From the NCBI RefSeq assembly GCF_002845985.1, contig NZ_PDFK01000001.1:868001-932000 (forward strand): a DNA stretch of 64,000 nucleotides. Reading direction: 5' to 3'. Below are positions 1-64,000 of the stretch, in pieces. A model generated the notes under the pieces. The model was not told the DNA's origin. It did no database searches and worked only from the letters and a program-made list of their open reading frames with translations. Position numbers and translations under genes: made by a program. Source of the DNA: Lysinibacillus fusiformis (GTDB lineage Bacteria > Bacillota > Bacilli > Bacillales_A > Planococcaceae). Within the stretch, counting starts at the first letter, position 1, and each line of letters opens with the position of its first letter.

Positions 1-413
1 AATTTGTTGGCGGTTTTATAGGCTCTCCATCCATGAACTTTTTTAAAGGGGTTTTCCATGAAGAAGGAATTCAGATCGGTCCTATTTCATTAACTATTCC
101 AGCAGAAAAATCAAAATTATTATTAGAACAAGGCTACTTACAAAAAGAGCTGATTCTTGGCATTCGTCCTGAGCATATTTATGAAAATTCTTCTGTCATT
201 TCTGAGCCTTTCTTCTCGTCCATCGAGGCAAATATTGAAGTATCAGAATTAACAGGTGCTGAGCTGATGTTACATGCCCAGTTAAATGGACAGCCTTATA
301 TTGCACGTGTTAACTCTGATACAAAAATTACACAAGGCCAAGTTGCACACCTACAATTTGATATGTCTCGGGCACATTTCTTTGACTTAGAAACAGAGAA
401 ACGCATTCGTTAG
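1..413 (+). CDS. Sugar ABC transporter ATP-binding protein, C-terminal part (UgpC/MsmX/MalK type), partial
   Basis: Only the C-terminal 136 residues are in the window; the frame is open from base 3. The first visible residues, FVGGFIGSPSMNFF, are the hallmark of the MalK/UgpC/MsmX family just after the nucleotide-binding domain. They are followed by a TOBE-type regulatory domain with the characteristic ILGIRPEHIY. These ATPases energise CUT1 carbohydrate importers and in Bacillus one ATPase can serve several importers. The LplABC-like importer at 7.6-11.1 kb has no ATPase of its own, so this gene is a plausible partner, though it is on the opposite strand and separated by 7 kb. The pairing is inference; the family call is firm. 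Confidence 0.9.
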   Translation, partial: FVGGFIGSPSMNFFKGVFHEEGIQIGPISLTIPAEKSKLLLEQGYLQKELILGIRPEHIYENSSVISEPFFSSIEANIEVSELTGAELMLHAQLNGQPYIARVNSDTKITQGQVAHLQFDMSRAHFFDLETEKRIR

Positions 414-899
414 AAGCAAAAAGTACTGCAAATATTAATCCACATAGAAAGGGATTCAGGCAAAGAGTCTGTTTCCCGCTTTTTTTACCTCCCACTCATA
501 GTCCATACTCGATTATTGATTGACTTTAGATTCAACCAACTTCACTGATCTGATTCGATTTTAGAAGATCATCAGTGTTTCTGCATCCAACAATCGTATT
601 TTACTTGGTGGATGTTATTTTGCTATTACTTTATATAAAACAAAGCAAAATAACCAAAAAAGATAGCTAGATGGAAAAATACACTGTCATTTCGCCACTA
701 AGCTATCTCAACTATTTTATATGAGGTTGTCAACTATTACCTCCGTCTTGTAGAAATGAAACATTTCATGTCAAAAATTTCTCAATAGAATCTATAAGGA
801 AGTTGGATTTTTTTATCGATGTAAATCCCTATTTCCCTAACGGTACCGCTATTTTGAAGTAGAAATATATAATATTAAGTATAAAAACGATTGCTCTTT
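414..899. other. Intergenic region with no gene seen
   Basis: The region lies between two convergent genes. I see no open frame with a ribosome binding site. It holds an 8-bp perfect inverted repeat, AGATAGCT at 661-668 and AGCTATCT at 701-708, and a looser one around 622-652 (TTTTGCT/AGCAAAA). Neither has a convincing T-run. These may be a decayed mobile-element end or transcript-end structures; I cannot decide. Confidence 0.4.
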
Positions 900-1775
900 T
901 TATTTCATTGCTGCACCGTACAGTCCCGCCTCACCTTTACGAATACTACTGCCTATAATTTGCTCTTTCCCTTCAAAAGGTGTGTTTAACAAACGTTGCT
1001 GAATCACCTCTTTAATCTGCTCTATGATTTTCGGATGGTGATTAAAAAAGCCGCCACCTAACACTATGCAATGTGGGTCAAGCATCAAAATCATTTGATG
1101 CAATTGTTTTTCCATGCAGTAGATTAATTGCTGCAAAAGCTTATTCATGATGAGGTCTCCCTTGTAATAGAGCTCCATCATATCTTTTAATCGAATTTCC
1201 GAATTCCCCAGTAACGCTATTCCTAACTTTTCTATAGCAGGTCCTGACACACTTTCTTCTAATGTTTCTCCATCATTACCAACGATATTAAAACCTATTT
1301 CACCAGCTAATCCTGTTCCTCTTATAAATTCGCCATTTACAACTGTACAACAAGATAATCCGGTGCTTAATGTTACATATACCATCACTTCTTTGCAGAA
1401 TCCTCTAGCATTGTATTCTCCCCAGGTTGCCATGTTAACATCGTTATCCATCAATATTTGTGCATATGGGAAAAATTCAATTAAACGCTCAGAAATCGGA
1501 AAGTTACTCCACGGTATATTATTTTGATAAACTGCTAGACCTTTTTGAACATCCACAATACCAGGTACACCAATACATACCTTAGAGATTTCATTAATAG
1601 AGACTTCTTGCTCTATACATAGCTTTTCAAAACTATTAATTAAACAATGGAATAAAGTTTCTCTATTTGTAACATCACTTGGTACCTCTTTTTTGATTAA
1701 CAACTGTTGCTGTTGATTGAATAAAGCCGTTGCTAATTTTGTTCCGCCAACATCTGCTACTAAAATATAACGCAT
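900..1775 (-). CDS. ROK-family sugar kinase, zinc motif absent
   Basis: The 291-residue protein opens with the ROK/hexokinase phosphate loop ADVGGTKLATALF and carries the catalytic-Asp region DNDVNMATWGE near residue 107, so it is probably an ATP-dependent hexose or N-acetylhexosamine kinase. Most bacterial ROK kinases carry a GExGH motif plus a CxCGxxGCxE zinc cluster. Here the equivalent is GEIGFN with no cysteine cluster. I chose the ATG at 1775, just after a purine-rich GGTGGTGGAAAG, rather than upstream alternatives. It is the last gene of the amino-sugar cluster. It may phosphorylate the sugar released from the imported glycan, but the substrate cannot be read from sequence. Confidence 0.8.
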   Translation of the reverse strand: MRYILVADVGGTKLATALFNQQQQLLIKKEVPSDVTNRETLFHCLINSFEKLCIEQEVSINEISKVCIGVPGIVDVQKGLAVYQNNIPWSNFPISERLIEFFPYAQILMDNDVNMATWGEYNARGFCKEVMVYVTLSTGLSCCTVVNGEFIRGTGLAGEIGFNIVGNDGETLEESVSGPAIEKLGIALLGNSEIRLKDMMELYYKGDLIMNKLLQQLIYCMEKQLHQMILMLDPHCIVLGGGFFNHHPKIIEQIKEVIQQRLLNTPFEGKEQIIGSSIRKGEAGLYGAAMK

Positions 1776-1874
1776 CTTTCCACCACCAGTTTTCGCCACA
1801 TGATCTACTCGAATTCGCAATTCTCAGAAAGTAAAGGTTATATATATGTCTATTCTTCATTGCATCTGCTTATG

Positions 1875-2891
1875 TTATGAAAGATTTACGACTTGCGTTA
1901 AATTACGTGGCTTATCAGGATCACAACCTTTAAATATTGCATTTTGATAAGCCAATAGTTGGAAATAAGGAATAGCTTCAACAAGTCGATTTAAATCATC
2001 TACTTCTTCTGATAACTTGAGAATTAAATCTGCTTCTAATTCTTCTGAAGCTATACCGATGACAACAACGAAACCTCCCAGCTTTTGAATATCTTTCACT
2101 AATGCGTGATCATATTCCTTCGTTTCATTTTGTGTAAATAAAATAACAACCGTTTCCTTATCGACAATAGAGATAGGGCCGTGACGGAATTCTAAATTGG
2201 AGTAACTTTCACATTCCGTTTGCGTCATTTCCTTTAGCTTTAATGTCGCTTCTTTAGCCAACCCATTATAAGCACCAGACCCTAAAAAGATAAAACGCTT
2301 TTTTGAGACATCTTCTGTCACCTGTGTTAATTGCTTTCCATTGCCTAATGCCGAATGAACAAGTCTAGGAATTTTCTCTAACTGTTTCATCATATCCGTT
2401 CGTCCACTAATTTTCGCTGCATATAATTGGAGAGCATATAGCATATTAGAAAATGATTGAGTCATTACCACACTTTTTTCTGATATATCATTTAAAGCAA
2501 TCAATTCATCAGTTAATTTAGCCATAGGTGTGTCCCCATTACATGTCACTGCCATAGTACGTATATTTTCCGCATCATTCAAATGTTCTAAAGACATAAT
2601 GATTTCCGAAGTTGTCCCCGAACGTGAAATGCCAATGATAAGATACTTTTTATTTTTTAAAATATACGTTTCTGTGTGTAAAAACAACTCAGATGCTGGT
2701 ACAGCAATAGCAAACTCTCCAGTTACAGCTTGATAATAACGTGCTGCAGCAATCGCTAAATAAAATGATGTTCCACACCCCGTGAAAAGAACGACATCTA
2801 CAGCACTTTTATTGAATGCAATTGATTGAACAATGTCTTTTGTTTTTTCTAACTTTTGTCCTTGTGCCATAATCTCATTGTAAGTGTACAT
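1875..2891 (-). CDS. SIS-domain sugar isomerase/deaminase (AgaS/FrlB-like)
   Basis: This protein of about 338 residues has two SIS domains, the fold that binds phosphosugars. The first contains GCGTSFYLA and ISRSGTTSE (phosphate-binding Ser/Thr loops) and the second LGSGAYNGLAKEATLKLKE followed by EFRHGP. That arrangement is typical of AgaS, GlmS C-terminal and FrlB relatives. There is no glutaminase domain, so it is not GlmS. Beside NagA, PfkB and a class II aldolase, an AgaS-like role fits best: conversion of galactosamine- or glucosamine-6-phosphate to a ketose phosphate with ammonia release. The ATG at 2891 follows AGTAGGG; an in-frame TTG two codons earlier is possible. Confidence 0.82.
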   Translation of the reverse strand: MYTYNEIMAQGQKLEKTKDIVQSIAFNKSAVDVVLFTGCGTSFYLAIAAARYYQAVTGEFAIAVPASELFLHTETYILKNKKYLIIGISRSGTTSEIIMSLEHLNDAENIRTMAVTCNGDTPMAKLTDELIALNDISEKSVVMTQSFSNMLYALQLYAAKISGRTDMMKQLEKIPRLVHSALGNGKQLTQVTEDVSKKRFIFLGSGAYNGLAKEATLKLKEMTQTECESYSNLEFRHGPISIVDKETVVILFTQNETKEYDHALVKDIQKLGGFVVVIGIASEELEADLILKLSEEVDDLNRLVEAIPYFQLLAYQNAIFKGCDPDKPRNLTQVVNLS

Positions 2892-2901
2892 AAACAAATC
2901 C

Positions 2902-3840
2902 CTACTTCTCTTTAATTTTAGTTATTTGTATCTCGGCTAAGAGACTTTCAACAGTCACTTTTTGTACTTTTGCAATCTCTTTATTTTCTGCATTCGCTGA
3001 GCCACATGCAACAGCCCATTTATATGCCTCTGTAGGGTCTGCACCCTGTGAGAGCTTATAAATAAGTCCACCTAAAAAGGCATCACCACTGCCAACTGTA
3101 TTGACAACATTTATCCGTGGTGCATTCACTTTGTAAACCCCTAACGAATTAACGAATAAAGCCCCTTGCTCGCCCAATGAAAAACACACATGTTCAATCC
3201 CTAATTCTTGTAATTTTACACCAGCTTGAACTAAGTCTTTCTGAGCTAGAACTGGCTTACCAATCAATTGAGTCATTTCATCCTCATTAGGTTTAATGAT
3301 AGAGGGTATTGCCTTAATACCATGTTTCAACGCATCACCACTTGTATCAAGTGCAACTCGAATCCCTTTTTGCTTTAATCTATGAATAATCTCCGCATAG
3401 GCCGTTTTTGGGATACCTTTAGGTAGGCTTCCTGACAACACAAAATAGCTAGTATGTTCGGCTTGTGCCTCAACCCAATTTAACATTTTATTCCATTCAT
3501 ATTCATAAATGGTTGGTCCTGTCTCTAAAAGCTCTGTCATTTCCTTCTTTTGCTGATTAATAACGGTTAAACAAATTCGGTTTTCTTCCTGTATTTGTAT
3601 GAACTCTGTTTGTAAATTTTCTTCCTGTAAAAGTTCCTTTATTCTACTACCATTTAATCCACCAACGAAACCGCCAATAATTACATCGCCACCAAGTGCC
3701 ACGATAACACGAGCTACATTAACACCTTTCCCTCCACCTTGTTGTGACTTCTGCGATACACGATTGGTTTGACCAACCATTAAAGAACCTACCTCATATA
3801 CTTGGTCAATGGCTGCGTTTAAGGTTAATGTAGTAATCAT
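2902..3840 (-). CDS. PfkB-family 1-phosphofructokinase / tagatose-6-phosphate kinase
   Basis: This 312-residue ribokinase-fold enzyme has the N-terminal substrate motif GGGKGVNVARV near residue 37 and the C-terminal PfkB signature VNTVGSGDAFLGGL near residue 245, which holds the anion-hole glycines and catalytic Asp. The start ATTLTLNAAID-like opening is that of the FruK/LacC subfamily. Its ATG overlaps the aldolase stop by 4 bases (ATGA), which implies translational coupling. With the neighbouring aldolase it would make a ketose-1,6-bisphosphate and split it to triose phosphates. Whether the substrate is tagatose-6-phosphate or fructose phosphate is not decided by sequence; the AgaS-like neighbour favours tagatose. 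Confidence 0.88.
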   Translation of the reverse strand: MITTLTLNAAIDQVYEVGSLMVGQTNRVSQKSQQGGGKGVNVARVIVALGGDVIIGGFVGGLNGSRIKELLQEENLQTEFIQIQEENRICLTVINQQKKEMTELLETGPTIYEYEWNKMLNWVEAQAEHTSYFVLSGSLPKGIPKTAYAEIIHRLKQKGIRVALDTSGDALKHGIKAIPSIIKPNEDEMTQLIGKPVLAQKDLVQAGVKLQELGIEHVCFSLGEQGALFVNSLGVYKVNAPRINVVNTVGSGDAFLGGLIYKLSQGADPTEAYKWAVACGSANAENKEIAKVQKVTVESLLAEIQITKIKEK

Positions 3841-4679
3841 TTTTGTAACATCTCAATCTTTTGCTCTACTAACTTAATTAAAGATTCACGTGCTGGAAGG
3901 AAATACTTTCTTGGATCATTTTCAGTTGGATTATCCTTAAAATAAGCTCTTAATTGCTCAGCAAATAAATCCTTCAGCTCAGTAGAAAAATTCACTTTTG
4001 CAATGCCGTAATTCAAAGATTTACGCACATCCTCTTCTGGCACTCCAGATGCTCCGTGCATGACTAAGGGCACATTTGTAGAACAATGAATTTCTTGTAA
4101 AAGATCAAATTGTAATTTTGGCTTTTGTTTATACTTACCATGCGCTGTACCAAAAGCTGGAGCAAATGACTGGATTCCTGTAACCTTTACAAAATGTTCA
4201 GCCTGCTTGGGTTCAGTAAAGAATGCATTATCCTCATGGACACTTAAACGATCTTCGACACCACCAATTGTCCCAAGCTCTGCTTCAACAGGTACATTTA
4301 ACGCATTTGCAGCTTCTACTACTTTTTTTACTAATAAGATATTTTCCTCAAAAGGTAAGGAGGAACCATCAATCATCACAGAGGTATAGCCTGCCCGTAA
4401 ACATTCCATAACAATCTTATAAGATTCACCATGATCCAGATGTAATGCCACCGGTACTTTTGCCTGTTCAGCTGCTGTTTTTGCAAGTGCAATCATATAA
4501 GGCATCTCAACATATTTATAAGTGCTTGAAGTTGTCTGCAAAATGACAGGTGCACCTACTTTTTCTGCACCAGCAATTACTGCTTTTATAATTTCCAAAT
4601 TATGTGCTCCAAAAGCACCGATTGCATAATTATTTTTATAAGCATCTTCTAACATAACTTTAGTTGTCACTAATGGCAT
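3837..4679 (-). CDS. Class II ketose-bisphosphate aldolase (KbaY/GatY/FbaA family)
   Basis: The 280-residue protein shows the class II aldolase zinc ligands: HLDHGESYK near residue 80, AELGTIGGVED near 133, FGTAHGKYK near 178 and MHGASGVPEE near 207. It would cleave tagatose- or fructose-1,6-bisphosphate into dihydroxyacetone phosphate and glyceraldehyde-3-phosphate. Length and motifs fit the GatY/KbaY/FbaA family. The gene begins after a GGGAGGAATT ribosome binding site and overlaps the downstream kinase. A TTGGTATA-type candidate operator for the GntR regulator lies just upstream. Since the housekeeping aldolase is normally elsewhere, a pathway-specific role is likely. Confidence 0.9.
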   Translation of the reverse strand: MPLVTTKVMLEDAYKNNYAIGAFGAHNLEIIKAVIAGAEKVGAPVILQTTSSTYKYVEMPYMIALAKTAAEQAKVPVALHLDHGESYKIVMECLRAGYTSVMIDGSSLPFEENILLVKKVVEAANALNVPVEAELGTIGGVEDRLSVHEDNAFFTEPKQAEHFVKVTGIQSFAPAFGTAHGKYKQKPKLQFDLLQEIHCSTNVPLVMHGASGVPEEDVRKSLNYGIAKVNFSTELKDLFAEQLRAYFKDNPTENDPRKYFLPARESLIKLVEQKIEMLQK

Positions 4680-4703
4680 AATAGAATTCCTCCCTCAATG
4701 GGT

Positions 4704-4722
4704 TGTTGGTATAATCTATAAC
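4704..4722. promoter_or_regulatory. Candidate NagR/YvoA-type (GntR-UTRA) operator upstream of the aldolase
   Basis: The sequence TTGGTATAATCTATAAC lies 25-40 bases before the aldolase start. It resembles, from memory, the dre sites bound by NagR/YvoA in Bacillus (TTGGTATAGA core). The NagR-like gene is adjacent. This is motif similarity only. Confidence 0.5.
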
Positions 4723-4748
4723 ATAAAAAAATAGAGGGAATTACTCAA

Positions 4749-5480
4749 TTAGTTTAATTCTGTATAAAATCGGCAACGATCCCCTCTTACAATCGAAATA
4801 CAGAATTCAACTGGTTTTCCTGAAGTATCAAACGCAGTTCGTTCTAGTAATAAAGCTGGTTTTCCAGCATCTGTTTTCAATAAAGGCGCTTCATCTTTAT
4901 TAATAAGGACTGGTTCAAAAGCTTCTCGCGCCCTTACAACAATAATGTTAAACCGTTGTTCTAATAAGCTGTATAAAGAGGAAGTAGTTACTTCTTTTAA
5001 TATTTCACTATCCTTAATAATACTTAAAGGTAAAAATGATGATTCCAAAATAATAGGCTCATTATCTGCAAATCGTAAACGCTTCATTTCTACTACTTGC
5101 TCATTTTCCTCTAATGCTAAATTGGACCTAACCTTTGTTGAGGGATAAACCTTCTGTATTTCTAGCACTTCATCTCTTGGATTTAAACCTTTTTCTTGAA
5201 TCATGCGACTAAAACTATAAAATCCTCCAAGCGATTGTTCAAGTCTAGGTTTCGAAACGAAGGTCCCTTTCCCTTGTATACGATATAATTTCTCTTCCTT
5301 TACTAATTCCTCAATTGCCTTTTTTACTGTATTTCGACTAACTCGAAACATTTCCATTAATTGGTTTTCTGAGTCAATTTTATCTCCTGGCTTCCATTCA
5401 CCTGATTGTATTTTTGCAAATAATATTTGTTTCAATTGGTGATACAATGGGATTACACTGGATTGATCTAACAAATGCAT
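4749..5480 (-). CDS. GntR-family regulator with UTRA effector domain (NagR/YvoA-like)
   Basis: The protein has 243 residues. Residues 1-75 form a GntR winged helix (PLYHQLKQILFAKI, ENQLMEMFRVSRNTVKKAIEEL, IQGKGTFVSKP). The rest is a UTRA/HutC ligand domain that in this family binds a sugar phosphate such as GlcN-6-P or GlcNAc-6-P. It lies inside the amino-sugar cluster, between nagA and the aldolase gene, so local control is the natural reading. TGGTATA motifs occur in front of this gene (5515-5521, minus strand) and of the aldolase (4706-4722). By analogy it would repress until a phosphorylated amino sugar binds. Confidence 0.88.
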   Translation of the reverse strand: MHLLDQSSVIPLYHQLKQILFAKIQSGEWKPGDKIDSENQLMEMFRVSRNTVKKAIEELVKEEKLYRIQGKGTFVSKPRLEQSLGGFYSFSRMIQEKGLNPRDEVLEIQKVYPSTKVRSNLALEENEQVVEMKRLRFADNEPIILESSFLPLSIIKDSEILKEVTTSSLYSLLEQRFNIIVVRAREAFEPVLINKDEAPLLKTDAGKPALLLERTAFDTSGKPVEFCISIVRGDRCRFYTELN

Positions 5481-5510
5481 CTTTTTTCCTTCCTTCTCTA
5501 GGTTTTGTAA

Positions 5511-5530
5511 TCAATATACCATCTATATAA
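5511..5530. promoter_or_regulatory. Second TGGTATA-type candidate operator, before the gntR gene
   Basis: On the minus strand TATATAGATGGTATATTG lies about 30-50 bases before the regulator start. It shares TGGTATA and the TATAGAT block with the site before the aldolase, as expected for autoregulation. Motif match only. Confidence 0.4.
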
Positions 5531-5549
5531 AAAGATGCCTATTGATATA

Positions 5550-6728
5550 TCAACCCTTCTCAAAGGCAAGATTCCCTAAGCAAAAAGTTTTCTCCACTTC
5601 TCCTTCTTCATTCAACCAAACAACATCTGCATCTTTTCCTAGTGCAATAGACCCTTTTCGCTTATCGAACCCTAAATGTACTGCTTGATTCAAAGAAACA
5701 AGACGCATTTGTTCAACGATTGAAAGTGTAAGCCACTCTTCTATGTTTTTCCTTGCTGTATTCATATTCAACACACTTCCAGCTAAGGATCCTGTTTTAC
5801 GTTGAATACATTGATTATTGATTACTTCTACTTCATTTCCACCTAAACTATACATACCATCTGGCATCCCCTTTGCACGTATACCATCTGTAATGACTAA
5901 TAAACGATCTAAGCCCGTCATTTTGTAAACCATTGGTAGTAAATCTTTATGGAAATGAATATTATCTGGAATTACCTCAACATACACATCTTCAGCTAAA
6001 AGCACTGCTCCAACAACACCTGGATCACGATGATGAAGTCCACTCATACCATTAAATAGATGTGTTGCATGAGTGATACCAGCTTTTAATGCATGGATTG
6101 CCGTATGATAGTCAGCGTCAGAATGACCAATAGATGCAATAATTCCCTTACTAGTCAATTCTTTTAGTAATTCGAAATTGCTATCTTCCTCAGGTGCAAA
6201 TGTGACAAGACGAATGGATTGTTGAGACTTATCGTATAAATCATTAAATTGTTGAACATTTGGCTTTAAGATATACTCTTCTGGTTGGGCTCCTTTTTTT
6301 GCCCCATTAATAAATGGACCTTCTAAATGAATTCCTAACATTTCAGCTACTGCTGTAGGTTGGTTTTTATAATAAGAATAAAGTTCCTCAATAGTAGCTT
6401 CAATCTCTGACATAGGAGCTGTCATCGTTGTTGCTAAAAAAGCTGTTATGCCTTCACTAGCTAAATACTTCGCCATTTTCGAATAACAAATTTGATCAGC
6501 ATCCATAAAATCATGTCCTAAAGCACCATGTACATGGATATCGATCATTCCAGGGATTATATAACCTTTTAGCTGACAGTCTATTACATTCTCTATCGAA
6601 GCTAGTGAAGGACAATTATCCATTTGATCAATTACTGTAATTTTCCCTCCCGACATTTCTAGAAATCCGTTATTTAAAATTTGATTTTCCAAAACGATAT
6701 TAGCATTAATAATCCATATTTTATTCAT
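5550..6728 (-). CDS. nagA: N-acetylglucosamine-6-phosphate deacetylase (NagA/AgaA family)
   Basis: This is a 392-residue amidohydrolase. It has the metal-binding HVH in IPGMIDIHVHGALGHDF near residue 60, LEGPFINGAKKGA near 136, GHSDADYHTAIHALKAG near 200, HLFNGMSGLHHRDPG near 225 and the catalytic Asp in VITDGIRAKGMPDG near 278. These are the standard NagA motifs. It removes acetate from an N-acetylhexosamine-6-phosphate in the cytosol and supplies the SIS-domain enzyme. AgaA (GalNAc-specific) and NagA cannot be told apart here. The start overlaps the end of the DUF624 gene by 4 bases, so the two are in one transcript. Confidence 0.92.
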   Translation of the reverse strand: MNKIWIINANIVLENQILNNGFLEMSGGKITVIDQMDNCPSLASIENVIDCQLKGYIIPGMIDIHVHGALGHDFMDADQICYSKMAKYLASEGITAFLATTMTAPMSEIEATIEELYSYYKNQPTAVAEMLGIHLEGPFINGAKKGAQPEEYILKPNVQQFNDLYDKSQQSIRLVTFAPEEDSNFELLKELTSKGIIASIGHSDADYHTAIHALKAGITHATHLFNGMSGLHHRDPGVVGAVLLAEDVYVEVIPDNIHFHKDLLPMVYKMTGLDRLLVITDGIRAKGMPDGMYSLGGNEVEVINNQCIQRKTGSLAGSVLNMNTARKNIEEWLTLSIVEQMRLVSLNQAVHLGFDKRKGSIALGKDADVVWLNEEGEVEKTFCLGNLAFEKG

Positions 6729-7396
6729 GAGGTTATCCCTCCACCAGAATACTGTGGTAGATTCGTTTGTTCCTCTGCTTCAATTTCTTTCTTAAATATA
6801 TGAGATGACATCCAAGTTAAAAATAATGCAGTTAAGCTAACACCGAAGAATGGTAATAAGCCAGGAATCCAACTATAAATTTTATATAGTATGGCAAGCC
6901 CTATAATGCTGCTAATCATCTGTAATGGATACGCAATACTAAATATGATGGAAGCCGCAAAGTAACGTAATGATGGTAAATTATAATGGGCATATAGTTG
7001 AAATATATTCACTAGAATAATACCGAATAGCATACTAATTGTGATGAACATTGTTAGCAAAAGTAAACCAAGTATGCCATTAAATGTTATAATAATCTGA
7101 AAATTAATGATTAAAAAGTAGCCTAAACCCAGTAAGATAATACCTATTTTATTAGATGGAATAAATTCGACTTTATATGTATTCCAATATATTTTTACTA
7201 ATCTTTTTAAGTCATCTTCTCCTAGTAATCTTTTACGTAAAGTAGTAAACATTGCAACAGTTGCTGGGGATAGTCCAAATAAAACAAGTCCAAGCAAAGT
7301 TAAGCCTGTCCATAATATCTGTAGCACTGCTAACAATGTGATCCACTCTACAATCCAGTATAATTTACTTTTCCACCCTTCAAATTCCAAGTACAT
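6725..7396 (-). CDS. DUF624 (YesL-like) membrane protein
   Basis: This small integral membrane protein (about 223 residues) has five or so hydrophobic segments and the YesL-type opening in which LTLLGLVLFGLSPATVAMFTTLRK follows an amphipathic N-terminus. DUF624 proteins are usually found beside LplABC/YesOPQ oligosaccharide importers, as here. Their role is unproven; an accessory function in import or its control is usually assumed. The ribosome binding site GGGAGG lies immediately before the ATG at 7396. A TTG six bases further in has better spacing and may be the true start. Confidence 0.8.
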   Translation of the reverse strand: MYLEFEGWKSKLYWIVEWITLLAVLQILWTGLTLLGLVLFGLSPATVAMFTTLRKRLLGEDDLKRLVKIYWNTYKVEFIPSNKIGIILLGLGYFLIINFQIIITFNGILGLLLLTMFITISMLFGIILVNIFQLYAHYNLPSLRYFAASIIFSIAYPLQMISSIIGLAILYKIYSWIPGLLPFFGVSLTALFLTWMSSHIFKKEIEAEEQTNLPQYSGGGITS

Positions 7397-7507
7397 TACC
7401 TCCCTACGATTCACATACAACTATATATCGTGCATGCTTCATTTTAAGTGTGAAGAGTTGGTTTCTCTAACTAGACACGTCATTAGAAAGAAGGTTTATA
7501 GAATGAG

Positions 7508-7554
7508 GGTCACATAAGCTTGGAATCAAAAGTGACTATTTAGCTTATGTGACC
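7508..7554. terminator. 12-bp perfect inverted repeat between binding-protein gene and yesL-like gene
   Basis: GGTCACATAAGC (7508-7519) and its exact complement (7543-7554) flank a 23-base loop. The plus-strand exit is T-rich but the minus-strand exit, the direction of the operon, is not. It may be a partial terminator or an mRNA-stabilising hairpin that lets the upstream binding-protein gene accumulate more transcript than the genes after it. Confidence 0.5.
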
Positions 7555-7593
7555 TTCTCCTTCTTATTAAGCTTGAAGGAAATCTAAATCTAA

Positions 7594-9210
7594 TTATTTT
7601 GATCGGTCATATGCCCCTTGTGCTACTTCCAAATATTCTTGTAAGCCCATCTTCTCAATTGTTTTCTTATAATCATTCCATTTATCGAAGCTTTCTTTAC
7701 CTGTAATAAAACTTGCCGTCATTTCATTTACATACGTTTGAATGTCTGTTAAAACGGCTGACACTCGATCATTTTCTTCTACTGTGTAATTCAATCCTGG
7801 AATAATTTCATCATCTTTCAATGCATATGGCATTACTTGGTTAGCATTGTTAATAGAATTTTCCTTAGCCTCTGCACCTTGGAAGTACTTTTTCGTTACA
7901 ATCCCAGGGTAATAGCCGCCTGGCCATGTTAAATAATCACTTATCGCTTGATCTAAGTTTTTGCCATCTGGGTTATTCGTAATATTTTCTACATATTGAA
8001 TAGTACCATCCGCATTTTCTTCGTAAGTGACACCTTCAAAGCCCATAAAGAACATTTTAGCTCCTTCATCACCATATAAATGATCAATCCAACGAACCAT
8101 CGCTTCAGGATTTTTCGCTTTATCTGTTAAAACAAACATGCCTAAATTACCAAGACCATTAGTCATCGCAGTAAATTGTCTATCCCCATTCGGTCCTTCT
8201 AAAACTTGTGCACCAGTATAACCATCTATTTTATATAACTCTTTCGGGTCTACTTCACTAAGCATACCAAACGTCCCTTTAGCTGCTTCTGCCGCAAATT
8301 TCTGAGGCTCTGTCGTAAATACATCTTTATTGATTAAACCTTCTTTGTAAAGTTTATTTAAAAACTCAAGTAATTGTTTATATTCGTCTGTCGTTGGCAC
8401 GAAACGGAATTCTTCAGTTCCTTTTTTAAAGTCTAAATTCAGATTCATCGTTCCTTGTTTATTCAAGCCAAATGAACCTCTTAAATAAGAAATAATTTGT
8501 TCAATACCATAGCCAGTTCCCCAGCCTTGTTCATCTTGTAAACCATTGCCATTAGGATCATTCTCTTTAAATGCTTTCAGCACGTTATACAAGTCTTCTG
8601 TTGTTTCAGGTGATTGTAAACCTAGATTATCAAGCCATTTCTGGTTAATCCATGGAGCTCCGACGCGAAGTGATGAAAACTTCGGATCGTAAATTGTTGG
8701 GAAGCCATAAATATTGCCATCTGCCATCGTCACACCTTGTTTTACAGATGGGTATTCTTCTAATAGTTTTTTAAAATTTGGAGCATATTGATCAATATAA
8801 TCATTCAACGGTAAGAATACACCTTGTTGTCCATACTTGATTAAATCAGTTTTTGAAAATGCTGATGCAAAGAATATTTCTGGATAATTTCCAGCAGCTA
8901 AAAGTAAGTTCTTTTTGTCCGCTAATACTTCAGTCTGAACAGTTGTCCAATTAATATGGACGTTAGACATTTTCTCGTATTCTTCCCATAACATTAGATT
9001 GTTCCAATCTTGTGATGCAAAAAACTTTGCTGCAAAACCGTCTACTTCAATTTTCTCTTTTGTAATAGGCATATCCGTTGCATTCAAATGATCTAGATTA
9101 CCGCTTTTTTCTCCACCATTATCTTTATTATCTGAACATGCTCCTAGCAAACTTGCAGCTAACATCAGGCTTGTTACTAAACCGTAAACACGCTTTTTTT
9201 TCACTTTCAT
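7594..9210 (-). CDS. Extracellular sugar-binding lipoprotein (LplA-like, family 1)
   Basis: A 538-residue solute-binding protein with a lipoprotein signal peptide: basic start MKVKKKR, hydrophobic stretch, lipobox LLGAC at about residue 21-25. It belongs to the large LplA/YtcQ group, of about 500-560 residues, that binds oligosaccharides for CUT1 importers. It is followed downstream by a hairpin and preceded in the transcript by both permease genes. The ligand cannot be read directly. The neighbours suggest an amino-sugar-containing glycan. Confidence 0.88.
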   Translation of the reverse strand: MKVKKKRVYGLVTSLMLAASLLGACSDNKDNGGEKSGNLDHLNATDMPITKEKIEVDGFAAKFFASQDWNNLMLWEEYEKMSNVHINWTTVQTEVLADKKNLLLAAGNYPEIFFASAFSKTDLIKYGQQGVFLPLNDYIDQYAPNFKKLLEEYPSVKQGVTMADGNIYGFPTIYDPKFSSLRVGAPWINQKWLDNLGLQSPETTEDLYNVLKAFKENDPNGNGLQDEQGWGTGYGIEQIISYLRGSFGLNKQGTMNLNLDFKKGTEEFRFVPTTDEYKQLLEFLNKLYKEGLINKDVFTTEPQKFAAEAAKGTFGMLSEVDPKELYKIDGYTGAQVLEGPNGDRQFTAMTNGLGNLGMFVLTDKAKNPEAMVRWIDHLYGDEGAKMFFMGFEGVTYEENADGTIQYVENITNNPDGKNLDQAISDYLTWPGGYYPGIVTKKYFQGAEAKENSINNANQVMPYALKDDEIIPGLNYTVEENDRVSAVLTDIQTYVNEMTASFITGKESFDKWNDYKKTIEKMGLQEYLEVAQGAYDRSK

Positions 9211-9229
9211 TTAAAATCGCCCCTATTCT

Positions 9230-10108
9230 TTAACCTTTTAATGAACCAATCATGACACCTTTTACAAAATATCTTTGTAAGAATGGATAAAGCATTAACA
9301 TTGGTAGGTTAGCAACGATTAAAACTGCGTACTTTAACCCTTCAACGCTAAGTTTTTGAGCTAAAAAGCTTTCTGACGTCGCTTTAATCATATCGTCAGC
9401 TTGTCCTTGAATTAATATTTGCCTCAGAATAAGTTGTAGTGGAAACTTATCTTGGTCTTGCAAGTAAATCAATGCTTGGAAATAAGAGTTCCAATGTCCT
9501 ACAGCGTAAAATAAAACCATGACTGCCATAACTGGTAATGATAGTGGTAGAACAATACTCCACAAAATACGGAAGTTCCCTGCGCCATCAATCATGGCAG
9601 ATTCCTCTAGCTCATATGGAATGGACTGGAAAAATGTCCGCATAATAATGATGTTCCATACAGCTACCGCGTTCGGAATAATCATGACCCAAAAAGTATT
9701 AATCATGCCCAAATCACGAATTAATAAATATGTAGGAATTAGTCCTCCACTGAAAAACATGGTGAAAACCATAAATGCCATAATAAAGCCTTTTCCTTTT
9801 AAATGTCTACGAGAAAGAGGGTAGGCTGCACAAATTGTCATAACTATATTTAACAATGTTCCAAAGAATGTGTACTTCAATGTGTTGATAAATCCATTCA
9901 TAATATCTGGATTTTGGAATACCTTTTGGTAGGCCTCCACCGTAAATTCCTTTGGCCATAGCCATATATCCCCCGAGATTACGTACTCCGGATTACTAAG
10001 GGAAGCACTTAAAACAAAAATAAGTGGATACAAAACAACAACTGCTACAATTGTTAAAAAAATATAATTAAAGAGTGTAAACGCACGATCGCCCTTTGAT
10101 TCTTTCAT
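9230..10108 (-). CDS. Carbohydrate ABC permease, MalG/LplC type
   Basis: A 292-residue inner-membrane permease with six predicted spans (first around residues 14-40). The EAA loop ESAMIDGAGNFRILWSIVLPLSLP sits near residue 185, and the C-terminus FLQRYFVKGVMIGSLKG is typical of the MalG family. The loop docks onto the ATPase. The ATG at 10108 follows AAAGGAGAG at good spacing, so I prefer it to the longer frame starting 33 bases upstream. It pairs with the LplB-type permease encoded immediately before it in the operon. Confidence 0.9.
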   Translation of the reverse strand: MKESKGDRAFTLFNYIFLTIVAVVVLYPLIFVLSASLSNPEYVISGDIWLWPKEFTVEAYQKVFQNPDIMNGFINTLKYTFFGTLLNIVMTICAAYPLSRRHLKGKGFIMAFMVFTMFFSGGLIPTYLLIRDLGMINTFWVMIIPNAVAVWNIIIMRTFFQSIPYELEESAMIDGAGNFRILWSIVLPLSLPVMAVMVLFYAVGHWNSYFQALIYLQDQDKFPLQLILRQILIQGQADDMIKATSESFLAQKLSVEGLKYAVLIVANLPMLMLYPFLQRYFVKGVMIGSLKG

Positions 10109-10121
10109 TTCAATCTCTCCT

Positions 10122-11114
10122 TTACCATAAACTTGTATCACTCACTTTTTTAGCTATTTTATTAACCATAATAAGGAGGATAAAATTAATGATAGAGTTG
10201 AATAAGCCAACAGCTGCTGAAAAGCTATATTGCGCTTCTAAAATCCCGCTACGATAAACGAAAGTTGATATAACATCCGATGCCGACATATTTAAATCAT
10301 TTTGCATTAAAAATACCTTCTCAAATCCAATTGCCATGACAGATCCTACATTTAAGATAAATAAAATGACAATAGTCGGCATAATCGCAGGAATATTAAT
10401 ATGAATAATTCTTTGGAATTTTGATGCCCCATCTATCATTGCCGCCTCATGCTGTGCTGGATCTACGGCTGCTAAAGCGGCAATATATATGATGGAGCTC
10501 CATCCCATCGTTTGCCAAACATCAGATAGTACGTATATTGATTTAAACCATGCTGGTTCTGAAATAAAATCAATTGGTGTACCCCCAAATAACAAAATTA
10601 TTTGATTAATCATCCCATCAGACTTTAAGAATAGTAACAGCATACCCACAACGACTACTGTTGATAGAAAATGTGGGGCATAAATAACTGTCTGTACAAA
10701 TTTTTTAAAACGAAGACTTTTCACTTCATTTAATAGCAATGCAATAATGATTGGTATTGGGAAAGATATAAGTAAAGTGAATACACCAATCCCTATCGTA
10801 TTTTTTATTAAGCGCCAAAAATAATAACTATCAAAAAAACGTTCGAAATGCTTAAACCCTACCCACGGACTTCCCATAATTCCCTTTGTAGCAATGAAAT
10901 CCTTAAAGGCAATTTGCACCCCATATAGTGGATAGTAATGAAAAACCAAAAAGTAAAGTATGACAGGAGCTAGTAATAAATAAAGCTCCCAATTTTTTTT
11001 GATAGATTTTTTCCACTCTACCAAGTGATTTTTCTTTACTTTTGATTGCTTTTTGAAAAAACGTTGTGTTTTAGATGTTTTGTCCTCAACAGTTGTTTTA
11101 TCTAAAAGCGTCAT
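10122..11114 (-). CDS. Carbohydrate ABC permease, MalF/LplB type
   Basis: A 330-residue permease with a charged cytosolic N-terminus of about 45 residues and six predicted membrane spans. The opening YPLYGVQIAFKDF is a family hallmark. The EAA loop HEAAMIDGASKFQRIIHINIP sits near residue 225. It forms the channel with the LplC-type partner. The start follows GGGGGTG. The spacing to neighbours (13 and 18 bases) supports one transcript with the oxidoreductase upstream. Confidence 0.9.
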   Translation of the reverse strand: MTLLDKTTVEDKTSKTQRFFKKQSKVKKNHLVEWKKSIKKNWELYLLLAPVILYFLVFHYYPLYGVQIAFKDFIATKGIMGSPWVGFKHFERFFDSYYFWRLIKNTIGIGVFTLLISFPIPIIIALLLNEVKSLRFKKFVQTVIYAPHFLSTVVVVGMLLLFLKSDGMINQIILLFGGTPIDFISEPAWFKSIYVLSDVWQTMGWSSIIYIAALAAVDPAQHEAAMIDGASKFQRIIHINIPAIMPTIVILFILNVGSVMAIGFEKVFLMQNDLNMSASDVISTFVYRSGILEAQYSFSAAVGLFNSIINFILLIMVNKIAKKVSDTSLW

Positions 11115-11132
11115 AATTACACCCCCAATTTA

Positions 11133-12284
11133 TCAATGTTGCAGAATGGTAGATTCCTGTATGATCTCCATAACCTTGCCTCCGTTACGAATAGACTCTG
11201 TTGCTGCGCAGCCCACCGCAACACTCATTCGTCCTGCAAATGGCGTTGTTAAAGGTTCTTTATTGTAGAGAATGAGTTCTACAAAATCTTGGGCAATTTT
11301 TGGATCAGCCCCACCATGGCTTCCTTCCTCAGGCTTCATTTCGTAAACAACATCACTAAGTTCTTCCCAAGAATTTGATTTTCGTGTTTTTAAATAAATT
11401 TTATTATTGATATCATCATTTTCGATACGCCCTTTCGTACCTATGAATGTATAATTTCGTGAATAGTCTGGTGTGAAGTGACATTGTAAGTAAGAAGCTT
11501 TTATGCCACCTTCCAATTCCATAATGACCATATTATTATCCTCTACATCAATTTCTTCACGGAATGCACATTCCGTAAATGTATGTTCAACATATTCTGG
11601 ACAAGTTTTTTTCTGGTCACATGTTGGACACGTTAACGTATTTGGCTGATTTCCACCATAATAATCTAAGCTACCAAATGCAGAGACTTTCGTTGCATAT
11701 TTCCCAGAAATCCAATGAATGACATCTAAATCATGTGAGCCTTTTTGAAGTAGCAGAGATGTTGTATTTTTTGAATTACCATGCCAATCGTGGTAGTAGA
11801 AGTAACCGCCGAATCCAACAAAATGACGTACCCATATAGCCTTTAATTCTCCAATAGCTCCTGAGTCAATTAAGCCTTTCATCGTTTGATACATACTCAT
11901 ATAACGCATATTAAAGCCAACCATTAGATGCTTTCCTGACTTTTTCCATGCATCTAATATTCGATCGCACCCTTCCACAGTAATGGCTAATGGTTTTTCA
12001 GCATATACATGCTTGCCTGCACTTAAGCAAGTAATAATATGTTCTTCATGCAGATAATCTGGTGATAAAACCGCAATTGCGTCGATATCATCCCTTGTTA
12101 ATAATTCCTTATAATCCTTTGTTAAAAATAATGGTGTATCGAATTTTTCCTGAAATTTTTCTAAACGTTCTTGAGAGATATCAGCTAATGCTACTATTTC
12201 TGATGCTCCAGTAGGTTTATGCCAGTATTGTGCTAAGCCCCCTCTTAAACCGGCTCCAATTACACCAATTCGTATTTTTTTCAT
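11133..12284 (-). CDS. Gfo/Idh/MocA-family NAD(P)-dependent sugar oxidoreductase
   Basis: A 383-residue protein with an N-terminal Rossmann fold (GVIGAGLRGGLA at residues 7-18), the family motif AEKPLA near residue 95, and a C-terminal alpha/beta domain. It carries a cysteine group, CPTCDQKKTC near residue 220 plus a further Cys about 13 residues on, as in a subgroup of these proteins, possibly binding metal. It is the first gene of the amino-sugar/LplBCA transcript and presumably oxidises or isomerises the imported sugar. Family 109 glycosidases share this fold, but I see no specific evidence for glycosidase activity. Confidence 0.85.
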   Translation of the reverse strand: MKKIRIGVIGAGLRGGLAQYWHKPTGASEIVALADISQERLEKFQEKFDTPLFLTKDYKELLTRDDIDAIAVLSPDYLHEEHIITCLSAGKHVYAEKPLAITVEGCDRILDAWKKSGKHLMVGFNMRYMSMYQTMKGLIDSGAIGELKAIWVRHFVGFGGYFYYHDWHGNSKNTTSLLLQKGSHDLDVIHWISGKYATKVSAFGSLDYYGGNQPNTLTCPTCDQKKTCPEYVEHTFTECAFREEIDVEDNNMVIMELEGGIKASYLQCHFTPDYSRNYTFIGTKGRIENDDINNKIYLKTRKSNSWEELSDVVYEMKPEEGSHGGADPKIAQDFVELILYNKEPLTTPFAGRMSVAVGCAATESIRNGGKVMEIIQESTILQH

Positions 12285-12317
12285 TGTAATTCCCCCTCTT
12301 ATCCTTGCTCCCCTGTA

Positions 12318-12336
12318 TTTCGTAAACGTTTACAAA
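12318..12336. promoter_or_regulatory. cre-like catabolite-response element
   Basis: On the minus strand this reads TTTGTAAACGTTTACGAAA, a near-perfect palindrome that matches the CcpA cre consensus (WTGNAANCGNWWNCW). It lies about 35 bases before the oxidoreductase start and downstream of a TTGACG -35-like hexamer at 12370-12375. That position would block transcription of the whole operon when a preferred sugar is present. A local LacI-family repressor could also use such a site, but none is encoded here. Confidence 0.75.
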
Positions 12337-12344
12337 TCAAATTA

Positions 12345-12850
12345 AACTATTCATAACAACACCACTACACGTCAACACGTTGTAGGTACAAGTTAAAGCA
12401 AAAAAATGTAATGAATATTCCAAAAATTTAACTGGAATAAATATATAATTCTAACACTTAATATGTCAATACCCTAGGTTTTGTTCGCTAGTATAAATTA
12501 AATAAAACGTATATGAGTTGACCTATCCGAAAATTCAGAAAATATATCACTTCTTCAATAGCTCAATCTACTACTCTATTTTCTTAAAATATTTTTCTAA
12601 AAATAAACAAATTTCGAAATGAATCATCTATATGTAAACGATGCTCTCTATATTTTGGTTTTTAATAATCCAATTTTGACTAATATTAAATAGTACCTGA
12701 AAATTAAAACTATATGAGCTCAGTAGACCACCTAGTTCATATATTTTATTAGTGCTTGAAGTATTAATTTTGCAGTATCTTTTATATAAAAATAATGAGA
12801 GACAGCTTGTTGAGTTACTATCACAGACTGTTTTTTATGCTCAAAACATA
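12345..12850. other. AT-rich intergenic region, no gene seen
   Basis: Apart from the promoter of the sugar operon at its left end, this stretch holds no open frame with a ribosome binding site and no clear repeat. The sequence is strongly A+T-rich. Confidence 0.4.
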
Positions 12851-12882
12851 AAAAAACGACTCACCTATGATAGATGAGTCGT
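12851..12882 (-). terminator. Rho-independent terminator (minus strand)
   Basis: On the minus strand a CGACTCA/TGAGTCG stem with an 11-base loop is followed by seven T. No intact minus-strand gene ends here. It probably terminated the iron-uptake operon whose ATPase remnant lies to the right. Confidence 0.75.
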
Positions 12883-13014
12883 CTGAGATTTTCACGTTCC
12901 CAAAAAATGAGGGGGGTTTCAGGAGCGTAATCATGAACTAGCAAACTTCTGGAGAAAAGTAGCTAAAGTTCATCCTTGCTACACTGTATTGTAGTCAAGG
13001 AATATTCTTTATAT

Positions 13015-13033
13015 GATAATGATAATCATTTTC
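13015..13033. promoter_or_regulatory. Fur box
   Basis: GATAATGATAATCATTTTC agrees with the classical 19-bp Fur box (GATAATGATAATCATTATC) at 18 of 19 positions. It lies near an iron-siderophore ABC ATPase remnant. In its present position it faces no intact gene on either strand within several hundred bases. Confidence 0.8.
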
Positions 13034-13324
13034 ATTTAACTTGTCAACAATAATCTTATAATTTGTGCAACTTCTTTTTTCATGCTAACAAATACTATAT
13101 TTATTAGCAAAGTTCAATCAGTAACGATCTACCCTCATTTACTTTTATAAACTATCGTTGCTCCAATGAATATAAATAAGGTTACTAGGCTCATCATTGT
13201 TTCTATTGCTCGATATTATTGGAAGACCATCAACAATTGTTGCTGAAACTGTATCCCTTTATTGTAGGATAGTGTGTGCAGACTAACACAAATTATTTTA
13301 AAAGCTAGAACGGAAAACAGACAG

Positions 13325-13590
13325 TTGCTACTGCAAACGATTTGAACAGAACGAGCAACATCAAGGTTGTTCAATGGCTCGTCCAATAGTACATATTCAG
13401 TTTCTTGACACAAAACCATCGCTACATATGTCCTTTGTCTTTGACCACCAGAAAGTTCATCTAAATATCTATTCTCTAAATCAGTTAAGTCTAAGAAATC
13501 GATATATTTAGAAATAATCATCTCATCTTCTTTAGTTAATCTTCCCTTTGAGTAAGGAAAGCGACCAAATCCAATTAGTTGTTTTGGGAT
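13325..13590 (-). pseudogene. Decayed ferric-siderophore ABC transporter ATPase (FecE/YclP-like)
   Basis: The minus strand encodes a recognisable fragment: GFGRFPYSKGRLTKEDEM, then YLDELSGGQRQRTYVAMVL (ABC signature) and YVLLDEPLNNLDVARSVQ (Walker B and D-loop). These are the middle of a YclP/CeuD/FhuC-type ATPase. The Walker A half is missing; upstream the similarity fades after about 13590. Downstream the frame leaves the family after NLDVARSVQ, near 13330. A complete gene would be about 250 codons, so this is a dead remnant. A short hydrophobic stretch near 13150-13190 (MSLVTLFIFIGATIVYK) could be another piece of the lost operon. Confidence 0.82.
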
Positions 13591-13666
13591 ACATCTACTA
13601 ACGAAAACCCCAACATCTTATTATGCTAAAATTAGGTTTGGTGATTTTAAGAGAATTAGGTTAAAA

Positions 13667-13698
13667 AAGCTACTGCCTGTAGAATACAGACAGTAGCT
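13667..13698. terminator. Terminator hairpin, left duplicate flanking repeat copy A
   Basis: A 32-base hairpin (stem AGCTACTG.C / CAGTAGCT) preceded by an A-run, so it terminates minus-strand transcription. An identical 32-base sequence lies at the other end of the repeat element, at 14226-14257. Confidence 0.85.
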
Positions 13699-13703
13699 CA
13701 TAG

Positions 13704-14221
13704 TGTTGAAAAACAAAACCATCCATAGAATTTATGTGAAAGGTGAAAAAGGATTTCCGTTGCAGGCTACTTGCTTTCCTGTGGGCGAGCGGCGAGCCGC
13801 TTCCTCCGTGCAGGGGCTCGCCTATCTCGCTATTCCCACGGGAGTCAAGTAGCCTTCCACTCCAATCCATAAAATAAAAATGTTCACTTTTTAGCAAAAA
13901 AGTGAAGGTATTCACTACTCTTTTATGGTGGGGTGTTGTCACACATCACTTCTCCACATTGAAAGTAAGAGGCTATCCTCTCTTATAATATAAATAATGG
14001 GCTATTTTGTTCAGGAAAAGACACTTTTGCAGAATGGTTGATTGGAGTGGAGCCAGCGTCACTCCTAGGGGATTTAGCGTCACAGATGAGACCCTGGAGC
14101 GAAACGCAGTGAGTGAAGCGGCTCATCGGACGCCCCCTGGAAAGGACGCTGGCGGAGCGGAAATCAACCCCTCGCCTTAAAAAATTGCTTATTATGCCGT
14201 TGACATTACCTTTTTTCAACA
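13704..14221. repeat. Palindromic repeat element, copy A
   Basis: About 518 bp bounded by TGTTGAAAAA and TTTTTTCAACA (terminal inverted repeats). Inside are two long imperfect palindromes. Arm 1 (about 13748-13866) runs from GGATTTCCGTTGCAGGC to CCACTCCAATCC. Arm 2 (about 14035-14170) runs from GGTTGATTGGAGTGGAGC to GGAGCGGAAATCAACC and shares arm 1's outer sequence in inverse orientation. Copies B, C and D occur at 21.7, 36.6 and 50.4 kb. Open frames across it vary between copies and are not credible genes. There is no transposase, so any movement would need help in trans. Confidence 0.9.
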
Positions 14222-14225
14222 ACAT

Positions 14226-14257
14226 AAGCTACTGCCTGTAGAATACAGACAGTAGCT
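14226..14257. terminator. Terminator hairpin, right duplicate flanking repeat copy A
   Basis: Exact 32-base copy of 13667-13698, followed by a T-run on the plus strand. Its A-run flank is missing, just as the left copy lacks the T-run. The two together equal one bidirectional terminator split by the element. Confidence 0.85.
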
Positions 14258-14304
14258 TTTTTGAAATTGCCCTTTAAAAGGCGTATAGTAAAGGGATTTT
14301 TAGT

Positions 14305-14925
14305 TTATTGAACTACTTCAGGGTGGAAACCATCATTTTGGAAGTAGTCATCATGTGACCAAATATTTAATTTTGCATCCTGTGTTTTTTGTTGAATAGC
14401 TCTAAATGCATCTTCAAATGTGTTGTTTGGCTTATGAATATAACGTACAACTGCAAGACCTTCCTTTAATAAAGATTCCTGCAATAATACATCATCTACA
14501 AAAACATAGGCTAGAAGGCGATCATAATTGTCTGTTTCTGGCCCAACATCATAGACTGCTTCAATTTTTTTAGCCTTTTCCAATAAATTAATCGTGTAAT
14601 CTTTTGCTTGTTCAGCATATGGCTGGGCATCGCCTTTGTTGTAATTCATTTCAGGTGTATCCACCATTAACAGACGAATTTTTCGTTTCTCACCATTAAT
14701 TGTCGCCTGAATCGTATCTCCATCATATGCTTTAATATAGTCTAGCTCAAAGCGTTTATTTCCTGTTTTTTCTTCCACTTGTTCAATTGAAATAGTTCCT
14801 TGCTGATCTGTCACTGTTTTAGTATCTTGATCTTCGGCAGGTGATCTGCCAAATATCATGTACAATGCTACAGCCAGAATAATCGTACCACTTGTTATTA
14901 ATGTTTTTATATCTTGCATTTTCAT
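14305..14925 (-). CDS. Membrane-anchored or secreted thermonuclease (SNase family, YncB/YokF-like)
   Basis: A 206-residue protein. A single hydrophobic segment (about residues 7-26) acts as signal anchor. The SNase/OB-fold domain covers about residues 55-195. Catalytic positions are present: DGDTI, the Arg-Asp-Glu set in KIRLLMVDTPE, and the second Arg in DNYDRLLAYVF. It would hydrolyse DNA or RNA outside the membrane with calcium. The ATG at 14925 follows GAGGGG. It stands alone between a repeat element and the opp-type ATPase; its terminator is the hairpin that borders repeat copy A. Confidence 0.9.
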   Translation of the reverse strand: MKMQDIKTLITSGTIILAVALYMIFGRSPAEDQDTKTVTDQQGTISIEQVEEKTGNKRFELDYIKAYDGDTIQATINGEKRKIRLLMVDTPEMNYNKGDAQPYAEQAKDYTINLLEKAKKIEAVYDVGPETDNYDRLLAYVFVDDVLLQESLLKEGLAVVRYIHKPNNTFEDAFRAIQQKTQDAKLNIWSHDDYFQNDGFHPEVVQ

Positions 14926-15058
14926 GTAGTAGGCCCCTCACAACTAATCATCTTTGCTTATACCTACGCTTGGTATAAGTTGTGCAACTCATCATTAGGA
15001 AAACAAAAAGTTGCACGATGTTTCTATTGTAAAATATCAAGCTACTACATTCAAGCTA

Positions 15059-16798
15059 TCACATTGTCACAGCTACCCAATGGTTAGGAGAAACCTCTAC
15101 TAGCTGACTATTTTCTACTTCATAGCGTACTTTTTTATCTTCGATATATTCGGCATCATTATATTTCTTCTTCTCTATTGCAGGATCTGGAATAGGTATT
15201 GAGCGTAATAATGCACGGGTATAAGGATGCTGTGGATTAGTATATAGTTCTTCACTTTCTGCCAATTCAACAATTTTCCCACCATACATGACCGCAACAC
15301 GATCACTAATATGTTTCACCATTGACAGATCATGGGCAATAAATAAATATGTTAAACCAAGTTTTTGCTGTAATTCCTTTAATAAATCTACAATCTGCTT
15401 TTGAATAGAAACATCCAGTGCTGATAAAGGTTCATCACAAACAATAAAGTTTGGCTCGACTGCTAATGCTCTAGCAATCCCAATTCGCTGACGTTGCCCC
15501 CCTGAAAATTCATGAGGATAACGCATAGCATGTTCTTTCCTTAAACCAACAAGCTCAAGCAATTCCTCTACTCGTAGTCGTCTCTCTTCATGTGTCTTCA
15601 CTAGACCATGAATATCAAGAGCTTCCCCGATAATATCTAAGATTTTTTTTCGAGGATTTAACGATGAATAAGGATCTTGGAAAATAATTTGCATATGACG
15701 ACGCATTGCCTTTAACTGCTTTTTCGTTAGTCTTGTTACGGGTATGCCTTGATATAAAACCTCTCCATTTGTAGGCTGATGAAGCTGAAGAATCGTTCGA
15801 CCTGTAGTAGATTTTCCTGAGCCTGATTCACCAACCAAGCCCAATGTTTCACCAGGATATATATGGAAGGATAAATCATTGACTGCTTTTAGCGTTTGAC
15901 CACGACCTAGTGAAAATTCCTTCGACAGATGTGTCACCTCAATCAATGGCTTATGACGATTGATACCTGACTGAATATTGGCTATCTCTTTTGGCTGCTT
16001 TTTTTCATGCAGCTTTGGTAGCGCATTCAATAATTTTTGGGTATATGGATGCTGAGCATTCGCAAAAATCTCTTCCGTTGTGCCCTGTTCAACAATTTCT
16101 CCTTCTTTCATGACGATGATACGATCACACATACCTGCAACCACGCCTAAGTCATGTGTAATTAAAACAATAGACGTCCCCATTTTTTTCTGCATATCAC
16201 GCATCAATTTCAGTATTTGCGCTTGAATCGTTACATCAAGTGCTGTAGTTGGCTCATCCGCAATAAGCAGGGACGGGTTACAAGCAAGTGCCATGGCAAT
16301 CATCACACGTTGGCGCATACCACCTGAGAATTCGTGAGGGTATTGTCGATATCTTTCTTCAGCATCCTGAATACCAACCAGTTTTAATAATTCAATTGTT
16401 TGTTGGTAGGCCTCTGTTTTTGACATGGCCTGATGCTTGATTAAACTTTCAGCCACTTGATCTCCTATTCGAATGGTAGGGTTTGTTGATGTCATCGGAT
16501 CCTGAAAGATCATACTAATATCTTGTCCACGAATCCCTTCCATTTGTTTTTCACTTAATTCCGTGAGTTCTTGGCCTTTAAACACAATAGTGCCAGATTT
16601 CAGAAATGAAGGCGGCGATGGTAATAAACGCATAATGGAACGAGCCGTTACACTTTTTCCACTTCCAGACTCTCCTACAATTCCGAGTGTTTCACCTTTA
16701 TTTAGATGGAAGCTAACGTCCTTAACAGCTTCGAATTCTGTCTCCCCTGTGATAAAGGACACGCGAAGATTATTGATTTCTAAAAGCTTTTCATTCAT
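15059..16798 (-). CDS. Peptide/nickel ABC transporter ATPase, fused OppD-OppF
   Basis: A 579-residue fusion of two complete ABC domains. The first has Walker [13 protein letters not shown] near residue 40, signature FSGGMRQRV and Walker [13 protein letters not shown]. The second has Walker [13 protein letters not shown] near residue 325, signature [10 protein letters not shown] and [12 protein letters not shown]. In most Opp/Dpp systems these are two genes. It is transcribed away from the permease and binding-protein genes, with a 121-base shared promoter region. The ATG at 16798 follows AAAGGATG with good spacing, so I prefer it to the ATG three codons upstream. Confidence 0.9.
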
Positions 16799-16919
16799 TC
16801 GACCCATCCTTTTTAAAATTTGTGATTGACTTACTTACAAGTATAATCCATACTTTACAATACTGATAGGAATTATACAATATGATGCTGAATATTTTAT
16901 TTACGTTTGGAGGAAATGC

Positions 16920-18350
16920 ATGGTTACTTCAAAAAATCATTTAAAACCTAAGGAATTTATTTTCTTTTCTACGGTTTATCAAAAACTAATGCATCAAAAG
17001 CCTTACCATTTGATTCTTTTTTTCTTAAGTATTTTAGTTCATCCCTTTACATACTTTATCTATCGGAAAAGAAATCATTCAAACAATTATGATCAGGCTT
17101 TTGCATTACGTAGTCAGTACTACCTAGAGAAGGCTTTGGTTGCTCACTGGCAAAAGGACTTTGAACAACAAGAAATAGCAAAAGCTACCTTTTTTAAAGA
17201 GACTGTATTACAGTCACAAATTCAAACAACAGCCAAGCAATTAGCTCAAAATAAACTACAACAGCAAGTGGATCAAGATTTACAAAAAGAGGGCATACAA
17301 CAACTAACGTATAACCAATTTTTTAATCAGCTACTAACAAACAAACGCTTTATCGCTCTTACCTTTCTACCAGCTTTTTTATTTTATGTAGTACTTATCT
17401 TATTTGCGAATCCGTTCCTACAATTTATTATTGAACGTCTTTTACAAAGCTTCATTGTCATTGTTGGTGTAGCTACATTGGTGTTTACTATTTTGTATTT
17501 ATCACCATTTGACCCAGCAAGAAACCTACTCGGAGTTGAAGCAACACCCGAGCAGATTGCGAATTTTAATCGTATTCACGGTTTAGATCAGCCTTATTTA
17601 TCGCAGCTTTGGAACGCACTATCTGGCCTATTTACATTTGATTTAGGAACATCCTTTGCAGGTAAAGAAGATATTACCCACAGCATTGCGACAAAATTTC
17701 CTGTCACACTTGAAATAGCCGTATTGTCATTGTTAATGGCTATCGCCATTGCTATTCCAGTCGGTATTATTTCAGCTGTTCGTCCAAATTCATATTTGGA
17801 TTATACATTTATGTTCATTGCTTTAATCGGTTTATCCATCCCAAGCTTTTGGCAAGGTTTAATTTTTATTTTAACGTTTGCTTTAAAGCTTCAATGGTTT
17901 CCAGCGACCTATAATCCTCACAATTGGTTATCGCTCATCATGCCCATTATCGTCTTGGGAACATCCATTACAGCATCCATCGCTAGGATGACAAGGTCGA
18001 GTATGCTTGAGGTGATTCATGAGGATTACATTATTACAGCAAAAGCAAAAGGCTTAAATGAATTTAAAGTCATTTCAAAACATGCCATTCGTAATGCCAT
18101 GATTCCAATTATTACGGTGATTGGACTTCTTTTTGGGGGTATGTTGGGAGGCGCATCTGTAACAGAAAAGGTATTCAACATTAGTGGGATTGGTAGCTAT
18201 ATCGTCGATAAACAATTTATCCCTGATATTCCGGCCATTCTTGGAGGCGTTGTTTATATTGCCATTACTATTTCAATTGTCAATTTATTGATTGATATCA
18301 TGTATGCCTTTTTTGATCCACGCATTCGCTCGAAAATGAAGAAGTCTTAA
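16920..18350 (+). CDS. OppB/DppB-type permease with a long N-terminal extension
   Basis: A 476-residue protein; ordinary OppB/DppB is about 310-340. The permease proper begins near residue 163 (LQFIIERLLQSFIVIVGVATLVF). It contains the typical IHGLDQP and the EAA-type loop VIHEDYIITAKAKGLNEF near residue 362. The first 160 residues are extra: hydrophobic spans near 27-47 and 143-165 with a Gln-rich helical region between. A GGAGG lies just before the ATG. Peptide specificity is inferred from family only. The same kind of extension on the next gene suggests the two extensions work together. Confidence 0.88.
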   Translation: MVTSKNHLKPKEFIFFSTVYQKLMHQKPYHLILFFLSILVHPFTYFIYRKRNHSNNYDQAFALRSQYYLEKALVAHWQKDFEQQEIAKATFFKETVLQSQIQTTAKQLAQNKLQQQVDQDLQKEGIQQLTYNQFFNQLLTNKRFIALTFLPAFLFYVVLILFANPFLQFIIERLLQSFIVIVGVATLVFTILYLSPFDPARNLLGVEATPEQIANFNRIHGLDQPYLSQLWNALSGLFTFDLGTSFAGKEDITHSIATKFPVTLEIAVLSLLMAIAIAIPVGIISAVRPNSYLDYTFMFIALIGLSIPSFWQGLIFILTFALKLQWFPATYNPHNWLSLIMPIIVLGTSITASIARMTRSSMLEVIHEDYIITAKAKGLNEFKVISKHAIRNAMIPIITVIGLLFGGMLGGASVTEKVFNISGIGSYIVDKQFIPDIPAILGGVVYIAITISIVNLLIDIMYAFFDPRIRSKMKKS

Positions 18351-18363
18351 AGGAGGATCACCT

Positions 18364-19860
18364 GTGAAAAACATCTTACATGTCAAACTACTCTTGAAGA
18401 TTACACAGGAATATGTCAATTCTCATTTCACTTTTGTCTTTTCCTTATTGTTTTCTTTCTTGTTTCTAGCCTATAGCTATAATTTTTCTACCAATAGCTG
18501 GCGACCAGTTATTATACTCTTTTTTGTTATTTATGCTATTACCACGGCATATGTTGCTTTCATCAATTTACGAATTAAAAAGGACTTAGCAAAGCACGGT
18601 GACATTCAAAAAAGCACTCGAGTGCTGGGCTATCCATTGTTAATCACTATATTGTCAGGCAATATTTTTTCAACATCCTTTGCATTTATGCTTGTGTCGA
18701 AAAGAAAATCTGCAGAATATACTTTTGCAGCCTATGCCTTTATTACACAATTATTCATCATTGGTATTGCAGCATTGAATATATTTAAACCATATGTAAC
18801 GGATACCTTTTTACTGGCGATGGGTGTTTTCTTAGTACTAGCGCTATTTTATATCGTGATGGCCATTTTATGTACGAAATATGTGACAGCTACTGAGGCA
18901 CCTAAATGGATGATTATTCCCGGCGTTTTATTACTATTTGCAACTTTCACTGGTAATCTATTTGCGACATTACTAGGCTATAGCCTGATTCAAAAGGCTC
19001 GAAAGGCAAATCCGTCTTCTATAGAAAAGTGGCAAAAAATATGGGAAAAGATTTTACGTAATACGATGGCTGTATTCGGCTTATTCTTCATTATTTTCAT
19101 GTTCTCATTGTCCGTCACAAGCTCTTGGACTTTTGACTATGATTTTGCTACAGAAAATAACTATGGTGCGTTACTGCAAACACCATCATTGGACTATCCG
19201 CTAGGCACAGATAATTACGGACGAGATTTATTTTCTCGCATTGTATTTGGTGCACAAATATCGTTAATCGTCGGATTTTTCTCAACGATTATTCCAGCAG
19301 TTGTGGGAGGGACATTAGGCGCTTTGTCAGGCTATTATGGAAAATCCACTGATAATATCATCATGCGAAGCCTTGATGTTTTATATGCTATCCCTGGCAT
19401 TTTGTTAGCTATTGCTATTATCGCTGCCTTTGGTGCTAATACAGTGAACCTCATTATTGCGCTGAGTGTTGGGGCAATTCCAACCTATGCTCGTACAATG
19501 CGGGCTAATGTTATGCAGCTTGCTAATTTTGAATTTGTGGAATCAGCTAGAGCTTTAGGTGCATCTGATGCTGCTATTATTTTCAAGCATATTGTTCCCA
19601 ATTCATTAGCACCAATGATTGTGAAAGCAACCTTAACGATTGGGGGAGCTGTTATTTCAACAAGTAGTTTAAGTTTTTTAGGGCTTGGTATTGAGCCACA
19701 TATTCCCGAATGGGGCAATATTTTAAAAGTTGGTAGTACGTACCTGGAGACACATTCATATGTCGCGATTTTCCCAGGTCTTTGTATTATGCTTCTTGTC
19801 CTCTCCTTTAACTTCTTAGGAGATGGTTTACGAGATGCTTTAGATCCAAAAACAAATTAA
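18364..19860 (+). CDS. OppC/DppC-type permease with an extra N-terminal membrane domain
   Basis: A 498-residue protein; ordinary OppC/DppC is about 280-310. The usual OppC start (NTMAVFGLFFIIFMF) is at about residue 230. It is followed by the family marker LGTDNYGRDLFSRIV near 280 and the EAA-type loop ALGASDAAIIFKHIVPN near 400. The first 225 residues hold about six additional hydrophobic segments with no similarity I recognise. The GTG start follows AAAGGAGG. The gene is 13 bases after oppB and abuts the binding-protein gene. Confidence 0.88.
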   Translation: MKNILHVKLLLKITQEYVNSHFTFVFSLLFSFLFLAYSYNFSTNSWRPVIILFFVIYAITTAYVAFINLRIKKDLAKHGDIQKSTRVLGYPLLITILSGNIFSTSFAFMLVSKRKSAEYTFAAYAFITQLFIIGIAALNIFKPYVTDTFLLAMGVFLVLALFYIVMAILCTKYVTATEAPKWMIIPGVLLLFATFTGNLFATLLGYSLIQKARKANPSSIEKWQKIWEKILRNTMAVFGLFFIIFMFSLSVTSSWTFDYDFATENNYGALLQTPSLDYPLGTDNYGRDLFSRIVFGAQISLIVGFFSTIIPAVVGGTLGALSGYYGKSTDNIIMRSLDVLYAIPGILLAIAIIAAFGANTVNLIIALSVGAIPTYARTMRANVMQLANFEFVESARALGASDAAIIFKHIVPNSLAPMIVKATLTIGGAVISTSSLSFLGLGIEPHIPEWGNILKVGSTYLETHSYVAIFPGLCIMLLVLSFNFLGDGLRDALDPKTN

Positions 19861-19872
19861 TTGGAGGTAACT

Positions 19873-21684
19873 ATGAAGAAATTACTTGTATTTTTATTCG
19901 TTGCAGTACTAGCTTTAGCTGGCTGTGTACAAACAAAAACTGACGTAGAAGGCAGTAAAGATTCAAAAGATAATAACAAGAGCAATGGCAAAGTGGCCAT
20001 TGAAGTATTAGGAATGGCCTCTGCTGAAGAAGATATGAATATTGTACGCGACCAATTGGTGAAAAATGGTTTTGATGTAAAACTAAATATTCAACCAGAT
20101 TACGGTTCATTCTCTGCTCAAAAAGAAGCGGGTAACTATGATCTTGCTCTTTCAAGCTGGACGACAGTAACTGGGAACCCTGACTATGCTGTACGTGGTC
20201 TATTTAAAACAGGCGGTGACTACAGTGTTGTTGCAGATTCAAAATTAGATGCACTAATCGATGAAGCAAGCACATTGACTGGTGAAGAAGCAGCAGCTAA
20301 ATATAAAGATTTAGAGCAATTACTAGTATTCGATCAAGCTTATATTGCGCCTTTATATATTTCCAATAAATATCAAGGGATCTACTCTGAATTAGTAAAT
20401 CCTAAAACGGTCCTTTTACCAAAATCTCGTGCACAGGTTTGGGAAAAAATTGAATTTAATGATGCGGCTAAGAATGCAACAGAACCTTTAATCTTACACC
20501 AAACAATCAACTCCCTTACTTCACTTGACCCAATCAAAGGGAATGATGGTTCCATCAATACATTAAACACGAATATGTACGTTCGTCTTGTTAACTTAAC
20601 AGATACAGATGAAGTTGTTTCAGATGGTTCATTATCTTATAACCATGTAATGGCTGAAGGTAATCAAGAATATTACTTCATTTTACGTGATGATATCCAC
20701 TTTGCAGCTGTGAAAGATGGTGCAGCAATTGATACAGGTGAATTAGTGTCAGCTGAAGATGTTGTCTTCTCATTAAATCGTGCAAAAGATGCTAATTCAG
20801 TACCAGATCATCGTACTTATAGCATTCATGAAAATATAGAAACAGTGGAAATCGTTTCTGATTTAGCTGAATTACAAAGCAAAAAAGTAGCAGGCTCTGA
20901 GCAATCAGTGTTAGATGCCTTATCACAAAACCTACCTGCTTCAATAGCACAATTAACAAAGGAAAAAGGTGCTGTTCATAATGCAGCAGGTGCATACCAA
21001 GTTGTTAAAATTACAACGCCAACTCCATTCCCACAAGTATTAAATTATTTAGCACACCAATCTGGTGGTATCGTATCTGAAAAACAAGTAACAAGCATTA
21101 ATACGTATGACGTGGCTAGCTATGATCCTGATAAAGACATTGCCTATGGTGATCAAGCTACTATAACGGAAGGTTCAGCAACATTTAACAATCAGCTATA
21201 TGCAAGTGGTCCTTACATTTTAGTGAAGAAAAATGATTATGAAGCACAATTCGTGAAAAACCCTGCTTACCGTGCAGGTAGCGAATATGAACCAAAAATC
21301 GCCAAAATTAATGTTCGATTTATCTCTGATGTTGATAGTGCACTATCTGCATTACGTAATGGTGAAATACATGTTCTTCAAACAGTTCCAGAAACGAAGT
21401 TGGATATTGTGAAATCAGACGCTAAATTAACATTAAATACGGCAGATAGTAATGCTGTGTCTTACTTACAAATGAATACGTCTGGACGTGCAGTTTCTGA
21501 TTCAGCAGATTTACGTAAAGCAATCCTATACTCCATTAACCAAGACGAATTCATTAGCTATTACCAAGGCAATAAAAAACCAGCTGTATCCACAGTATCT
21601 CCATTAATCGATACTGGTTTAAAACTGGAGGCAGATAGCGAGAAAGTAAAAGAATTTATAAAAGCATATAACGATAATAAGTAA
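19873..21684 (+). CDS. Family 5 (OppA/DppA-like) peptide-binding lipoprotein, apparently circularly permuted
   Basis: A 603-residue lipoprotein; the lipobox LALAGC puts the acylated Cys at residue 18. In OppA/DppA proteins the order is N-lobe start, central lobe, the RKAILYSINQDEF-type segment, and last a C-terminal segment with a strand-helix pattern and YDLALSSW-like motif. Here that C-terminal segment comes first, at residues about 41-195 (DMNIVRDQLVKNGFDVKL, NYDLALSSW, FDQAYIAPLYIS). The N-lobe start (EPLILHQTINSLTSLDP) appears only at about 204. The protein ends at 603, right after the RKAILYSINQDEF segment (from about 549), where the missing segment would normally continue. The fold would therefore be intact but permuted. 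The ATG at 19873 follows TTGGAGGT. It should bind oligopeptides for the extended OppBC. Confidence 0.88.
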   Translation: MKKLLVFLFVAVLALAGCVQTKTDVEGSKDSKDNNKSNGKVAIEVLGMASAEEDMNIVRDQLVKNGFDVKLNIQPDYGSFSAQKEAGNYDLALSSWTTVTGNPDYAVRGLFKTGGDYSVVADSKLDALIDEASTLTGEEAAAKYKDLEQLLVFDQAYIAPLYISNKYQGIYSELVNPKTVLLPKSRAQVWEKIEFNDAAKNATEPLILHQTINSLTSLDPIKGNDGSINTLNTNMYVRLVNLTDTDEVVSDGSLSYNHVMAEGNQEYYFILRDDIHFAAVKDGAAIDTGELVSAEDVVFSLNRAKDANSVPDHRTYSIHENIETVEIVSDLAELQSKKVAGSEQSVLDALSQNLPASIAQLTKEKGAVHNAAGAYQVVKITTPTPFPQVLNYLAHQSGGIVSEKQVTSINTYDVASYDPDKDIAYGDQATITEGSATFNNQLYASGPYILVKKNDYEAQFVKNPAYRAGSEYEPKIAKINVRFISDVDSALSALRNGEIHVLQTVPETKLDIVKSDAKLTLNTADSNAVSYLQMNTSGRAVSDSADLRKAILYSINQDEFISYYQGNKKPAVSTVSPLIDTGLKLEADSEKVKEFIKAYNDNK

Positions 21685-21693
21685 TACTAATTT

Positions 21694-21721
21694 GAGCCTT
21701 CTCAAAATTTGAGAAGGCTCA
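21694..21721 (+). terminator. Terminator hairpin, left duplicate flanking repeat copy B
   Basis: A GAGCCTTCTCAAA/TTTGAGAAGGCTC stem 10 bases after the binding-protein stop. Its T-run is missing. A nearly identical hairpin with a T-run lies at 22222-22246, beyond the repeat element. Confidence 0.8.
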
Positions 21722-21726
21722 CTTAG

Positions 21727-22214
21727 TGTTGAAAAACAAAACAGTCAATTAGAAGGTAAAAATGGATTTCCGTTGCAGGCTACTTGCTTTCCTGTGGGCG
21801 AGCGCCCCGAGCCGCTTCCTCCGCTATCGCTCCGTTTAGAGGCTCGCCTGTCTCGTTATCCCACGGGAGTCAAGTAGCCTCCACTCCAACCTACAAAAGT
21901 ATTACCTTTTTAGCAAAGGTTTTCAAATAAGGCGAAGGTCTTCACTACTCTTTATGGAGAGGTGTTGTCACACATCACTTCCCCACATTGAAAATAAGAG
22001 CTTATTCCCTCTAAAAATAATGGGCTATTTAATCGCTATATTACTATGAAAAAAAGTAAAGACACTTTGCAGAATGGTTGATTGGAGTGGAGCGAGCGTA
22101 AGTGAGTGAAGCGGCTCATCGGACGCCCCTTGGAAAGGGCGCTGGCGGAACGGAAATCAACCTCTTACCTTGCAAATTTGCTTTTTCTGCCTTTGACATG
22201 ATCTTTTTTCAACA
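21727..22214. repeat. Palindromic repeat element, copy B
   Basis: About 488 bp in the same orientation as copy A, with TGTTGAAAAA and TTTTTTCAACA ends, and arm 1 (GGATTTCCGTTGCAGGC...) and arm 2 (GGTTGATTGGAGTGGAGC...). Part of arm 2 is shorter than in copy A. It lies between oppA-like and yutG genes, which are convergent. Confidence 0.9.
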
Positions 22215-22221
22215 ACATGAA

Positions 22222-22246
22222 AGCCTTCTCAAAATTGAGAAGGCTC
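22222..22246. terminator. Terminator hairpin, right duplicate flanking repeat copy B
   Basis: AGCCTTCTCAAAATTGAG... stem followed by TTTTT on the plus strand. It differs from the left duplicate by one T in the loop and one base before the stem. Confidence 0.8.
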
Positions 22247-22269
22247 ATTTTTAATAGTAGAAACTCATT

Positions 22270-22851
22270 TTATATTTCATTATGTGATTTTGGTTTTGGT
22301 CCTAGCTCTTCAGGCTCGATATCAGCAAATGTTTCGCCTTCCTCTTCTAGATCACGCATGCGGTGTGCAATACGTGAAGCCGCTGAAGCTGCTATACTGC
22401 CAACTAAATCATCTAAGAATGTGTTGACATGATGTCCAGGTTCTGTATCGAGTTTTTTAATAATCCCTATTTTTTGCTTGTCTAAATGACCAAAAGTGGT
22501 AACGGCGATACTGCCATATGTAAAAACAGATCCTAGTGCGATTGTTTCGTCTACACCAAATAACCCCTCATCCGATTCGATAATTTGTTGCAGTGGTGAA
22601 GATAATAATTTTTTCTCTGCTAGTTCATCTAATTCAATTCCTACTAATAAAGCATGCTGTACTTCTCGCTTACGTAAAACACGTTCAACAGAATGAACAC
22701 AATGCTCCAGTGTTAAACCTTCATTATAGGTTTTTTGCATTTCGTAAACAATTTTTGCGATATCCTCTATCGCTACACCTCTACGAATTAACGCGGCTTG
22801 AGCTGCCTTTGCTACTTCGTCAGAGTGCACACGAATACTTTTATTATGCAT
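22270..22851 (-). CDS. yutG: PgpA-family phosphatidylglycerophosphatase-like protein (YutG)
   Basis: A 193-residue protein. The C-terminal half has the PgpA-like pattern ALGSVFTYGSIAVTTFGHLDKQKIG followed by HHVNTFLDDLVGSIAASAASRIAHR, with acidic residues in NTFLDDLVG. The N-terminal half (residues 1-90) is helical and matches the YutG group as I know it. Family members dephosphorylate phosphatidylglycerophosphate or a related lipid phosphate, but the function of YutG in Bacillus is not settled to my knowledge. The start follows GAGGGTT. Confidence 0.8.
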   Translation of the reverse strand: MHNKSIRVHSDEVAKAAQAALIRRGVAIEDIAKIVYEMQKTYNEGLTLEHCVHSVERVLRKREVQHALLVGIELDELAEKKLLSSPLQQIIESDEGLFGVDETIALGSVFTYGSIAVTTFGHLDKQKIGIIKKLDTEPGHHVNTFLDDLVGSIAASAASRIAHRMRDLEEEGETFADIEPEELGPKPKSHNEI

Positions 22852-22964
22852 AATTAACCCTCATTTCGATTTTTATTGCTAGTATAAAGCTAGCCCAACC
22901 TATTATACCTTTACTTTCGTAATATGGTACAATTTTGTTACAAACACAAGAAGGAGTGTCATCA

Positions 22965-23684
22965 TTGGATAAGGGAACAGTACAGGATTTAACATTTTAT
23001 AGTGAAGCATTACAGGAAGAATTACAGCTCTATATTTATGTTCCTGCAAATTATTCTCCACTTTATAAATACAATATTTTAATCGCATCAGACGGTAAAG
23101 ATTATTTCCAACTCGGCGGCATTACAAAGCTAGCTGATGAACTGATTGATGACTATGAAATCGAAAATTTAATTATAGCATTTGTTCCTTACAAAGATAT
23201 TAAAGATCGACGTCATAAATATATTCCAAGCGGTGAGCAACACGAAGCCTATCTACGCTTTTTAGCTCATGAGCTAGTACCCTATTTAGACAATGAATAT
23301 GCCACTTACCAAATGGGTATGAGTCGTGGCGTCATTGGAGACTCTATGGCTGCCACTGCTTCCTTAATGGCTGCCCTAAAGTACCCAAGCATCTTTGGCA
23401 AAGTCATTTTACAATCACCATATGTTGATGAGGATGTCTTACAGGCTGTTGAAAAATTTAAAGATCCTGGCGCGATTTCTATCTACCATATAGTAGGTAA
23501 GGACGAAGATCAGGTAGTGACAATGGATAAAACCATCAAAGACTTTTTAACACCTAACCGTCAATTACATGAGCTCATGATTAGTAAAGGGTTCACTACA
23601 TTTTATGACGAGTTCGAAGGCAATCATACATGGAAATATTGGAAACCAGACCTTCGACGTGCTTTAATTGAAAATTTCAATTAA
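22965..23684 (+). CDS. yjcH: Alpha/beta-hydrolase esterase, YjcH-like
   Basis: A 239-residue esterase of the Esterase_D/enterochelin-esterase-like family. It shows YIYVPANYSPLYKYNILIASDGKDYF near the start, the nucleophile in IGDSMAATASL near residue 127, and a C-terminal His in FEGNHTWKYWKPD. The order yjcH-yjcG-yjcF is kept as in B. subtilis. The TTG at 22965 follows AAGGAGTG at ideal spacing; the longer frame has no ribosome binding site. The substrate is unknown. Confidence 0.82.
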   Translation: MDKGTVQDLTFYSEALQEELQLYIYVPANYSPLYKYNILIASDGKDYFQLGGITKLADELIDDYEIENLIIAFVPYKDIKDRRHKYIPSGEQHEAYLRFLAHELVPYLDNEYATYQMGMSRGVIGDSMAATASLMAALKYPSIFGKVILQSPYVDEDVLQAVEKFKDPGAISIYHIVGKDEDQVVTMDKTIKDFLTPNRQLHELMISKGFTTFYDEFEGNHTWKYWKPDLRRALIENFN

Positions 23685-23767
23685 TATTGGGTGATTCAAA
23701 TTACGAAAATTGAAATTTCTGTTATACTTAAATAGAAAAATTGTTTATTTTCGGGAGGTAATGGACT

Positions 23768-24283
23768 ATGAAGTACGGTATTGTGGCATTTCCATCAAAA
23801 AAATTGCAAGATTTAGCAAACACTTATCGCAAACGTTATGATCCTCATTATGCAAAGATTACACCGCATATGACGTTAAAGGACAGCTTCGATGCATCTG
23901 AAGAAGAAATTCAAACCATCGTCAAGCAATTGGATGAACTTGCTGCTAAATATGCACCTTTAAACATTCATGCATCTCGCATAAGTTCGTTTTTCCCTAC
24001 AACAAATGCGATTTACTTCCGCATTGAACCAACTGAACAATTAGTAGCATTCCAACATGAACTTCAAGACAACATCCCTCATGGGGAAATGAAACATGTA
24101 TTTGTTCCTCATATTACAATCGCTCAAAAAATGTCAGCTTCTGAGCATGACGATATCTTTGGACAATTACGCATGACTGGCGTTGATGAAAAGGATACAA
24201 TTGATCGCATCCATCTTTTATATCAATTAGAAGATGGCTCATGGACAACATATGAAACATTCCGTTTGTCTGGAGCTGAGTGA
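23768..24283 (+). CDS. yjcG: 2H phosphoesterase / 2'-5' RNA ligase family protein, YjcG
   Basis: A 171-residue protein with the two HxT motifs that define 2H phosphoesterases: PHMTLKD near residue 34 and PHITIAQ near residue 115. The family hydrolyses 2',3'-cyclic phosphates or related bonds. The Bacillus protein's substrate is not known to me. Good AGGTAATG-type ribosome binding site. It is followed 3 bases later by yjcF. Confidence 0.88.
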   Translation: MKYGIVAFPSKKLQDLANTYRKRYDPHYAKITPHMTLKDSFDASEEEIQTIVKQLDELAAKYAPLNIHASRISSFFPTTNAIYFRIEPTEQLVAFQHELQDNIPHGEMKHVFVPHITIAQKMSASEHDDIFGQLRMTGVDEKDTIDRIHLLYQLEDGSWTTYETFRLSGAE

Positions 24284-24286
24284 TTC

Positions 24287-24715
24287 TTGTATCAGGTGAA
24301 AATTGTTGAAACAAAGCAAGAACACGATGATGCCTTTGCTATTCGGCAAAAGGTATTTGTTGAAGAGCAGGGTGTTCCGCTTCATCTAGAATGTGATGCT
24401 GAGGATGCCACTGCAACACATTTCATTATGTATGATAACGTTGAACCAGTAGGAGCAGCACGTTTACGTAGTATTGACGGCACAACAGCTAAAATTGAAC
24501 GTGTTTGTATTTTACAATCTCAGCGTGGTAAAAAATTAGGAGCTTTAATGATGAAGGAAATGGAGAAGCATGCCATTTCTATCAACAAGGAAATATTAAA
24601 ATTGCATGCACAAAGCTATGCCATTCCCTTCTACGAAAAGCTTGGATTTACAGTTACCTCTCCTGAATTTATGGATGCAGGTATTCCACATCGTGCTATG
24701 GAGAAAAAAATGTAA
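24287..24715 (+). CDS. yjcF: GNAT acetyltransferase, YjcF
   Basis: A 142-residue GNAT-fold acetyltransferase. It shows the typical FVEEQGVPLHLECDAEDATATHF opening and the acetyl-CoA loop LQSQRGKKLGALMM near residue 84. The start is a TTG at 24287 preceded by GGAGCTGAG inside the end of yjcG, so it is coupled to it. A strong terminator follows at 24721. The acceptor is unknown. Confidence 0.87.
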   Translation: MYQVKIVETKQEHDDAFAIRQKVFVEEQGVPLHLECDAEDATATHFIMYDNVEPVGAARLRSIDGTTAKIERVCILQSQRGKKLGALMMKEMEKHAISINKEILKLHAQSYAIPFYEKLGFTVTSPEFMDAGIPHRAMEKKM

Positions 24716-24720
24716 TCAAA

Positions 24721-24764
24721 GGGTGTTACGATATGCATTGCGCATTGTCGTAACACCCTTTTTA
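24721..24764 (+). terminator. Rho-independent terminator after yjcF
   Basis: GGGTGTTACGA and its exact complement (24748-24758) form an 11-bp stem followed by TTTTT. It ends the yjcH-yjcG-yjcF unit. Confidence 0.9.
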
Positions 24765-24841
24765 AATAGACACGAATTCGCTTGCCACCATTTATCTACT
24801 CCATCGTAACAAGCTACATTGCCAAGTAGATATGCCATACG

Positions 24842-25090
24842 CTACTTCATCATTCTAGTGATTTTATCTAAATCTAGTGATGCGCCATCTTGAATAATAG
24901 ATTGTACAAGTTTATCTTCCAACTCTTGCGTAATCGATCTGTTAGAAATTTTAGCTACACGTCTTACAATTTTTCTTACTTGTTTTTCACTGGTAAAATC
25001 CGCATGTTGAATGGCATTGGCTAATGCGAAGATTTCATCCATCGATACACCTGTTTTTTGCTCAATCGAATTAAAAAACGAGCGATGCAT
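24842..25090 (-). CDS. spoVIF: Stage VI sporulation protein F
   Basis: An 82-residue protein (MHRSFFNSIEQKTGVSMDE...) matching SpoVIF (YjcC), including its FTSEKQVRKIVRRVAKI and QDGASLDLDKITRMM tail. In B. subtilis it helps assemble the GerE-dependent spore coat late in sporulation. The ATG at 25090 follows GGAGGG; the longer upstream frame has no such site. It lies beside a YjcZ peptide gene and the spoVA genes in a sporulation block. Confidence 0.88.
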   Translation of the reverse strand: MHRSFFNSIEQKTGVSMDEIFALANAIQHADFTSEKQVRKIVRRVAKISNRSITQELEDKLVQSIIQDGASLDLDKITRMMK

Positions 25091-25217
25091 GTTTTCCCTC
25101 CTATCATTAAAACTCAAATTGACCTTGCGTCTTGCACGAAACATTTCGCAAATGGTGGAGGCCTTAACCTTATTTAGATAGTCCTAAATAGAAGCTAAAG
25201 CCTTTATGTTCATCAAA

Positions 25218-25391
25218 TTAGATGTAAGTAGCGCCAACAATAATTAATAGAATGAATAGGACAACAATTAGAACAAACGTAGAACCATAGCCATAGTTGT
25301 TGCCGCCTCCAGAGTAACCTCCGCAATAGCTATTGTTCCACCCACCAACATTATTTCCATAAGGTTGTGAGGACCAGCCTTGATATCCCAT
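25218..25391 (-). CDS. YjcZ-family sporulation peptide
   Basis: A 57-residue protein, [12 protein letters not shown]..., with a Gly/Asn/Tyr-rich first half ([13 protein letters not shown]) and one membrane span, [19 protein letters not shown], at the very end. That is the hallmark of the YjcZ family of small spore-associated membrane proteins. The start follows GGGAGGGGTGC. That ribosome binding site is the 3' arm of a long inverted repeat (25398-25450), and a sigma-K-like -10 (CATATTATA) lies in the loop. Confidence 0.88.
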
Positions 25392-25397
25392 AAAAGC

Positions 25398-25450
25398 ACC
25401 CCTCCCTTCTACAACCTATAATATGTTTCGGTTGTAAAAATGGGAGGGGT
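25398..25450 (-). promoter_or_regulatory. Inverted repeat covering the YjcZ ribosome binding site, with sigma-K-like -10 in the loop
   Basis: On the minus strand ACCCCTCCC (25450-25442) pairs with GGGAGGGGT (25406-25398), and TACAACC with GGTTGTA inside it. The loop contains CATATTATA (25425-25417), which matches the sigma-K -10 form CATAnnnTA. Read-through RNA from spoVAEb would hide the YjcZ ribosome binding site. RNA begun at the internal -10 would lack the 5' arm and leave it free. This regulatory reading is inference; a clear -35 AC is not seen at the expected place. Confidence 0.5.
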
Positions 25451-25456
25451 ATTCGT

Positions 25457-25822
25457 CTAGTCAATATTTCCTTTTGGTTTAAAAATTAATGCACCGATAA
25501 AGCCAAATACGATAGCAGCACTGATCCCTGAGCTTGTTACTTCGAACATGCCTGTTAATACGCCAACAAGTCCATGCTTTTCTGCTTCCGCCAATGCCCC
25601 ATGAGTTAATGAATTCCCGAAGGATGTAATGGGTACTGTAGCTCCTGCTCCAGCAAAATTGATTAGTGGCTCATATAAACCCATACCATCCAATACGGCA
25701 CCGAGGACAACCAACGTACTTAGTGTGTGTCCCGGTGTTAAATTGCCAACATCCATTAATAATTGGCCTATGACGCAAATAATGCCTCCAATAATAAATG
25801 CAAATACAAATGTCATAACCAT
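25457..25822 (-). CDS. spoVAEb: Stage V sporulation protein AEb
   Basis: A 121-residue membrane protein with three or four spans and the SpoVAEb/AC motif GMGLYEPLINFAGAGATVPITSFGNSLTHGALAEAEKHGLVGVLTGMFEVTSSGI. It is part of the SpoVA channel that moves dipicolinic acid into the forespore and out during germination. It is the last spoVA gene; the order is lipoprotein, spoVAC, spoVAD, spoVAEb. Confidence 0.9.
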   Translation of the reverse strand: MVMTFVFAFIIGGIICVIGQLLMDVGNLTPGHTLSTLVVLGAVLDGMGLYEPLINFAGAGATVPITSFGNSLTHGALAEAEKHGLVGVLTGMFEVTSSGISAAIVFGFIGALIFKPKGNID

Positions 25823-25832
25823 GGTTTTTGCC

Positions 25833-26828
25833 TCATTTCATTGTAATTTCTATCGCATGTGCCGTACATGGAATCGTCTCGCCTTGTTGATAGGATAGCG
25901 GCGATAATAATGCCCCTGTTGCCACAAGTAATACTCGTTTATAACTCCCTGCGCGCATTTGTTGAATAACATAACTAAAAAAAACAGCCGCCGAACAGCC
26001 TGCTCCACTTGCACCAGATTGGAATGCTTCATCCTGTCCATAAAATTCGGCACCTGCATCACGTAATAACGTTAGCTCTTCATTCTTCACACCATTTTCC
26101 ACAAGCATTCCTTTCAACAGCTTTAATCCAAGCTGACCTAAATCACCCGTTAAAATTAAATCATAATGATAAATTTTTTGGTTTCTTTGCTGTAGGTGAG
26201 ATTGAATCGTTTGAAAGGCGGCTGGTGCCATCGCTGCACCCATATGGAAAGGATCATCCATGCCATAGTCAACTGACTTGCCTATCGTTGCTGCTTCTAT
26301 AGAAGGATACTCCTCACGATGCTTTCCAATAAGGGCATAGCCTGCAGCTGTCACAGTCCATTGTGCAGTTTGAGGTTTTTGAGCACCATAATTGATGGGA
26401 TAACGAAATTGACGTTCAATGGAATTATGCTGACTTGAGGCACCAGCTAATGAAAAATTAGCCACACCTAACTCTGTTAATAGGCATGCAATAATGGCAG
26501 AGGATACAGATGTTGCACAAGCCGAAAATAATCCAATAAAGGGGATTTCTAAATCTCTAGCTGCAAAATTGGTCGGTGTCATTTGATTAACCAAATCCCC
26601 ACCCATTAAATAATCAATATCTCCGTTTTGTATTCCCAATTTTTTCATAGCAAATTCACAGGCCTCTTCGATCATTTTGCGATGCCCCTGTTCATTTGTT
26701 TTCATCTGCCATCGTTCATCATCATAGACCGAGTCAAAATACTGACTAAAAATACTGCGATTCTCCAATGGGCCAGCTACTACTCCACCAGCTAAAAGAG
26801 ATGGTTTCGATTGAAAAACGATTACCAT
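25833..26828 (-). CDS. spoVAD: Stage V sporulation protein AD
   Basis: A 331-residue protein with a thiolase/ketosynthase-like fold (GLFSACATSVSSAIIAC, SLAGASSQHNSIERQFRYP, GASGAGCSAAVFFSYV), which is the diagnostic SpoVAD sequence. It is the dipicolinic-acid-binding subunit of the SpoVA complex. The gene overlaps the end of spoVAC by 7 bases, indicating coupling. Confidence 0.93.
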   Translation of the reverse strand: MVIVFQSKPSLLAGGVVAGPLENRSIFSQYFDSVYDDERWQMKTNEQGHRKMIEEACEFAMKKLGIQNGDIDYLMGGDLVNQMTPTNFAARDLEIPFIGLFSACATSVSSAIIACLLTELGVANFSLAGASSQHNSIERQFRYPINYGAQKPQTAQWTVTAAGYALIGKHREEYPSIEAATIGKSVDYGMDDPFHMGAAMAPAAFQTIQSHLQQRNQKIYHYDLILTGDLGQLGLKLLKGMLVENGVKNEELTLLRDAGAEFYGQDEAFQSGASGAGCSAAVFFSYVIQQMRAGSYKRVLLVATGALLSPLSYQQGETIPCTAHAIEITMK

Positions 26829-27277
26829 GAAACCACTCCTATCGTCACAAGGATATATTTAATGAGAGCAACGAAAAATGCAGATACTACTCCAAATAAT
26901 ACAACTGACCCTGCCAATTTAAATAAATTGCCACCGACGCCCAGTACCAACCCTTCTGACCGATGTTCGATAGCCGCAGAAATAACGGCATTACCAAAGC
27001 CTGTTACTGGAACTGCTGAGCCTGCTCCAGCAAATTGACCAATTTTTTTATAAAGGCCCAAGCCTGTTAAAATCATGGCAAAGGATACCATTGTGGCAAC
27101 AGTTGGATTTCCTGCTGTTGCTTCCGTAAAATTGAAAAAAATAATATAAAAAAGGGACACAGCTTGACCAATTGCACAAATCAGTCCACCAACAAAGAAT
27201 GCCTTAGCTATATTCTTTAAATAAGGGGGCTTTGGTGTAACATATTGCTCTAACTGTTGGTATTGTTCTTTTTCCAT
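26822..27277 (-). CDS. spoVAC: Stage V sporulation protein AC
   Basis: A 151-residue membrane protein with four spans and the SpoVAC/AE motif GLYKKIGQFAGAGSAVPVTGFGNAVISAAIEHRSEG. In B. subtilis SpoVAC behaves as a mechanosensitive channel for dipicolinic acid release. The ATG follows the upstream lipoprotein stop directly (TAA then ATG). Confidence 0.92.
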   Translation of the reverse strand: MEKEQYQQLEQYVTPKPPYLKNIAKAFFVGGLICAIGQAVSLFYIIFFNFTEATAGNPTVATMVSFAMILTGLGLYKKIGQFAGAGSAVPVTGFGNAVISAAIEHRSEGLVLGVGGNLFKLAGSVVLFGVVSAFFVALIKYILVTIGVVSW

Positions 27278-27682
27278 TTATGTCTGCTCCTTTGCAAGCT
27301 CTTTTAGTTTTGTAATTTTATCGCTCAATTTATTATCTTCAATCTGATCCTTTTTTATTTTATTGGCTTCATAAAAAATTTTATAATCAGCTGAGACAAA
27401 TACATCTTTGTTTGGATATTTCTCATCAAATTTCTTTTGCAATTTTTTCTCTAGCTTAGTCTTTTTCCACTTTTCCCATGGTTTGATTTGTACTGCAACA
27501 AGCATACTATCGTCATATTGGATAACCGTTGATCGTTCAACATAGTCTTCTTCTTTTATAAGGGCTTCGACTTCACTTTCATTTTGTGGCGACCCATAGA
27601 CAATAAATTTTTCTTTTTCAGCACAACCATTTAACAGCGATAAAACGACTAAGAGAGGTAATGTCATTCCTAGTAGCCTCAA
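27278..27682 (-). CDS. YhcN/YlaJ-like sporulation lipoprotein
   Basis: A 134-residue lipoprotein, MRLLGMTLPLLVVLSLLNGC, with the lipobox Cys at residue 20. A Lys-rich domain with VERSTVIQYDDSMLVAVQIKPW follows, as in YhcN/YlaJ germination lipoproteins. The start is a TTG at 27682 preceded by AAGGAGGGG; the ATG five codons further has no site. It is the first gene of the spoVA unit. Such lipoproteins accompany spoVA operons and speed germination in some Bacillus species. Confidence 0.75.
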   Translation of the reverse strand: MRLLGMTLPLLVVLSLLNGCAEKEKFIVYGSPQNESEVEALIKEEDYVERSTVIQYDDSMLVAVQIKPWEKWKKTKLEKKLQKKFDEKYPNKDVFVSADYKIFYEANKIKKDQIEDNKLSDKITKLKELAKEQT

Positions 27683-27778
27683 ATGTTTTCCCCTCCTTTT
27701 CTTTACAGTTTCTCCACACATAAAAAAACTATTCATTCGAAGATATATACGAAAGCCCGAGTCCATTTTTCAAAAGTA

Positions 27779-27787
27779 CATATTGTA
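27779..27787 (+). promoter_or_regulatory. Sigma-K-like -10 element upstream of the cotZ-like gene
   Basis: CATATTGTA fits the sigma-K -10 form CATAnnnTA and lies about 31 bases before the coat-gene ATG. A -35 AC at 16-17 bases upstream is not evident, so this is tentative. Confidence 0.45.
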
Positions 27788-27817
27788 GAAGTAGTAACAA
27801 GGAAAGGAGGTGACAAT

Positions 27818-28342
27818 ATGGGTTGTGGTAAGCCAACAAATCCTATTGGACCAATCCATTCAGCAGGCTGCGTTTGTGACGTAGTTCGCGCTATTTTAGA
27901 TATTCAAAATCAAGCGGTGCGAGATGAGTGTTCTCCATGTACAGCGAACTGTTTCTTAGAACCACTAGGCGGAATTGTTAGTCCTGCACGCTCTCAAGCA
28001 GATACACGTGTATTCATGTTAATTACAAAAGATGGTACTCCTTTCAAAGCATTCTTTAACTCTCCAACAGCAGATCCTTGTATTTGTACATCCGTATTCT
28101 TCCGTGTAGAAGATATGTTTGATGAGTGCTGTGCAACTTTACGTGTTTTAGAGCCATTATGTACATTTGACTCTAGTGAAAGTACAGTAGACTTATTAAG
28201 TCGTGACGGCTGTTGCGTAAACATGAAGAAAATCTGTAAAGTAGATGACTGGAACTCAACAGATAGCTGTATTACTGTAGATTTATCTTGTTTCTGCGCT
28301 GTACAATGTATCGCTGATGTTGACTTAGGGATTTGTGATTAA
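27818..28342 (+). CDS. cotZ: Spore coat/crust protein of the CotY/CotZ family
   Basis: A 174-residue cysteine-rich protein (MGCGKPTNPIG...) with more than a dozen Cys, including CVCDVV, CSPCTANCF, CICTSVFFRVEDMFDECC and CFCAVQC. This is the CotY/CotZ/ExsY pattern; these proteins self-assemble into crust or exosporium sheets held by disulfides. The AGGAGGTGA ribosome binding site decides the start. A cotO-like gene lies opposite and ends 66 bases away across a shared terminator, so the cotO-cotZ pairing of B. subtilis is kept but with the genes convergent. Confidence 0.9.
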   Translation: MGCGKPTNPIGPIHSAGCVCDVVRAILDIQNQAVRDECSPCTANCFLEPLGGIVSPARSQADTRVFMLITKDGTPFKAFFNSPTADPCICTSVFFRVEDMFDECCATLRVLEPLCTFDSSESTVDLLSRDGCCVNMKKICKVDDWNSTDSCITVDLSCFCAVQCIADVDLGICD

Positions 28343-28370
28343 TTTCTTTCACCTTTGACACACACACATA

Positions 28371-28409
28371 AAAAAAAGTGTACAGCATCCTCTGCTGTAC
28401 ACTTTTTTT
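28371..28409. terminator. Bidirectional terminator between cotZ and cotO-like gene
   Basis: GTGTACAGCA/TGCTGTACAC stem with a 4-base loop, A-run on the left and T-run on the right, so it serves both converging genes. Confidence 0.92.
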
Positions 28410-28809
28410 ATAATGTTGGCAATTTTCTTCCACGCCACAGTATTTGTTGTATCTCTTCAAAATGAATGATTTCCTGTGTTTTTAATTCTAATGACGTTAG
28501 CATTAAAGAATCACTCTGTACTTCTGAGGCAGTTCCAGTTAATTTTCTACCATCTTTTAAGCAAACTAATAATGGCTGATAGGCCCTCTGACGAAATGGC
28601 TTTTCTAAAAATTGAAGTTGTTTTAGTAAGTACGGATCTATTTGTACATCTTCTACGATATCTTCTTTCCCATCAACTGTTTGCTCATCGAAAATGTTGT
28701 CCCTTACATATACGGATGTACTTTCATCCAAATCAAGTTCATGTAACGCCTTAGAAATATTTAAAAAATATGATGGTGATTTTATAAACAAGCGTGGCTC
28801 TCGATCCAC
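28408..28809 (-). CDS. Probable spore coat protein, CotO-like
   Basis: A 133-residue protein opening DREPRLFIKSPSYFL. It ends with a small-beta module, CLKDGRKLTGTASEVQSDSLMLTSL...IIHFEEIQQILW, which resembles the C-terminus of CotO (YjbX). In B. subtilis cotO lies next to cotZ, as here. I place the start at the GTG at 28809, after GGGAAGTG. The ATG at 28833 has no ribosome binding site and its A is the last base of a sigma-K-like -10 (CATATTGTA, 28841-28833) with an AACC -35 at the right spacing. So transcription would begin just inside the longer frame. The CotO identity rests on context and a short motif. Confidence 0.65.
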   Translation of the reverse strand: MDREPRLFIKSPSYFLNISKALHELDLDESTSVYVRDNIFDEQTVDGKEDIVEDVQIDPYLLKQLQFLEKPFRQRAYQPLLVCLKDGRKLTGTASEVQSDSLMLTSLELKTQEIIHFEEIQQILWRGRKLPTL

Positions 28810-28832
28810 TTTACTCACTTCCCTTTTTTCCA

Positions 28833-28841
28833 TACAATATG
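28833..28841 (-). promoter_or_regulatory. Sigma-K-like promoter of the cotO-like gene
   Basis: Minus-strand CATATTGTA (-10 form CATAnnnTA) lies 16 bases after AACC, the expected sigma-K -35. It fits mother-cell expression late in sporulation and fixes the likely translation start downstream at 28809. Confidence 0.55.
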
Positions 28842-28862
28842 CGAAAGTAAGTAAATTGGTTC

Positions 28863-30239
28863 TTAGCCTATTTGACTTAAGAAAACTGTCGCTAATCCTA
28901 AGTAAATTAAAATACTTGTTATATCATTTAAAGTTGTAATAAAAGGTCCTGATGCCACAGCAGGGTCTATTTTTAGTCGATGCATTAACAACGGAATAAA
29001 GGAACCCGCTAATGTCGCGACTAAAATAGAACCACAAAGTGCTGCTCCTACTAACATTCCTAAAACAAGTTCATGTTTCCAGAAATAAACAATGCCAATA
29101 ACGATTAATCCACAAACAACGCCTGACATTAAGCCTGTACCTGCTTCACGTAGTAGTAACTTGAATTTACTATGTTCTTCCACGTCTCCTGTTGCAATAC
29201 CTCTGATCGCCACGGCTAATGCTTGTGTTCCACTATTCCCTGATGTTCCTGAAATAAGTGGAATAAAGACAGCTAGTAAGGCTACCTTATCTAAAGTATC
29301 TTCAAATTGCCCCATTAAATTGGCTGTCAGCATACCTAAAAACAGTAGTACCACTAACCAAGGTAAACGTTTTTTAGCTGCTTGGAAAGGTGTTACATCA
29401 AACTTATCCATATCCGAAATACCGGCTAATTTTGAGTAATCCTCAGAAGCCTCTTCATCAATAACATCAATAATATCATCGACCGTGATAATACCGAGCA
29501 GTTCCCCTTTATCATCAATAACAGGTGTCGCTAAAAAATTATAGTCCTTCATAATTTGTGCGACTTCCTCTTGGTCATCATTTGCATGTACCATCACAAC
29601 ACGTTCATTCATAATGGATCGAATACGTGTATCCTCGTCAGCAATGATTAAATCTCGTAGTGATATAACACCTGTCAAACGGTGTTCTTCATCCACCACG
29701 AAAATATAATAAACAGTCTCTGCATCTGGTGCTTCTTTACGCAAAATGGCCATTGCTGAACGCACTGTTGAATTTTCTGGTATAGCAACGTATTCAGTTG
29801 TCATAATAGAACCGGCTGTATATTCATCGTAGCTTAATAGCTCATTAATTTCTTCAGCCGTTTCCTCATCCATCATTTCCAAATAGCTTTCACGCTGTGC
29901 CAAATCCAGCTCATTTAAGACATCTGCCGCATCATCAGCATACATATGCGAAAGCATTTCTGCCCCATATGAAGGATCCATTTCAGCTAGGTACGCTTTA
30001 TATTCATCATCTTCGATATCGATTGCCTGAAAAATATCAGCCATTTCTGTCGGAGACAAGAACGAATAGATGATCTTCCTTATATCAGGTTCCACCTTTT
30101 CGTAAAACGTTGCCTGATCATATGGATGAAGTTCTAAAAACTCATCACGGAATGCATCAATATTATGTGCTTCGAGCATTCCTCGTAGATGTGCCTCATC
30201 AAATTGCACATCATCCTTTTCATTTCTTTCCTCTATCAT
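28863..30239 (-). CDS. mgtE: Magnesium transporter MgtE
   Basis: A 458-residue protein in the MgtE order: N-domain (about 1-125, helical, Asp/Glu-rich), paired CBS domains (about 130-250: TAGSIMTTEYVAI, VIDDKGELLGIITVDDIID), and a five-span membrane domain with PLISGTSGNSGTQALAVAIRG near residue 320. It is a magnesium-gated channel. The ATG at 30239 follows GGAGGGG. No M-box riboswitch is visible upstream; instead there is a TTTACGG/CCGTAAA hairpin near the start and a repeated motif. Confidence 0.93.
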   Translation of the reverse strand: MIEERNEKDDVQFDEAHLRGMLEAHNIDAFRDEFLELHPYDQATFYEKVEPDIRKIIYSFLSPTEMADIFQAIDIEDDEYKAYLAEMDPSYGAEMLSHMYADDAADVLNELDLAQRESYLEMMDEETAEEINELLSYDEYTAGSIMTTEYVAIPENSTVRSAMAILRKEAPDAETVYYIFVVDEEHRLTGVISLRDLIIADEDTRIRSIMNERVVMVHANDDQEEVAQIMKDYNFLATPVIDDKGELLGIITVDDIIDVIDEEASEDYSKLAGISDMDKFDVTPFQAAKKRLPWLVVLLFLGMLTANLMGQFEDTLDKVALLAVFIPLISGTSGNSGTQALAVAIRGIATGDVEEHSKFKLLLREAGTGLMSGVVCGLIVIGIVYFWKHELVLGMLVGAALCGSILVATLAGSFIPLLMHRLKIDPAVASGPFITTLNDITSILIYLGLATVFLSQIG

Positions 30240-30358
30240 GCTTGTCCCCTCCTTCCGAGCTTTCAATCATCTTTACGGGCAATGCCGTAAAATCTACCTT
30301 CTATATAATAGAGTGTATTATACCTTTTCTGCAAACCCTTTTTTAAGTTATCCATCAG

Positions 30359-30456
30359 AGTCGGTGTACAGATTTTTATAAAATTCGATTTTAAGCGTAA
30401 AATCATGACGATTTCTATTTTACTATACATTAATTTTATAAAGTCGGTGTAAAGAT
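30359..30456. repeat. Direct repeat of a 15-base motif upstream of mgtE
   Basis: AGTCGGTGTACAGAT (30359-30373) recurs as AGTCGGTGTAAAGAT (30442-30456), one mismatch, 83 bases apart, about eight helical turns. It lies in the mgtE upstream region and may bind a regulator. Function unknown. Confidence 0.5.
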
Positions 30457-30490
30457 ACTTCCTATACACTGTTATTACATCAAAAATGAT

Positions 30491-30522
30491 AAGGAGATGC
30501 CCGTTTGTGCGAACATCTCCTT
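30491..30522 (-). terminator. Hairpin after the pseudouridine synthase gene
   Basis: GGAGATG/CATCTCC stem just beyond the stop; the following minus-strand sequence (TTATCATTTTT) is only moderately T-rich. Probable terminator of the yjbL-yjbM-nadK-rluD unit. Confidence 0.6.
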
Positions 30523-30537
30523 TCTATCAGTCAAAGA

Positions 30538-31443
30538 CTACTTCAATAATCTCTGCATGTCTTCATTTAACATACTTGTAAAGTGTAATGGCCTACCAGT
30601 CAGTGGATGCTCCATACTTAAGGAGACACAGTGTAGTGCTTGTCGATCAATCAAATGACGGCTTCCACCATAAAGGTCATCCCCAACAAGTGGATGCCCA
30701 AGGTACGCCATGTGTACGCGAATTTGATGTGTACGTCCTGTATGCAATTGCAATCGTACATATGTCACTGGTTCAGCATCAAGTAAAAACCGCTTTAGCA
30801 CGGTTACATCTGTATGTGCATATTGCCCATCTTCTCGTACTTCTCTTTCAATAATACTCGTCACTTTACGCCCTATAGGAGCCACAATGGATTGAAAATT
30901 TTGTTCGACATGGCCATGCACAATCGCCTCATATTGCCTTGAAATGTTTCTACTACGCTGAGCAAGCCCTGTTAAATGATGAATGTGCGCATGCTTGGCA
31001 ATACAGAGTAAGCCTGATGTATCTCGATCTAACCTTGTGACTATGTGGGCTGTGGAAGCTAATCCTTGTTGCTCAAAATAGCCACAAACTAAATTTGCAA
31101 TGCTTTTGGTTGGATGCTCTCTTGAGGGAATTGTACTCTGGTGAGCTGGTTTATCAAGCACTAAGATTGCATCATCCTCAAATACGATGGTTAAATCACC
31201 ATGCTCAATAGCAAGACCGTCACTTCTTTCCTCAGGAGGAAATGTCACTCCCACACAGTCACCCTCTTGAAGGACATGTCTCACATTACGTTCGACACCA
31301 TTGACTGTTAATAAGCCACCATCAAACTTAATGGCGGTTAAGGCTTTCTTGGATATACGCCATTCCTGAAGGGCTTCTCGTAATAATTGCCCCTCTTTAT
31401 CAGCCACAAAGTGCAATGTAAACCTTGTATCCATATTATTCAT
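30538..31443 (-). CDS. RluA/RluD-family pseudouridine synthase (YjbO-like)
   Basis: About 301 residues with the RluA-family catalytic motif [18 protein letters not shown] near residue 130 (the Asp is the nucleophile). [24 protein letters not shown] lies near 235. An S4-like segment occurs near the start. It isomerises uridines in rRNA or tRNA; the exact site is unknown. The ATG at 31443 overlaps the nadK stop (ATGAATAA). A second ATG nine bases on is possible. Gene order matches B. subtilis yjbM-nadK-yjbO. Confidence 0.87.
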
Positions 31444-32230
31444 TAGCGACGAAAGATTCATGCACGCGCTCCCAAAATGGGAATGGTCGGAAACGGGCAA
31501 AACGTACTTTTTCATTTGCTACATTAAATGCAATAGCCTTGACATCACCTTGTGTAATTTGCAAGTGATCAACGGTCATATTAAAGTTCTGTTCATTTAC
31601 CGGACGTAACACACAATGATGGTGTGCTGGTAATATTAATGGTGATCCTACTGTTCTGAAAACACGATTATTAATGGATGCAATTTCAGTGACTTGTAGT
31701 GCCGCTAATGTAGGATGGATAATTGCCCCACCAAGTGCTTTATTATAAGCCGTACTACCAGAAGGCGTTGATACACATAGACCATCTCCACGGAAACGCT
31801 CAAATTGATTGCCGTTCAGCTCGACATCCATAACAAGTGTTACATCTGGCGATTTGATTGTTGCTTCATTTAACGCTAGGTACGTATTCGAATCGGCATT
31901 GTGATGCTCTACTTTTACTTCTAAAAGTGGATACTCCACAACATTAAAGTCTTTTTTAGCAATGGATAAAACTAATTTTTCTAATTCAGATGGCTTCCAA
32001 TCCGCATAAAACCCTAAATGCCCCGTATGAATACCAACGAATGCTACTTGGTCTAACAAATGAGAATATCGATGAAAGGCATGCAAAAGCGTGCCGTCTC
32101 CTCCAATAGAAACAACGATTTCGGGTGTTTCCTCATCATAAGTTAAGCCAAAATCCTGTAAATAAGTTTTAGCTAGCTCCATTAGCTCGTTAGATTGTGC
32201 ATCTCTACGTGATTGAATCGAAAATTTCAT
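31436..32230 (-). CDS. nadK: NAD kinase
   Basis: A 264-residue enzyme with the GGDGT motif ([15 protein letters not shown] near residue 45) and the NAD-binding [24 protein letters not shown] near residue 145. It phosphorylates NAD to NADP in the cytosol. Its ATG overlaps the stop of the upstream (p)ppGpp synthetase by 4 bases, and its stop overlaps the pseudouridine synthase start, so the three are translated as a chain. Confidence 0.95.
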
Positions 32231-32898
32231 TGGGCGTCACGCTCCTTCTCTGTTAGTAAATTAGGATTCGATGCTTCTTTGTATTCGCTAAAGTAGGCCT
32301 GTGCCTCTTGAATTTCACTACGAATCAATGACATTTCCTCATCCAATCGAAATGCTGCCTCTGCTGCACTTTGTAAACGATTTTTAATTTCCTCTGGGAA
32401 CATGCCCTTATATTTATAATTTAAAGAGTGCTCAATAGATGCCCAGAAATTCATGGCTAGTGTTCGAATTTGGATTTCGGCTAACACTACTTTTTTTCCT
32501 TGAATCGTTTCAACAGGATATTCCACGATCATATGGTAGGAGCGGTAACCACTTGGCTTATTATGTGTAATATAATCGCGTTCTTCCACTACACGCATAT
32601 CTTTACGCTGACGAATAAGCTCTGTTACGGTTGCGATATCATCAACAAATTGACACATAATCCGAAGCCCGGCGATATCACCAAGTTCATCACCAAGTTG
32701 TTTAGAGGGCTCAAAAGCTAATCCTTTTTCTAATGTTTTATCATATATACTTGCTAAAGGCTTAACACGTCCTGTTACAAATTCAATTGGTGAATTGGCA
32801 TTAACAATACCAAATTGAGAACGCATGCCTTTTAATTTTACTTTTAACTCGTCTACTGCTTGTTTATAAGGACTTAAAAATATTTCCCATTGTCCCAT
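32227..32898 (-). CDS. yjbM: Small GTP pyrophosphokinase (RelQ/SasB/YjbM family)
   Basis: A 223-residue single-domain (p)ppGpp synthetase with [19 protein letters not shown] near residue 75 and the RelA_SpoT motif [25 protein letters not shown] near residue 140. There is no hydrolase domain. It forms ppGpp or pGpp under envelope stress or growth signals. The ATG at 32898 follows GGGAGG. It is coupled to nadK. Confidence 0.93.
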
Positions 32899-32954
32899 TG
32901 TAAAAACCTCCCGACATTCGGTATCGAACACCACCGTCTGTTCGTTTTGTCTTT

Positions 32955-33338
32955 CTATTCAGCAAGAATTGCCTGAAAGTGTTGTTCCACGGTTTGGACA
33001 AATTCTGCCCCGTAATTGTAATTTCCTTCAATATTATACACGAGCATTTCCAATTCATCGTAGAAATTTGTCAGCTCAATCTCTTCTTCACCTATTCGTA
33101 GTATTGGATCTTTCTTTTTTTGTAAAATATGTACAAGATTCTCCCAACTACTCGGTGGAAAACGCAAGTAATGATAGTCTTCGCCTGCATCAAGTAAATA
33201 AATAAATGCAAACTCATCTGAATCTGCAATGAGTTGTCCAGCAGGTTTTAACTGTAAATTTACTTCATTGTCGTTTAAACTAAAATGAAGTTGATCTTGT
33301 TCAAAATTCGATGTTTCTATTGTATAAATTTTACGCAC
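32955..33338 (-). CDS. yjbL: UPF0738 family protein, YjbL
   Basis: A 127-residue acidic protein (MRKIYTIETSNFEQDQLHFSLND...) that fits UPF0738/YjbL in length and position, directly before yjbM as in B. subtilis. It contains YLLDAGEDYHYLRFP and a C-terminal helix with NIEGNYNYGAEFV. No catalytic motif is seen; function unknown. Confidence 0.78.
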   Translation of the reverse strand: MRKIYTIETSNFEQDQLHFSLNDNEVNLQLKPAGQLIADSDEFAFIYLLDAGEDYHYLRFPPSSWENLVHILQKKKDPILRIGEEEIELTNFYDELEMLVYNIEGNYNYGAEFVQTVEQHFQAILAE

Positions 33339-33464
33339 TGCGGTTCCCCTTTTCGTTGTACTCTTCCTCTTATTTTATCACACAGGGTAAATAGTTGCAG
33401 TGTGTAAATACTAAATCAAGCGAAACAACGAATGAAAAATAAAAAATTAAATAGGTGAATATAA

Positions 33465-34052
33465 ATGACACAAGAAATTGAAATTGAGTTTAAAAATCTA
33501 TTAACAAAACAACAATACGAGCAATTGTTACAAGACTTCCACATTAGCCAAAATGCTATTCATCGACAAGTAAATCATTATTTTGACACGCCTACACAGG
33601 CCATTCGTCAACTGCAAAGCGGGCTGCGAATTAGACAAATTGGTGATTATTACGAATGTACACTCAAAGAGAAAAATACCGAGCATGCTCATCTTGAAAC
33701 AACAGATGAATTAACTGCAGTACAGGCACAGCAAATGCTTGATGGTAAAGGCTTTTTTGCTCAAGAAGTAGCAAAAAAATTAGCCAGCCACAGTATTCCT
33801 TTAGAACAATTACAAGTATTTGGCTCACTCACTACAGATCGTGTCGAAATTCCTTATAAAGAGGGGCTTCTTGTTTTTGACCATTCTTACTATTTGCAGT
33901 GCGACGATTATGAGGTAGAATATGAAGCAAAAGATGCAATAAAAGGAAATACAATTTTCGACGAATTTTTACAGCAATACGGAATTAAAAAACAGGCTAC
34001 AGATAAAAAAATAGCCCGCTTTATGAAAGCTCTACAAGCACAAAATTCATAA
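33465..34052 (+). CDS. yjbK: CYTH-domain triphosphatase-like protein, YjbK
   Basis: A 195-residue CYTH protein. It has the defining N-terminal EIEIEFKNLLT (ExExK) and alternating charged strands along the tunnel, such as GLRIRQIGDYYECTLKEK and YEVEYEAKD. Members hydrolyse inorganic triphosphate or related compounds with divalent metal. It is divergent from yjbL and 28 bases before the transglycosylase gene, as in B. subtilis. Confidence 0.88.
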   Translation: MTQEIEIEFKNLLTKQQYEQLLQDFHISQNAIHRQVNHYFDTPTQAIRQLQSGLRIRQIGDYYECTLKEKNTEHAHLETTDELTAVQAQQMLDGKGFFAQEVAKKLASHSIPLEQLQVFGSLTTDRVEIPYKEGLLVFDHSYYLQCDDYEVEYEAKDAIKGNTIFDEFLQQYGIKKQATDKKIARFMKALQAQNS

Positions 34053-34080
34053 TAGTATAAAAAGGAAGGTGACTGACTCC

Positions 34081-34863
34081 TTGGATATTCAATCACTAAA
34101 ATCTTTACTAGAAATTCAAGCATTGCAAACACTTGGAGCTACCGAAAATGCATCAACAAACAATCTGACAGACAATAATTCTATTTTTTCTGACATGATT
34201 AATGAATTATTAGGAGAAGCATCGACAGCAAGCAATGCCAAATTGTCTAGCTTATTTGCTTCTGGAACAGCAAATCATTCAGATTTCGTCAATCAGCTGA
34301 CAATGTTAGCCAATAATTCAGAAGGCAGCTCACTCGAATCATTGCTTTATCAAGGCTCTAATGCTGTGTTTATCCCTGAATCTGTCAAACAAGCTTTAGC
34401 AAACAACTATACTGGCACAAAGCTTGATTCTTATGTTTCAGATGATGTTATAGGCTCTACAGCGTACGCCAATTCACTAACAGGAGCCAATCAATATGCC
34501 GCTATTATCGAAAAAGCTGCCGCTACTTATCAGGTACCCGAAAAGCTTATTGCGGCTGTCATCAAGCAAGAATCTAATTTTAATCCAACTGTAGTGAGTC
34601 ATGCAGGAGCGCAGGGCTTAATGCAATTAATGCCCACAACAGCACAATATTTAGGCGTGACAAACGCTTTTGATCCAGAGCAAAACATTATGGCTGGGGC
34701 AAAATATTTGCGTCAAATGCTAGATAAATTTAATAATGACCCTACACTAGCTTTAGCAGCCTACAATGCTGGCGCGTCTCGCGTTACGAAATATGGAGGG
34801 ATTCCTCCTTTCAAAGAAACACAGAATTATGTCAAAAAAGTGATGAATTACTACACAGTGTAA
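34081..34863 (+). CDS. cwlQ: Lytic transglycosylase (CwlQ/YjbJ-like)
   Basis: A 260-residue protein with a Ser/Asn/Thr-rich N-terminal half and a C-terminal SLT domain (about residues 140-258). The domain has the catalytic Glu in AAVIKQESNFNP, then SHAGAQGLMQLMPTTAQYLG and ALAAYNAGASRVTKYGG. It cleaves the glycan strand of peptidoglycan. No signal peptide is visible. I choose the TTG at 34081, eight bases after AAGGAAGGTGA; the GTG at 34069 lies inside that site. Confidence 0.87.
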   Translation: MDIQSLKSLLEIQALQTLGATENASTNNLTDNNSIFSDMINELLGEASTASNAKLSSLFASGTANHSDFVNQLTMLANNSEGSSLESLLYQGSNAVFIPESVKQALANNYTGTKLDSYVSDDVIGSTAYANSLTGANQYAAIIEKAAATYQVPEKLIAAVIKQESNFNPTVVSHAGAQGLMQLMPTTAQYLGVTNAFDPEQNIMAGAKYLRQMLDKFNNDPTLALAAYNAGASRVTKYGGIPPFKETQNYVKKVMNYYTV

Positions 34864-34896
34864 TCGCATCTTTCCTTTTATCCATACTTTTTCCAA

Positions 34897-34924
34897 CAAA
34901 TTTCACCCATTGTGGTGAAATTTG
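34897..34924 (+). terminator. Hairpin after the transglycosylase gene
   Basis: CAAATTTCACC/GGTGAAATTTG, an 11-bp stem with a 6-base loop, 33 bases after the stop. The T-run is weak (GTGCTATTTTAG), so termination may be partial. Confidence 0.6.
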
Positions 34925-35029
34925 TGCTATTTTAGCGAACAACAATTCGAAAGAGCTCTTTGTTTGTGTTAACGAAAAGACGTTGATAGAATGAAGGTAG
35001 TCACAAGAAATTCACATTTTGAGGATGAC

Positions 35030-35225
35030 AAGTATATCAATAACGCTTCGGCTTAATTGCCGCTAACGATGTGTCTAGATTTTTCCGAGCAGAAAAGTAG
35101 AAGTTAGCCTAAGAAAGTCACGTCCTGTGACAACGGTTAATGTACAGATCTCTTTATAAACCTGTGACATCTGCCGGAGGGCTCTGTGGCAACACTTTCA
35201 TTGCCACAGGCGTAGCACTTTTTGA
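35030..35225 (+). ncRNA. Structured leader upstream of the truncated haemoglobin-spxH pair, class unknown
   Basis: About 190 bases with several pairings: GCTAAC (near 35066) with GTTAGC (near 35104); GTCAC/GTGAC around 35117-35131; and CTGTGGCAA (35184-35192) with TTGCCACAG (35201-35209), extendable by GCT/AGC and followed by a T5 run (35219-35223). CCTGTGACA occurs twice (about 35123 and 35161), so alternative pairing is possible. A perfect ATTCAGCA/TGCTGAAT hairpin follows near 35240-35270. This looks like an attenuator-type leader for yjbI-spxH. I could not match it to a riboswitch class I know. Confidence 0.4.
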
Positions 35226-35319
35226 CGGTGTTCTAGATTCAGCAGTCGTTTGAACACTTGCTGAATGCGATAAAATGATACTTTAAGATATAAAGAAGAA
35301 TTAAAGGAGCATATAACCT

Positions 35320-35727
35320 ATGAGTCGAAAATACACTGTTCCTTATGAGGAGCTGGGAGCTGAAAAACTGTCAGAACTCATTCACGCGTTCTATAAAAGA
35401 GTGGCTCAGCATCCTGATCTTATTCCAATCTTTCCAAAGGATTTAACAGAGACAGCCCGTAAGCAAATTCAATTTCAAACACAGTATTTAGGTGGACCAA
35501 ATCTCTTTACTGAGGAACATGGACATCCAATGATGCGTGCACGTCACATGAATTTTCCGATTACACCTGACCGTGCTCAAGCTTGGCTAGAGTGTATGTC
35601 AGAAGCAATGGATGAGGTAGGTTTGGAAGGGAAGTTCCGTGAAACTTATTATCAACGTTTAGTATTAACAGCTCATCACATGGTTAATACGCCAAATGAC
35701 GATGAGGGGGAATTGTTACGTGAATAA
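35320..35727 (+). CDS. yjbI: Group II truncated haemoglobin, YjbI
   Basis: A 135-residue globin with the group II features: FYKRV (TyrB10 region), LGGPNLFTEEHGHPMMRARHMNFPI with the proximal His in RARHMNF, and the Trp in AQAWLECM. In Bacillus it sits with spxH and is thought to help bind oxygen or reactive species. AAAGGAGC precedes the ATG. Its 3' end overlaps the spxH start. Confidence 0.93.
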   Translation: MSRKYTVPYEELGAEKLSELIHAFYKRVAQHPDLIPIFPKDLTETARKQIQFQTQYLGGPNLFTEEHGHPMMRARHMNFPITPDRAQAWLECMSEAMDEVGLEGKFRETYYQRLVLTAHHMVNTPNDDEGELLRE

Positions 35728-36532
35728 TATTCAAATGTTGCTGCAAGAGCCAACGCCGACGATTTCTACTGCCAACAAGCCTATTGAATTGTATATTTTC
35801 GTAGATCCACTTTGCCCTGAAGCTTTCAGTATGCAAGCAACTCTTCGTAAATTACAGCTTGAATACAACCACTATTTCACGTGGCGCTTTGTTCTAAGCA
35901 CAGAGCTTACTTCTTTAAATTGCTTAAGTAAACGTGTCAAAGGTTGTATCTCGGGAGTCGAACTTGATATTAATCACCCTGTCTTACCTTCAATTGCTAT
36001 TAAAGCAGCCGAACTACAGGGAAAACGTGCAGGTGCACGCTATTTGTCGAAACTACAAGAATATGTATTACTAAACCACCAAGATGTAAACTCCTATGCA
36101 ACGCTTTTAAAAATTGCAGAGGATGTTCAACTAGACATGAATGAATTCACTGTCGACTTTGGCTCAAAGGAAGCAGCACGAGCTTTCCAATGCGATTTAT
36201 ATATTAAACGTGAAATGGAAGTTGACGAAGTCCCTAGTATCGTGTTTTTCAATGAATGTATTGAAGATGAAGGACTAAAAGTCAGCGGTAGCTATTCCTA
36301 TGAAGTTTATGAACATATTTTACAAGAAATGCTGAACGAACAGCTTGTCCGTCAGCCATTACCATCAATAGAGGACTTATTTTCTAAATTCCATACACTT
36401 TCTACAAATGAAATAGCTTTTATCTATTCATTTACAGAGCAAGCAGCAGAGCGTGAATTAAAGAAACGCATGCTACAACAAAAAATCGAACGAATCCAGA
36501 CAACTCACGCTACGTTATGGCGTCTTAAATAA
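35720..36532 (+). CDS. spxH: ClpXP adaptor protein SpxH (YjbH), monothiol variant
   Basis: About 270 residues of the thioredoxin-like DsbA-type fold: IELYIFVDPLC near residue 30, KAAELQGKRAGARYLSKLQEYVL, and GLKVSGSYSYEVYEHILQEML. SpxH presents Spx to ClpXP. As I recall it, the B. subtilis protein has a CPEC motif; here it reads CPEA (Cys at about 32, Ala at about 35), so only one of the two thiols remains. The GTG at 35720, after GAGGGGG, overlaps the haemoglobin gene; an ATG five codons on is an alternative. spxA and mecA lie 4-6 kb away. Confidence 0.9.
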   Translation: MNNIQMLLQEPTPTISTANKPIELYIFVDPLCPEAFSMQATLRKLQLEYNHYFTWRFVLSTELTSLNCLSKRVKGCISGVELDINHPVLPSIAIKAAELQGKRAGARYLSKLQEYVLLNHQDVNSYATLLKIAEDVQLDMNEFTVDFGSKEAARAFQCDLYIKREMEVDEVPSIVFFNECIEDEGLKVSGSYSYEVYEHILQEMLNEQLVRQPLPSIEDLFSKFHTLSTNEIAFIYSFTEQAAERELKKRMLQQKIERIQTTHATLWRLK

Positions 36533-36547
36533 TACAAGAAACGACAG

Positions 36548-36580
36548 GGACTCCAATCTTTCATGATGGAGTCCTTTTCA
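36548..36580 (+). terminator. Terminator after spxH, flanking repeat copy C
   Basis: GGACTCCA/TGGAGTCC stem followed by TTTT. It borders repeat copy C on the left, but no second copy of it is found on the right. Confidence 0.75.
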
Positions 36581-36583
36581 TGT

Positions 36584-37046
36584 TGTTGAAAAAAGGTCAT
36601 GTCAATAGCAATAATACACCTTTTCACAAAGCCTGGGATAGATTTCCGTTCCGCCAGCGTCCGAGTCACTTCACCCACTGCGTTCGTCCCAAGGTATCAG
36701 TTGTGATGCTAATCCCCTAGGAGTGACGCTGGCTCCACTCCAATCACCATGTGGCAAAAGTGTCTTTTCCTTATCTTTCATACGAGCATAATTAGAGGAA
36801 GGATAGGCTCTTATTTTCAATGTGGAGAAATGATGCGTACCGCTCCTCCATAAAATGAGTAGTGAACACCTTCCCTTTATTTAAAAACCATTGCTAAAGA
36901 GAAATATTTTTATCGGTTGAAGTGGAAGGCTTGACTACCTTGGGATAGCGAGGCGGAAGCGGCTTTGCGCTCGCCCACAGAAAAGCAAGTAGCCTGCAAC
37001 GGTAATCCATTTTCACCTTTCACATAAATTCTATGGATATTTTGTT
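36584..37046. repeat. Palindromic repeat element, copy C (inverted, right end decayed)
   Basis: About 463 bp in the opposite orientation to A, B and D. It starts TGTTGAAAAAA, then the arm 2 palindrome (about 36650-36755, GGATTAGCATC / GAGTGACGCTGGCTCCACTCC), then arm 1 (about 36915-37010). The expected outer end (GTTTTTCAACA) is degraded to ATTTTGTTAGAT. Mutations in both arms make this the most diverged copy, so the oldest. Confidence 0.85.
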
Positions 37047-37062
37047 AGATAAAGCAAAATAC

Positions 37063-37106
37063 AAAGAAGCGCCTCTATCCTCGACCGATAGAGACGCTTC
37101 TTTTTC
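37063..37106. terminator. Strong bidirectional terminator with no obvious gene
   Basis: AAAGAAGCGcCTCTATC ... GATAGAGaCGCTTCTTT, A-run left and T-run right. It lies just right of repeat copy C and differs from the hairpin on its left. I cannot name the gene it terminates. Confidence 0.8.
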
Positions 37107-37160
37107 ACAAAGGGGATGGGAGAAATGTTCACGTTCAAACAAAGGGGTGTATGTTTGTTT

Positions 37161-37176
37161 TGTGATTTATTTCACA
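37161..37176. promoter_or_regulatory. Perfect Fnr/Crp-type palindrome TGTGA-N6-TCACA
   Basis: TGTGATTTATTTCACA agrees exactly with the Bacillus Fnr consensus. A Bacillus-type fnr gene lies at 49.7 kb. No convincing gene follows on either strand; the next is pepF, whose 3' end faces this site. The palindrome also lies inside a 24-codon frame (37124-37198) that I do not accept as a gene. Confidence 0.5.
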
Positions 37177-37350
37177 AGAATTACTCTATCATGGAATAAT
37201 ATATTTAGCAATGCAACCAATACTAGATTCACAAATTTGTCAAATAGAAAGCGATTACAAACAGTATTTTTCCAAGATGCACACTTTTAAACTATTTAGA
37301 AATCAAAAAAAATCATTATTCTTTCATTTGAAATAACATGGACAATATAT

Positions 37351-37388
37351 AAAAAGGAGCAGTAGGAATATTCCCACCGCCCTTTTAA
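37351..37388 (-). terminator. Terminator after pepF
   Basis: Minus-strand GCGGTGGGAATATTCCTACTGC hairpin followed by TTTTTATAT, starting right after the pepF stop. Confidence 0.75.
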
Positions 37389-39206
37389 TTAGTTATTCAA
37401 CAATAATTTTTCTAACTCATTTAAACGCTCTTCAAATACTTTACATGCATCTTCAATCGGCTTAGCAACGTTCATATCAACACCTGCTGCCTTTAATACT
37501 TCTATTGGGAAATCAGAGCATCCAGCTTTTAAGAAGTTATTAATATAACGTTCTACAGCTGGTGCCCCCTCCTCTAAAATTTGTTTACTCAATGCTGTAG
37601 CGGCTGATTTACCAGTCGCATATTGATAAACATAGTAATTATAGTAGAAGTGTGGAATACGAGCCCATTCTAAGCCAATTTCCTCATCTACAATCATATC
37701 ATCGCCGAAGTATTTTTTGTTTAGTTCATAATAAACCTCAGTTAAACGATCAGCTGTTAATGACTCACCGTTCTTATCCATTTGATGAATAAGATGTTCA
37801 AACTCTGCAAACATTGTTTGTCTGAATACCGTACTTCTGAAACCATCTAACCAATGATTTAATAGGTAAATTTTTTGTTGAGGGTCATCAATTGTTTTTA
37901 GTAAATAGTCATTTAATAACTCTTCATTACATGTTGAAGCAACCTCTGCGACAAAAATAGAATAATCTCCATAAACGAATGGCTGATTGTTACGTGAATA
38001 ATAGCTGTGAACACTATGGCCAAATTCATGCGCTAATGTAAATAGATTATTCACATTGTCTTGCCAATTCATTAAAATATACGGATTCGTACCATACGCG
38101 CCTGATGAGTAGGCTCCACTACGTTTCCCTTTATTCTCTAATACATCAACCCAACGGTTATCCAATCCACTTTGGACGATGCTTTGATATTCTTCGCCTA
38201 ATGGAGCTAGTGCTTTCACTAAAATATCTTTCGCTTCATCATAAGTGACTTTCATTTCCACTTCTTTAACAAGTGGTGCAAATAAATCCCACATATGCAA
38301 TTCGTCTACACCTAATAATTTCTTACGTAACGAAATATAACGCTGCATAGCTGGTAAATACTTATGAATTGTTTCAACTAATTGATCATACACATTTTCT
38401 GGAATGAAATTATTAGACATGGCTGCATGGCGTGCAGAATCATAATGACGAATACGAGCACTCACATTATGCTTCTTCACATTACCCGTTAGCGTTGCCG
38501 AGAACGTATTTTTAAACTTGCCATATGCTTCGTACATAGCTTTAAATGCACCTTCACGCACTGAGCGATCTTTGCTCTCTAAAAACTTAATATAGTTACC
38601 ATGTGTAAGTTGTACTTCCTCTCCCTCTTCATTTTTCACATAAGGGAAAACCATGTCCGCATTGTTTAACATACTGAATGTATTAGAAGCTGTACCCGTT
38701 ACCTCAGACATTTGCGCTAGCAATGCCTCCTGCTCAGCTGGTAATACATGTGGACGTGCCATTGTAATTTCTTTTAAAGATTGCTTATATAATTGTAGGT
38801 CTTGATTTTCTGCTAAGTAGCCTTCAATTGTTTCTTCACTTAATGCTAAAATCTCTGGTGTTAAATATGAAAGACCAGCTGAGATACTAGTTGCCAATGT
38901 TTGAATGCGACTGTTCATATCTTGATAAAAGCTATTTGTTGTATCTTGATCATAGCGCATATGGGCATATGTGTAGAGCTTCATCGCACGCTCATATAGA
39001 TGATCATGATATTGTAAAGCTGTTAATAATGCCTCTGCCCCATTATTTAAAGTACCTGCATAGCTCGGTGCTTGTTTAGCAAGCTCTGCAACTTCCTTCA
39101 ATTCCTCTTCCCAAGCTTTATCTGTTGCAAAGATATCCTCTAAGCGCCATGTTAATTCTGCGGGTACTTCATTTCTAACCAAAATCTGATTACTGTTACT
39201 AGCCAT
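37389..39206 (-). CDS. pepF: Oligoendopeptidase F
   Basis: A 605-residue M3-family metallopeptidase with the zinc motif LAHEFGHSVHSYYS near residue 390 and the downstream Glu in FVAEVASTCNEELL. It cleaves oligopeptides of about 6-20 residues in the cytosol. It fits YjbG/PepF in length. Possible roles in B. subtilis include degrading signal peptides. The neighbouring coiA and mecA keep the usual order. Confidence 0.94.
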   Translation of the reverse strand: MASNSNQILVRNEVPAELTWRLEDIFATDKAWEEELKEVAELAKQAPSYAGTLNNGAEALLTALQYHDHLYERAMKLYTYAHMRYDQDTTNSFYQDMNSRIQTLATSISAGLSYLTPEILALSEETIEGYLAENQDLQLYKQSLKEITMARPHVLPAEQEALLAQMSEVTGTASNTFSMLNNADMVFPYVKNEEGEEVQLTHGNYIKFLESKDRSVREGAFKAMYEAYGKFKNTFSATLTGNVKKHNVSARIRHYDSARHAAMSNNFIPENVYDQLVETIHKYLPAMQRYISLRKKLLGVDELHMWDLFAPLVKEVEMKVTYDEAKDILVKALAPLGEEYQSIVQSGLDNRWVDVLENKGKRSGAYSSGAYGTNPYILMNWQDNVNNLFTLAHEFGHSVHSYYSRNNQPFVYGDYSIFVAEVASTCNEELLNDYLLKTIDDPQQKIYLLNHWLDGFRSTVFRQTMFAEFEHLIHQMDKNGESLTADRLTEVYYELNKKYFGDDMIVDEEIGLEWARIPHFYYNYYVYQYATGKSAATALSKQILEEGAPAVERYINNFLKAGCSDFPIEVLKAAGVDMNVAKPIEDACKVFEERLNELEKLLLNN

Positions 39207-39257
39207 GTATGCCAGCCCCCTTTATATGTGCTTTTTTCCTTTTACTCTCATATTTTC

Positions 39258-40379
39258 TCAATATATTGTGGCAATTGCAAATAAATGTACATATACATGC
39301 TCACAAATATCTAGCGACTGCTCTTCTTGAGTCATATGCTTCAAGAGCTGTCCATAATACAGGACAGCACTTACCGCCTGTGTTGTCACTTCTAGTTGAT
39401 GCTTACTTAAAAAATGGTGAATCTCCTGCTTCGTTAACATAAAGGGCTGTCGACCTAATTGTTTACTAAAATGCAACAGCATCGTTTGCCATTCACTAGT
39501 AAACAAGGAGATGGCTGCTCCACCCTTCACTGGGATTCCAATGTAGGAAGGCATAGCAGTTAACGCAAAGTTTAATTCATAGCAATTTCGTAAAAATAAA
39601 TCTTGCGCCCCCTTTTTACTATATAAAAGACGCGCAGATACAAATTGCCTACATGCTTGTTTATAAAGTTGCCAATACTGTTGAAATTCTTCTTGAGTAA
39701 TTTGCTTCGGTATATAAAAAGGAAAGTGTTGTTGATTGACTGGTATTGTCTGAACTTTACCTATGAAAGTATGCCCATGTACATGAAGAAGATTCGTCCA
39801 ATAAGTAAAATGGGCCGTCCTAGCGTTATACGTCATTAAATAAGGTACACCTGATGTAGTTGTCATAAACGATTTTTGCAGCAATGGGGAAATGGTAATT
39901 TTGCTGATGCCGTTGATTGCATCTTTGCTTTGAGGCGTTTGAAAAAGCCAAATTACTTGTATATCGTTTTTTTCGTAGCCAGCTGTACGTTGTTGCCATT
40001 TTTCATGGGAGATTGTGCTACATTGAAATTCAATTGCATAGTGACGATCATTTATTGTAATGAGCAAATCCGGGCGTTGAGCAAGCTGCTTTAAAAATGG
40101 CTCTAGCTCCACTTGATATCCATGCTTTGTGAGCCATTCAAATAATTGCATTTTACCTTGGAGATGAAGTTTAGATTCACCTTCAGCGAACAATTGTGGA
40201 CAATGCTTTTTGGCGAAGTGTGAAAAATGGGGAATATTATGTTGACCTACTTTCAATTGAACTGGTTCTAGACATTGAGGACAAAAAAATTTCATTTGTC
40301 GCCTATATCGTTGTAAAGCTTTCCTCGTATATTGATATGGGAGAAATAGCTGCTGTTTGTTGTTATAAGCTACCAGCAT
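39258..40379 (-). CDS. coiA: Competence protein CoiA-like
   Basis: A 373-residue protein. It has an N-terminal Cys pair, FFCPQCLEPVQL, with HFSHFAKKHCP (about residues 33-65) and a PD-(D/E)XK nuclease-like motif, QRPDLLITINDRHYAIEFQCSTIS, near residue 110. CoiA assists recombination of incoming DNA during transformation in streptococci; in Bacillus (YjbF) the role is less clear. The start follows AAAAGGAG. No evident ComK box upstream. Confidence 0.87.
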   Translation of the reverse strand: MLVAYNNKQQLFLPYQYTRKALQRYRRQMKFFCPQCLEPVQLKVGQHNIPHFSHFAKKHCPQLFAEGESKLHLQGKMQLFEWLTKHGYQVELEPFLKQLAQRPDLLITINDRHYAIEFQCSTISHEKWQQRTAGYEKNDIQVIWLFQTPQSKDAINGISKITISPLLQKSFMTTTSGVPYLMTYNARTAHFTYWTNLLHVHGHTFIGKVQTIPVNQQHFPFYIPKQITQEEFQQYWQLYKQACRQFVSARLLYSKKGAQDLFLRNCYELNFALTAMPSYIGIPVKGGAAISLFTSEWQTMLLHFSKQLGRQPFMLTKQEIHHFLSKHQLEVTTQAVSAVLYYGQLLKHMTQEEQSLDICEHVYVHLFAIATIY

Positions 40380-40562
40380 TTAATCAACTCCTTTTTAGTC
40401 AACTATAATGGAGTTGGTTTGCCCTCACAAAAATTAAGCAATTATTTCTTGAAATTTAAAAAATGCCGTCTCATATATCTTCATTCAGCAGATTTCACAG
40501 CATGAGCAGAGAGGCCTGTACAACGCTGGTCAATTAACCGATGATAGCTTAAATAGGAATGC

Positions 40563-40613
40563 AAAAAAGGACTGTAGCAAAACTCAATAAATTTACGAGT
40601 TTTACTACAGTCT
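40563..40613 (-). terminator. Terminator after mecA
   Basis: Minus-strand GACTGTAGTAAAACTC / GAGTTTTGCTACAGTC, a long stem with one mismatch, followed by TTTTTT. Confidence 0.88.
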
Positions 40614-40635
40614 AAAAAATGAAGTATTTTAATGC

Positions 40636-41304
40636 TTATGCAAAGTATTTTCGAACTGTTTCAAAGCAATTAAATTCCATAATCTTTTCACCGTACTCCT
40701 CTAGACGGTGAATGGTTAAATTGGATGGTGTTAAAAATTCCTTGATGACCGCATTTCGATCATGACGATTTAAATCCTCATCTGCGTTCCCGAAATCAAC
40801 AACTAAATAGTACCAATCTTCATATTTGAATAATGAGGAATCCACTAATTCGTCTGTCATTCGTTTTGCGACAGGGATTAACTCATCAATATCTTTAAAT
40901 TTATAAACATAAATGTCTGTATCCATAAATAACTCTGACTCATCCATGTCACCAAGTTGAGTTAGCTGGCTAAGAAGATCTTCTCCAACTTCATCGAATG
41001 GTGCAAACATTTCTTTGTGTTCATCAAAACTCGAATGACCATCTAATGTTTCACCGTCTTTTAAAATATGTGCACGTGTGACAATGATTTCTAAGCCTAC
41101 TTCAGATGCATTGATGTGAATCCAAATCGGACCCTCTACATCAAAGTAATCCTCCGTGTTTACTTCATCAATCATATCCCAAAAAAGTTGCTCACCCTTT
41201 GCTCGATTGTACCAAATTTCTTCACGACTATAGCCGCGATCCTCTATATCATTATACGTAATAAAGAGCTTGAGTGTATTTTCATTTACACGTTCGATGT
41301 CCAC
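40636..41304 (-). CDS. mecA: Adaptor protein MecA
   Basis: A 222-residue protein: N-terminal MDIERVNENTLKLFITYNDIEDRGYSREEIWYNR substrate domain, acidic linker, and C-terminal ClpC-binding domain (FKDIDELIPVAKRM ... YYLVVDFGNAD). MecA targets ComK and others to ClpCP. The start is a GTG at 41304 with GAGG four bases before it, a slightly tight spacing. It lies next to spxA as in B. subtilis. Confidence 0.94.
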   Translation of the reverse strand: MDIERVNENTLKLFITYNDIEDRGYSREEIWYNRAKGEQLFWDMIDEVNTEDYFDVEGPIWIHINASEVGLEIIVTRAHILKDGETLDGHSSFDEHKEMFAPFDEVGEDLLSQLTQLGDMDESELFMDTDIYVYKFKDIDELIPVAKRMTDELVDSSLFKYEDWYYLVVDFGNADEDLNRHDRNAVIKEFLTPSNLTIHRLEEYGEKIMEFNCFETVRKYFA

Positions 41305-41665
41305 TAGACCTCATCTCCCTTCACTGTCATATGCTGAAAAACAGTTTTGTTTCATTAGTATGCTTTTATTCTTTGTTTTTAACCTTCATACTGCATTTGT
41401 TTTTCAACCTTTGACCACACTCAGTAAAACCATCGAGGAACCGCAAACATGATTTTTTTTGTTCACAGTTGTCTCTAACTCTATTGTATGCTGTTCTGTC
41501 ATAAAATGAAAAGGATATACACCGTTTCACAGAAGATATTTGAATTATTGAAATTGTAGTAAACTATTTAACTTAAATCAAGTTTAACATACTTTTACGG
41601 AAATATATGACTTTTCCCTATCAATTATTATACTTCATATAGAAGGTTTTACATAAGTAAAACAT
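41305..41665. other. mecA upstream region, no gene seen
   Basis: About 360 AT-rich bases between mecA and the spxA terminator. They must hold the mecA promoter, but I do not see an unambiguous -35/-10 pair. No open frame with a ribosome binding site. Confidence 0.4.
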
Positions 41666-41714
41666 AAAAAAATAGATGTCACAACATGCATTCCACATTT
41701 GTAACATCTACAAT
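41666..41714 (-). terminator. Terminator after spxA
   Basis: Minus-strand TAGATGTTACA ... TGTGACATCTA stem followed by TTTTTTT. Confidence 0.88.
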
Positions 41715-41738
41715 ATATATTATTCAAAATGAGTAGGT

Positions 41739-42137
41739 TTAATTCACCATTCGTTGCGCTTCTTGAAGCTGATATGCTCGAACTTTTCGAGGTAGGAAGC
41801 GACGAATTTCATCTTCATTATAGCCAACTTGTAGACGTTTTTCGTCCAAAATAATTGGTCGGCGTAATAAACCAGGATACTCCTGAATTAATTCATATAA
41901 ACGTTGTAGTGGTAAACTTTCAACATCCACATTTAATTTTTGAAATATTTTTGAACGAGTAGAAATGATTTCATCTGTCCCGTCTTCTGTCATACGTAAA
42001 ATTTTTTTAATTTCACTAATACTTAGTGGCTCAGAAAATATATTACGTTCTGTATATGGAATTTCGTGCTCCTCTAACCAAGCTTTCGCTTTACGACAAG
42101 AGGTACAACTTGGTGATGTAAATAGGGTTACGATCAT
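41739..42137 (-). CDS. spxA: Transcriptional regulator Spx
   Basis: A 132-residue ArsC-like protein, [24 protein letters not shown], with the redox CxxC at residues 10-13 and the conserved [22 protein letters not shown] and [27 protein letters not shown]. Spx binds the RNA polymerase alpha C-terminal domain and controls thiol-stress genes. The ATG at 42137 follows AAAGGATG. The SpxH adaptor and MecA are encoded nearby. A PerR/Fur-like sequence overlaps the leader just upstream. Confidence 0.95.
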
Positions 42138-42157
42138 TCTGACACATCCTTTCATTT

Positions 42158-42172
42158 TGTAATCATTATCTA
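42158..42172. promoter_or_regulatory. Candidate PerR-like box upstream of spxA
   Basis: TTGTAATCATTATCT matches the PerR consensus TTATAATNATTATAA at 12 positions and lies 21-35 bases before the spxA ATG. PerR represses one spx promoter in B. subtilis. The match is imperfect. Confidence 0.35.
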
Positions 42173-42559
42173 TAAACCAGAACCAAAGTGTTAAATTAGA
42201 ATTAATGTAAAGTAAAATACACAGTACCATTATACAGTACTCAGCTGTATTTGAATATAGTTCCAATAAAAAAAGACTGAACCCGTCACAAATTATTCTG
42301 TCTCTTTATACAGCTTTTAATAAAGCGTATTTCCTTCTATCTTATGTGCTACTACTAACATTCCCACTTTCAGTGCATTTTAAACATCCAAGCATGTATC
42401 TTAGTTGTTCTCATTTAAAAAGATTAAACGAGAAAATTGTCAATTTGACGTGTACACCTAAACACAATTTTAATAAAAAATTTTATATTTATAACAAAAT
42501 TACACAACAAAAAAAGCATATAATTTTTTCTCGAAAAAAACCACCGTCAAAAGTCTGAC
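42173..42559. other. spxA-trpS divergent region, no gene seen
   Basis: Nearly 390 very AT-rich bases that must contain the spxA promoter(s). No supported open frame; a 70-codon frame at 42346 lacks a ribosome binding site. Confidence 0.4.
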
Positions 42560-42588
42560 TTTACACAATGGAATCTTTATAATATAAT
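42560..42588 (+). promoter_or_regulatory. Sigma-A promoter of the trpS T-box transcript
   Basis: TTTACA (42560-42565), 17 bases, TATAAT (42583-42588). Near-perfect vegetative promoter about 40 bases before the T-box stem I. Confidence 0.85.
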
Positions 42589-42627
42589 TCTTTGCAATCA
42601 AATCAATTTGAATAATTTAAATTGAGA

Positions 42628-42894
42628 AAAACGCTGACGAAGAGTAGTACATATGTTCATTTCACGTTTAGAGAGTCTGTGGTTGCTGCAAACAGATCGT
42701 GGAGGCATATGGAATGGACTTCCGAGTTAGCTTTGTGAACGCTATTAGAAGCTATTAGCAGAGCTCGTCCCTTCACGTTACGAAGCTGAGTGGCCTTTTA
42801 GGCAAGCTGGGTGGTACCGCGGATTCAAAACATCATTCGTCCCTTCATTAGAAAAAATCTAATGAGGACGCATGATGTTTTTTTGTCTTTATCG
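42628..42894 (+). ncRNA. T-box leader of trpS (tryptophan specifier)
   Basis: Stem I carries AGAGAG, GGTTGCTGCAAACAGA and a specifier region GGAATGGACTTCC with TGG (Trp) at 42715-42717. The T-box sequence GGGTGGTACCGCGG lies around 42810-42822. A strong terminator hairpin (42828-42893; AAACATCAT ... ATGATGTTT plus seven T) follows. Uncharged tRNA-Trp would bind the specifier and T-box and allow read-through into trpS. Confidence 0.95.
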
Positions 42895-42897
42895 TGA

Positions 42898-43953
<1,056 letters not shown>

Positions 43954-43954
43954 T

Positions 43955-44176
43955 TTATGGCTTGTCTGTGGAGCGATCAAAGCCTAAATCAAGCACAACA
44001 GCACAAATGATAATGCAGGCTCCTACCGCCATATAAAATTCCGTTGTTTGAAAAATAAATTTGAAAACAACCTTCCAGGAATAACCTAATGTTCGGTAAT
44101 TTAAATACAATATGAGATTCCCTACAGAGAGAATCATTAAGCCATAGCTTACTAAAAATAAAAAGAGACGAAACAC
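43955..44176 (-). CDS. Small membrane protein, unrecognised
   Basis: A 73-residue protein with two hydrophobic segments: about residues 3-27 (LFLFLVSYGLMILSVGNLILY) and 47-65 (AVGACIIICAVVLDLGF). I do not recognise a family. The start is a GTG at 44176 preceded by AGGATG. It lies between the convergent trpS, whose stop it nearly touches, and the fabF terminator, so it is transcribed on its own. Confidence 0.6.
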   Translation of the reverse strand: MFRLFLFLVSYGLMILSVGNLILYLNYRTLGYSWKVVFKFIFQTTEFYMAVGACIIICAVVLDLGFDRSTDKP

Positions 44177-44230
44177 AGTAGAGGCATCCTTTCTATTTCT
44201 TCTTACTTATCATTTATTCACAAAACTATA

Positions 44231-44270
44231 AAAAAAGACGTCAGCCGTTTAAATTTGGCTGACGTTTTTT
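44231..44270. terminator. Terminator after fabF
   Basis: ACGTCAGCC/GGCTGACGT, 9-bp stem, with A-run and T-run on either side. Confidence 0.92.
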
Positions 44271-44281
44271 AAGTTTATATA

Positions 44282-45523
44282 TTATGCTTCATATTTTTTG
44301 AATAGAAGACTGGCATTGTGACCACCAAAACCAAGAGAATTACTCATCGCATATTGAATGTTTGCTTCTCTCGCTTCGTTTGGAACATAATCTAAATCAC
44401 ATTCTGGATCTGGATCTACTAAATTAATTGTTGGAGGTAAAATGCCTTCTTTTAAGGCTAATGCTGTGAAAATCGCTTCCACACCACCAGCTGCTCCTAA
44501 TAAGTGACCCGTCATAGACTTTGTAGAGCTCATAGCAAGCTTATACGCATGATCACCAAAAGTAGTTTTAACAGCTTGTGTTTCAAATAAATCATTGTAA
44601 GGTGTGCTAGTACCATGTGCATTAATATAATCAACTTGTGATGGATCAACTCCACCATCTGTCAATGCTTGCGTCATTGCACGTGCTGCCCCCTCACCCT
44701 CTGGAGCTGGAGCCGTAATGTGATGTGCATCACCTGTTGCACCATAACCTAAAACTTCAGCATATATTTTAGCGCCACGAGCTTTTGCATGTTCATACTC
44801 TTCTAGAATAACGATACCAGCGCCTTCTCCGATAATAAAACCATCGCGGTTTTTATCAAATGGACGACATGCTGCTTGTGGGTCTGGATTTAATGATAAA
44901 GCTGTATTTGCACAGAAGCCTGCCACAGCCATTGTAACGATTGGTGATTCAGCACCACCTGAAATCATCACATCTGCATCCCCACGTTCAATTACTTTAA
45001 AGGCATCACCAATGGAGTTTGTTCCCGAAGCACACGCCGTTACAGAACATGAGTTAATACCTTTTGCACCAACGTGAATAGATACTTGCCCTGAAGCCAT
45101 ATCAGGAATCATCATTGGAATGAAGAATGGGCTGACACGTCTTGCGCCACGCTCTTGGAATGTTAAAAATTGTTGTTCATAAGTTTCCATACCGCCGATA
45201 CCAGAGCCAATCCATACACCCGCACGTGGAGCTAGCTCTTCATCAATTGTTAATTGTGCATCTTCCATTGCCATAATGGAAGCGGCTAACGCGTAGTGCG
45301 TAAAACGATCCATTTTACGTGCTTCTTTACGATCAATATATTTTTCAATATCGAAATCCTTCACTTCTGCTGCGATTTTTGCTGCAAAAAGTTCTTTATT
45401 CAATCGTGTCAGCTCACCAATGCCAGATTTACCAGCCTTGATGTTAGCCCATGTTTCTTCGATACTATTTCCTAGTGGTGTCACTGCGCCAATTCCTGTA
45501 ATTACTACTCGTCGTTTACTCAT
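44282..45523 (-). CDS. fabF: 3-oxoacyl-ACP synthase II
   Basis: A 413-residue ketosynthase with the Cys-His-His triad: [15 protein letters not shown] near residue 163, [11 protein letters not shown] near 305 and [13 protein letters not shown] near 340. It elongates acyl-ACP with malonyl-ACP. The ATG at 45523 follows GAGGGGAG. It is 30 bases downstream of fabH and shares its promoter, with a FapR-like operator. Confidence 0.96.
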
Positions 45524-45553
45524 TGTCTTACTCCCCTCAAGCATTTTTCCTTC

Positions 45554-46492
45554 TTATTTTCCCCATCTCATGGCTACGGCACCCCATGTTAAGCCGCCAC
45601 CAAAACCAACGAGGACTAATAAGTCATCCTCTTTAATCTTACCTGCTTCGAGCTCATCTACCAAGGAAATACCAATAGATGCTGCTGAAGTATTTCCATA
45701 TTTATGAATCGTTTTTGACATTTTTTCAGGTGGTAGCTCTAATCGCTCACGAGCAGATTCCATAATTCGTATATTTGCCTGATGCGGCACTAAAAAATCT
45801 ACGTCTTCTTTTGTTAATCCTGCTTTCTTTAACACATTAACAGCCGATTCACCCATTTGACGTACAGCAAACTTAAACACTTCACGACCATTCATTGTAA
45901 TCGTGTCTTGCTGTGTTAAATAAAGGTTTTTACCGCCTGTACCATCAGCACCAAGTTCAAATGATACAATACCTCTGCCTTCAGATACTGGCCCAACAAT
46001 GGCTGCACTAGCACCATCACCGAATAAAACAGCTGTATTACGATCCTTCCAATCAATGACTTTCGACAGCTTTTCTACACCTACTACTAAGACATATTTA
46101 TAAGTATTTGCCTCTACAAAGTGCTTCGCTGTCACTAAGCTATATATAAATCCTGCACATGCCGCTGCTTGATCCATCGCCGCCGCATTCACTGCTCCGA
46201 TTTGTTCCTGAACCATACATGCTACACTTGGAAAAGTTTGATCCTGTGTGACAGTTGCTACAAGTATTAAACCAATTTCCTCTGGCGTAATACCCGCTTT
46301 TGCAATAGCTTCTTTAGCAGCTGCTACTGCTAAATCTGAAGTTTCCTGATCCTCTGCCGCAAAATGACGTTCTTCAATGCCTGTTCGAGTTCGAATCCAT
46401 TCATCTGAAGTATCCATTATTTTTTCCAAATCAAAATTTGTAACGACCTTCTCAGGAACATATTTGCCAATTCCTATAATACCAGCGTTCAT
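45554..46492 (-). CDS. fabH: 3-oxoacyl-ACP synthase III
   Basis: A 312-residue enzyme with the Cys-His-Asn triad: [11 protein letters not shown] near residue 112, [10 protein letters not shown] near 239 and [12 protein letters not shown] near 268. It starts fatty acid synthesis from acyl-CoA (branched-chain in Bacillales) and malonyl-ACP. The ATG at 46492 follows GAGGGG. A FapR-like operator overlaps the promoter about 30-50 bases upstream. Confidence 0.96.
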
Positions 46493-46524
46493 ATAGCAAC
46501 CCCTCAGCTTTCTTACTATCAATT

Positions 46525-46543
46525 ATTAGTAACTGGTCATAAT
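46525..46543. promoter_or_regulatory. FapR operator overlapping the fabH-fabF promoter
   Basis: On the minus strand ATTATGACCAGTTACTAAT fits the FapR consensus ATTAGTACCTGGTACTAAT at 15 of 19 positions. It abuts TATAAT (46547-46542), with a TTGCGT -35 18 bases upstream. FapR would repress fabHF until malonyl-CoA accumulates. Confidence 0.75.
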
Positions 46544-46549
46544 TATAAC

Positions 46550-47040
46550 GCATACGAAAGGAAGGACGCAAGATGATTTAAAATTAATGTGTTTTGGACG
46601 TGGTGGAGATTTTATTTTTGGTGAGGGCTGACTCTTTATTAGGTTAGGCGAGAGTTTTGGCATTATCGTCATTTTTAAGCGGGTGAACTTCTACGTCATA
46701 GTACTGTTCACCTTTTTATGAACGGAGTGTCTTACTTAGGGGCGCTTTCTACTAGCTCTGAGCCAAGTCCCTACTATTAATTAGAGCGCTTCTTCACTCG
46801 TTACGAGCAAAAACCCTAATCGAGACAAATTCCCCTGACTCTTCTTCATTACAAAGCACACACTAACTTCCTATCATTAAACATCAGCATACCTTCTGCA
46901 ATCAAATGCTACGATATACCGTTGAATATAAATTGCAGATCCTCGTATTTGTTGTGACAAATTCGCCATGTTTCACATAAAAGGTTCATTTTTTTTCGAT
47001 TTATGTTATGATATGATAATGAATATGAGTAAAACCTTAT
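46550..47040. other. Intergenic region between fabH and the DUF2929 gene
   Basis: About 500 bases. It holds an orphan plus-strand terminator, GGTGAAC/GTTCACC with TTTTT (about 46682-46718), and an inverted pair around GGCGCT/AGCGC (46741-46800). In B. subtilis the small genes yjzB, comZ and med lie near here; I cannot find them. No open frame with a ribosome binding site. Confidence 0.45.
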
Positions 47041-47070
47041 AATGAAAAAAGTTCGGTTGAGGTGAAATTA

Positions 47071-47265
47071 ATGCAATATATCGTAACGTTCATATGGTCA
47101 TTCCTACTAGTTTCTATGTTAAACTACGTAGTCAGCTCTGTACTTGGTGTACCATTTGATTTTAAAACAGGGGCAATCGTTTCTGTTGTATTCTCCATTC
47201 TAATCTTTATTATTGGAGCAATCATTCCAAACGACCCTACACCAGAAGCTGCAGACCATCATTAA
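47071..47265 (+). CDS. yjzD: DUF2929 family small membrane protein, YjzD
   Basis: A 64-residue protein with two membrane spans (MQYIVTFIWSFLLVSMLNYVV and GAIVSVVFSILIFIIGAIIP) and an acidic tail. It fits DUF2929/YjzD in length and position next to the fab genes. The ATG at 47071 follows GAGGTG at 7 bases. Function unknown. Confidence 0.82.
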   Translation: MQYIVTFIWSFLLVSMLNYVVSSVLGVPFDFKTGAIVSVVFSILIFIIGAIIPNDPTPEAADHH

Positions 47266-47274
47266 TTTATCTAG

Positions 47275-47312
47275 AAAAAACCTGTTCAGCACATTGCCGA
47301 ACAGGTTTTTTC
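47275..47312. terminator. Bidirectional terminator between yjzD and clpB
   Basis: AAAAAACCTGTTC ... GAACAGGTTTTTT, an 8-bp core stem extended by the A/T runs. Confidence 0.92.
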
Positions 47313-47314
47313 TG

Positions 47315-49441
47315 TTATTTTTCCACAACACATTGACCATCACGCATTTTCACATGCAAAGTTTCTCCTGGTAAAACCTCACCACGAAGCAGTTCTCTAG
47401 CTACTGCTGTTTCGATATGTCGTTGTACAAAGCGTTTTAATGGTCTCGCTCCAAACTGAGCATCCGCTCCTTGCTGTACTACCCAGTCAATAACCTCTTG
47501 CTCGACAGATAAAGTAATTTCCTGTTCTGCCACACGTTTAATCAGTTGCTCCACGTACTTCCAAGCAATCGCAGTAAAATGCTTTGTAGATAAAGCATGG
47601 AAAAAAATAATGTCATCCATACGGTTTAATAATTCTGGTTTAAAATGTTGGCGTAGGGCCGCCATGACTAAGTCTTCAACAGCATTATCGCCTTCTTTTG
47701 CCTCCATTAAATAACTAGAGCCAATATTGGATGTTAGAATGACCACTGTATTTGTAAAATTCACCATACGTCCCTGACTATCTGTAATGCGGCCATCATC
47801 TAAAATTTGTAATAAAATATTCGCCACATCTGGATGTGCTTTTTCAATTTCATCTAGGAGGACCACGGAATATGGATTTCGGCGTACAGTCTCTGTTAAT
47901 TGTCCGCCCTCCTCATAACCTACATAGCCTGGAGGAGCACCAACGAGACGAGACACACTATGTTTCTCCATGTATTCACTCATATCAATTCGAATAAAGT
48001 GATCTTCTGCATCAAATAACTGCGCAGCAAGTGCCTTAGCAAGCTCAGTTTTACCAACACCTGTTGGACCTAAGAATAAAAAGCTCCCAATCGGACGATG
48101 TGGATCTTTAATACCCGCACGTGCACGCCATACAGCTTCTGTTACTAATTGTACTGCTGTGTCTTGACCGACTACTCTTTCATGTAATGTATCCTTTAAT
48201 CGTAGAAGTTTTTCACGCTCTCCTTCTACTAATTTTGTTACAGGAATTCCTGTCCAGCGGGAAACGATCGCAGCAATTTCATCTGCCGTTACTTCTTCAC
48301 GTAAAATGCGGGATTCTGCCCCATTTTCTAACTGTTTTTCGAGTTCCTGAATTTCCTTTTCTAATGTTGGGATTTTGCCATGGCGTAATTCCGCAGCTTT
48401 ATTTAAATCATATTTACTTTCTGCTTCATCTAAATCACGACGGTATTTATCTAATGTTTCCCGTTTTTTCTGAATGTCGTGTAACATTTCTTTTTCTGCT
48501 TCCCATTGTTGGCGCATGCCCTCTGAGGATTCTTTTAATTTTGTTAATTCCTCACGCAATTGCTCTAGACGTTTTTTACTTGCCTCGTCCTTTTCCTTAC
48601 GTAATGCCTGTTCTTCAATCTCAAGCTGCATAATGCGACGTGTCACTGCGTCTAATTCTTGTGGCATCGAATCAATTTCTGTACGAATCATCGCACAAGC
48701 CTCATCAATTAAATCAATTGCCTTATCAGGTAAAAATCGCTCTGTAATATATCGGTTGGACAGTTCTGCTGCCGCAACAATTGCTCTGTCATGAATTCGT
48801 ACTGCATGATGTAATTCAAATCGTTCTTTTAAGCCCCGTAAAATGGAAACCGTATCCTCAATCGAAGGCTCACGTACAAGAACTTGCTGGAATCGTCGCT
48901 CTAAGGCAGGATCTTTTTCAATGTACATACGATACTCATCTAGTGTTGTAGCACCAATACAATGTAGTTCACCGCGTGCAAGCATAGGCTTGAGCATATT
49001 CCCTGCATCCATAGCACCGTCTGTTTTGCCTGCGCCGACGATGGTATGAATTTCATCAATAAATAAAATGATTTGTCCTTCTGAATCTTTCACCTCTTTT
49101 AACACACCTTTTAAGCGCTCTTCAAATTGGCCACGATAGCTTGCCCCTGCGATTAAAGCACTCATATCTAGCTCATATAACACACATTCTTTCAAGCCCT
49201 CTGGCACATCGCCTTTCACAATACGCTGTGCTAAACCCTCAACAATCGCTGTTTTACCAACTCCTGGTTCACCAATTAATACAGGATTATTTTTCGTTTT
49301 GCGTGTTAAAATACGAATGACATTTCGAATTTCCTCATCACGCCCGATAACAGGGTCCATTTTGCCGTTTTTAACTTCTTCAATCAAATTTCGTCCAAAT
49401 TGCTCTAGTGGTTTTTTGTTATCTGTTTGTTGAAATTGCAT
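47315..49441 (-). CDS. clpB: ClpB-type disaggregase lacking the N-terminal domain
   Basis: A 708-residue Hsp100 protein. It begins right before AAA-1 ([27 protein letters not shown]), with Walker [10 protein letters not shown] near residue 52. A coiled-coil M-domain (about 265-390) follows, typical of ClpB, then AAA-2 with GPTGVGKTE near 455. There is no ClpP-binding IGF-type loop that I can see. Usual ClpB is about 860 residues with a 150-residue N-domain, which is absent here and not found upstream. A perfect CtsR operator lies 67-83 bases before the ATG. The protein should rescue aggregates with DnaK. Confidence 0.92.
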
Positions 49442-49507
49442 AGCTAGCACTCCTTTACCATCATGTTTCTTATCATTGTTATACCCATTCTTGTTCTTTT
49501 AAAAAAG

Positions 49508-49524
49508 TTTGACCTTTTTTGACT
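49508..49524 (-). promoter_or_regulatory. CtsR operator upstream of clpB
   Basis: AGTCAAA-AAA-GGTCAAA on the minus strand exactly fits the CtsR heptad repeat (A/GGTCAAA-N3-A/GGTCAAA). It lies upstream of a TATAAC -10-like sequence. It implies heat-induced, CtsR-repressed expression. Confidence 0.9.
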
Positions 49525-49711
49525 AACTTTATTTTACATCAATCGACATTGCTTCGCAAAGAAATCGCACTAAAATTTTTTCACGGATTATGGAAATTTA
49601 CGTTATAATAATGGTATGTTTCTATGTTTTAGTATCGAAAAATCCACTATCCTTTTGTAATAATTGCCGTTTATTACAAAAAGAAAGCGATGTGTTGGAG
49701 ATATGGTTTTA

Positions 49712-50398
49712 ATGGATAATATGTTTGAAAAAATGAAGGATCTATTTCAAAAGCATGGTGTTTTTATCAAAGTGAATAAAGGAAATAAAATTTTTCTAGA
49801 GGGTGAACGGGCAAAAGAAATTTATTACATCCAATCTGGTGTGATTTCGATAAGCCAAGAAACCGAAACTGGCAAGGAATTAACTATTCGTATTTGTGGT
49901 CCTGACAGTATAATTGGAGAGGGGTCATTATTTTGTAACCTAGTCTATAATTCCATGACTGCAAAGGTATTAGAGCCTTCTACGATGTATGTGTTAAGTC
50001 GTAAATCATTGGAGCATTTACTAGAAGATCAGCCTACTGTTATGGTGGAATATATAAAGTGGTTGCAAACAGAAAACTTAAAGCATCAAAGTCGTTTGCG
50101 TGATTTAGTGTTAAATGGAAAAAAAGGTGCTTTATTTTCAACGCTCATTCGGCTTTCCAATACGTATGGTAAACCTTTAGAAAATGGCTCGATTTTTATT
50201 GATTTCCAGCTAACAAATACGGAAATTGCGAATTTGTGTGCAACAAGTCGTGAAATGATTAATCGCATGTTGAATGATTTAAAAAAACACGATATTATCA
50301 CTTTTGATAAAGGCTTTATTACAATTCATGATTTACAATTTTTAAAAAATGAAATTGCTTGTGAAAATTGTCCATTACAAATATGCCGTATCGATTAA
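49712..50398 (+). CDS. fnr: Fnr, oxygen-sensing Crp/Fnr-family regulator (Bacillus type)
   Basis: About 228 residues: a cyclic-nucleotide-binding-like domain (FLEGERAKEIYYIQSGVISI), a dimer helix, GKKGALFSTLIRLSNTYG and a helix-turn-helix (TNTEIANLCATSREMINRMLNDLKK). The C-terminus CENCPLQIC has the three cysteines that, in B. subtilis Fnr, hold a 4Fe-4S cluster. It would activate anaerobic genes at TGTGA-N6-TCACA sites. The start is uncertain: ATG at 49703 is only 2 bases from GGAG, that at 49712 is 11 away. Confidence 0.92.
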   Translation: MDNMFEKMKDLFQKHGVFIKVNKGNKIFLEGERAKEIYYIQSGVISISQETETGKELTIRICGPDSIIGEGSLFCNLVYNSMTAKVLEPSTMYVLSRKSLEHLLEDQPTVMVEYIKWLQTENLKHQSRLRDLVLNGKKGALFSTLIRLSNTYGKPLENGSIFIDFQLTNTEIANLCATSREMINRMLNDLKKHDIITFDKGFITIHDLQFLKNEIACENCPLQICRID

Positions 50399-50411
50399 TT
50401 TCGTTACAAAC

Positions 50412-50445
50412 GAAATCCCTGCCTATAAAATATAGCAGGGATTTT
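50412..50445 (+). terminator. Terminator hairpin, left duplicate flanking repeat copy D
   Basis: GAAATCCCTGC ... GCAGGGATTTT, 14 bases after the fnr stop. A 33-base copy with one base deleted lies at 50848-50880, beyond the element. Confidence 0.85.
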
Positions 50446-50449
50446 ATCG

Positions 50450-50843
50450 TGTTGAAAAACAAAACCATCCATAGCATTTTTGTGAAGGGTGAAAATGGAT
50501 TTCCGTTGCAGGCTACTTGCTTTCCTGTGGGCGAGCGCCGAGCCGCTTCCTCCGTGCAGGGGCTCGCCTGTCTCGCTATCCCACGGGAGTCAAGTAGCCT
50601 TCCACCCCAATCCATAAAAATATTTCTTTTTAGCAAGGTTTTCAAATAAAGTGAATGTTTTCACTACTGGTGTTGTCACTCATCACTTCTCCACATTGAA
50701 AATAAGAGTCTATCCTTTTACCACATGGGTGATTGGAGCAGCGGCTTATCGGACGCCCCCTGGAAAGGACGCTGGGGAACGGAAATCAACCTCTCGCCTT
50801 GCTAAAGGTTCTTTTCTACTATGAACATCATCTTTTTTCAACA
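50450..50843. repeat. Palindromic repeat element, copy D (short)
   Basis: About 394 bp in the same orientation as A and B with intact TGTTGAAAAA and TTTTTTCAACA ends. Arm 1 is complete (50495-50620). The middle and arm 2 are shortened by about 100 bases relative to A. It lies between the fnr and MIP18-family genes, which converge. Confidence 0.9.
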
Positions 50844-50847
50844 ACAT

Positions 50848-50880
50848 GAAATCCCTGCCTATAAAATAAGCAGGGATTTT
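50848..50880. terminator. Terminator hairpin, right duplicate flanking repeat copy D
   Basis: Second copy of the fnr terminator, differing from 50412-50445 by one missing T in the loop, with a T-run on the plus strand. Confidence 0.85.
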
Positions 50881-50893
50881 TAATGTTGCAATT

Positions 50894-51202
50894 TTAGCGT
50901 ACGCCTAATGCCATTTTTGCATAGCGTGACATTTTGTCTTTTGACCAAGGTGGATTCCATACAATGTTAACATTTGTACTTTTCACTTCTGGAAGTTCCC
51001 CTAATGCCGTATTCACCTGATCCACAATAACTGGCCCAAGTGGGCATCCCATCGATGTTAATGTCATCGTAACAGTTGCTACACCTTCATCATCTAAATC
51101 TACATCATATACTAAACCTAAGTTGACGATATCAATCCCAAGCTCAGGGTCAATTACATTTTCTAAAGCACCAAACATGCTATCTTTCATATCTTGATCC
51201 AT
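50894..51202 (-). CDS. yitW: MIP18/DUF59-family Fe-S assembly factor (YitW/SufT-like)
   Basis: A 102-residue protein with the family pattern ENVIDPELGIDIVNLGLVYDVDL and MTLTSMGCPLGPVIVDQV; the Cys in SMGCPL is the conserved one. Such proteins help mature iron-sulfur clusters. The ATG at 51202 follows GGAAGGAG. It sits beside yitV and yitU as in B. subtilis. Confidence 0.87.
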   Translation of the reverse strand: MDQDMKDSMFGALENVIDPELGIDIVNLGLVYDVDLDDEGVATVTMTLTSMGCPLGPVIVDQVNTALGELPEVKSTNVNIVWNPPWSKDKMSRYAKMALGVR

Positions 51203-51255
51203 TCGTATTTCTCCTTCCATCATAGTGTTAACCTTATCATAGCAGATGCATCCTG

Positions 51256-52020
51256 TTATGCCAAATGCTGTGCAAGCCAGTCTGTTGCTGCTAGCATACC
51301 GTCACGTGGAACTGCATGTCCTGCCTTTTTGTTCACCATAAACTTTAAATATTCAGGGCTTGCTTGATAGTATTCCCGTAATGTCTCATAAAATTTATAC
51401 GTTTCATGGAAAGGTACTGTTTTATCTAATTCTCCATGCCAAAAGAAAACCGGACGACCTGCGAATTTTTCTGGCGTTAAACTAACATCATATTTAGCTA
51501 AGAGCTCATTGACTTTTCGGACATCTTCCTCTGACATCGGCCAATTGATACCGCTTTTTGCAAATTGCTGCAATTGATATTCACCTAATTTAATAAAACC
51601 TGGTGCACCCATACATATTGACGCTGTTTTTATCCAATCATAAAGTTTTAAACAGCCGGAGGTCACGATGCCGCCCATTGAAGTACCTGCTATGCCAATA
51701 TTATGACTGGCCAATAAATTTTTATTCCTTAATTCATCATATAATTGTTGCACTTCATGAATAGAATTTAAAACAATATCCCAAAATTTCAAGTTCATTT
51801 GTATTTCTGTAAGGCCTTCGCTACGGTCACCATGAAATTTTGCATCCGGTAATAGGACACGCACCCCCTTATGCACCAATTGGTATGCATAGTGTAAGTT
51901 ATGTTCTTTCGCGCTCATAAAGCCATGCAAAAAAATCACTACTGGGGTTTCTTCATTCATCTTGTCTGTATGTATATGTAATAAAGGAATATTTCCCCAC
52001 ACTTCTTTTTCTACAAACAT
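51256..52020 (-). CDS. yitV: Alpha/beta hydrolase, YitV-like
   Basis: A 254-residue prolyl-oligopeptidase-like hydrolase with the oxyanion region VVIFLHGFMSAKEHN, nucleophile elbow GIAGTSMGGIVTSG near residue 110, an Asp in WHGELDKTVPF and His in KKAGHAVPRDG near the end. The substrate is unknown. The ATG at 52020 follows GGGAGTG. It is divergent from yitU. Confidence 0.85.
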   Translation of the reverse strand: MFVEKEVWGNIPLLHIHTDKMNEETPVVIFLHGFMSAKEHNLHYAYQLVHKGVRVLLPDAKFHGDRSEGLTEIQMNLKFWDIVLNSIHEVQQLYDELRNKNLLASHNIGIAGTSMGGIVTSGCLKLYDWIKTASICMGAPGFIKLGEYQLQQFAKSGINWPMSEEDVRKVNELLAKYDVSLTPEKFAGRPVFFWHGELDKTVPFHETYKFYETLREYYQASPEYLKFMVNKKAGHAVPRDGMLAATDWLAQHLA

Positions 52021-52141
52021 TTTTGTCACTCCCAACTATTGTCTCATCTTTATGTTAGCAAACTTTTTTCACTGTGACAAAATTTTGACGAATGAAAGAC
52101 AAAGAGATACTATTCAAACTATAGGAAAGGGGCAACGAGCT

Positions 52142-52951
52142 ATGAAACCGCATTTAATCGTACTAGACTTAGATGGTACTTTATTAACAGACCAACAACA
52201 AATCTCAGCAAAAACGAAAAAAACATTATTGCAGGCTAAGGAATTAGGGCATCAAGTGATGATTGCAACGGGGCGTCCATACCGTGCAAGTGATCTTTAT
52301 TATCATGAACTTGGGCTCACTACACCCATTGTCAATTTTAATGGCGCATATGTACATCATCCCAAAAATGTATCTTGGCAACATATGCACACACCGATTG
52401 ATTTAAGTGTTGTACATGATGTTGTTGGATCCATCAATAGTTACGAGTATGAAAATATTATCGCTGAGGTAAAAGATGATATTTATGTACACACAGAGGA
52501 CGATCGTATCTTAAATATTTTTAATATGGGTAATCCCAAAATCACACTTGGGGATTTATACACACACCTCTTGGAAAATCCCACAAGTTTATTAATTCAA
52601 GCAAATGAAGCGAATTCGGTCATTATACGTGACCATTTACAGGCGGTGCACGCAGAAGTTATTGAGCATCGTCGATGGGGCGCGCCACTTCATATTATTG
52701 AAATTGTACGTCGCGGCTTAAATAAAGCTGTGGGTATTGCGCATGTGGCAAAAGATTTAGGTATTCCACGTGAGCGTATCATCGCGTTTGGTGATGAAGA
52801 CAATGATTTAGAAATGATCGAATATGCTGGACTTGGTGTAGCGATGGGGAACGGTATTCCAAGTCTTAAAAACATTGCCAATGAAATTACAGCAACAAAT
52901 AATGATGATGGAATCGCAAAAATCCTCATTGAACGCTTGAAATTATCATAG
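52142..52951 (+). CDS. yitU: Cof-type HAD phosphatase, YitU-like
   Basis: A 269-residue HAD-superfamily phosphatase. It has motif I LDLDGTLL near residue 9, motif II in MIATGRPYRA, a C2B cap, the motif III Lys in GLNKAVGI, and motif IV GDEDNDLEMIEYAGLGVAMGNG. In B. subtilis YitU is reported to dephosphorylate a flavin precursor. The ATG follows GGAAAGGGG. Confidence 0.9.
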   Translation: MKPHLIVLDLDGTLLTDQQQISAKTKKTLLQAKELGHQVMIATGRPYRASDLYYHELGLTTPIVNFNGAYVHHPKNVSWQHMHTPIDLSVVHDVVGSINSYEYENIIAEVKDDIYVHTEDDRILNIFNMGNPKITLGDLYTHLLENPTSLLIQANEANSVIIRDHLQAVHAEVIEHRRWGAPLHIIEIVRRGLNKAVGIAHVAKDLGIPRERIIAFGDEDNDLEMIEYAGLGVAMGNGIPSLKNIANEITATNNDDGIAKILIERLKLS

Positions 52952-52990
52952 TTAAGTAGTAAGTTCAAGTTAACATTCCATTTTTACCAG

Positions 52991-53055
52991 TTTAACTTTA
53001 TTCAGTGGTACCCCTTCCATTTACCTTAAGTGAGTACCGACTGAATAAAGTTAAA
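52991..53055. repeat. 65-base inverted repeat upstream of degV
   Basis: TTTAACTTTATTCAGT (52991-53006) and its exact complement (53040-53055), extended inside by GGTAC/GTACC, with a 22-base loop. It starts 40 bases after the yitU stop and ends 39 bases before degV. No T-run follows. It may be a yitU terminator, a degV control structure, or a small inserted palindrome. Confidence 0.7.
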
Positions 53056-53094
53056 AATACTTGATGAGTAAGTTGAAATTAGGGGGACAAGAGA

Positions 53095-53952
53095 ATGAAG
53101 ATTTTTACGGATAGTGGATGCGATCTACCGAAGTCTTACTATGAAGAAAATGATGTCGTGTTACTCCCTTTACGAGTGCAATTGAACAACAAAGAATATG
53201 AAGATGTCATTACGATTGATTCCAAAGAGATTTACGATGCCATCCGCCAAGGTGCTCAACCAAAAACATCACAAGTGTCACCTGAGCTGTTTTTAAAGCA
53301 CTTTGAGGAACTAGCTAAAAATGAAGAAGAAGGCATCTATATTGCCTTTTCATCGGAATTATCCGGCACATATAGTACTGCTCAAATGATTCGCAATCAA
53401 GTATTAGAGCAATATCCTTCATTAAAATTAGTCATTATCGACTCTAAATGCGCTTCACTAGGACATGGTCTAGTTGTAGAGGAAGCAGTTCGCCTTCGAA
53501 ATATAGGGGTATCCTTAGAGGACATGGCCTCTAAAATGAGTGCATATGCACCTCAGATGGAGCATTTATTTACAGTAGAAGATTTAGATTACCTTGCCAA
53601 AGGTGGTCGTGTATCCAAGGCCAGTGCCTTTTTAGGTGGTCTTCTGAGCATTAAACCTATTTTAAATGTAGAGGAAGGCAAGCTGATACCTATTGAAAAG
53701 TCACGTGGTCGTAAAAAAGCACTTAATCGTATGTTAGATTTAATGCAGGAGCGTGGCGGAAGCTTTACGGATAAAATTGTTGGTATTAGTCATAGTGATG
53801 ATGTGGCCTTTGCCAATGAAGTAAAGGCTTCTATTCAGGAACGTTTTTCTCCTCAAGCTGTTCAAATTACTATGATTGGCTCTGCAATCGGTTCACATGT
53901 AGGACCAGGCACTATTGCAATCTTCTTTACGAACAAAAGCTATCAAGGCTAA
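53095..53952 (+). CDS. DegV-family fatty-acid-binding protein
   Basis: A 285-residue protein with the DegV opening MKIFTDSGCDLPKSYYEENDV, the lipid-site KTSQVSPELFLKHFEEL, SSELSGTYSTAQM and HLFTVEDLDYLAKGGRVSKASAFLGGLLSIKPIL. DegV/FakB proteins bind a fatty acid and, with FakA, allow its phosphorylation. No fakA is in the window. A bidirectional terminator follows. Confidence 0.92.
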   Translation: MKIFTDSGCDLPKSYYEENDVVLLPLRVQLNNKEYEDVITIDSKEIYDAIRQGAQPKTSQVSPELFLKHFEELAKNEEEGIYIAFSSELSGTYSTAQMIRNQVLEQYPSLKLVIIDSKCASLGHGLVVEEAVRLRNIGVSLEDMASKMSAYAPQMEHLFTVEDLDYLAKGGRVSKASAFLGGLLSIKPILNVEEGKLIPIEKSRGRKKALNRMLDLMQERGGSFTDKIVGISHSDDVAFANEVKASIQERFSPQAVQITMIGSAIGSHVGPGTIAIFFTNKSYQG

Positions 53953-53953
53953 T

Positions 53954-53989
53954 AAAAAGCATGTTAGGATTGCTCCTAACATGCTTTTT
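53954..53989. terminator. Bidirectional terminator between degV and the amylase-like gene
   Basis: AAAAAGCATGTTAGGA/TCCTAACATGCTTTTT with a 4-base loop. Confidence 0.93.
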
Positions 53990-53996
53990 CGTTGTG

Positions 53997-55469
53997 CTAT
54001 GGTTGTTGGACGTCTTGTTCTTGACGACGAACTTTTCCTCGTTTAATGATGATAACAACAAAGCCGATAAAGATTACCCACACTAAACCAAGGGCAACCA
54101 TGTAGGGCATGTTTAAGCCTTCATCATTGCGAACCTGATAAATCTCAACCATTTCTCGGTCTAAAATAACAGGATAAACCTCTTTTTCATTTATACGAAC
54201 TTTTTCCTCATGTAAAATTCCGTTCAGCATTTTCCCTTCACCAAGTTGCGCTGGTGTTAAGTCCACACGTTGCGTTTTGCCTGTATTATTCACCATAATT
54301 ACCCACTTTTCTTCGTCAGAGGTACGTGTGAAGACAAGTAGGCCATTGTCATTTGTAATTACTTCAAAATCACCTTTACGTAAAGTTGCAGATTGATTAC
54401 GTAAGGATTGAACATTTTTAATATAATCAATCAATTCTTCGTCTGTTTTAAAGTTATACAACTGATGTGTATCTGGTTTTGCTTCCCCATTCATGGCGAT
54501 TTCTGTACCATATTGTACAACGGGAATCCCAGGAAGCATAAATAAAGCACCCATCGCCATTTTTAAGCGTGTAGGCGGAAACATATTTTCAGTCGCAGAA
54601 TCGAATGTAAAACGATGGGTTTCAAGTGAATCCACCATAATCTGTGTCGGCTTCTCTCCTGTAAAAGGCTCCATTAATTTAGACGAATCCATATCCACGT
54701 TTTTAAAAATATTACGATAAATATCCGCTGTTGCTGGTGAGAAGGTTGCATCAAAATCAGCATCACTTTCTTCATTAGCAATCACGTAAAGAGATGCTTT
54801 TGTCTCTTTTAATGCTGCAATCATCGCATTGACAAACGCTATATCAGCCTCTGCAATATTCGTTAAACGAATACCACCAACATCATATGTAGAAACAAAT
54901 TCAGTGGCTGATTGAATGAGCGCCTCTTGCACAGCTTTGTTCGATAAATCCCATTGTACTTGTCCATTATTCGTAGAAGCAATCCAGTCAGCTTTTGATG
55001 AGTCCTTTGCCCATTCATGATTTGGACTCACATTATTGAGCGGGAAATCCACCATGATGGACATATTTTTAGCTTTATAGGCTTCTACAACACTTTGGAA
55101 TTCTTCTGTTGTTCCAAAATGACGTTCGATTGTCGTGTAGCTTGTAAGTAGTGATCCATCATATTTCTCTGTAGAAAAAATAGGACCAATAGAAACAATT
55201 GTAAAACCCATCTCACCAATAAATTTTAGCTTATCTTGCAGACCTGTAAAATCGCCTCCTGCAAATTTCGAAGGGTCTTTCGTATTTGTATCAAAATCGT
55301 TTGTGCCCGAACCATTAAAGAAACGGTCAACGAGTAAATCAAAGATGCTTTCTTCTGCTATCGATGTTGTCGCTTTTTCATCCGCATGCGCTACTGGTGT
55401 AGTACTTACGAATGAAGTTGCTAATAAAAGTGATGCAGCCGTCGCACTTATCCACTTCTTAAATTTCAC
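53997..55469 (-). CDS. Membrane-anchored GH13 alpha-amylase-like protein with altered catalytic residues
   Basis: A 490-residue protein. The signal peptide is MKFKKWISATAASLLLATSF with AHA-DE cleavage near residue 30. A GH13-like barrel covers about 40-375, then a C-terminal beta domain, and a final span (about 452-474) followed by KRGKVRRQEQ. Region I survives (VDFPLNN-VSPNH, Asp 141, His 151). In region II the expected GFRxD is GGIRLT, with Thr 203 where the catalytic Asp should be. The region III Glu may be Glu 233 (ANEES). Region IV NHD reads SLE (residues 281-283). So nucleophile and transition-state Asp are gone. It may be a wall-facing sugar-binding protein. The GTG at 55469 follows AGAGGG. 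Confidence 0.85.
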   Translation of the reverse strand: MKFKKWISATAASLLLATSFVSTTPVAHADEKATTSIAEESIFDLLVDRFFNGSGTNDFDTNTKDPSKFAGGDFTGLQDKLKFIGEMGFTIVSIGPIFSTEKYDGSLLTSYTTIERHFGTTEEFQSVVEAYKAKNMSIMVDFPLNNVSPNHEWAKDSSKADWIASTNNGQVQWDLSNKAVQEALIQSATEFVSTYDVGGIRLTNIAEADIAFVNAMIAALKETKASLYVIANEESDADFDATFSPATADIYRNIFKNVDMDSSKLMEPFTGEKPTQIMVDSLETHRFTFDSATENMFPPTRLKMAMGALFMLPGIPVVQYGTEIAMNGEAKPDTHQLYNFKTDEELIDYIKNVQSLRNQSATLRKGDFEVITNDNGLLVFTRTSDEEKWVIMVNNTGKTQRVDLTPAQLGEGKMLNGILHEEKVRINEKEVYPVILDREMVEIYQVRNDEGLNMPYMVALGLVWVIFIGFVVIIIKRGKVRRQEQDVQQP

Positions 55470-55610
55470 TGTTATTCCCTCTCTTTCAAACCAATCCATC
55501 GTCATTTTACCAAATAACACTGTCACGTCGCTATCTTTTCAAAAGATTTTACGAAAATGCGAAATGAATTAGGGCAAAAAGGTGTCAGTTCTCTCGTATT
55601 CACCCTTTTA

Positions 55611-55648
55611 GCAAAATAAAAGCCGTGAAGCAAATACTTCACGACCTT
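55611..55648 (-). terminator. Terminator after yisL
   Basis: Minus-strand GTCGTGAAG/CTTCACGGC hairpin followed by TTTTATTTT. Confidence 0.82.
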
Positions 55649-55658
55649 TAAGAAATTA

Positions 55659-56024
55659 TTATGCTAGGAAATTAATGTTTAATGGTAGCTTAAAGCCTAA
55701 GAACAGCGTGATAAATAGGAATACTGCGAATAATGCCCAAAACATCCCTGTTGGTTTGTTTTTCTTTTGACGCACTAATACCATTTCCATCATACCAATT
55801 ACTAAAATACCGAATAAAAATTTCAGTCCGTACATCATCGGGTCTCCAGCCTGATATTTAAAGAATAATGCCCCACCTGTGATGATAATTAATACGTAGA
55901 ATAGACGTAAAGCCATATGTAAGCCCTTTGATTGCTTGCCCATTAGTGCAGCGATTAAAAAGATAACAATAGCAATAACCCACGTAGTAATATGCAAATG
56001 CGTTTGGCTAGTTAAAAAACTCAT
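55659..56024 (-). CDS. yisL: DUF1516 membrane protein, YisL
   Basis: A 121-residue protein with four membrane spans, HLHITTWVIAIVIFLIAALMGKQSKGLHMALRLFY at the start and GFKLPLNINFLA near the end, matching YisL (DUF1516). Function unknown. The ATG follows GAGGTGGG. It neighbours yisK as in B. subtilis. Confidence 0.88.
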   Translation of the reverse strand: MSFLTSQTHLHITTWVIAIVIFLIAALMGKQSKGLHMALRLFYVLIIITGGALFFKYQAGDPMMYGLKFLFGILVIGMMEMVLVRQKKNKPTGMFWALFAVFLFITLFLGFKLPLNINFLA

Positions 56025-56161
56025 GTTTGTCCCACCTCATTCATTTTTCTATCAAACTCTATCCTACCATGCGATGGAAAGGGTTTCAAACATTACAACA
56101 GTGTTCACATAATTTACATCAATTATAGCTCGACATCTCACAGCCTATCGAGTGTAGAAAG

Positions 56162-56195
56162 AAAAAATCCGCGGAGTAAAGACTCACGCGGATGG
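56162..56195 (-). terminator. Terminator after yisK
   Basis: Minus-strand ATCCGCG ... CGCGGAT stem followed by TTTTTTC. Confidence 0.85.
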
Positions 56196-56204
56196 TTATC
56201 GTCA

Positions 56205-57107
56205 TTATTCAAAATGGTTGACTAATGTACCAATGCCTTGAATAGATACTTTTACTGTATCCCCAGCCTTTAAGAACTGTGGCGGGTTCATCCCTTTTCC
56301 AACTCCTGCAGGCGTACCTGTTAAAATAACATCTCCTGGCTCTAATGTTACATGTTGAGATAGAATAGATACTAAGGTTTCAACAGAGAACATCATATCC
56401 TTCGTAGAACCGTTTTGGCGTACTTCATCATTGACCTTTGTCACCACTGTTAAGTCTTGTGGATTTGGAATTTCATCCTTTGTCACAAGGTATGGTCCAA
56501 GAGGGCAAGTACCTTCCAAGCTTTTACCTAAGAAAAATTGTTTATGCTTGTCTTGTAAATCACGAGCTGATATATCATTAGCAATTGTATAACCAAATAC
56601 ATAATCAAATGCTAAATTTTTAGGAATATTTTTACCACGTTTTCCAATAACAATCGCTAGCTCACCTTCATAGTCCATTTTGGAAGAAAGGTCAGCATGA
56701 ATGGAAATTGTTTGTCCATCCGCTGCAATAGCAGTTGGTGATTTTGTAAATACCATTAAATCTGTTGGTGCTGCTTCTGCACCCATTTCTTTGGCATGTT
56801 CATCATAGTTTTTACCGATACACATAATATTTTTGGGTGTACGCGGAATTGGTGAAAGCCACTCGATATCTGTAAATTCACGTTTAAAACTATCGGCACG
56901 ATCTGATTTTTCTGCTGCTTCTACTAATTTACGAATCTGTTCAACGAAATCAAAGCCTAAAGCAATGCCATCCACAATTGAACTTGAAAAAGAAGGGAGA
57001 ACTTGAAGTTCATTTTGAATAGCGAGTACATCCCATACCGCTTCTTCTTTTTTTACTTTTGGTCCAAAGCTTACATGTCCACCTAATTTGAATGATAAAA
57101 TTTTCAT
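56205..57107 (-). CDS. yisK: Fumarylacetoacetate hydrolase-family protein, YisK
   Basis: A 300-residue FAH-family enzyme: PKNIMCIGKNYDEHAKEMG near residue 97, the metal ligands in MDYEGELAIVIGKRGKNI (Glu/Glu), ANDISARDLQ, and the C-terminal GDVILTGTPAGVGKGMNPPQFL. B. subtilis YisK decarboxylates oxaloacetate and has been linked to cell-shape proteins. The ATG follows AAGGAGC. Confidence 0.9.
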   Translation of the reverse strand: MKILSFKLGGHVSFGPKVKKEEAVWDVLAIQNELQVLPSFSSSIVDGIALGFDFVEQIRKLVEAAEKSDRADSFKREFTDIEWLSPIPRTPKNIMCIGKNYDEHAKEMGAEAAPTDLMVFTKSPTAIAADGQTISIHADLSSKMDYEGELAIVIGKRGKNIPKNLAFDYVFGYTIANDISARDLQDKHKQFFLGKSLEGTCPLGPYLVTKDEIPNPQDLTVVTKVNDEVRQNGSTKDMMFSVETLVSILSQHVTLEPGDVILTGTPAGVGKGMNPPQFLKAGDTVKVSIQGIGTLVNHFE

Positions 57108-57231
57108 GATTTTAAGAGCTCCTTCTTTTTTCTACATAATACAACAATATGATAGAAATTGCCTTACTTTTGCGACAATAATTTTATAAGTTGTACTATC
57201 TTCATAAATTATGCATGTGAAGAGGCATATA

Positions 57232-58398
57232 TTAACGTGATTCCACGTTTTGCTTATACGTTAATTTACGCCATATCGCCTCTAATGGTCCTTGTTTCCA
57301 CTTAGATAACCAAACTTCAGCTAGGATCATTTGCACAACAATAATGCCGATAGCAATTAGTACCCCTGTTTCCACAGTGACTTTACCGTACCAGCCAAAG
57401 CCAAATTGGTAGAATAAACAAGTACCTATAATAGATTGAAGAATATACATCGTTAAGGACATACGACCAATTTTAGCAAAAGGACTAAGTAACTTCGGTA
57501 CAATTGGCACTAAGCAAAGTAACACAATGACCCCGATATACCCTACTGCTAAAATTGGACCACCTATGTATACCTTTAAATAATCTAGTAAATATGTTCT
57601 TGTAAACATAATTGGTAAACTTTTAACACCGATACCAATGACCAACCCCGTGATCGCTAATGTCAGCCAGAGCCATTTCAATTCTTTAGCTCGTTCTACT
57701 AGACGCCATTTTGACGCTGCAGCACCTATTAACATATACGGTAAAATAGTGAACAGTGCTGCAAACCACATCCCTATGCCTGCCTGCGTCGATAAATCTG
57801 TTAAGCGTTGCATAAAGGCATCTACCCAATTGCCTGTACCATAAGCCGTAATAGCCTTCTCTACAGATACGATATCTAAATAATCATCTACCTTGGTATT
57901 AAAAAGAATAATTCCTACAACGAATAACATAAAAACTTGCATTAAACCGTTAATAATAAATGCACTAGCTACTAACCAAATAGGACTAAAGCGTAGGAAT
58001 AGCACTAAAAAAACGCCACAGAACGCGTACATCATTAATATATCGCCCCACCAAATCAGCACAGCATGTAGAAAACCAAAAACAAACAATACAGACAGTC
58101 TGCGAAGACCTAGTGTGTAAAAATTTTGTTCACGGCTCTGTGCTTTTTGCCACTGCATGGCAAGCCCATAACCAAATAGCATTGCAAATAATGGGTAAAA
58201 GCTTCCCTGCACATATATGTCTATATTTTTTTGCCAAACGATATCAGATGGTGTTGTAAACCACGATGCCAAATCAATATGCGGCATTGGCAAATAAAAG
58301 GTATACATATTTACAAGTAAAATACCTACCAAACTAATGCCTCGTAAAATATCTAATGTTGCCATTCGTTCCTGCAACATGGTCGGTTTTGACTCCAC
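57232..58398 (-). CDS. DUF418 multi-span membrane protein (YeiB/YxaH-like)
   Basis: A 388-residue protein with about ten hydrophobic segments. It has the acyltransferase_3/DUF418 opening RMATLDILRGISLVGILLVN and the C-terminal DUF418 pattern SLTMYILQSIIGTCLFYQFGFGWYG ... EVWLSKWKQGPLEAIWRKLTY. Function unknown; related proteins may transfer acyl groups across the membrane. The GTG at 58398 follows GAGGAGG. Confidence 0.88.
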   Translation of the reverse strand: MESKPTMLQERMATLDILRGISLVGILLVNMYTFYLPMPHIDLASWFTTPSDIVWQKNIDIYVQGSFYPLFAMLFGYGLAMQWQKAQSREQNFYTLGLRRLSVLFVFGFLHAVLIWWGDILMMYAFCGVFLVLFLRFSPIWLVASAFIINGLMQVFMLFVVGIILFNTKVDDYLDIVSVEKAITAYGTGNWVDAFMQRLTDLSTQAGIGMWFAALFTILPYMLIGAAASKWRLVERAKELKWLWLTLAITGLVIGIGVKSLPIMFTRTYLLDYLKVYIGGPILAVGYIGVIVLLCLVPIVPKLLSPFAKIGRMSLTMYILQSIIGTCLFYQFGFGWYGKVTVETGVLIAIGIIVVQMILAEVWLSKWKQGPLEAIWRKLTYKQNVESR

Positions 58399-58477
58399 GA
58401 AATAGCCTCCTCTTGACTAAATGCTATGGTGCAAGCAAGGCAAAAAAGGCTTGCCCTGCTTTGCCATAACAAGTTCT

Positions 58478-61400
58478 TTATGCCTGTACGGCCTGTTCAT
58501 TATCGAATAAATATAATACTTTATCGCTCACATTGATGTGTAAAATTGATTCAATGGCCTCACTATAAACACGAAGCTGTACAGCATAACGATTTCGTAT
58601 TTCCTTTGTCAGGGCAGGCTCCTGTGCAAAATGTGGCAGGATACGGTCAGTTTTATAATCTAGCAAGACCCAATCGCCATATTCATCTTCAAATAAGCAG
58701 TCAATGATCCCTTGTACAATTTGAGCATCGCCATCTTCATCAACTCTACTAATGGTAAAGGGCATTTCCCTGCGTATTTGCTTTGCCTTTTTGAACCGCT
58801 GCCCTATTTCTGTCTCAAAAAAATGAAAAATCTTCGCTAGTGGAACCATTTTTCCCTCTGCCTCAGTTAACAATTGTCTCGCCACTAAATCCTCTACAAA
58901 ATCCTTCACATCTTGGATTTCAACAAAGCCATACTGTGGGACATGCTGCATCACTGTATGCACAGCTGTTCCAATTTCAGCACCTGTTAGCTGTTGTTCC
59001 TGTAAAAAGGCTGGTCGAGGTGCAATGGAAGTAGCTTTTTGCTTGGCAGGTGTGGCAAAGTAAAATTCAGGTTCCGCCTGGCGCTGTAAGTTTTCTAAGC
59101 GCTTAATCTCACTAACAGACGTTTTAGAACGTTTTTTTGTAGACCTTTGGTAGGCGTACTGCGCTTGAAAGCGTGACGTAATTTCATCTAGTAATGCCTC
59201 GTCCTCTGGCATCGTGAGCCATTGTTGTACTTCTTCATCCATCGCATGTATTTCATATGAATAATGGCTTGTGTTGATCGCTTGTACCGACCAGCGTGAA
59301 TGATCTTCTAACGGCTTATAAGAAGTGGTAGCAACTGTAGTAAAGTCTGCATGCCTTGCCACTGCTGGTCCTACCCAATCCAAATAGCTATTAGCTCTTG
59401 CTCGCAAATATTCCTGTAGCGGCGCATCTATCGGTAAACTTTGTGCATCCTGCCAGTTGTCACGTGTTTTCTCCCAATTCTTCACAGAGCCCACTAAAAT
59501 TAGACGTTCCTTCGCACGAGTCATGGCAACATATAAAACACGCATTTCTTCTGCACGCATTTCCAGCTCTTTTTTTTCTTTTAACGCTAAAAACGGTAAA
59601 GATGTATATGTGATGCGATTTTCTGGGTCAATAGCCTTGACAGCGAGTCCAAAATCTTGGTCGAATAAATAAGGTTGATGAAAATCCATTTTGTTAAACG
59701 GGCGTCCCATTCCTGCAACAAAGACTACTGGATACTCTAATCCCTTTGAGGAGTGAATCGTCACAAGACGCACAACATCGTCCTTTTCGCCAATTGATTT
59801 TGCAGTACCTAAATCATCCCCACGCGTACGCATTCGATCAATAAAGCGGAGAAAGCGGAATAGTCCACGAAAGGCCGTTTTTTCATACATTAATGCACGG
59901 TCATGTAAGATGCGTAAATTCGCCTGACGCTGCTTACCATTTGGCATTGCACCAACCATTTCATAATAATGTGTATCTAAATAAATCCTCCAAATTAAAT
60001 CGGACAATGATCCACGACGTGCTAAATCTCGCCAGTTTTCGAAGGCCAGCATAAAGCGTTGAAGCTTTTCAAATGTAGTTGATTGCACGCCATGCCCTTC
60101 GCTACGAATAAATTGACGTAAAGCATCATAGAACGGTACCTTCTGATCGGCTAAACGAATTTTTGCCAACTCATTTTCCGTTAAACCAACAAACGGTGCA
60201 CGCAGTACAGAAGCTAGTGGAATATCCTGATAGGGATTATCGACTACCTTCAAGACATTTAACATAATCATCACTTCGAGCGCATCAAAATAGCCTTTAG
60301 ATGACTCAGCGTAGAGTGGAATCCCTGCCAGCTTAAATTCCTCCACTAAATCTGTCGACCATGTCATGGAGCGCATTAAAATCACAATATCACTATACTT
60401 TAATGGTCGCTCAGACTTCGTTTTCGTATCATAAACAGTTGTCCCATCTTCCATCATCAGTCGTATACGATCAATGATAAAGCGCGCCTCATATTGTGAT
60501 TTTTTCAATTCTTCTAGCTCTGTAGTAGCTTCATTGCCCATTTCCTCAAGCTCTTCTGTTGCTTCCTCATCCTGTGGCGGATGCATCACTACAAGCTCAA
60601 CAGGTATTTCTTTTTCATCATAAGGTGCTGCTGGCTTTAATGATGCATTGTCATCATAAAGAATCTCACCAACACGCTCTCCCATAATTTGTGCAAATAC
60701 GTAGTTTGTAGCATTCAACACTTCTTTGCGACTACGGAAATTAGCATTTAAATCAATTCGCATTCCCGTTACATCAGGCATCTCCAAAAAATCACTATAT
60801 TTTCGCATAAAGAGCTTCGGTTCAGCTAATCGGAAGCGATAAATACTTTGCTTTACGTCTCCAACCATAAACAGGTTGCCATCCCTCTCTTCCCCTGTTT
60901 TGACAAGCTGCAAAATGGTTTCCTGTAGCATATTCGTATCCTGATATTCATCCACAAGTACTTCTTTAAAACGTTTTTTCATATCTAATGCAACTGGCGA
61001 AGGCTGAAGTTCACCATCTATTTCTACTGTCAAAATTTGTAGCGCATAATGCTCTAAATCTGAAAAATCAATGATTCCCCGTTCTAGCTTAGCTAGGCGG
61101 AACTGTTCACTAAAAGTAGCGGTCAGGTCTACTAATGTGGCAATTATTGGCGCCATTAATCGTATTTCTTCAAGTAGGCGTGCAGGTGTACGAACAAAAT
61201 ACGTTTCTTTGATTTTATTCATTATTTTTTTAGCTGCTTCTCTTTTTTTCTTCGCAAGCTCCTGTAACTCTACATCTACTAATGCATCTTTGGATACTCG
61301 TTTTAACGTAGACCATTTGACCATCGCAAAAAATTCAAATAGCTCCTGCCATGTACCGTTTTGGCTAATTCGAATCCCTTCTTGAATCATGGCAAAATCA

Positions 61401-62197
61401 ACTTCTGCCGTTTCAGCATAAGGAGCCGGTCCGTCTGGCTGTAATGTAATCGCCCGCATTTCTGAAATTAACACGAAGGCTTCTTCCAAACTATGGCGAA
61501 CGGTCAATTTAACATATTGAGAAAGCTCTAGATCATCAATCGTTACATCCTCTGCTAACTCGTATACTTGAGGAAGACTCCATAGCCATTTTTGAGGCTC
61601 TGCATGTACACGTGACGTATCATATAGTTTACTAATCAGCGTTTCGATTGCTTGATCATCACGATCCGAAGTAAAGCTATCAACAAGGCGATAAATAGCC
61701 TGTACTTGAGCCTCATCCTCAGCATCATAGGCATCTTCTAGAACATCCGTTAATACATCATCTCTTAATAAAGCGATTTCTGCTTCATTGGCGATACGAA
61801 AGCCTGGATCTATATCAAGCAAGTATGCATATTGCTTCACAATGGCTAAACAGAACGAGTGCAACGTGGAAATTTGCGCTTTATTGACAAGGCTAAGCTG
61901 GCGTCTTAAGTGATTAGATGTTGGATTTTCTGCGATTGCTTTTTCTAATGCCTCTGACATACGATGGCGCATTTCAGCGGCTGAAGCATTCGTAAAGGTC
62001 ACTACCAATAGTTCATCCACATTGATAGGATTCTCGGTAGCAATGACTTTTTCAATCATCCGATTAATCAGTACTGCTGTTTTCCCAGACCCTGCCGCGG
62101 CTGAAACAAGTGTGTCTTGACCACTAGCATAAATCGCCTTCCATTGATCATCTGTCCATGTGACATCTGCTGGCTTAATAGGAATTGTTTGTGCCAT
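58478..62197 (-). CDS. addA: ATP-dependent helicase/nuclease subunit A
   Basis: A 1239-residue UvrD-type helicase plus nuclease. It has the Q motif TDDQWKAI, Walker A SAAAGSGKTAVLINR near residue 30, Walker B VDEYQDTN near 420, late helicase motifs (VTIHSSKGLEYPVVFV, LYVAMTRAKERL) and a C-terminal RecB-like nuclease GIIDCLFEDEYGDWVLLDYKTDR near 1180. With AddB it resects double-strand breaks until Chi. The ATG at 62197 starts one base after the addB stop, so they are coupled; the longer upstream frame only overlaps addB. Confidence 0.96.
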   Translation of the reverse strand: MAQTIPIKPADVTWTDDQWKAIYASGQDTLVSAAAGSGKTAVLINRMIEKVIATENPINVDELLVVTFTNASAAEMRHRMSEALEKAIAENPTSNHLRRQLSLVNKAQISTLHSFCLAIVKQYAYLLDIDPGFRIANEAEIALLRDDVLTDVLEDAYDAEDEAQVQAIYRLVDSFTSDRDDQAIETLISKLYDTSRVHAEPQKWLWSLPQVYELAEDVTIDDLELSQYVKLTVRHSLEEAFVLISEMRAITLQPDGPAPYAETAEVDFAMIQEGIRISQNGTWQELFEFFAMVKWSTLKRVSKDALVDVELQELAKKKREAAKKIMNKIKETYFVRTPARLLEEIRLMAPIIATLVDLTATFSEQFRLAKLERGIIDFSDLEHYALQILTVEIDGELQPSPVALDMKKRFKEVLVDEYQDTNMLQETILQLVKTGEERDGNLFMVGDVKQSIYRFRLAEPKLFMRKYSDFLEMPDVTGMRIDLNANFRSRKEVLNATNYVFAQIMGERVGEILYDDNASLKPAAPYDEKEIPVELVVMHPPQDEEATEELEEMGNEATTELEELKKSQYEARFIIDRIRLMMEDGTTVYDTKTKSERPLKYSDIVILMRSMTWSTDLVEEFKLAGIPLYAESSKGYFDALEVMIMLNVLKVVDNPYQDIPLASVLRAPFVGLTENELAKIRLADQKVPFYDALRQFIRSEGHGVQSTTFEKLQRFMLAFENWRDLARRGSLSDLIWRIYLDTHYYEMVGAMPNGKQRQANLRILHDRALMYEKTAFRGLFRFLRFIDRMRTRGDDLGTAKSIGEKDDVVRLVTIHSSKGLEYPVVFVAGMGRPFNKMDFHQPYLFDQDFGLAVKAIDPENRITYTSLPFLALKEKKELEMRAEEMRVLYVAMTRAKERLILVGSVKNWEKTRDNWQDAQSLPIDAPLQEYLRARANSYLDWVGPAVARHADFTTVATTSYKPLEDHSRWSVQAINTSHYSYEIHAMDEEVQQWLTMPEDEALLDEITSRFQAQYAYQRSTKKRSKTSVSEIKRLENLQRQAEPEFYFATPAKQKATSIAPRPAFLQEQQLTGAEIGTAVHTVMQHVPQYGFVEIQDVKDFVEDLVARQLLTEAEGKMVPLAKIFHFFETEIGQRFKKAKQIRREMPFTISRVDEDGDAQIVQGIIDCLFEDEYGDWVLLDYKTDRILPHFAQEPALTKEIRNRYAVQLRVYSEAIESILHINVSDKVLYLFDNEQAVQA

Positions 62198-62198
62198 G

Positions 62199-64000
62199 CT
62201 ACTCCATCTCCTTCCGAATTTTATCAACAATGTCATTCGGCTTCGCTTGCGCCAACTGACGATAGCTTTGTTTACCATCTGAAGGATCAAATTGACAAAC
62301 CGCGGCGAATTGACAGTAATCACATGCTGTTTTGGCTTTTAATTTATAGGGGCTAATGGCTGTATCACCAGATAAAATGCCATTCCCTGCTTCCTGATGT
62401 TTACGTCGAACGAAATGTTGTAACTTTTTCATATCATTGACAGGAACAATGCGTGATTGTGATTCAGACGGTGTCCCATCCTTTTTCATATATACAGGAA
62501 TAATTTTTGAGTACCCACTACTTTCTTCTAATTGCTCGTCCATCGATAAAATCGCCTCAGCATTTTCTGACAGTAGGCCCTTCATTTTATATTGCTTTAA
62601 TCGATCTTCCTCTATTTCACTATCTGTTAAATCCTTATCTAGCTTTAACATTGGATTATGGACATGGACATACAGTACTCCAGCTGGTTCAGTTTGACCA
62701 GGTAGCCAATAAGAGCTATTTTCCATTGCTACATCTAAATACGTAAGGACTTGTAAGGACAATCCATAATAAACCTCATTTAAGTCCAGCTCTCGAGCTG
62801 ATGATTTATAGTCGACAACCCGCAAATAAGAACGATCATCGATTGTTGCACTATCCACTCTATCAATACGTCCTCGCATAAACATTTTCTTGCCGCTAGT
62901 CAAATCAATTTCAAGCGGTGGTAGCTGTTCATGCTGCCCTGGACCAAACGACGCCTCAATAGCAATAGGCTTGAAGTGGGATACATTAGCGTGCTGTGTC
63001 AGTGCAGTCATTGTGCGCTCAACAATGCGAATAAGCTTACGCTGAATATAGCGATAACGAGCACTCGACAATAAAATTTGATGTGAAAAGACGGGCACAA
63101 TTTGCTCTACTGCTTGTCGTGCTAATTGTTTAATTTGCTGTGTTGTTAAACGAATCCACGATAACTGCTGGCGATGTGTTTCTTCAGTAATCCACTTTAA
63201 TGCCTCGTGGAATAAATCACCCATCGCAAAGGTTTCAAGTCGGTATTCAGCACGTTCTTCTAAACGTAGACCATACGTAGTGAAATGAGAAAATGGACAT
63301 CTAAAGTATTTCTCGATTCGTGACACACTTGATGTTAACTTCTGACCATATAATTCCTGTGTAATATATGTTTCAAGTGGTTCAGCTTCATTTTTATGGG
63401 TAATCGGATAGAGGACACGCTCAAAAATGAGTGCCCAATACGGATCTTGTTTATAAAATTTTTGTAATGCTAGCCATTCTGGTGCTAGTTCACGGCTATG
63501 CTCAGCTTGACGTAACTGCACCATCAGATGCGCTAAAGCCGTACGAGGGTGGCGTAAATAGGGTAAAACACCTCCGTTAAGTAATTCAATTGGATCCATC
63601 ACCACTCGCTCAATGACAACTTCACTTAATAGACCAGCTGTTTTATCATTGCCAATCATTTTCTTGATATAAAGAGAGGATAGCAGTGCCTTGCCCTCTT
63701 CATCTGCCGTAGGATATGTCATATACAGCTTGTCAGATGGTGTTGTAATAGCACGGTAGAATAAGTAATTTTCCTGTAATAAACGATTGGTGGAGGTTGG
63801 TGCAAGCTCGTAGCCAATTTGGCTAAACCATTCTCGCTCTGTATCTGACAATAAACCCTCATATTCCATTCGAGTTGGATAAACACCATCATTCATACCC
63901 ACTACAAAAGTAACTTTGATATTAGACAATCTGGCTAAATCAACAGTAGCGACCATGACCTCATCTAAGGTCGGCGGAATGCGAGAAAATTCTAGCGTAT
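62199..64000 (-). CDS. addB: ATP-dependent helicase/deoxyribonuclease subunit B, N-terminus outside the window
   Basis: The frame is open to the right edge, giving the C-terminal 600 residues of a protein of about 1160. Visible: IPPTLDEVMVATVDLARLSNIKVTFVVGMNDG (helicase-like core end), a RecB-type nuclease motif RGRIDRVDSATIDDRSYLRVVDYKSSARE, and the C-terminal Fe-S ligands TACDYCQFAAVCQFD with a further Cys in YFRCPFSHF. AddB recognises Chi and degrades the 5' strand. The transcript continues into addA. Confidence 0.95.
   Translation of the reverse strand, partial: TLEFSRIPPTLDEVMVATVDLARLSNIKVTFVVGMNDGVYPTRMEYEGLLSDTEREWFSQIGYELAPTSTNRLLQENYLFYRAITTPSDKLYMTYPTADEEGKALLSSLYIKKMIGNDKTAGLLSEVVIERVVMDPIELLNGGVLPYLRHPRTALAHLMVQLRQAEHSRELAPEWLALQKFYKQDPYWALIFERVLYPITHKNEAEPLETYITQELYGQKLTSSVSRIEKYFRCPFSHFTTYGLRLEERAEYRLETFAMGDLFHEALKWITEETHRQQLSWIRLTTQQIKQLARQAVEQIVPVFSHQILLSSARYRYIQRKLIRIVERTMTALTQHANVSHFKPIAIEASFGPGQHEQLPPLEIDLTSGKKMFMRGRIDRVDSATIDDRSYLRVVDYKSSARELDLNEVYYGLSLQVLTYLDVAMENSSYWLPGQTEPAGVLYVHVHNPMLKLDKDLTDSEIEEDRLKQYKMKGLLSENAEAILSMDEQLEESSGYSKIIPVYMKKDGTPSESQSRIVPVNDMKKLQHFVRRKHQEAGNGILSGDTAISPYKLKAKTACDYCQFAAVCQFDPSDGKQSYRQLAQAKPNDIVDKIRKEME

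Follow-up and report, generated by a model that had tools for sequence, protein, structure and literature searches.

A gisD-like binding lipoprotein of Lysinibacillus fusiformis with sequence evidence of circular permutation in the DppA/OppA family

The window analysed here, a stretch of 64,000 nt of Lysinibacillus fusiformis DNA, contains an ABC importer locus with an ATPase gene, two permease genes, and the gene for a substrate-binding lipoprotein (Table 1). Each half of the gisA-like product matches a separate ATPase in outgroup operons. The gisB- and gisC-like permeases, at 476 and 498 aa, are longer than is usual for the Dpp/Opp type. No convincing Pfam family was found for their N-terminal extensions (the best match, CATSPERG_C, has an E-value of 0.0003 and is below the cut-off), and that of the second permease matched no solved structure. 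This second extension, about 215 residues (window 18364–19008), has two similar-looking stretches, SGNIFSTSFAFML and TGNLFATLLGYSL, whose likeness by eye suggests an internal repeat. Sigma-70-like matches lie between the divergent genes, and over positions 14900–22300 such matches are not enriched (22 vs. 26.9 in shuffles).

The binding protein is encoded in a single unbroken frame from the ATG at 19873 to the stop at 21684, as noted in a preliminary description of this sequence. A TTG at 19861 is an alternative start, giving 607 aa as against 603 from the ATG; residue numbers below are counted from this TTG (protein P0001), and 4 should be subtracted for the ATG form. The intergenic stretch at 21693–22250 has similar stem-loops (GAGCCTTCTCAAAATTTGAGAAGGCTC type) at its bounds and GC-rich inverted segments within, and resembles a small repeat element; the window contains one copy of a 24-base probe taken from it. 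Rfam matches elsewhere in the window are a T-box leader (42625–42847), an RsaE/RoxS small RNA (37063–37175), and a Bacillaceae-1 RNA (35093–35173).

Table 1. Coordinates of the gis-like locus and of the parts of the predicted binding lipoprotein (window positions).
Feature	Position	Strand	Product or basis
gisA-like ATPase, two ABC ATPase halves fused, divergent	15059–16807	-	
Intergenic region between divergent genes, sigma-70-like matches	16808–16919		
gisB-like permease, N-terminal extension (~1–165), then usual OppB/DppB-type permease	16920–18350	+	
gisC-like permease, hydrophobic N-terminal extension (~1–215), then usual OppC-type permease	18364–19860	+	
gisD-like gene	19873–21684	+	Predicted circularly permuted family 5 (SBP_bac_5) substrate-binding lipoprotein, 603 aa (ATG)
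Lipoprotein signal peptide, lipobox LALAGC (LAGC), Cys22 of P0001	19873–19926	+	Sequence
First half, equivalent to DppA ~371 to C terminus	19987–20457	+	Alignment and profile-profile match
Short join, ancestral C terminus to ancestral mature N terminus, ~NDAAKNA, residues 200–206	20458–20478	+	Alignment; best rotation starts 183–215
Second half, equivalent to DppA mature start to ~370, last element helix EKVKEFIKAYNDNK	20479–21681	+	Pfam, alignment, profile-profile match
Terminator-like stem-loop of 13 pairs, just 3' of the gisD-like gene, scored on the other strand too	21693–21721	+	

The Pfam family SBP_bac_5 (PF00496) matches the binding protein at 136.2 bits (curated cut-off, 32.4), with its best stretch aligning positions 13–253 of the 368-position profile to residues 265–585. 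When the whole genome was scanned, the terminal part of the profile (298–366) matched upstream of these residues, at 28.5 bits and so below the family cut-off. This genome encodes 11 further family 5 proteins, each with one collinear SBP_bac_5 stretch that extends to at least profile position 348. A phmmer search of solved structures aligned residues 281–334, 443–577, and 43–174, respectively, with positions 76–130, 171–301, and 340–474 of 5isu (Lmo0135). Of these, the second scores strongly (34 bits), and the first and third are weak singly (~6 bits each). When the front segment (window 19981–20466) was used alone, a separate search that the preliminary description had proposed, its best stretches lay in the C-terminal third of five chains: 5u4o, two of MppA, and two of HbpA (E-values from 0.0004 to 0.06).

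The order of the parts was scored with an HMM built from the 11 canonical paralogues, run on natural and in silico rotated sequences, with canonical controls treated likewise. The sample was 59 family rows, representing 58 distinct proteins with the window protein counted twice, and a sequence was called permuted if any C-lobe segment lay ahead of an N-lobe segment. By this rule all 59 natural rows have the rotated order and none is collinear, and all 59 become collinear on rotation; the canonical paralogues, scored identically, are collinear in 11 of 11 cases as they stand and in none after rotation. A rule using the first matched domain alone gives just 3 of 59, since the signal peptide is often matched first. 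The median best single-domain score of the family rises on rotation from 103 to 142 bits. The full-sequence score of the window protein is nearly constant (141.7 vs. 143.1 bits), as expected of a score that adds the pieces up; the evidence therefore lies in part order and in the single-stretch score. When every eighth rotation of the mature protein was scanned with a profile of 27 canonical proteins, the best single-domain score was 127.5 bits for the natural start and rose to about 173 bits with starts at 183–215, in the linker region.

Profile-profile alignment with hhalign gives, for the natural sequence, two main matches in swapped order, residues 221–605 to template 49–353 (E-value 2.7e-33) and residues 46–180 to template 357–497 (1.1e-12). 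After rotation there is a single match covering template 49–497, at 4.4e-46, and all segments of the family 5 fold are represented. The natural sequence also yields a third, weak match (residues 492–574 to template 395–473, E-value 1e-4, probability 57%), which overlaps a region taken by the far stronger one. The preliminary description had proposed a DppA/OppA-type protein with its parts in rotated order and each present once. The two abutting matches, merged by rotation, agree with the second point, and the first is backed by the order-sensitive tests with controls, by conservation across genomes, and by contiguous alignment over both joins. Circular permutation of a DppA/OppA-type (cluster C) binding protein is thus supported at the sequence level, and a complete bilobed Venus-flytrap fold would be expected. 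Since the rotated order is found in all 59 rows, the protein is filed here as a permuted variant and not as a canonical family 5 member.

At the level of the order, 107 of 261 genomes have a relative of the protein, at 61–100% identity. Within the class 34 of 398 genomes have one, in one case as a fragment, and so do four of 398 in a phylum-wide sample, all Bacilli. Named carriers include Lysinibacillus, Ureibacillus, Bacillus ndiopicus, and Metabacillus. In the Staphylococcaceae, 11 of 91 genomes have relatives, at 40–49% identity, and all 11 have the rotated order; together with the 59 family rows, these are the related genomes with the same order that the preliminary description had anticipated. 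A lipobox, by a loose pattern, is present in all 70 rows. In a tree of the second half, the 33 permuted rows form one clade relative to 27 canonical ones (SH-aLRT 100). This was a quick tree with long canonical branches, and no canonical sister of the permuted clade was identified in it. No relative turned up in the viral contigs searched, and among 26 plasmid records with a match just one, from Metabacillus, has a full-length relative; a phage or plasmid origin was accordingly rejected. One partial relative (L085; G583:C11:82164–82814), 64% identical over query residues 387–604, has no gis-like permeases nearby in the stretch fetched and is probably a remnant.

In the loci mapped, genes for an ATPase and for two N-terminally extended permeases accompany the gisD-like gene. 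The layout of divergent fused ATPase, two permeases, and binding protein is found in 28 of 31, the exceptions being a disrupted locus (L080, considered below), the L085 fragment, and a variant (L090; G615, 4893–11793) in which the second permease gene is followed by two separate ATPase genes and then by the binding-protein gene, with the whole set on one strand. In the tree, L090 is nested inside the group with fused, divergent ATPases. The GisC-like permease is shorter in staphylococcal loci, at 387–409 aa overall. Its extension is present in 25 of 61 genomes, all 25 of which hold the permuted protein; eight genomes of the window's own genus without the extension are also listed without the permuted protein. 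Among the matches listed for the GisB-like permease in the 398-genome phylum sample, those starting before residue 130 come solely from the four genomes with a permuted protein. Around 15 high-scoring permeases from outside the family, 12 stretches have binding proteins, 13 in total and all 13 collinear, and three have none. These outside permeases are 291–329 aa long, apart from one of 456 aa (L127), whose match excludes the extension.

Two other accounts of the architecture were weighed. The front 160 residues might be an extra, independent domain, copied from a family 5 protein and placed before a complete but diverged one. What lies in front corresponds to no more than the C-terminal part of a canonical protein, and a similar start would result from a partial duplication; at 586 residues the mature protein also exceeds mature DppA (507) by about 80. 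The surplus, however, lies in internal insertions and in a stretch after the lipid-bearing Cys, as seen in alignment with the E. coli proteins, and the chain stops at the helix before DppA G371, with nothing after it. The two profile matches abut, at template positions 353 and 357, without overlap, and in the natural sequence the front segment is the sole strong match to template 357–497. The abutting matches and the lack of anything C-terminal of that helix led to rejection of the extra domain, which is judged very improbable.

A still slighter chance attaches to an assembly or annotation artefact, in which a pair of adjacent binding-protein genes, or a contig that had been rearranged, would have been read as one. 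The preliminary description had itself named an assembly error at 19.9–20.5 kb as a possible refutation. Such an error is ruled out because relatives in separately assembled genomes, from close homologues (60–100% identity) to the more distant staphylococcal ones (40–49%), share the same order. The preferred reading remains a circular permutation, which likely arose through a single tandem duplication of the gene, after which the outer parts and the internal signal peptide would have been lost. The duplication would have taken place before the carrier families of Bacilli diverged or exchanged the gene.

Alignment with the E. coli proteins puts the cut between K370 and G371 of DppA and between 375 and 376 of MppA (precursor numbering), in the loop between the DppA helix ending KALLKEAG and the next strand. 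Identity to canonical family 5 proteins is low, about 21–30%, so equivalences at the level of single residues are approximate. The insertions of the permuted family are absent from canonical family 5 proteins, and the linker at the join of the old termini is about 7–10 residues long. The first half, by equivalence to DppA, comprises the second part of lobe 2 and the last strands of domain I. Canonical proteins have their two termini near each other, at strands of domain I (PMC10924461). Domain 2 of MppA is given as residues 288–506 (PMC6022919), so a cut at 375/376 is in lobe 2. The new termini should therefore be in lobe 2, and the lipid anchor should leave from there instead of from lobe 1. 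A shift of the anchor to another point on the fold had been proposed in the preliminary description, and homology at this cut site points the same way.

Like DppA, OppA, MppA, and GsiB, the protein has every segment of the fold once and scores above the SBP_bac_5 cut-off, and its partner permeases and ATPases are of the Dpp/Opp type, as with canonical cluster C proteins. It differs from all four in the rotated order and, by homology, in termini placed in lobe 2. The closest parallel in gene arrangement is the S. aureus glutathione importer, where gisA is reported to be divergent from gisBCD-ggt (PMC10355420). The window locus has the same arrangement, with the fused gisA-like gene divergent from gisB-gisC-gisD at 16920–21684 (+), and its binding protein is about 39–43% identical to the staphylococcal (g27) versions, which are likewise rotated. 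It differs from GisABCD-Ggt in having no adjacent ggt, and no PF01019 (gamma-glutamyl transpeptidase) gene was found in the window genome. That the window protein is the binding lipoprotein of a GisABCD-type importer and a natural circular permutant of cluster C is given a probability of about 0.88.

For S. aureus itself the evidence includes a record (L080; strain 196 “plasmid unnamed2”, 3662–13442) in which the binding protein is cut short on both sides. As far as the sequence goes it is rotated: the signal peptide is followed by the C-lobe segment, and this by the beginning of the N-lobe segment. Its nearest full-length relatives, 88–90% identical over 256 residues, are 591 aa long and fully rotated. 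It starts with an 18-residue signal and an LSG-C lipobox, and the table row for SAUSA300_0203 (GisD) agrees in both, with the column meanings inferred (PMC5020093). In the same source this protein is listed as an ordinary SBP_bac_5 protein, formerly placed under nickel/peptide transport. Because the window locus matches GisABCD, the rotation applies to GisD too, and by this evidence GisD would likewise be a permutant. Words beginning with “permut” are absent from the main text of both Gis papers (including PMC10355420). The L080 record is linear and carries gis-like genes twice, in inverted orientation; it may have come from misassembly of a piece of the chromosome.

The S. aureus transporter is reported to support growth on GSH and GSSG (PMC10355420). 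Dipeptide contacts described for DppA are R383 and D436 (PMC12136057). In the permuted family the alignment places V103 at the D436 position in all 70 rows and E56 at the R383 position in 69 of 70. D436 has counterparts in OppA (D445) and MppA (D439), and E. coli GsiB also has no Asp there (S412). Neither OppA nor MppA conserves R383, so its loss says little and only that of the Asp is informative, fitting weakly with a ligand other than ordinary alpha-peptides. The segment aligned to this region is invariant in all 70 rows at W100, T102, V103, G105, P107, and Y109. Given GSH and GSSG import in S. aureus and the replacement of the Asp by an invariant V103, the chances are about even that the protein binds glutathione or its disulfide, or else some other gamma-glutamyl or modified peptide. 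By homology with other cluster C importers, the protein would capture the ligand and deliver it to GisB-GisC, with transport driven by GisA.

A substrate other than glutathione, whether ordinary oligopeptides, a metal chelate, or some other modified peptide, is a serious contender at somewhat under even odds. Glutathione use would then be specific to the staphylococci that gained ggt. In all nine g27 (staphylococcal) genomes tested, of 10 that carry the gisD-like gene, ggt directly follows that gene, and among 36 genomes tested ggt adjoins the locus in these alone. PF01019 is encoded in 18 of 26 non-Staphylococcaceae genomes tested, beside the locus in none, and the lack of ggt in the window genome favours such a substrate, as does the former placement of SAUSA300_0203. 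Against it, staphylococcal and other members show strong conservation of the segment around the D436 position, a pattern consistent with a common class of ligand. Gamma-glutamyl bonds, moreover, can also be degraded by other enzymes.

The E. coli glutathione importer GsiABCD resembles the window locus in having a large ATPase gene, gsiA, of 1872 bases. The gsiA product is a fused ATPase. It differs from the window locus in the canonical order of GsiB, in permease genes of ordinary length (921 and 912 bases), and in having its genes on one strand.

A natural circular permutant is already described among the binding lipoproteins of ABC importers. This is TpMglB-2 (Tp0684), a cluster B protein reported in 2016, for which a subclass “cluster Bc” was proposed and whose topology its authors saw as a possible adaptation to membrane anchoring (PMC4990184). 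That source describes a type I sugar-binding fold, cut in the N lobe, with a poor sequence match in the permuted part; the window protein, by contrast, belongs to cluster C, and its whole rotation is visible in sequence. Membership in cluster Bc was rejected on sequence grounds, as the Pfam matches are to SBP_bac_5 and a sub-threshold lipoprotein motif, and the solved chains matched are by name of the family 5/cluster C type. No described permuted case in cluster C or family 5 was found among the papers listed from the open-licence literature. The preliminary description knew of no described example; this fits the literature searched for family 5 and does not extend to cluster B.

The rotation may be functional instead of neutral. 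A tether in lobe 2 could have co-evolved with both permease extensions to form a dedicated docking arrangement, with lobe 2, the new tether site, swinging relative to lobe 1 on ligand binding. This is speculative and judged unlikely, but if true, tether, lobe 2, and permease extensions would together make up a docking arrangement not seen in other Dpp/Opp importers.

In the authors' judgement it is uncommon for a natural permutant to be recognisable from its sequence, to be conserved in several bacterial families, and also to belong to a characterised transporter. The rotation explains why domain tools detect only part of the protein. Complete GisABCD-Ggt systems have been reported only from relatives of S. 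aureus, with near-complete sets in a few bacilli, in a survey where only Ggt-bearing genomes were queried (PMC10355420); Gis-type transporter loci are more widespread in Bacilli than that complete system. On the evidence presented, cluster C gains a permuted subclass, in a case that would extend to the published S. aureus glutathione importer, and the importance of the tethering point for import can now be approached by comparing natural proteins.
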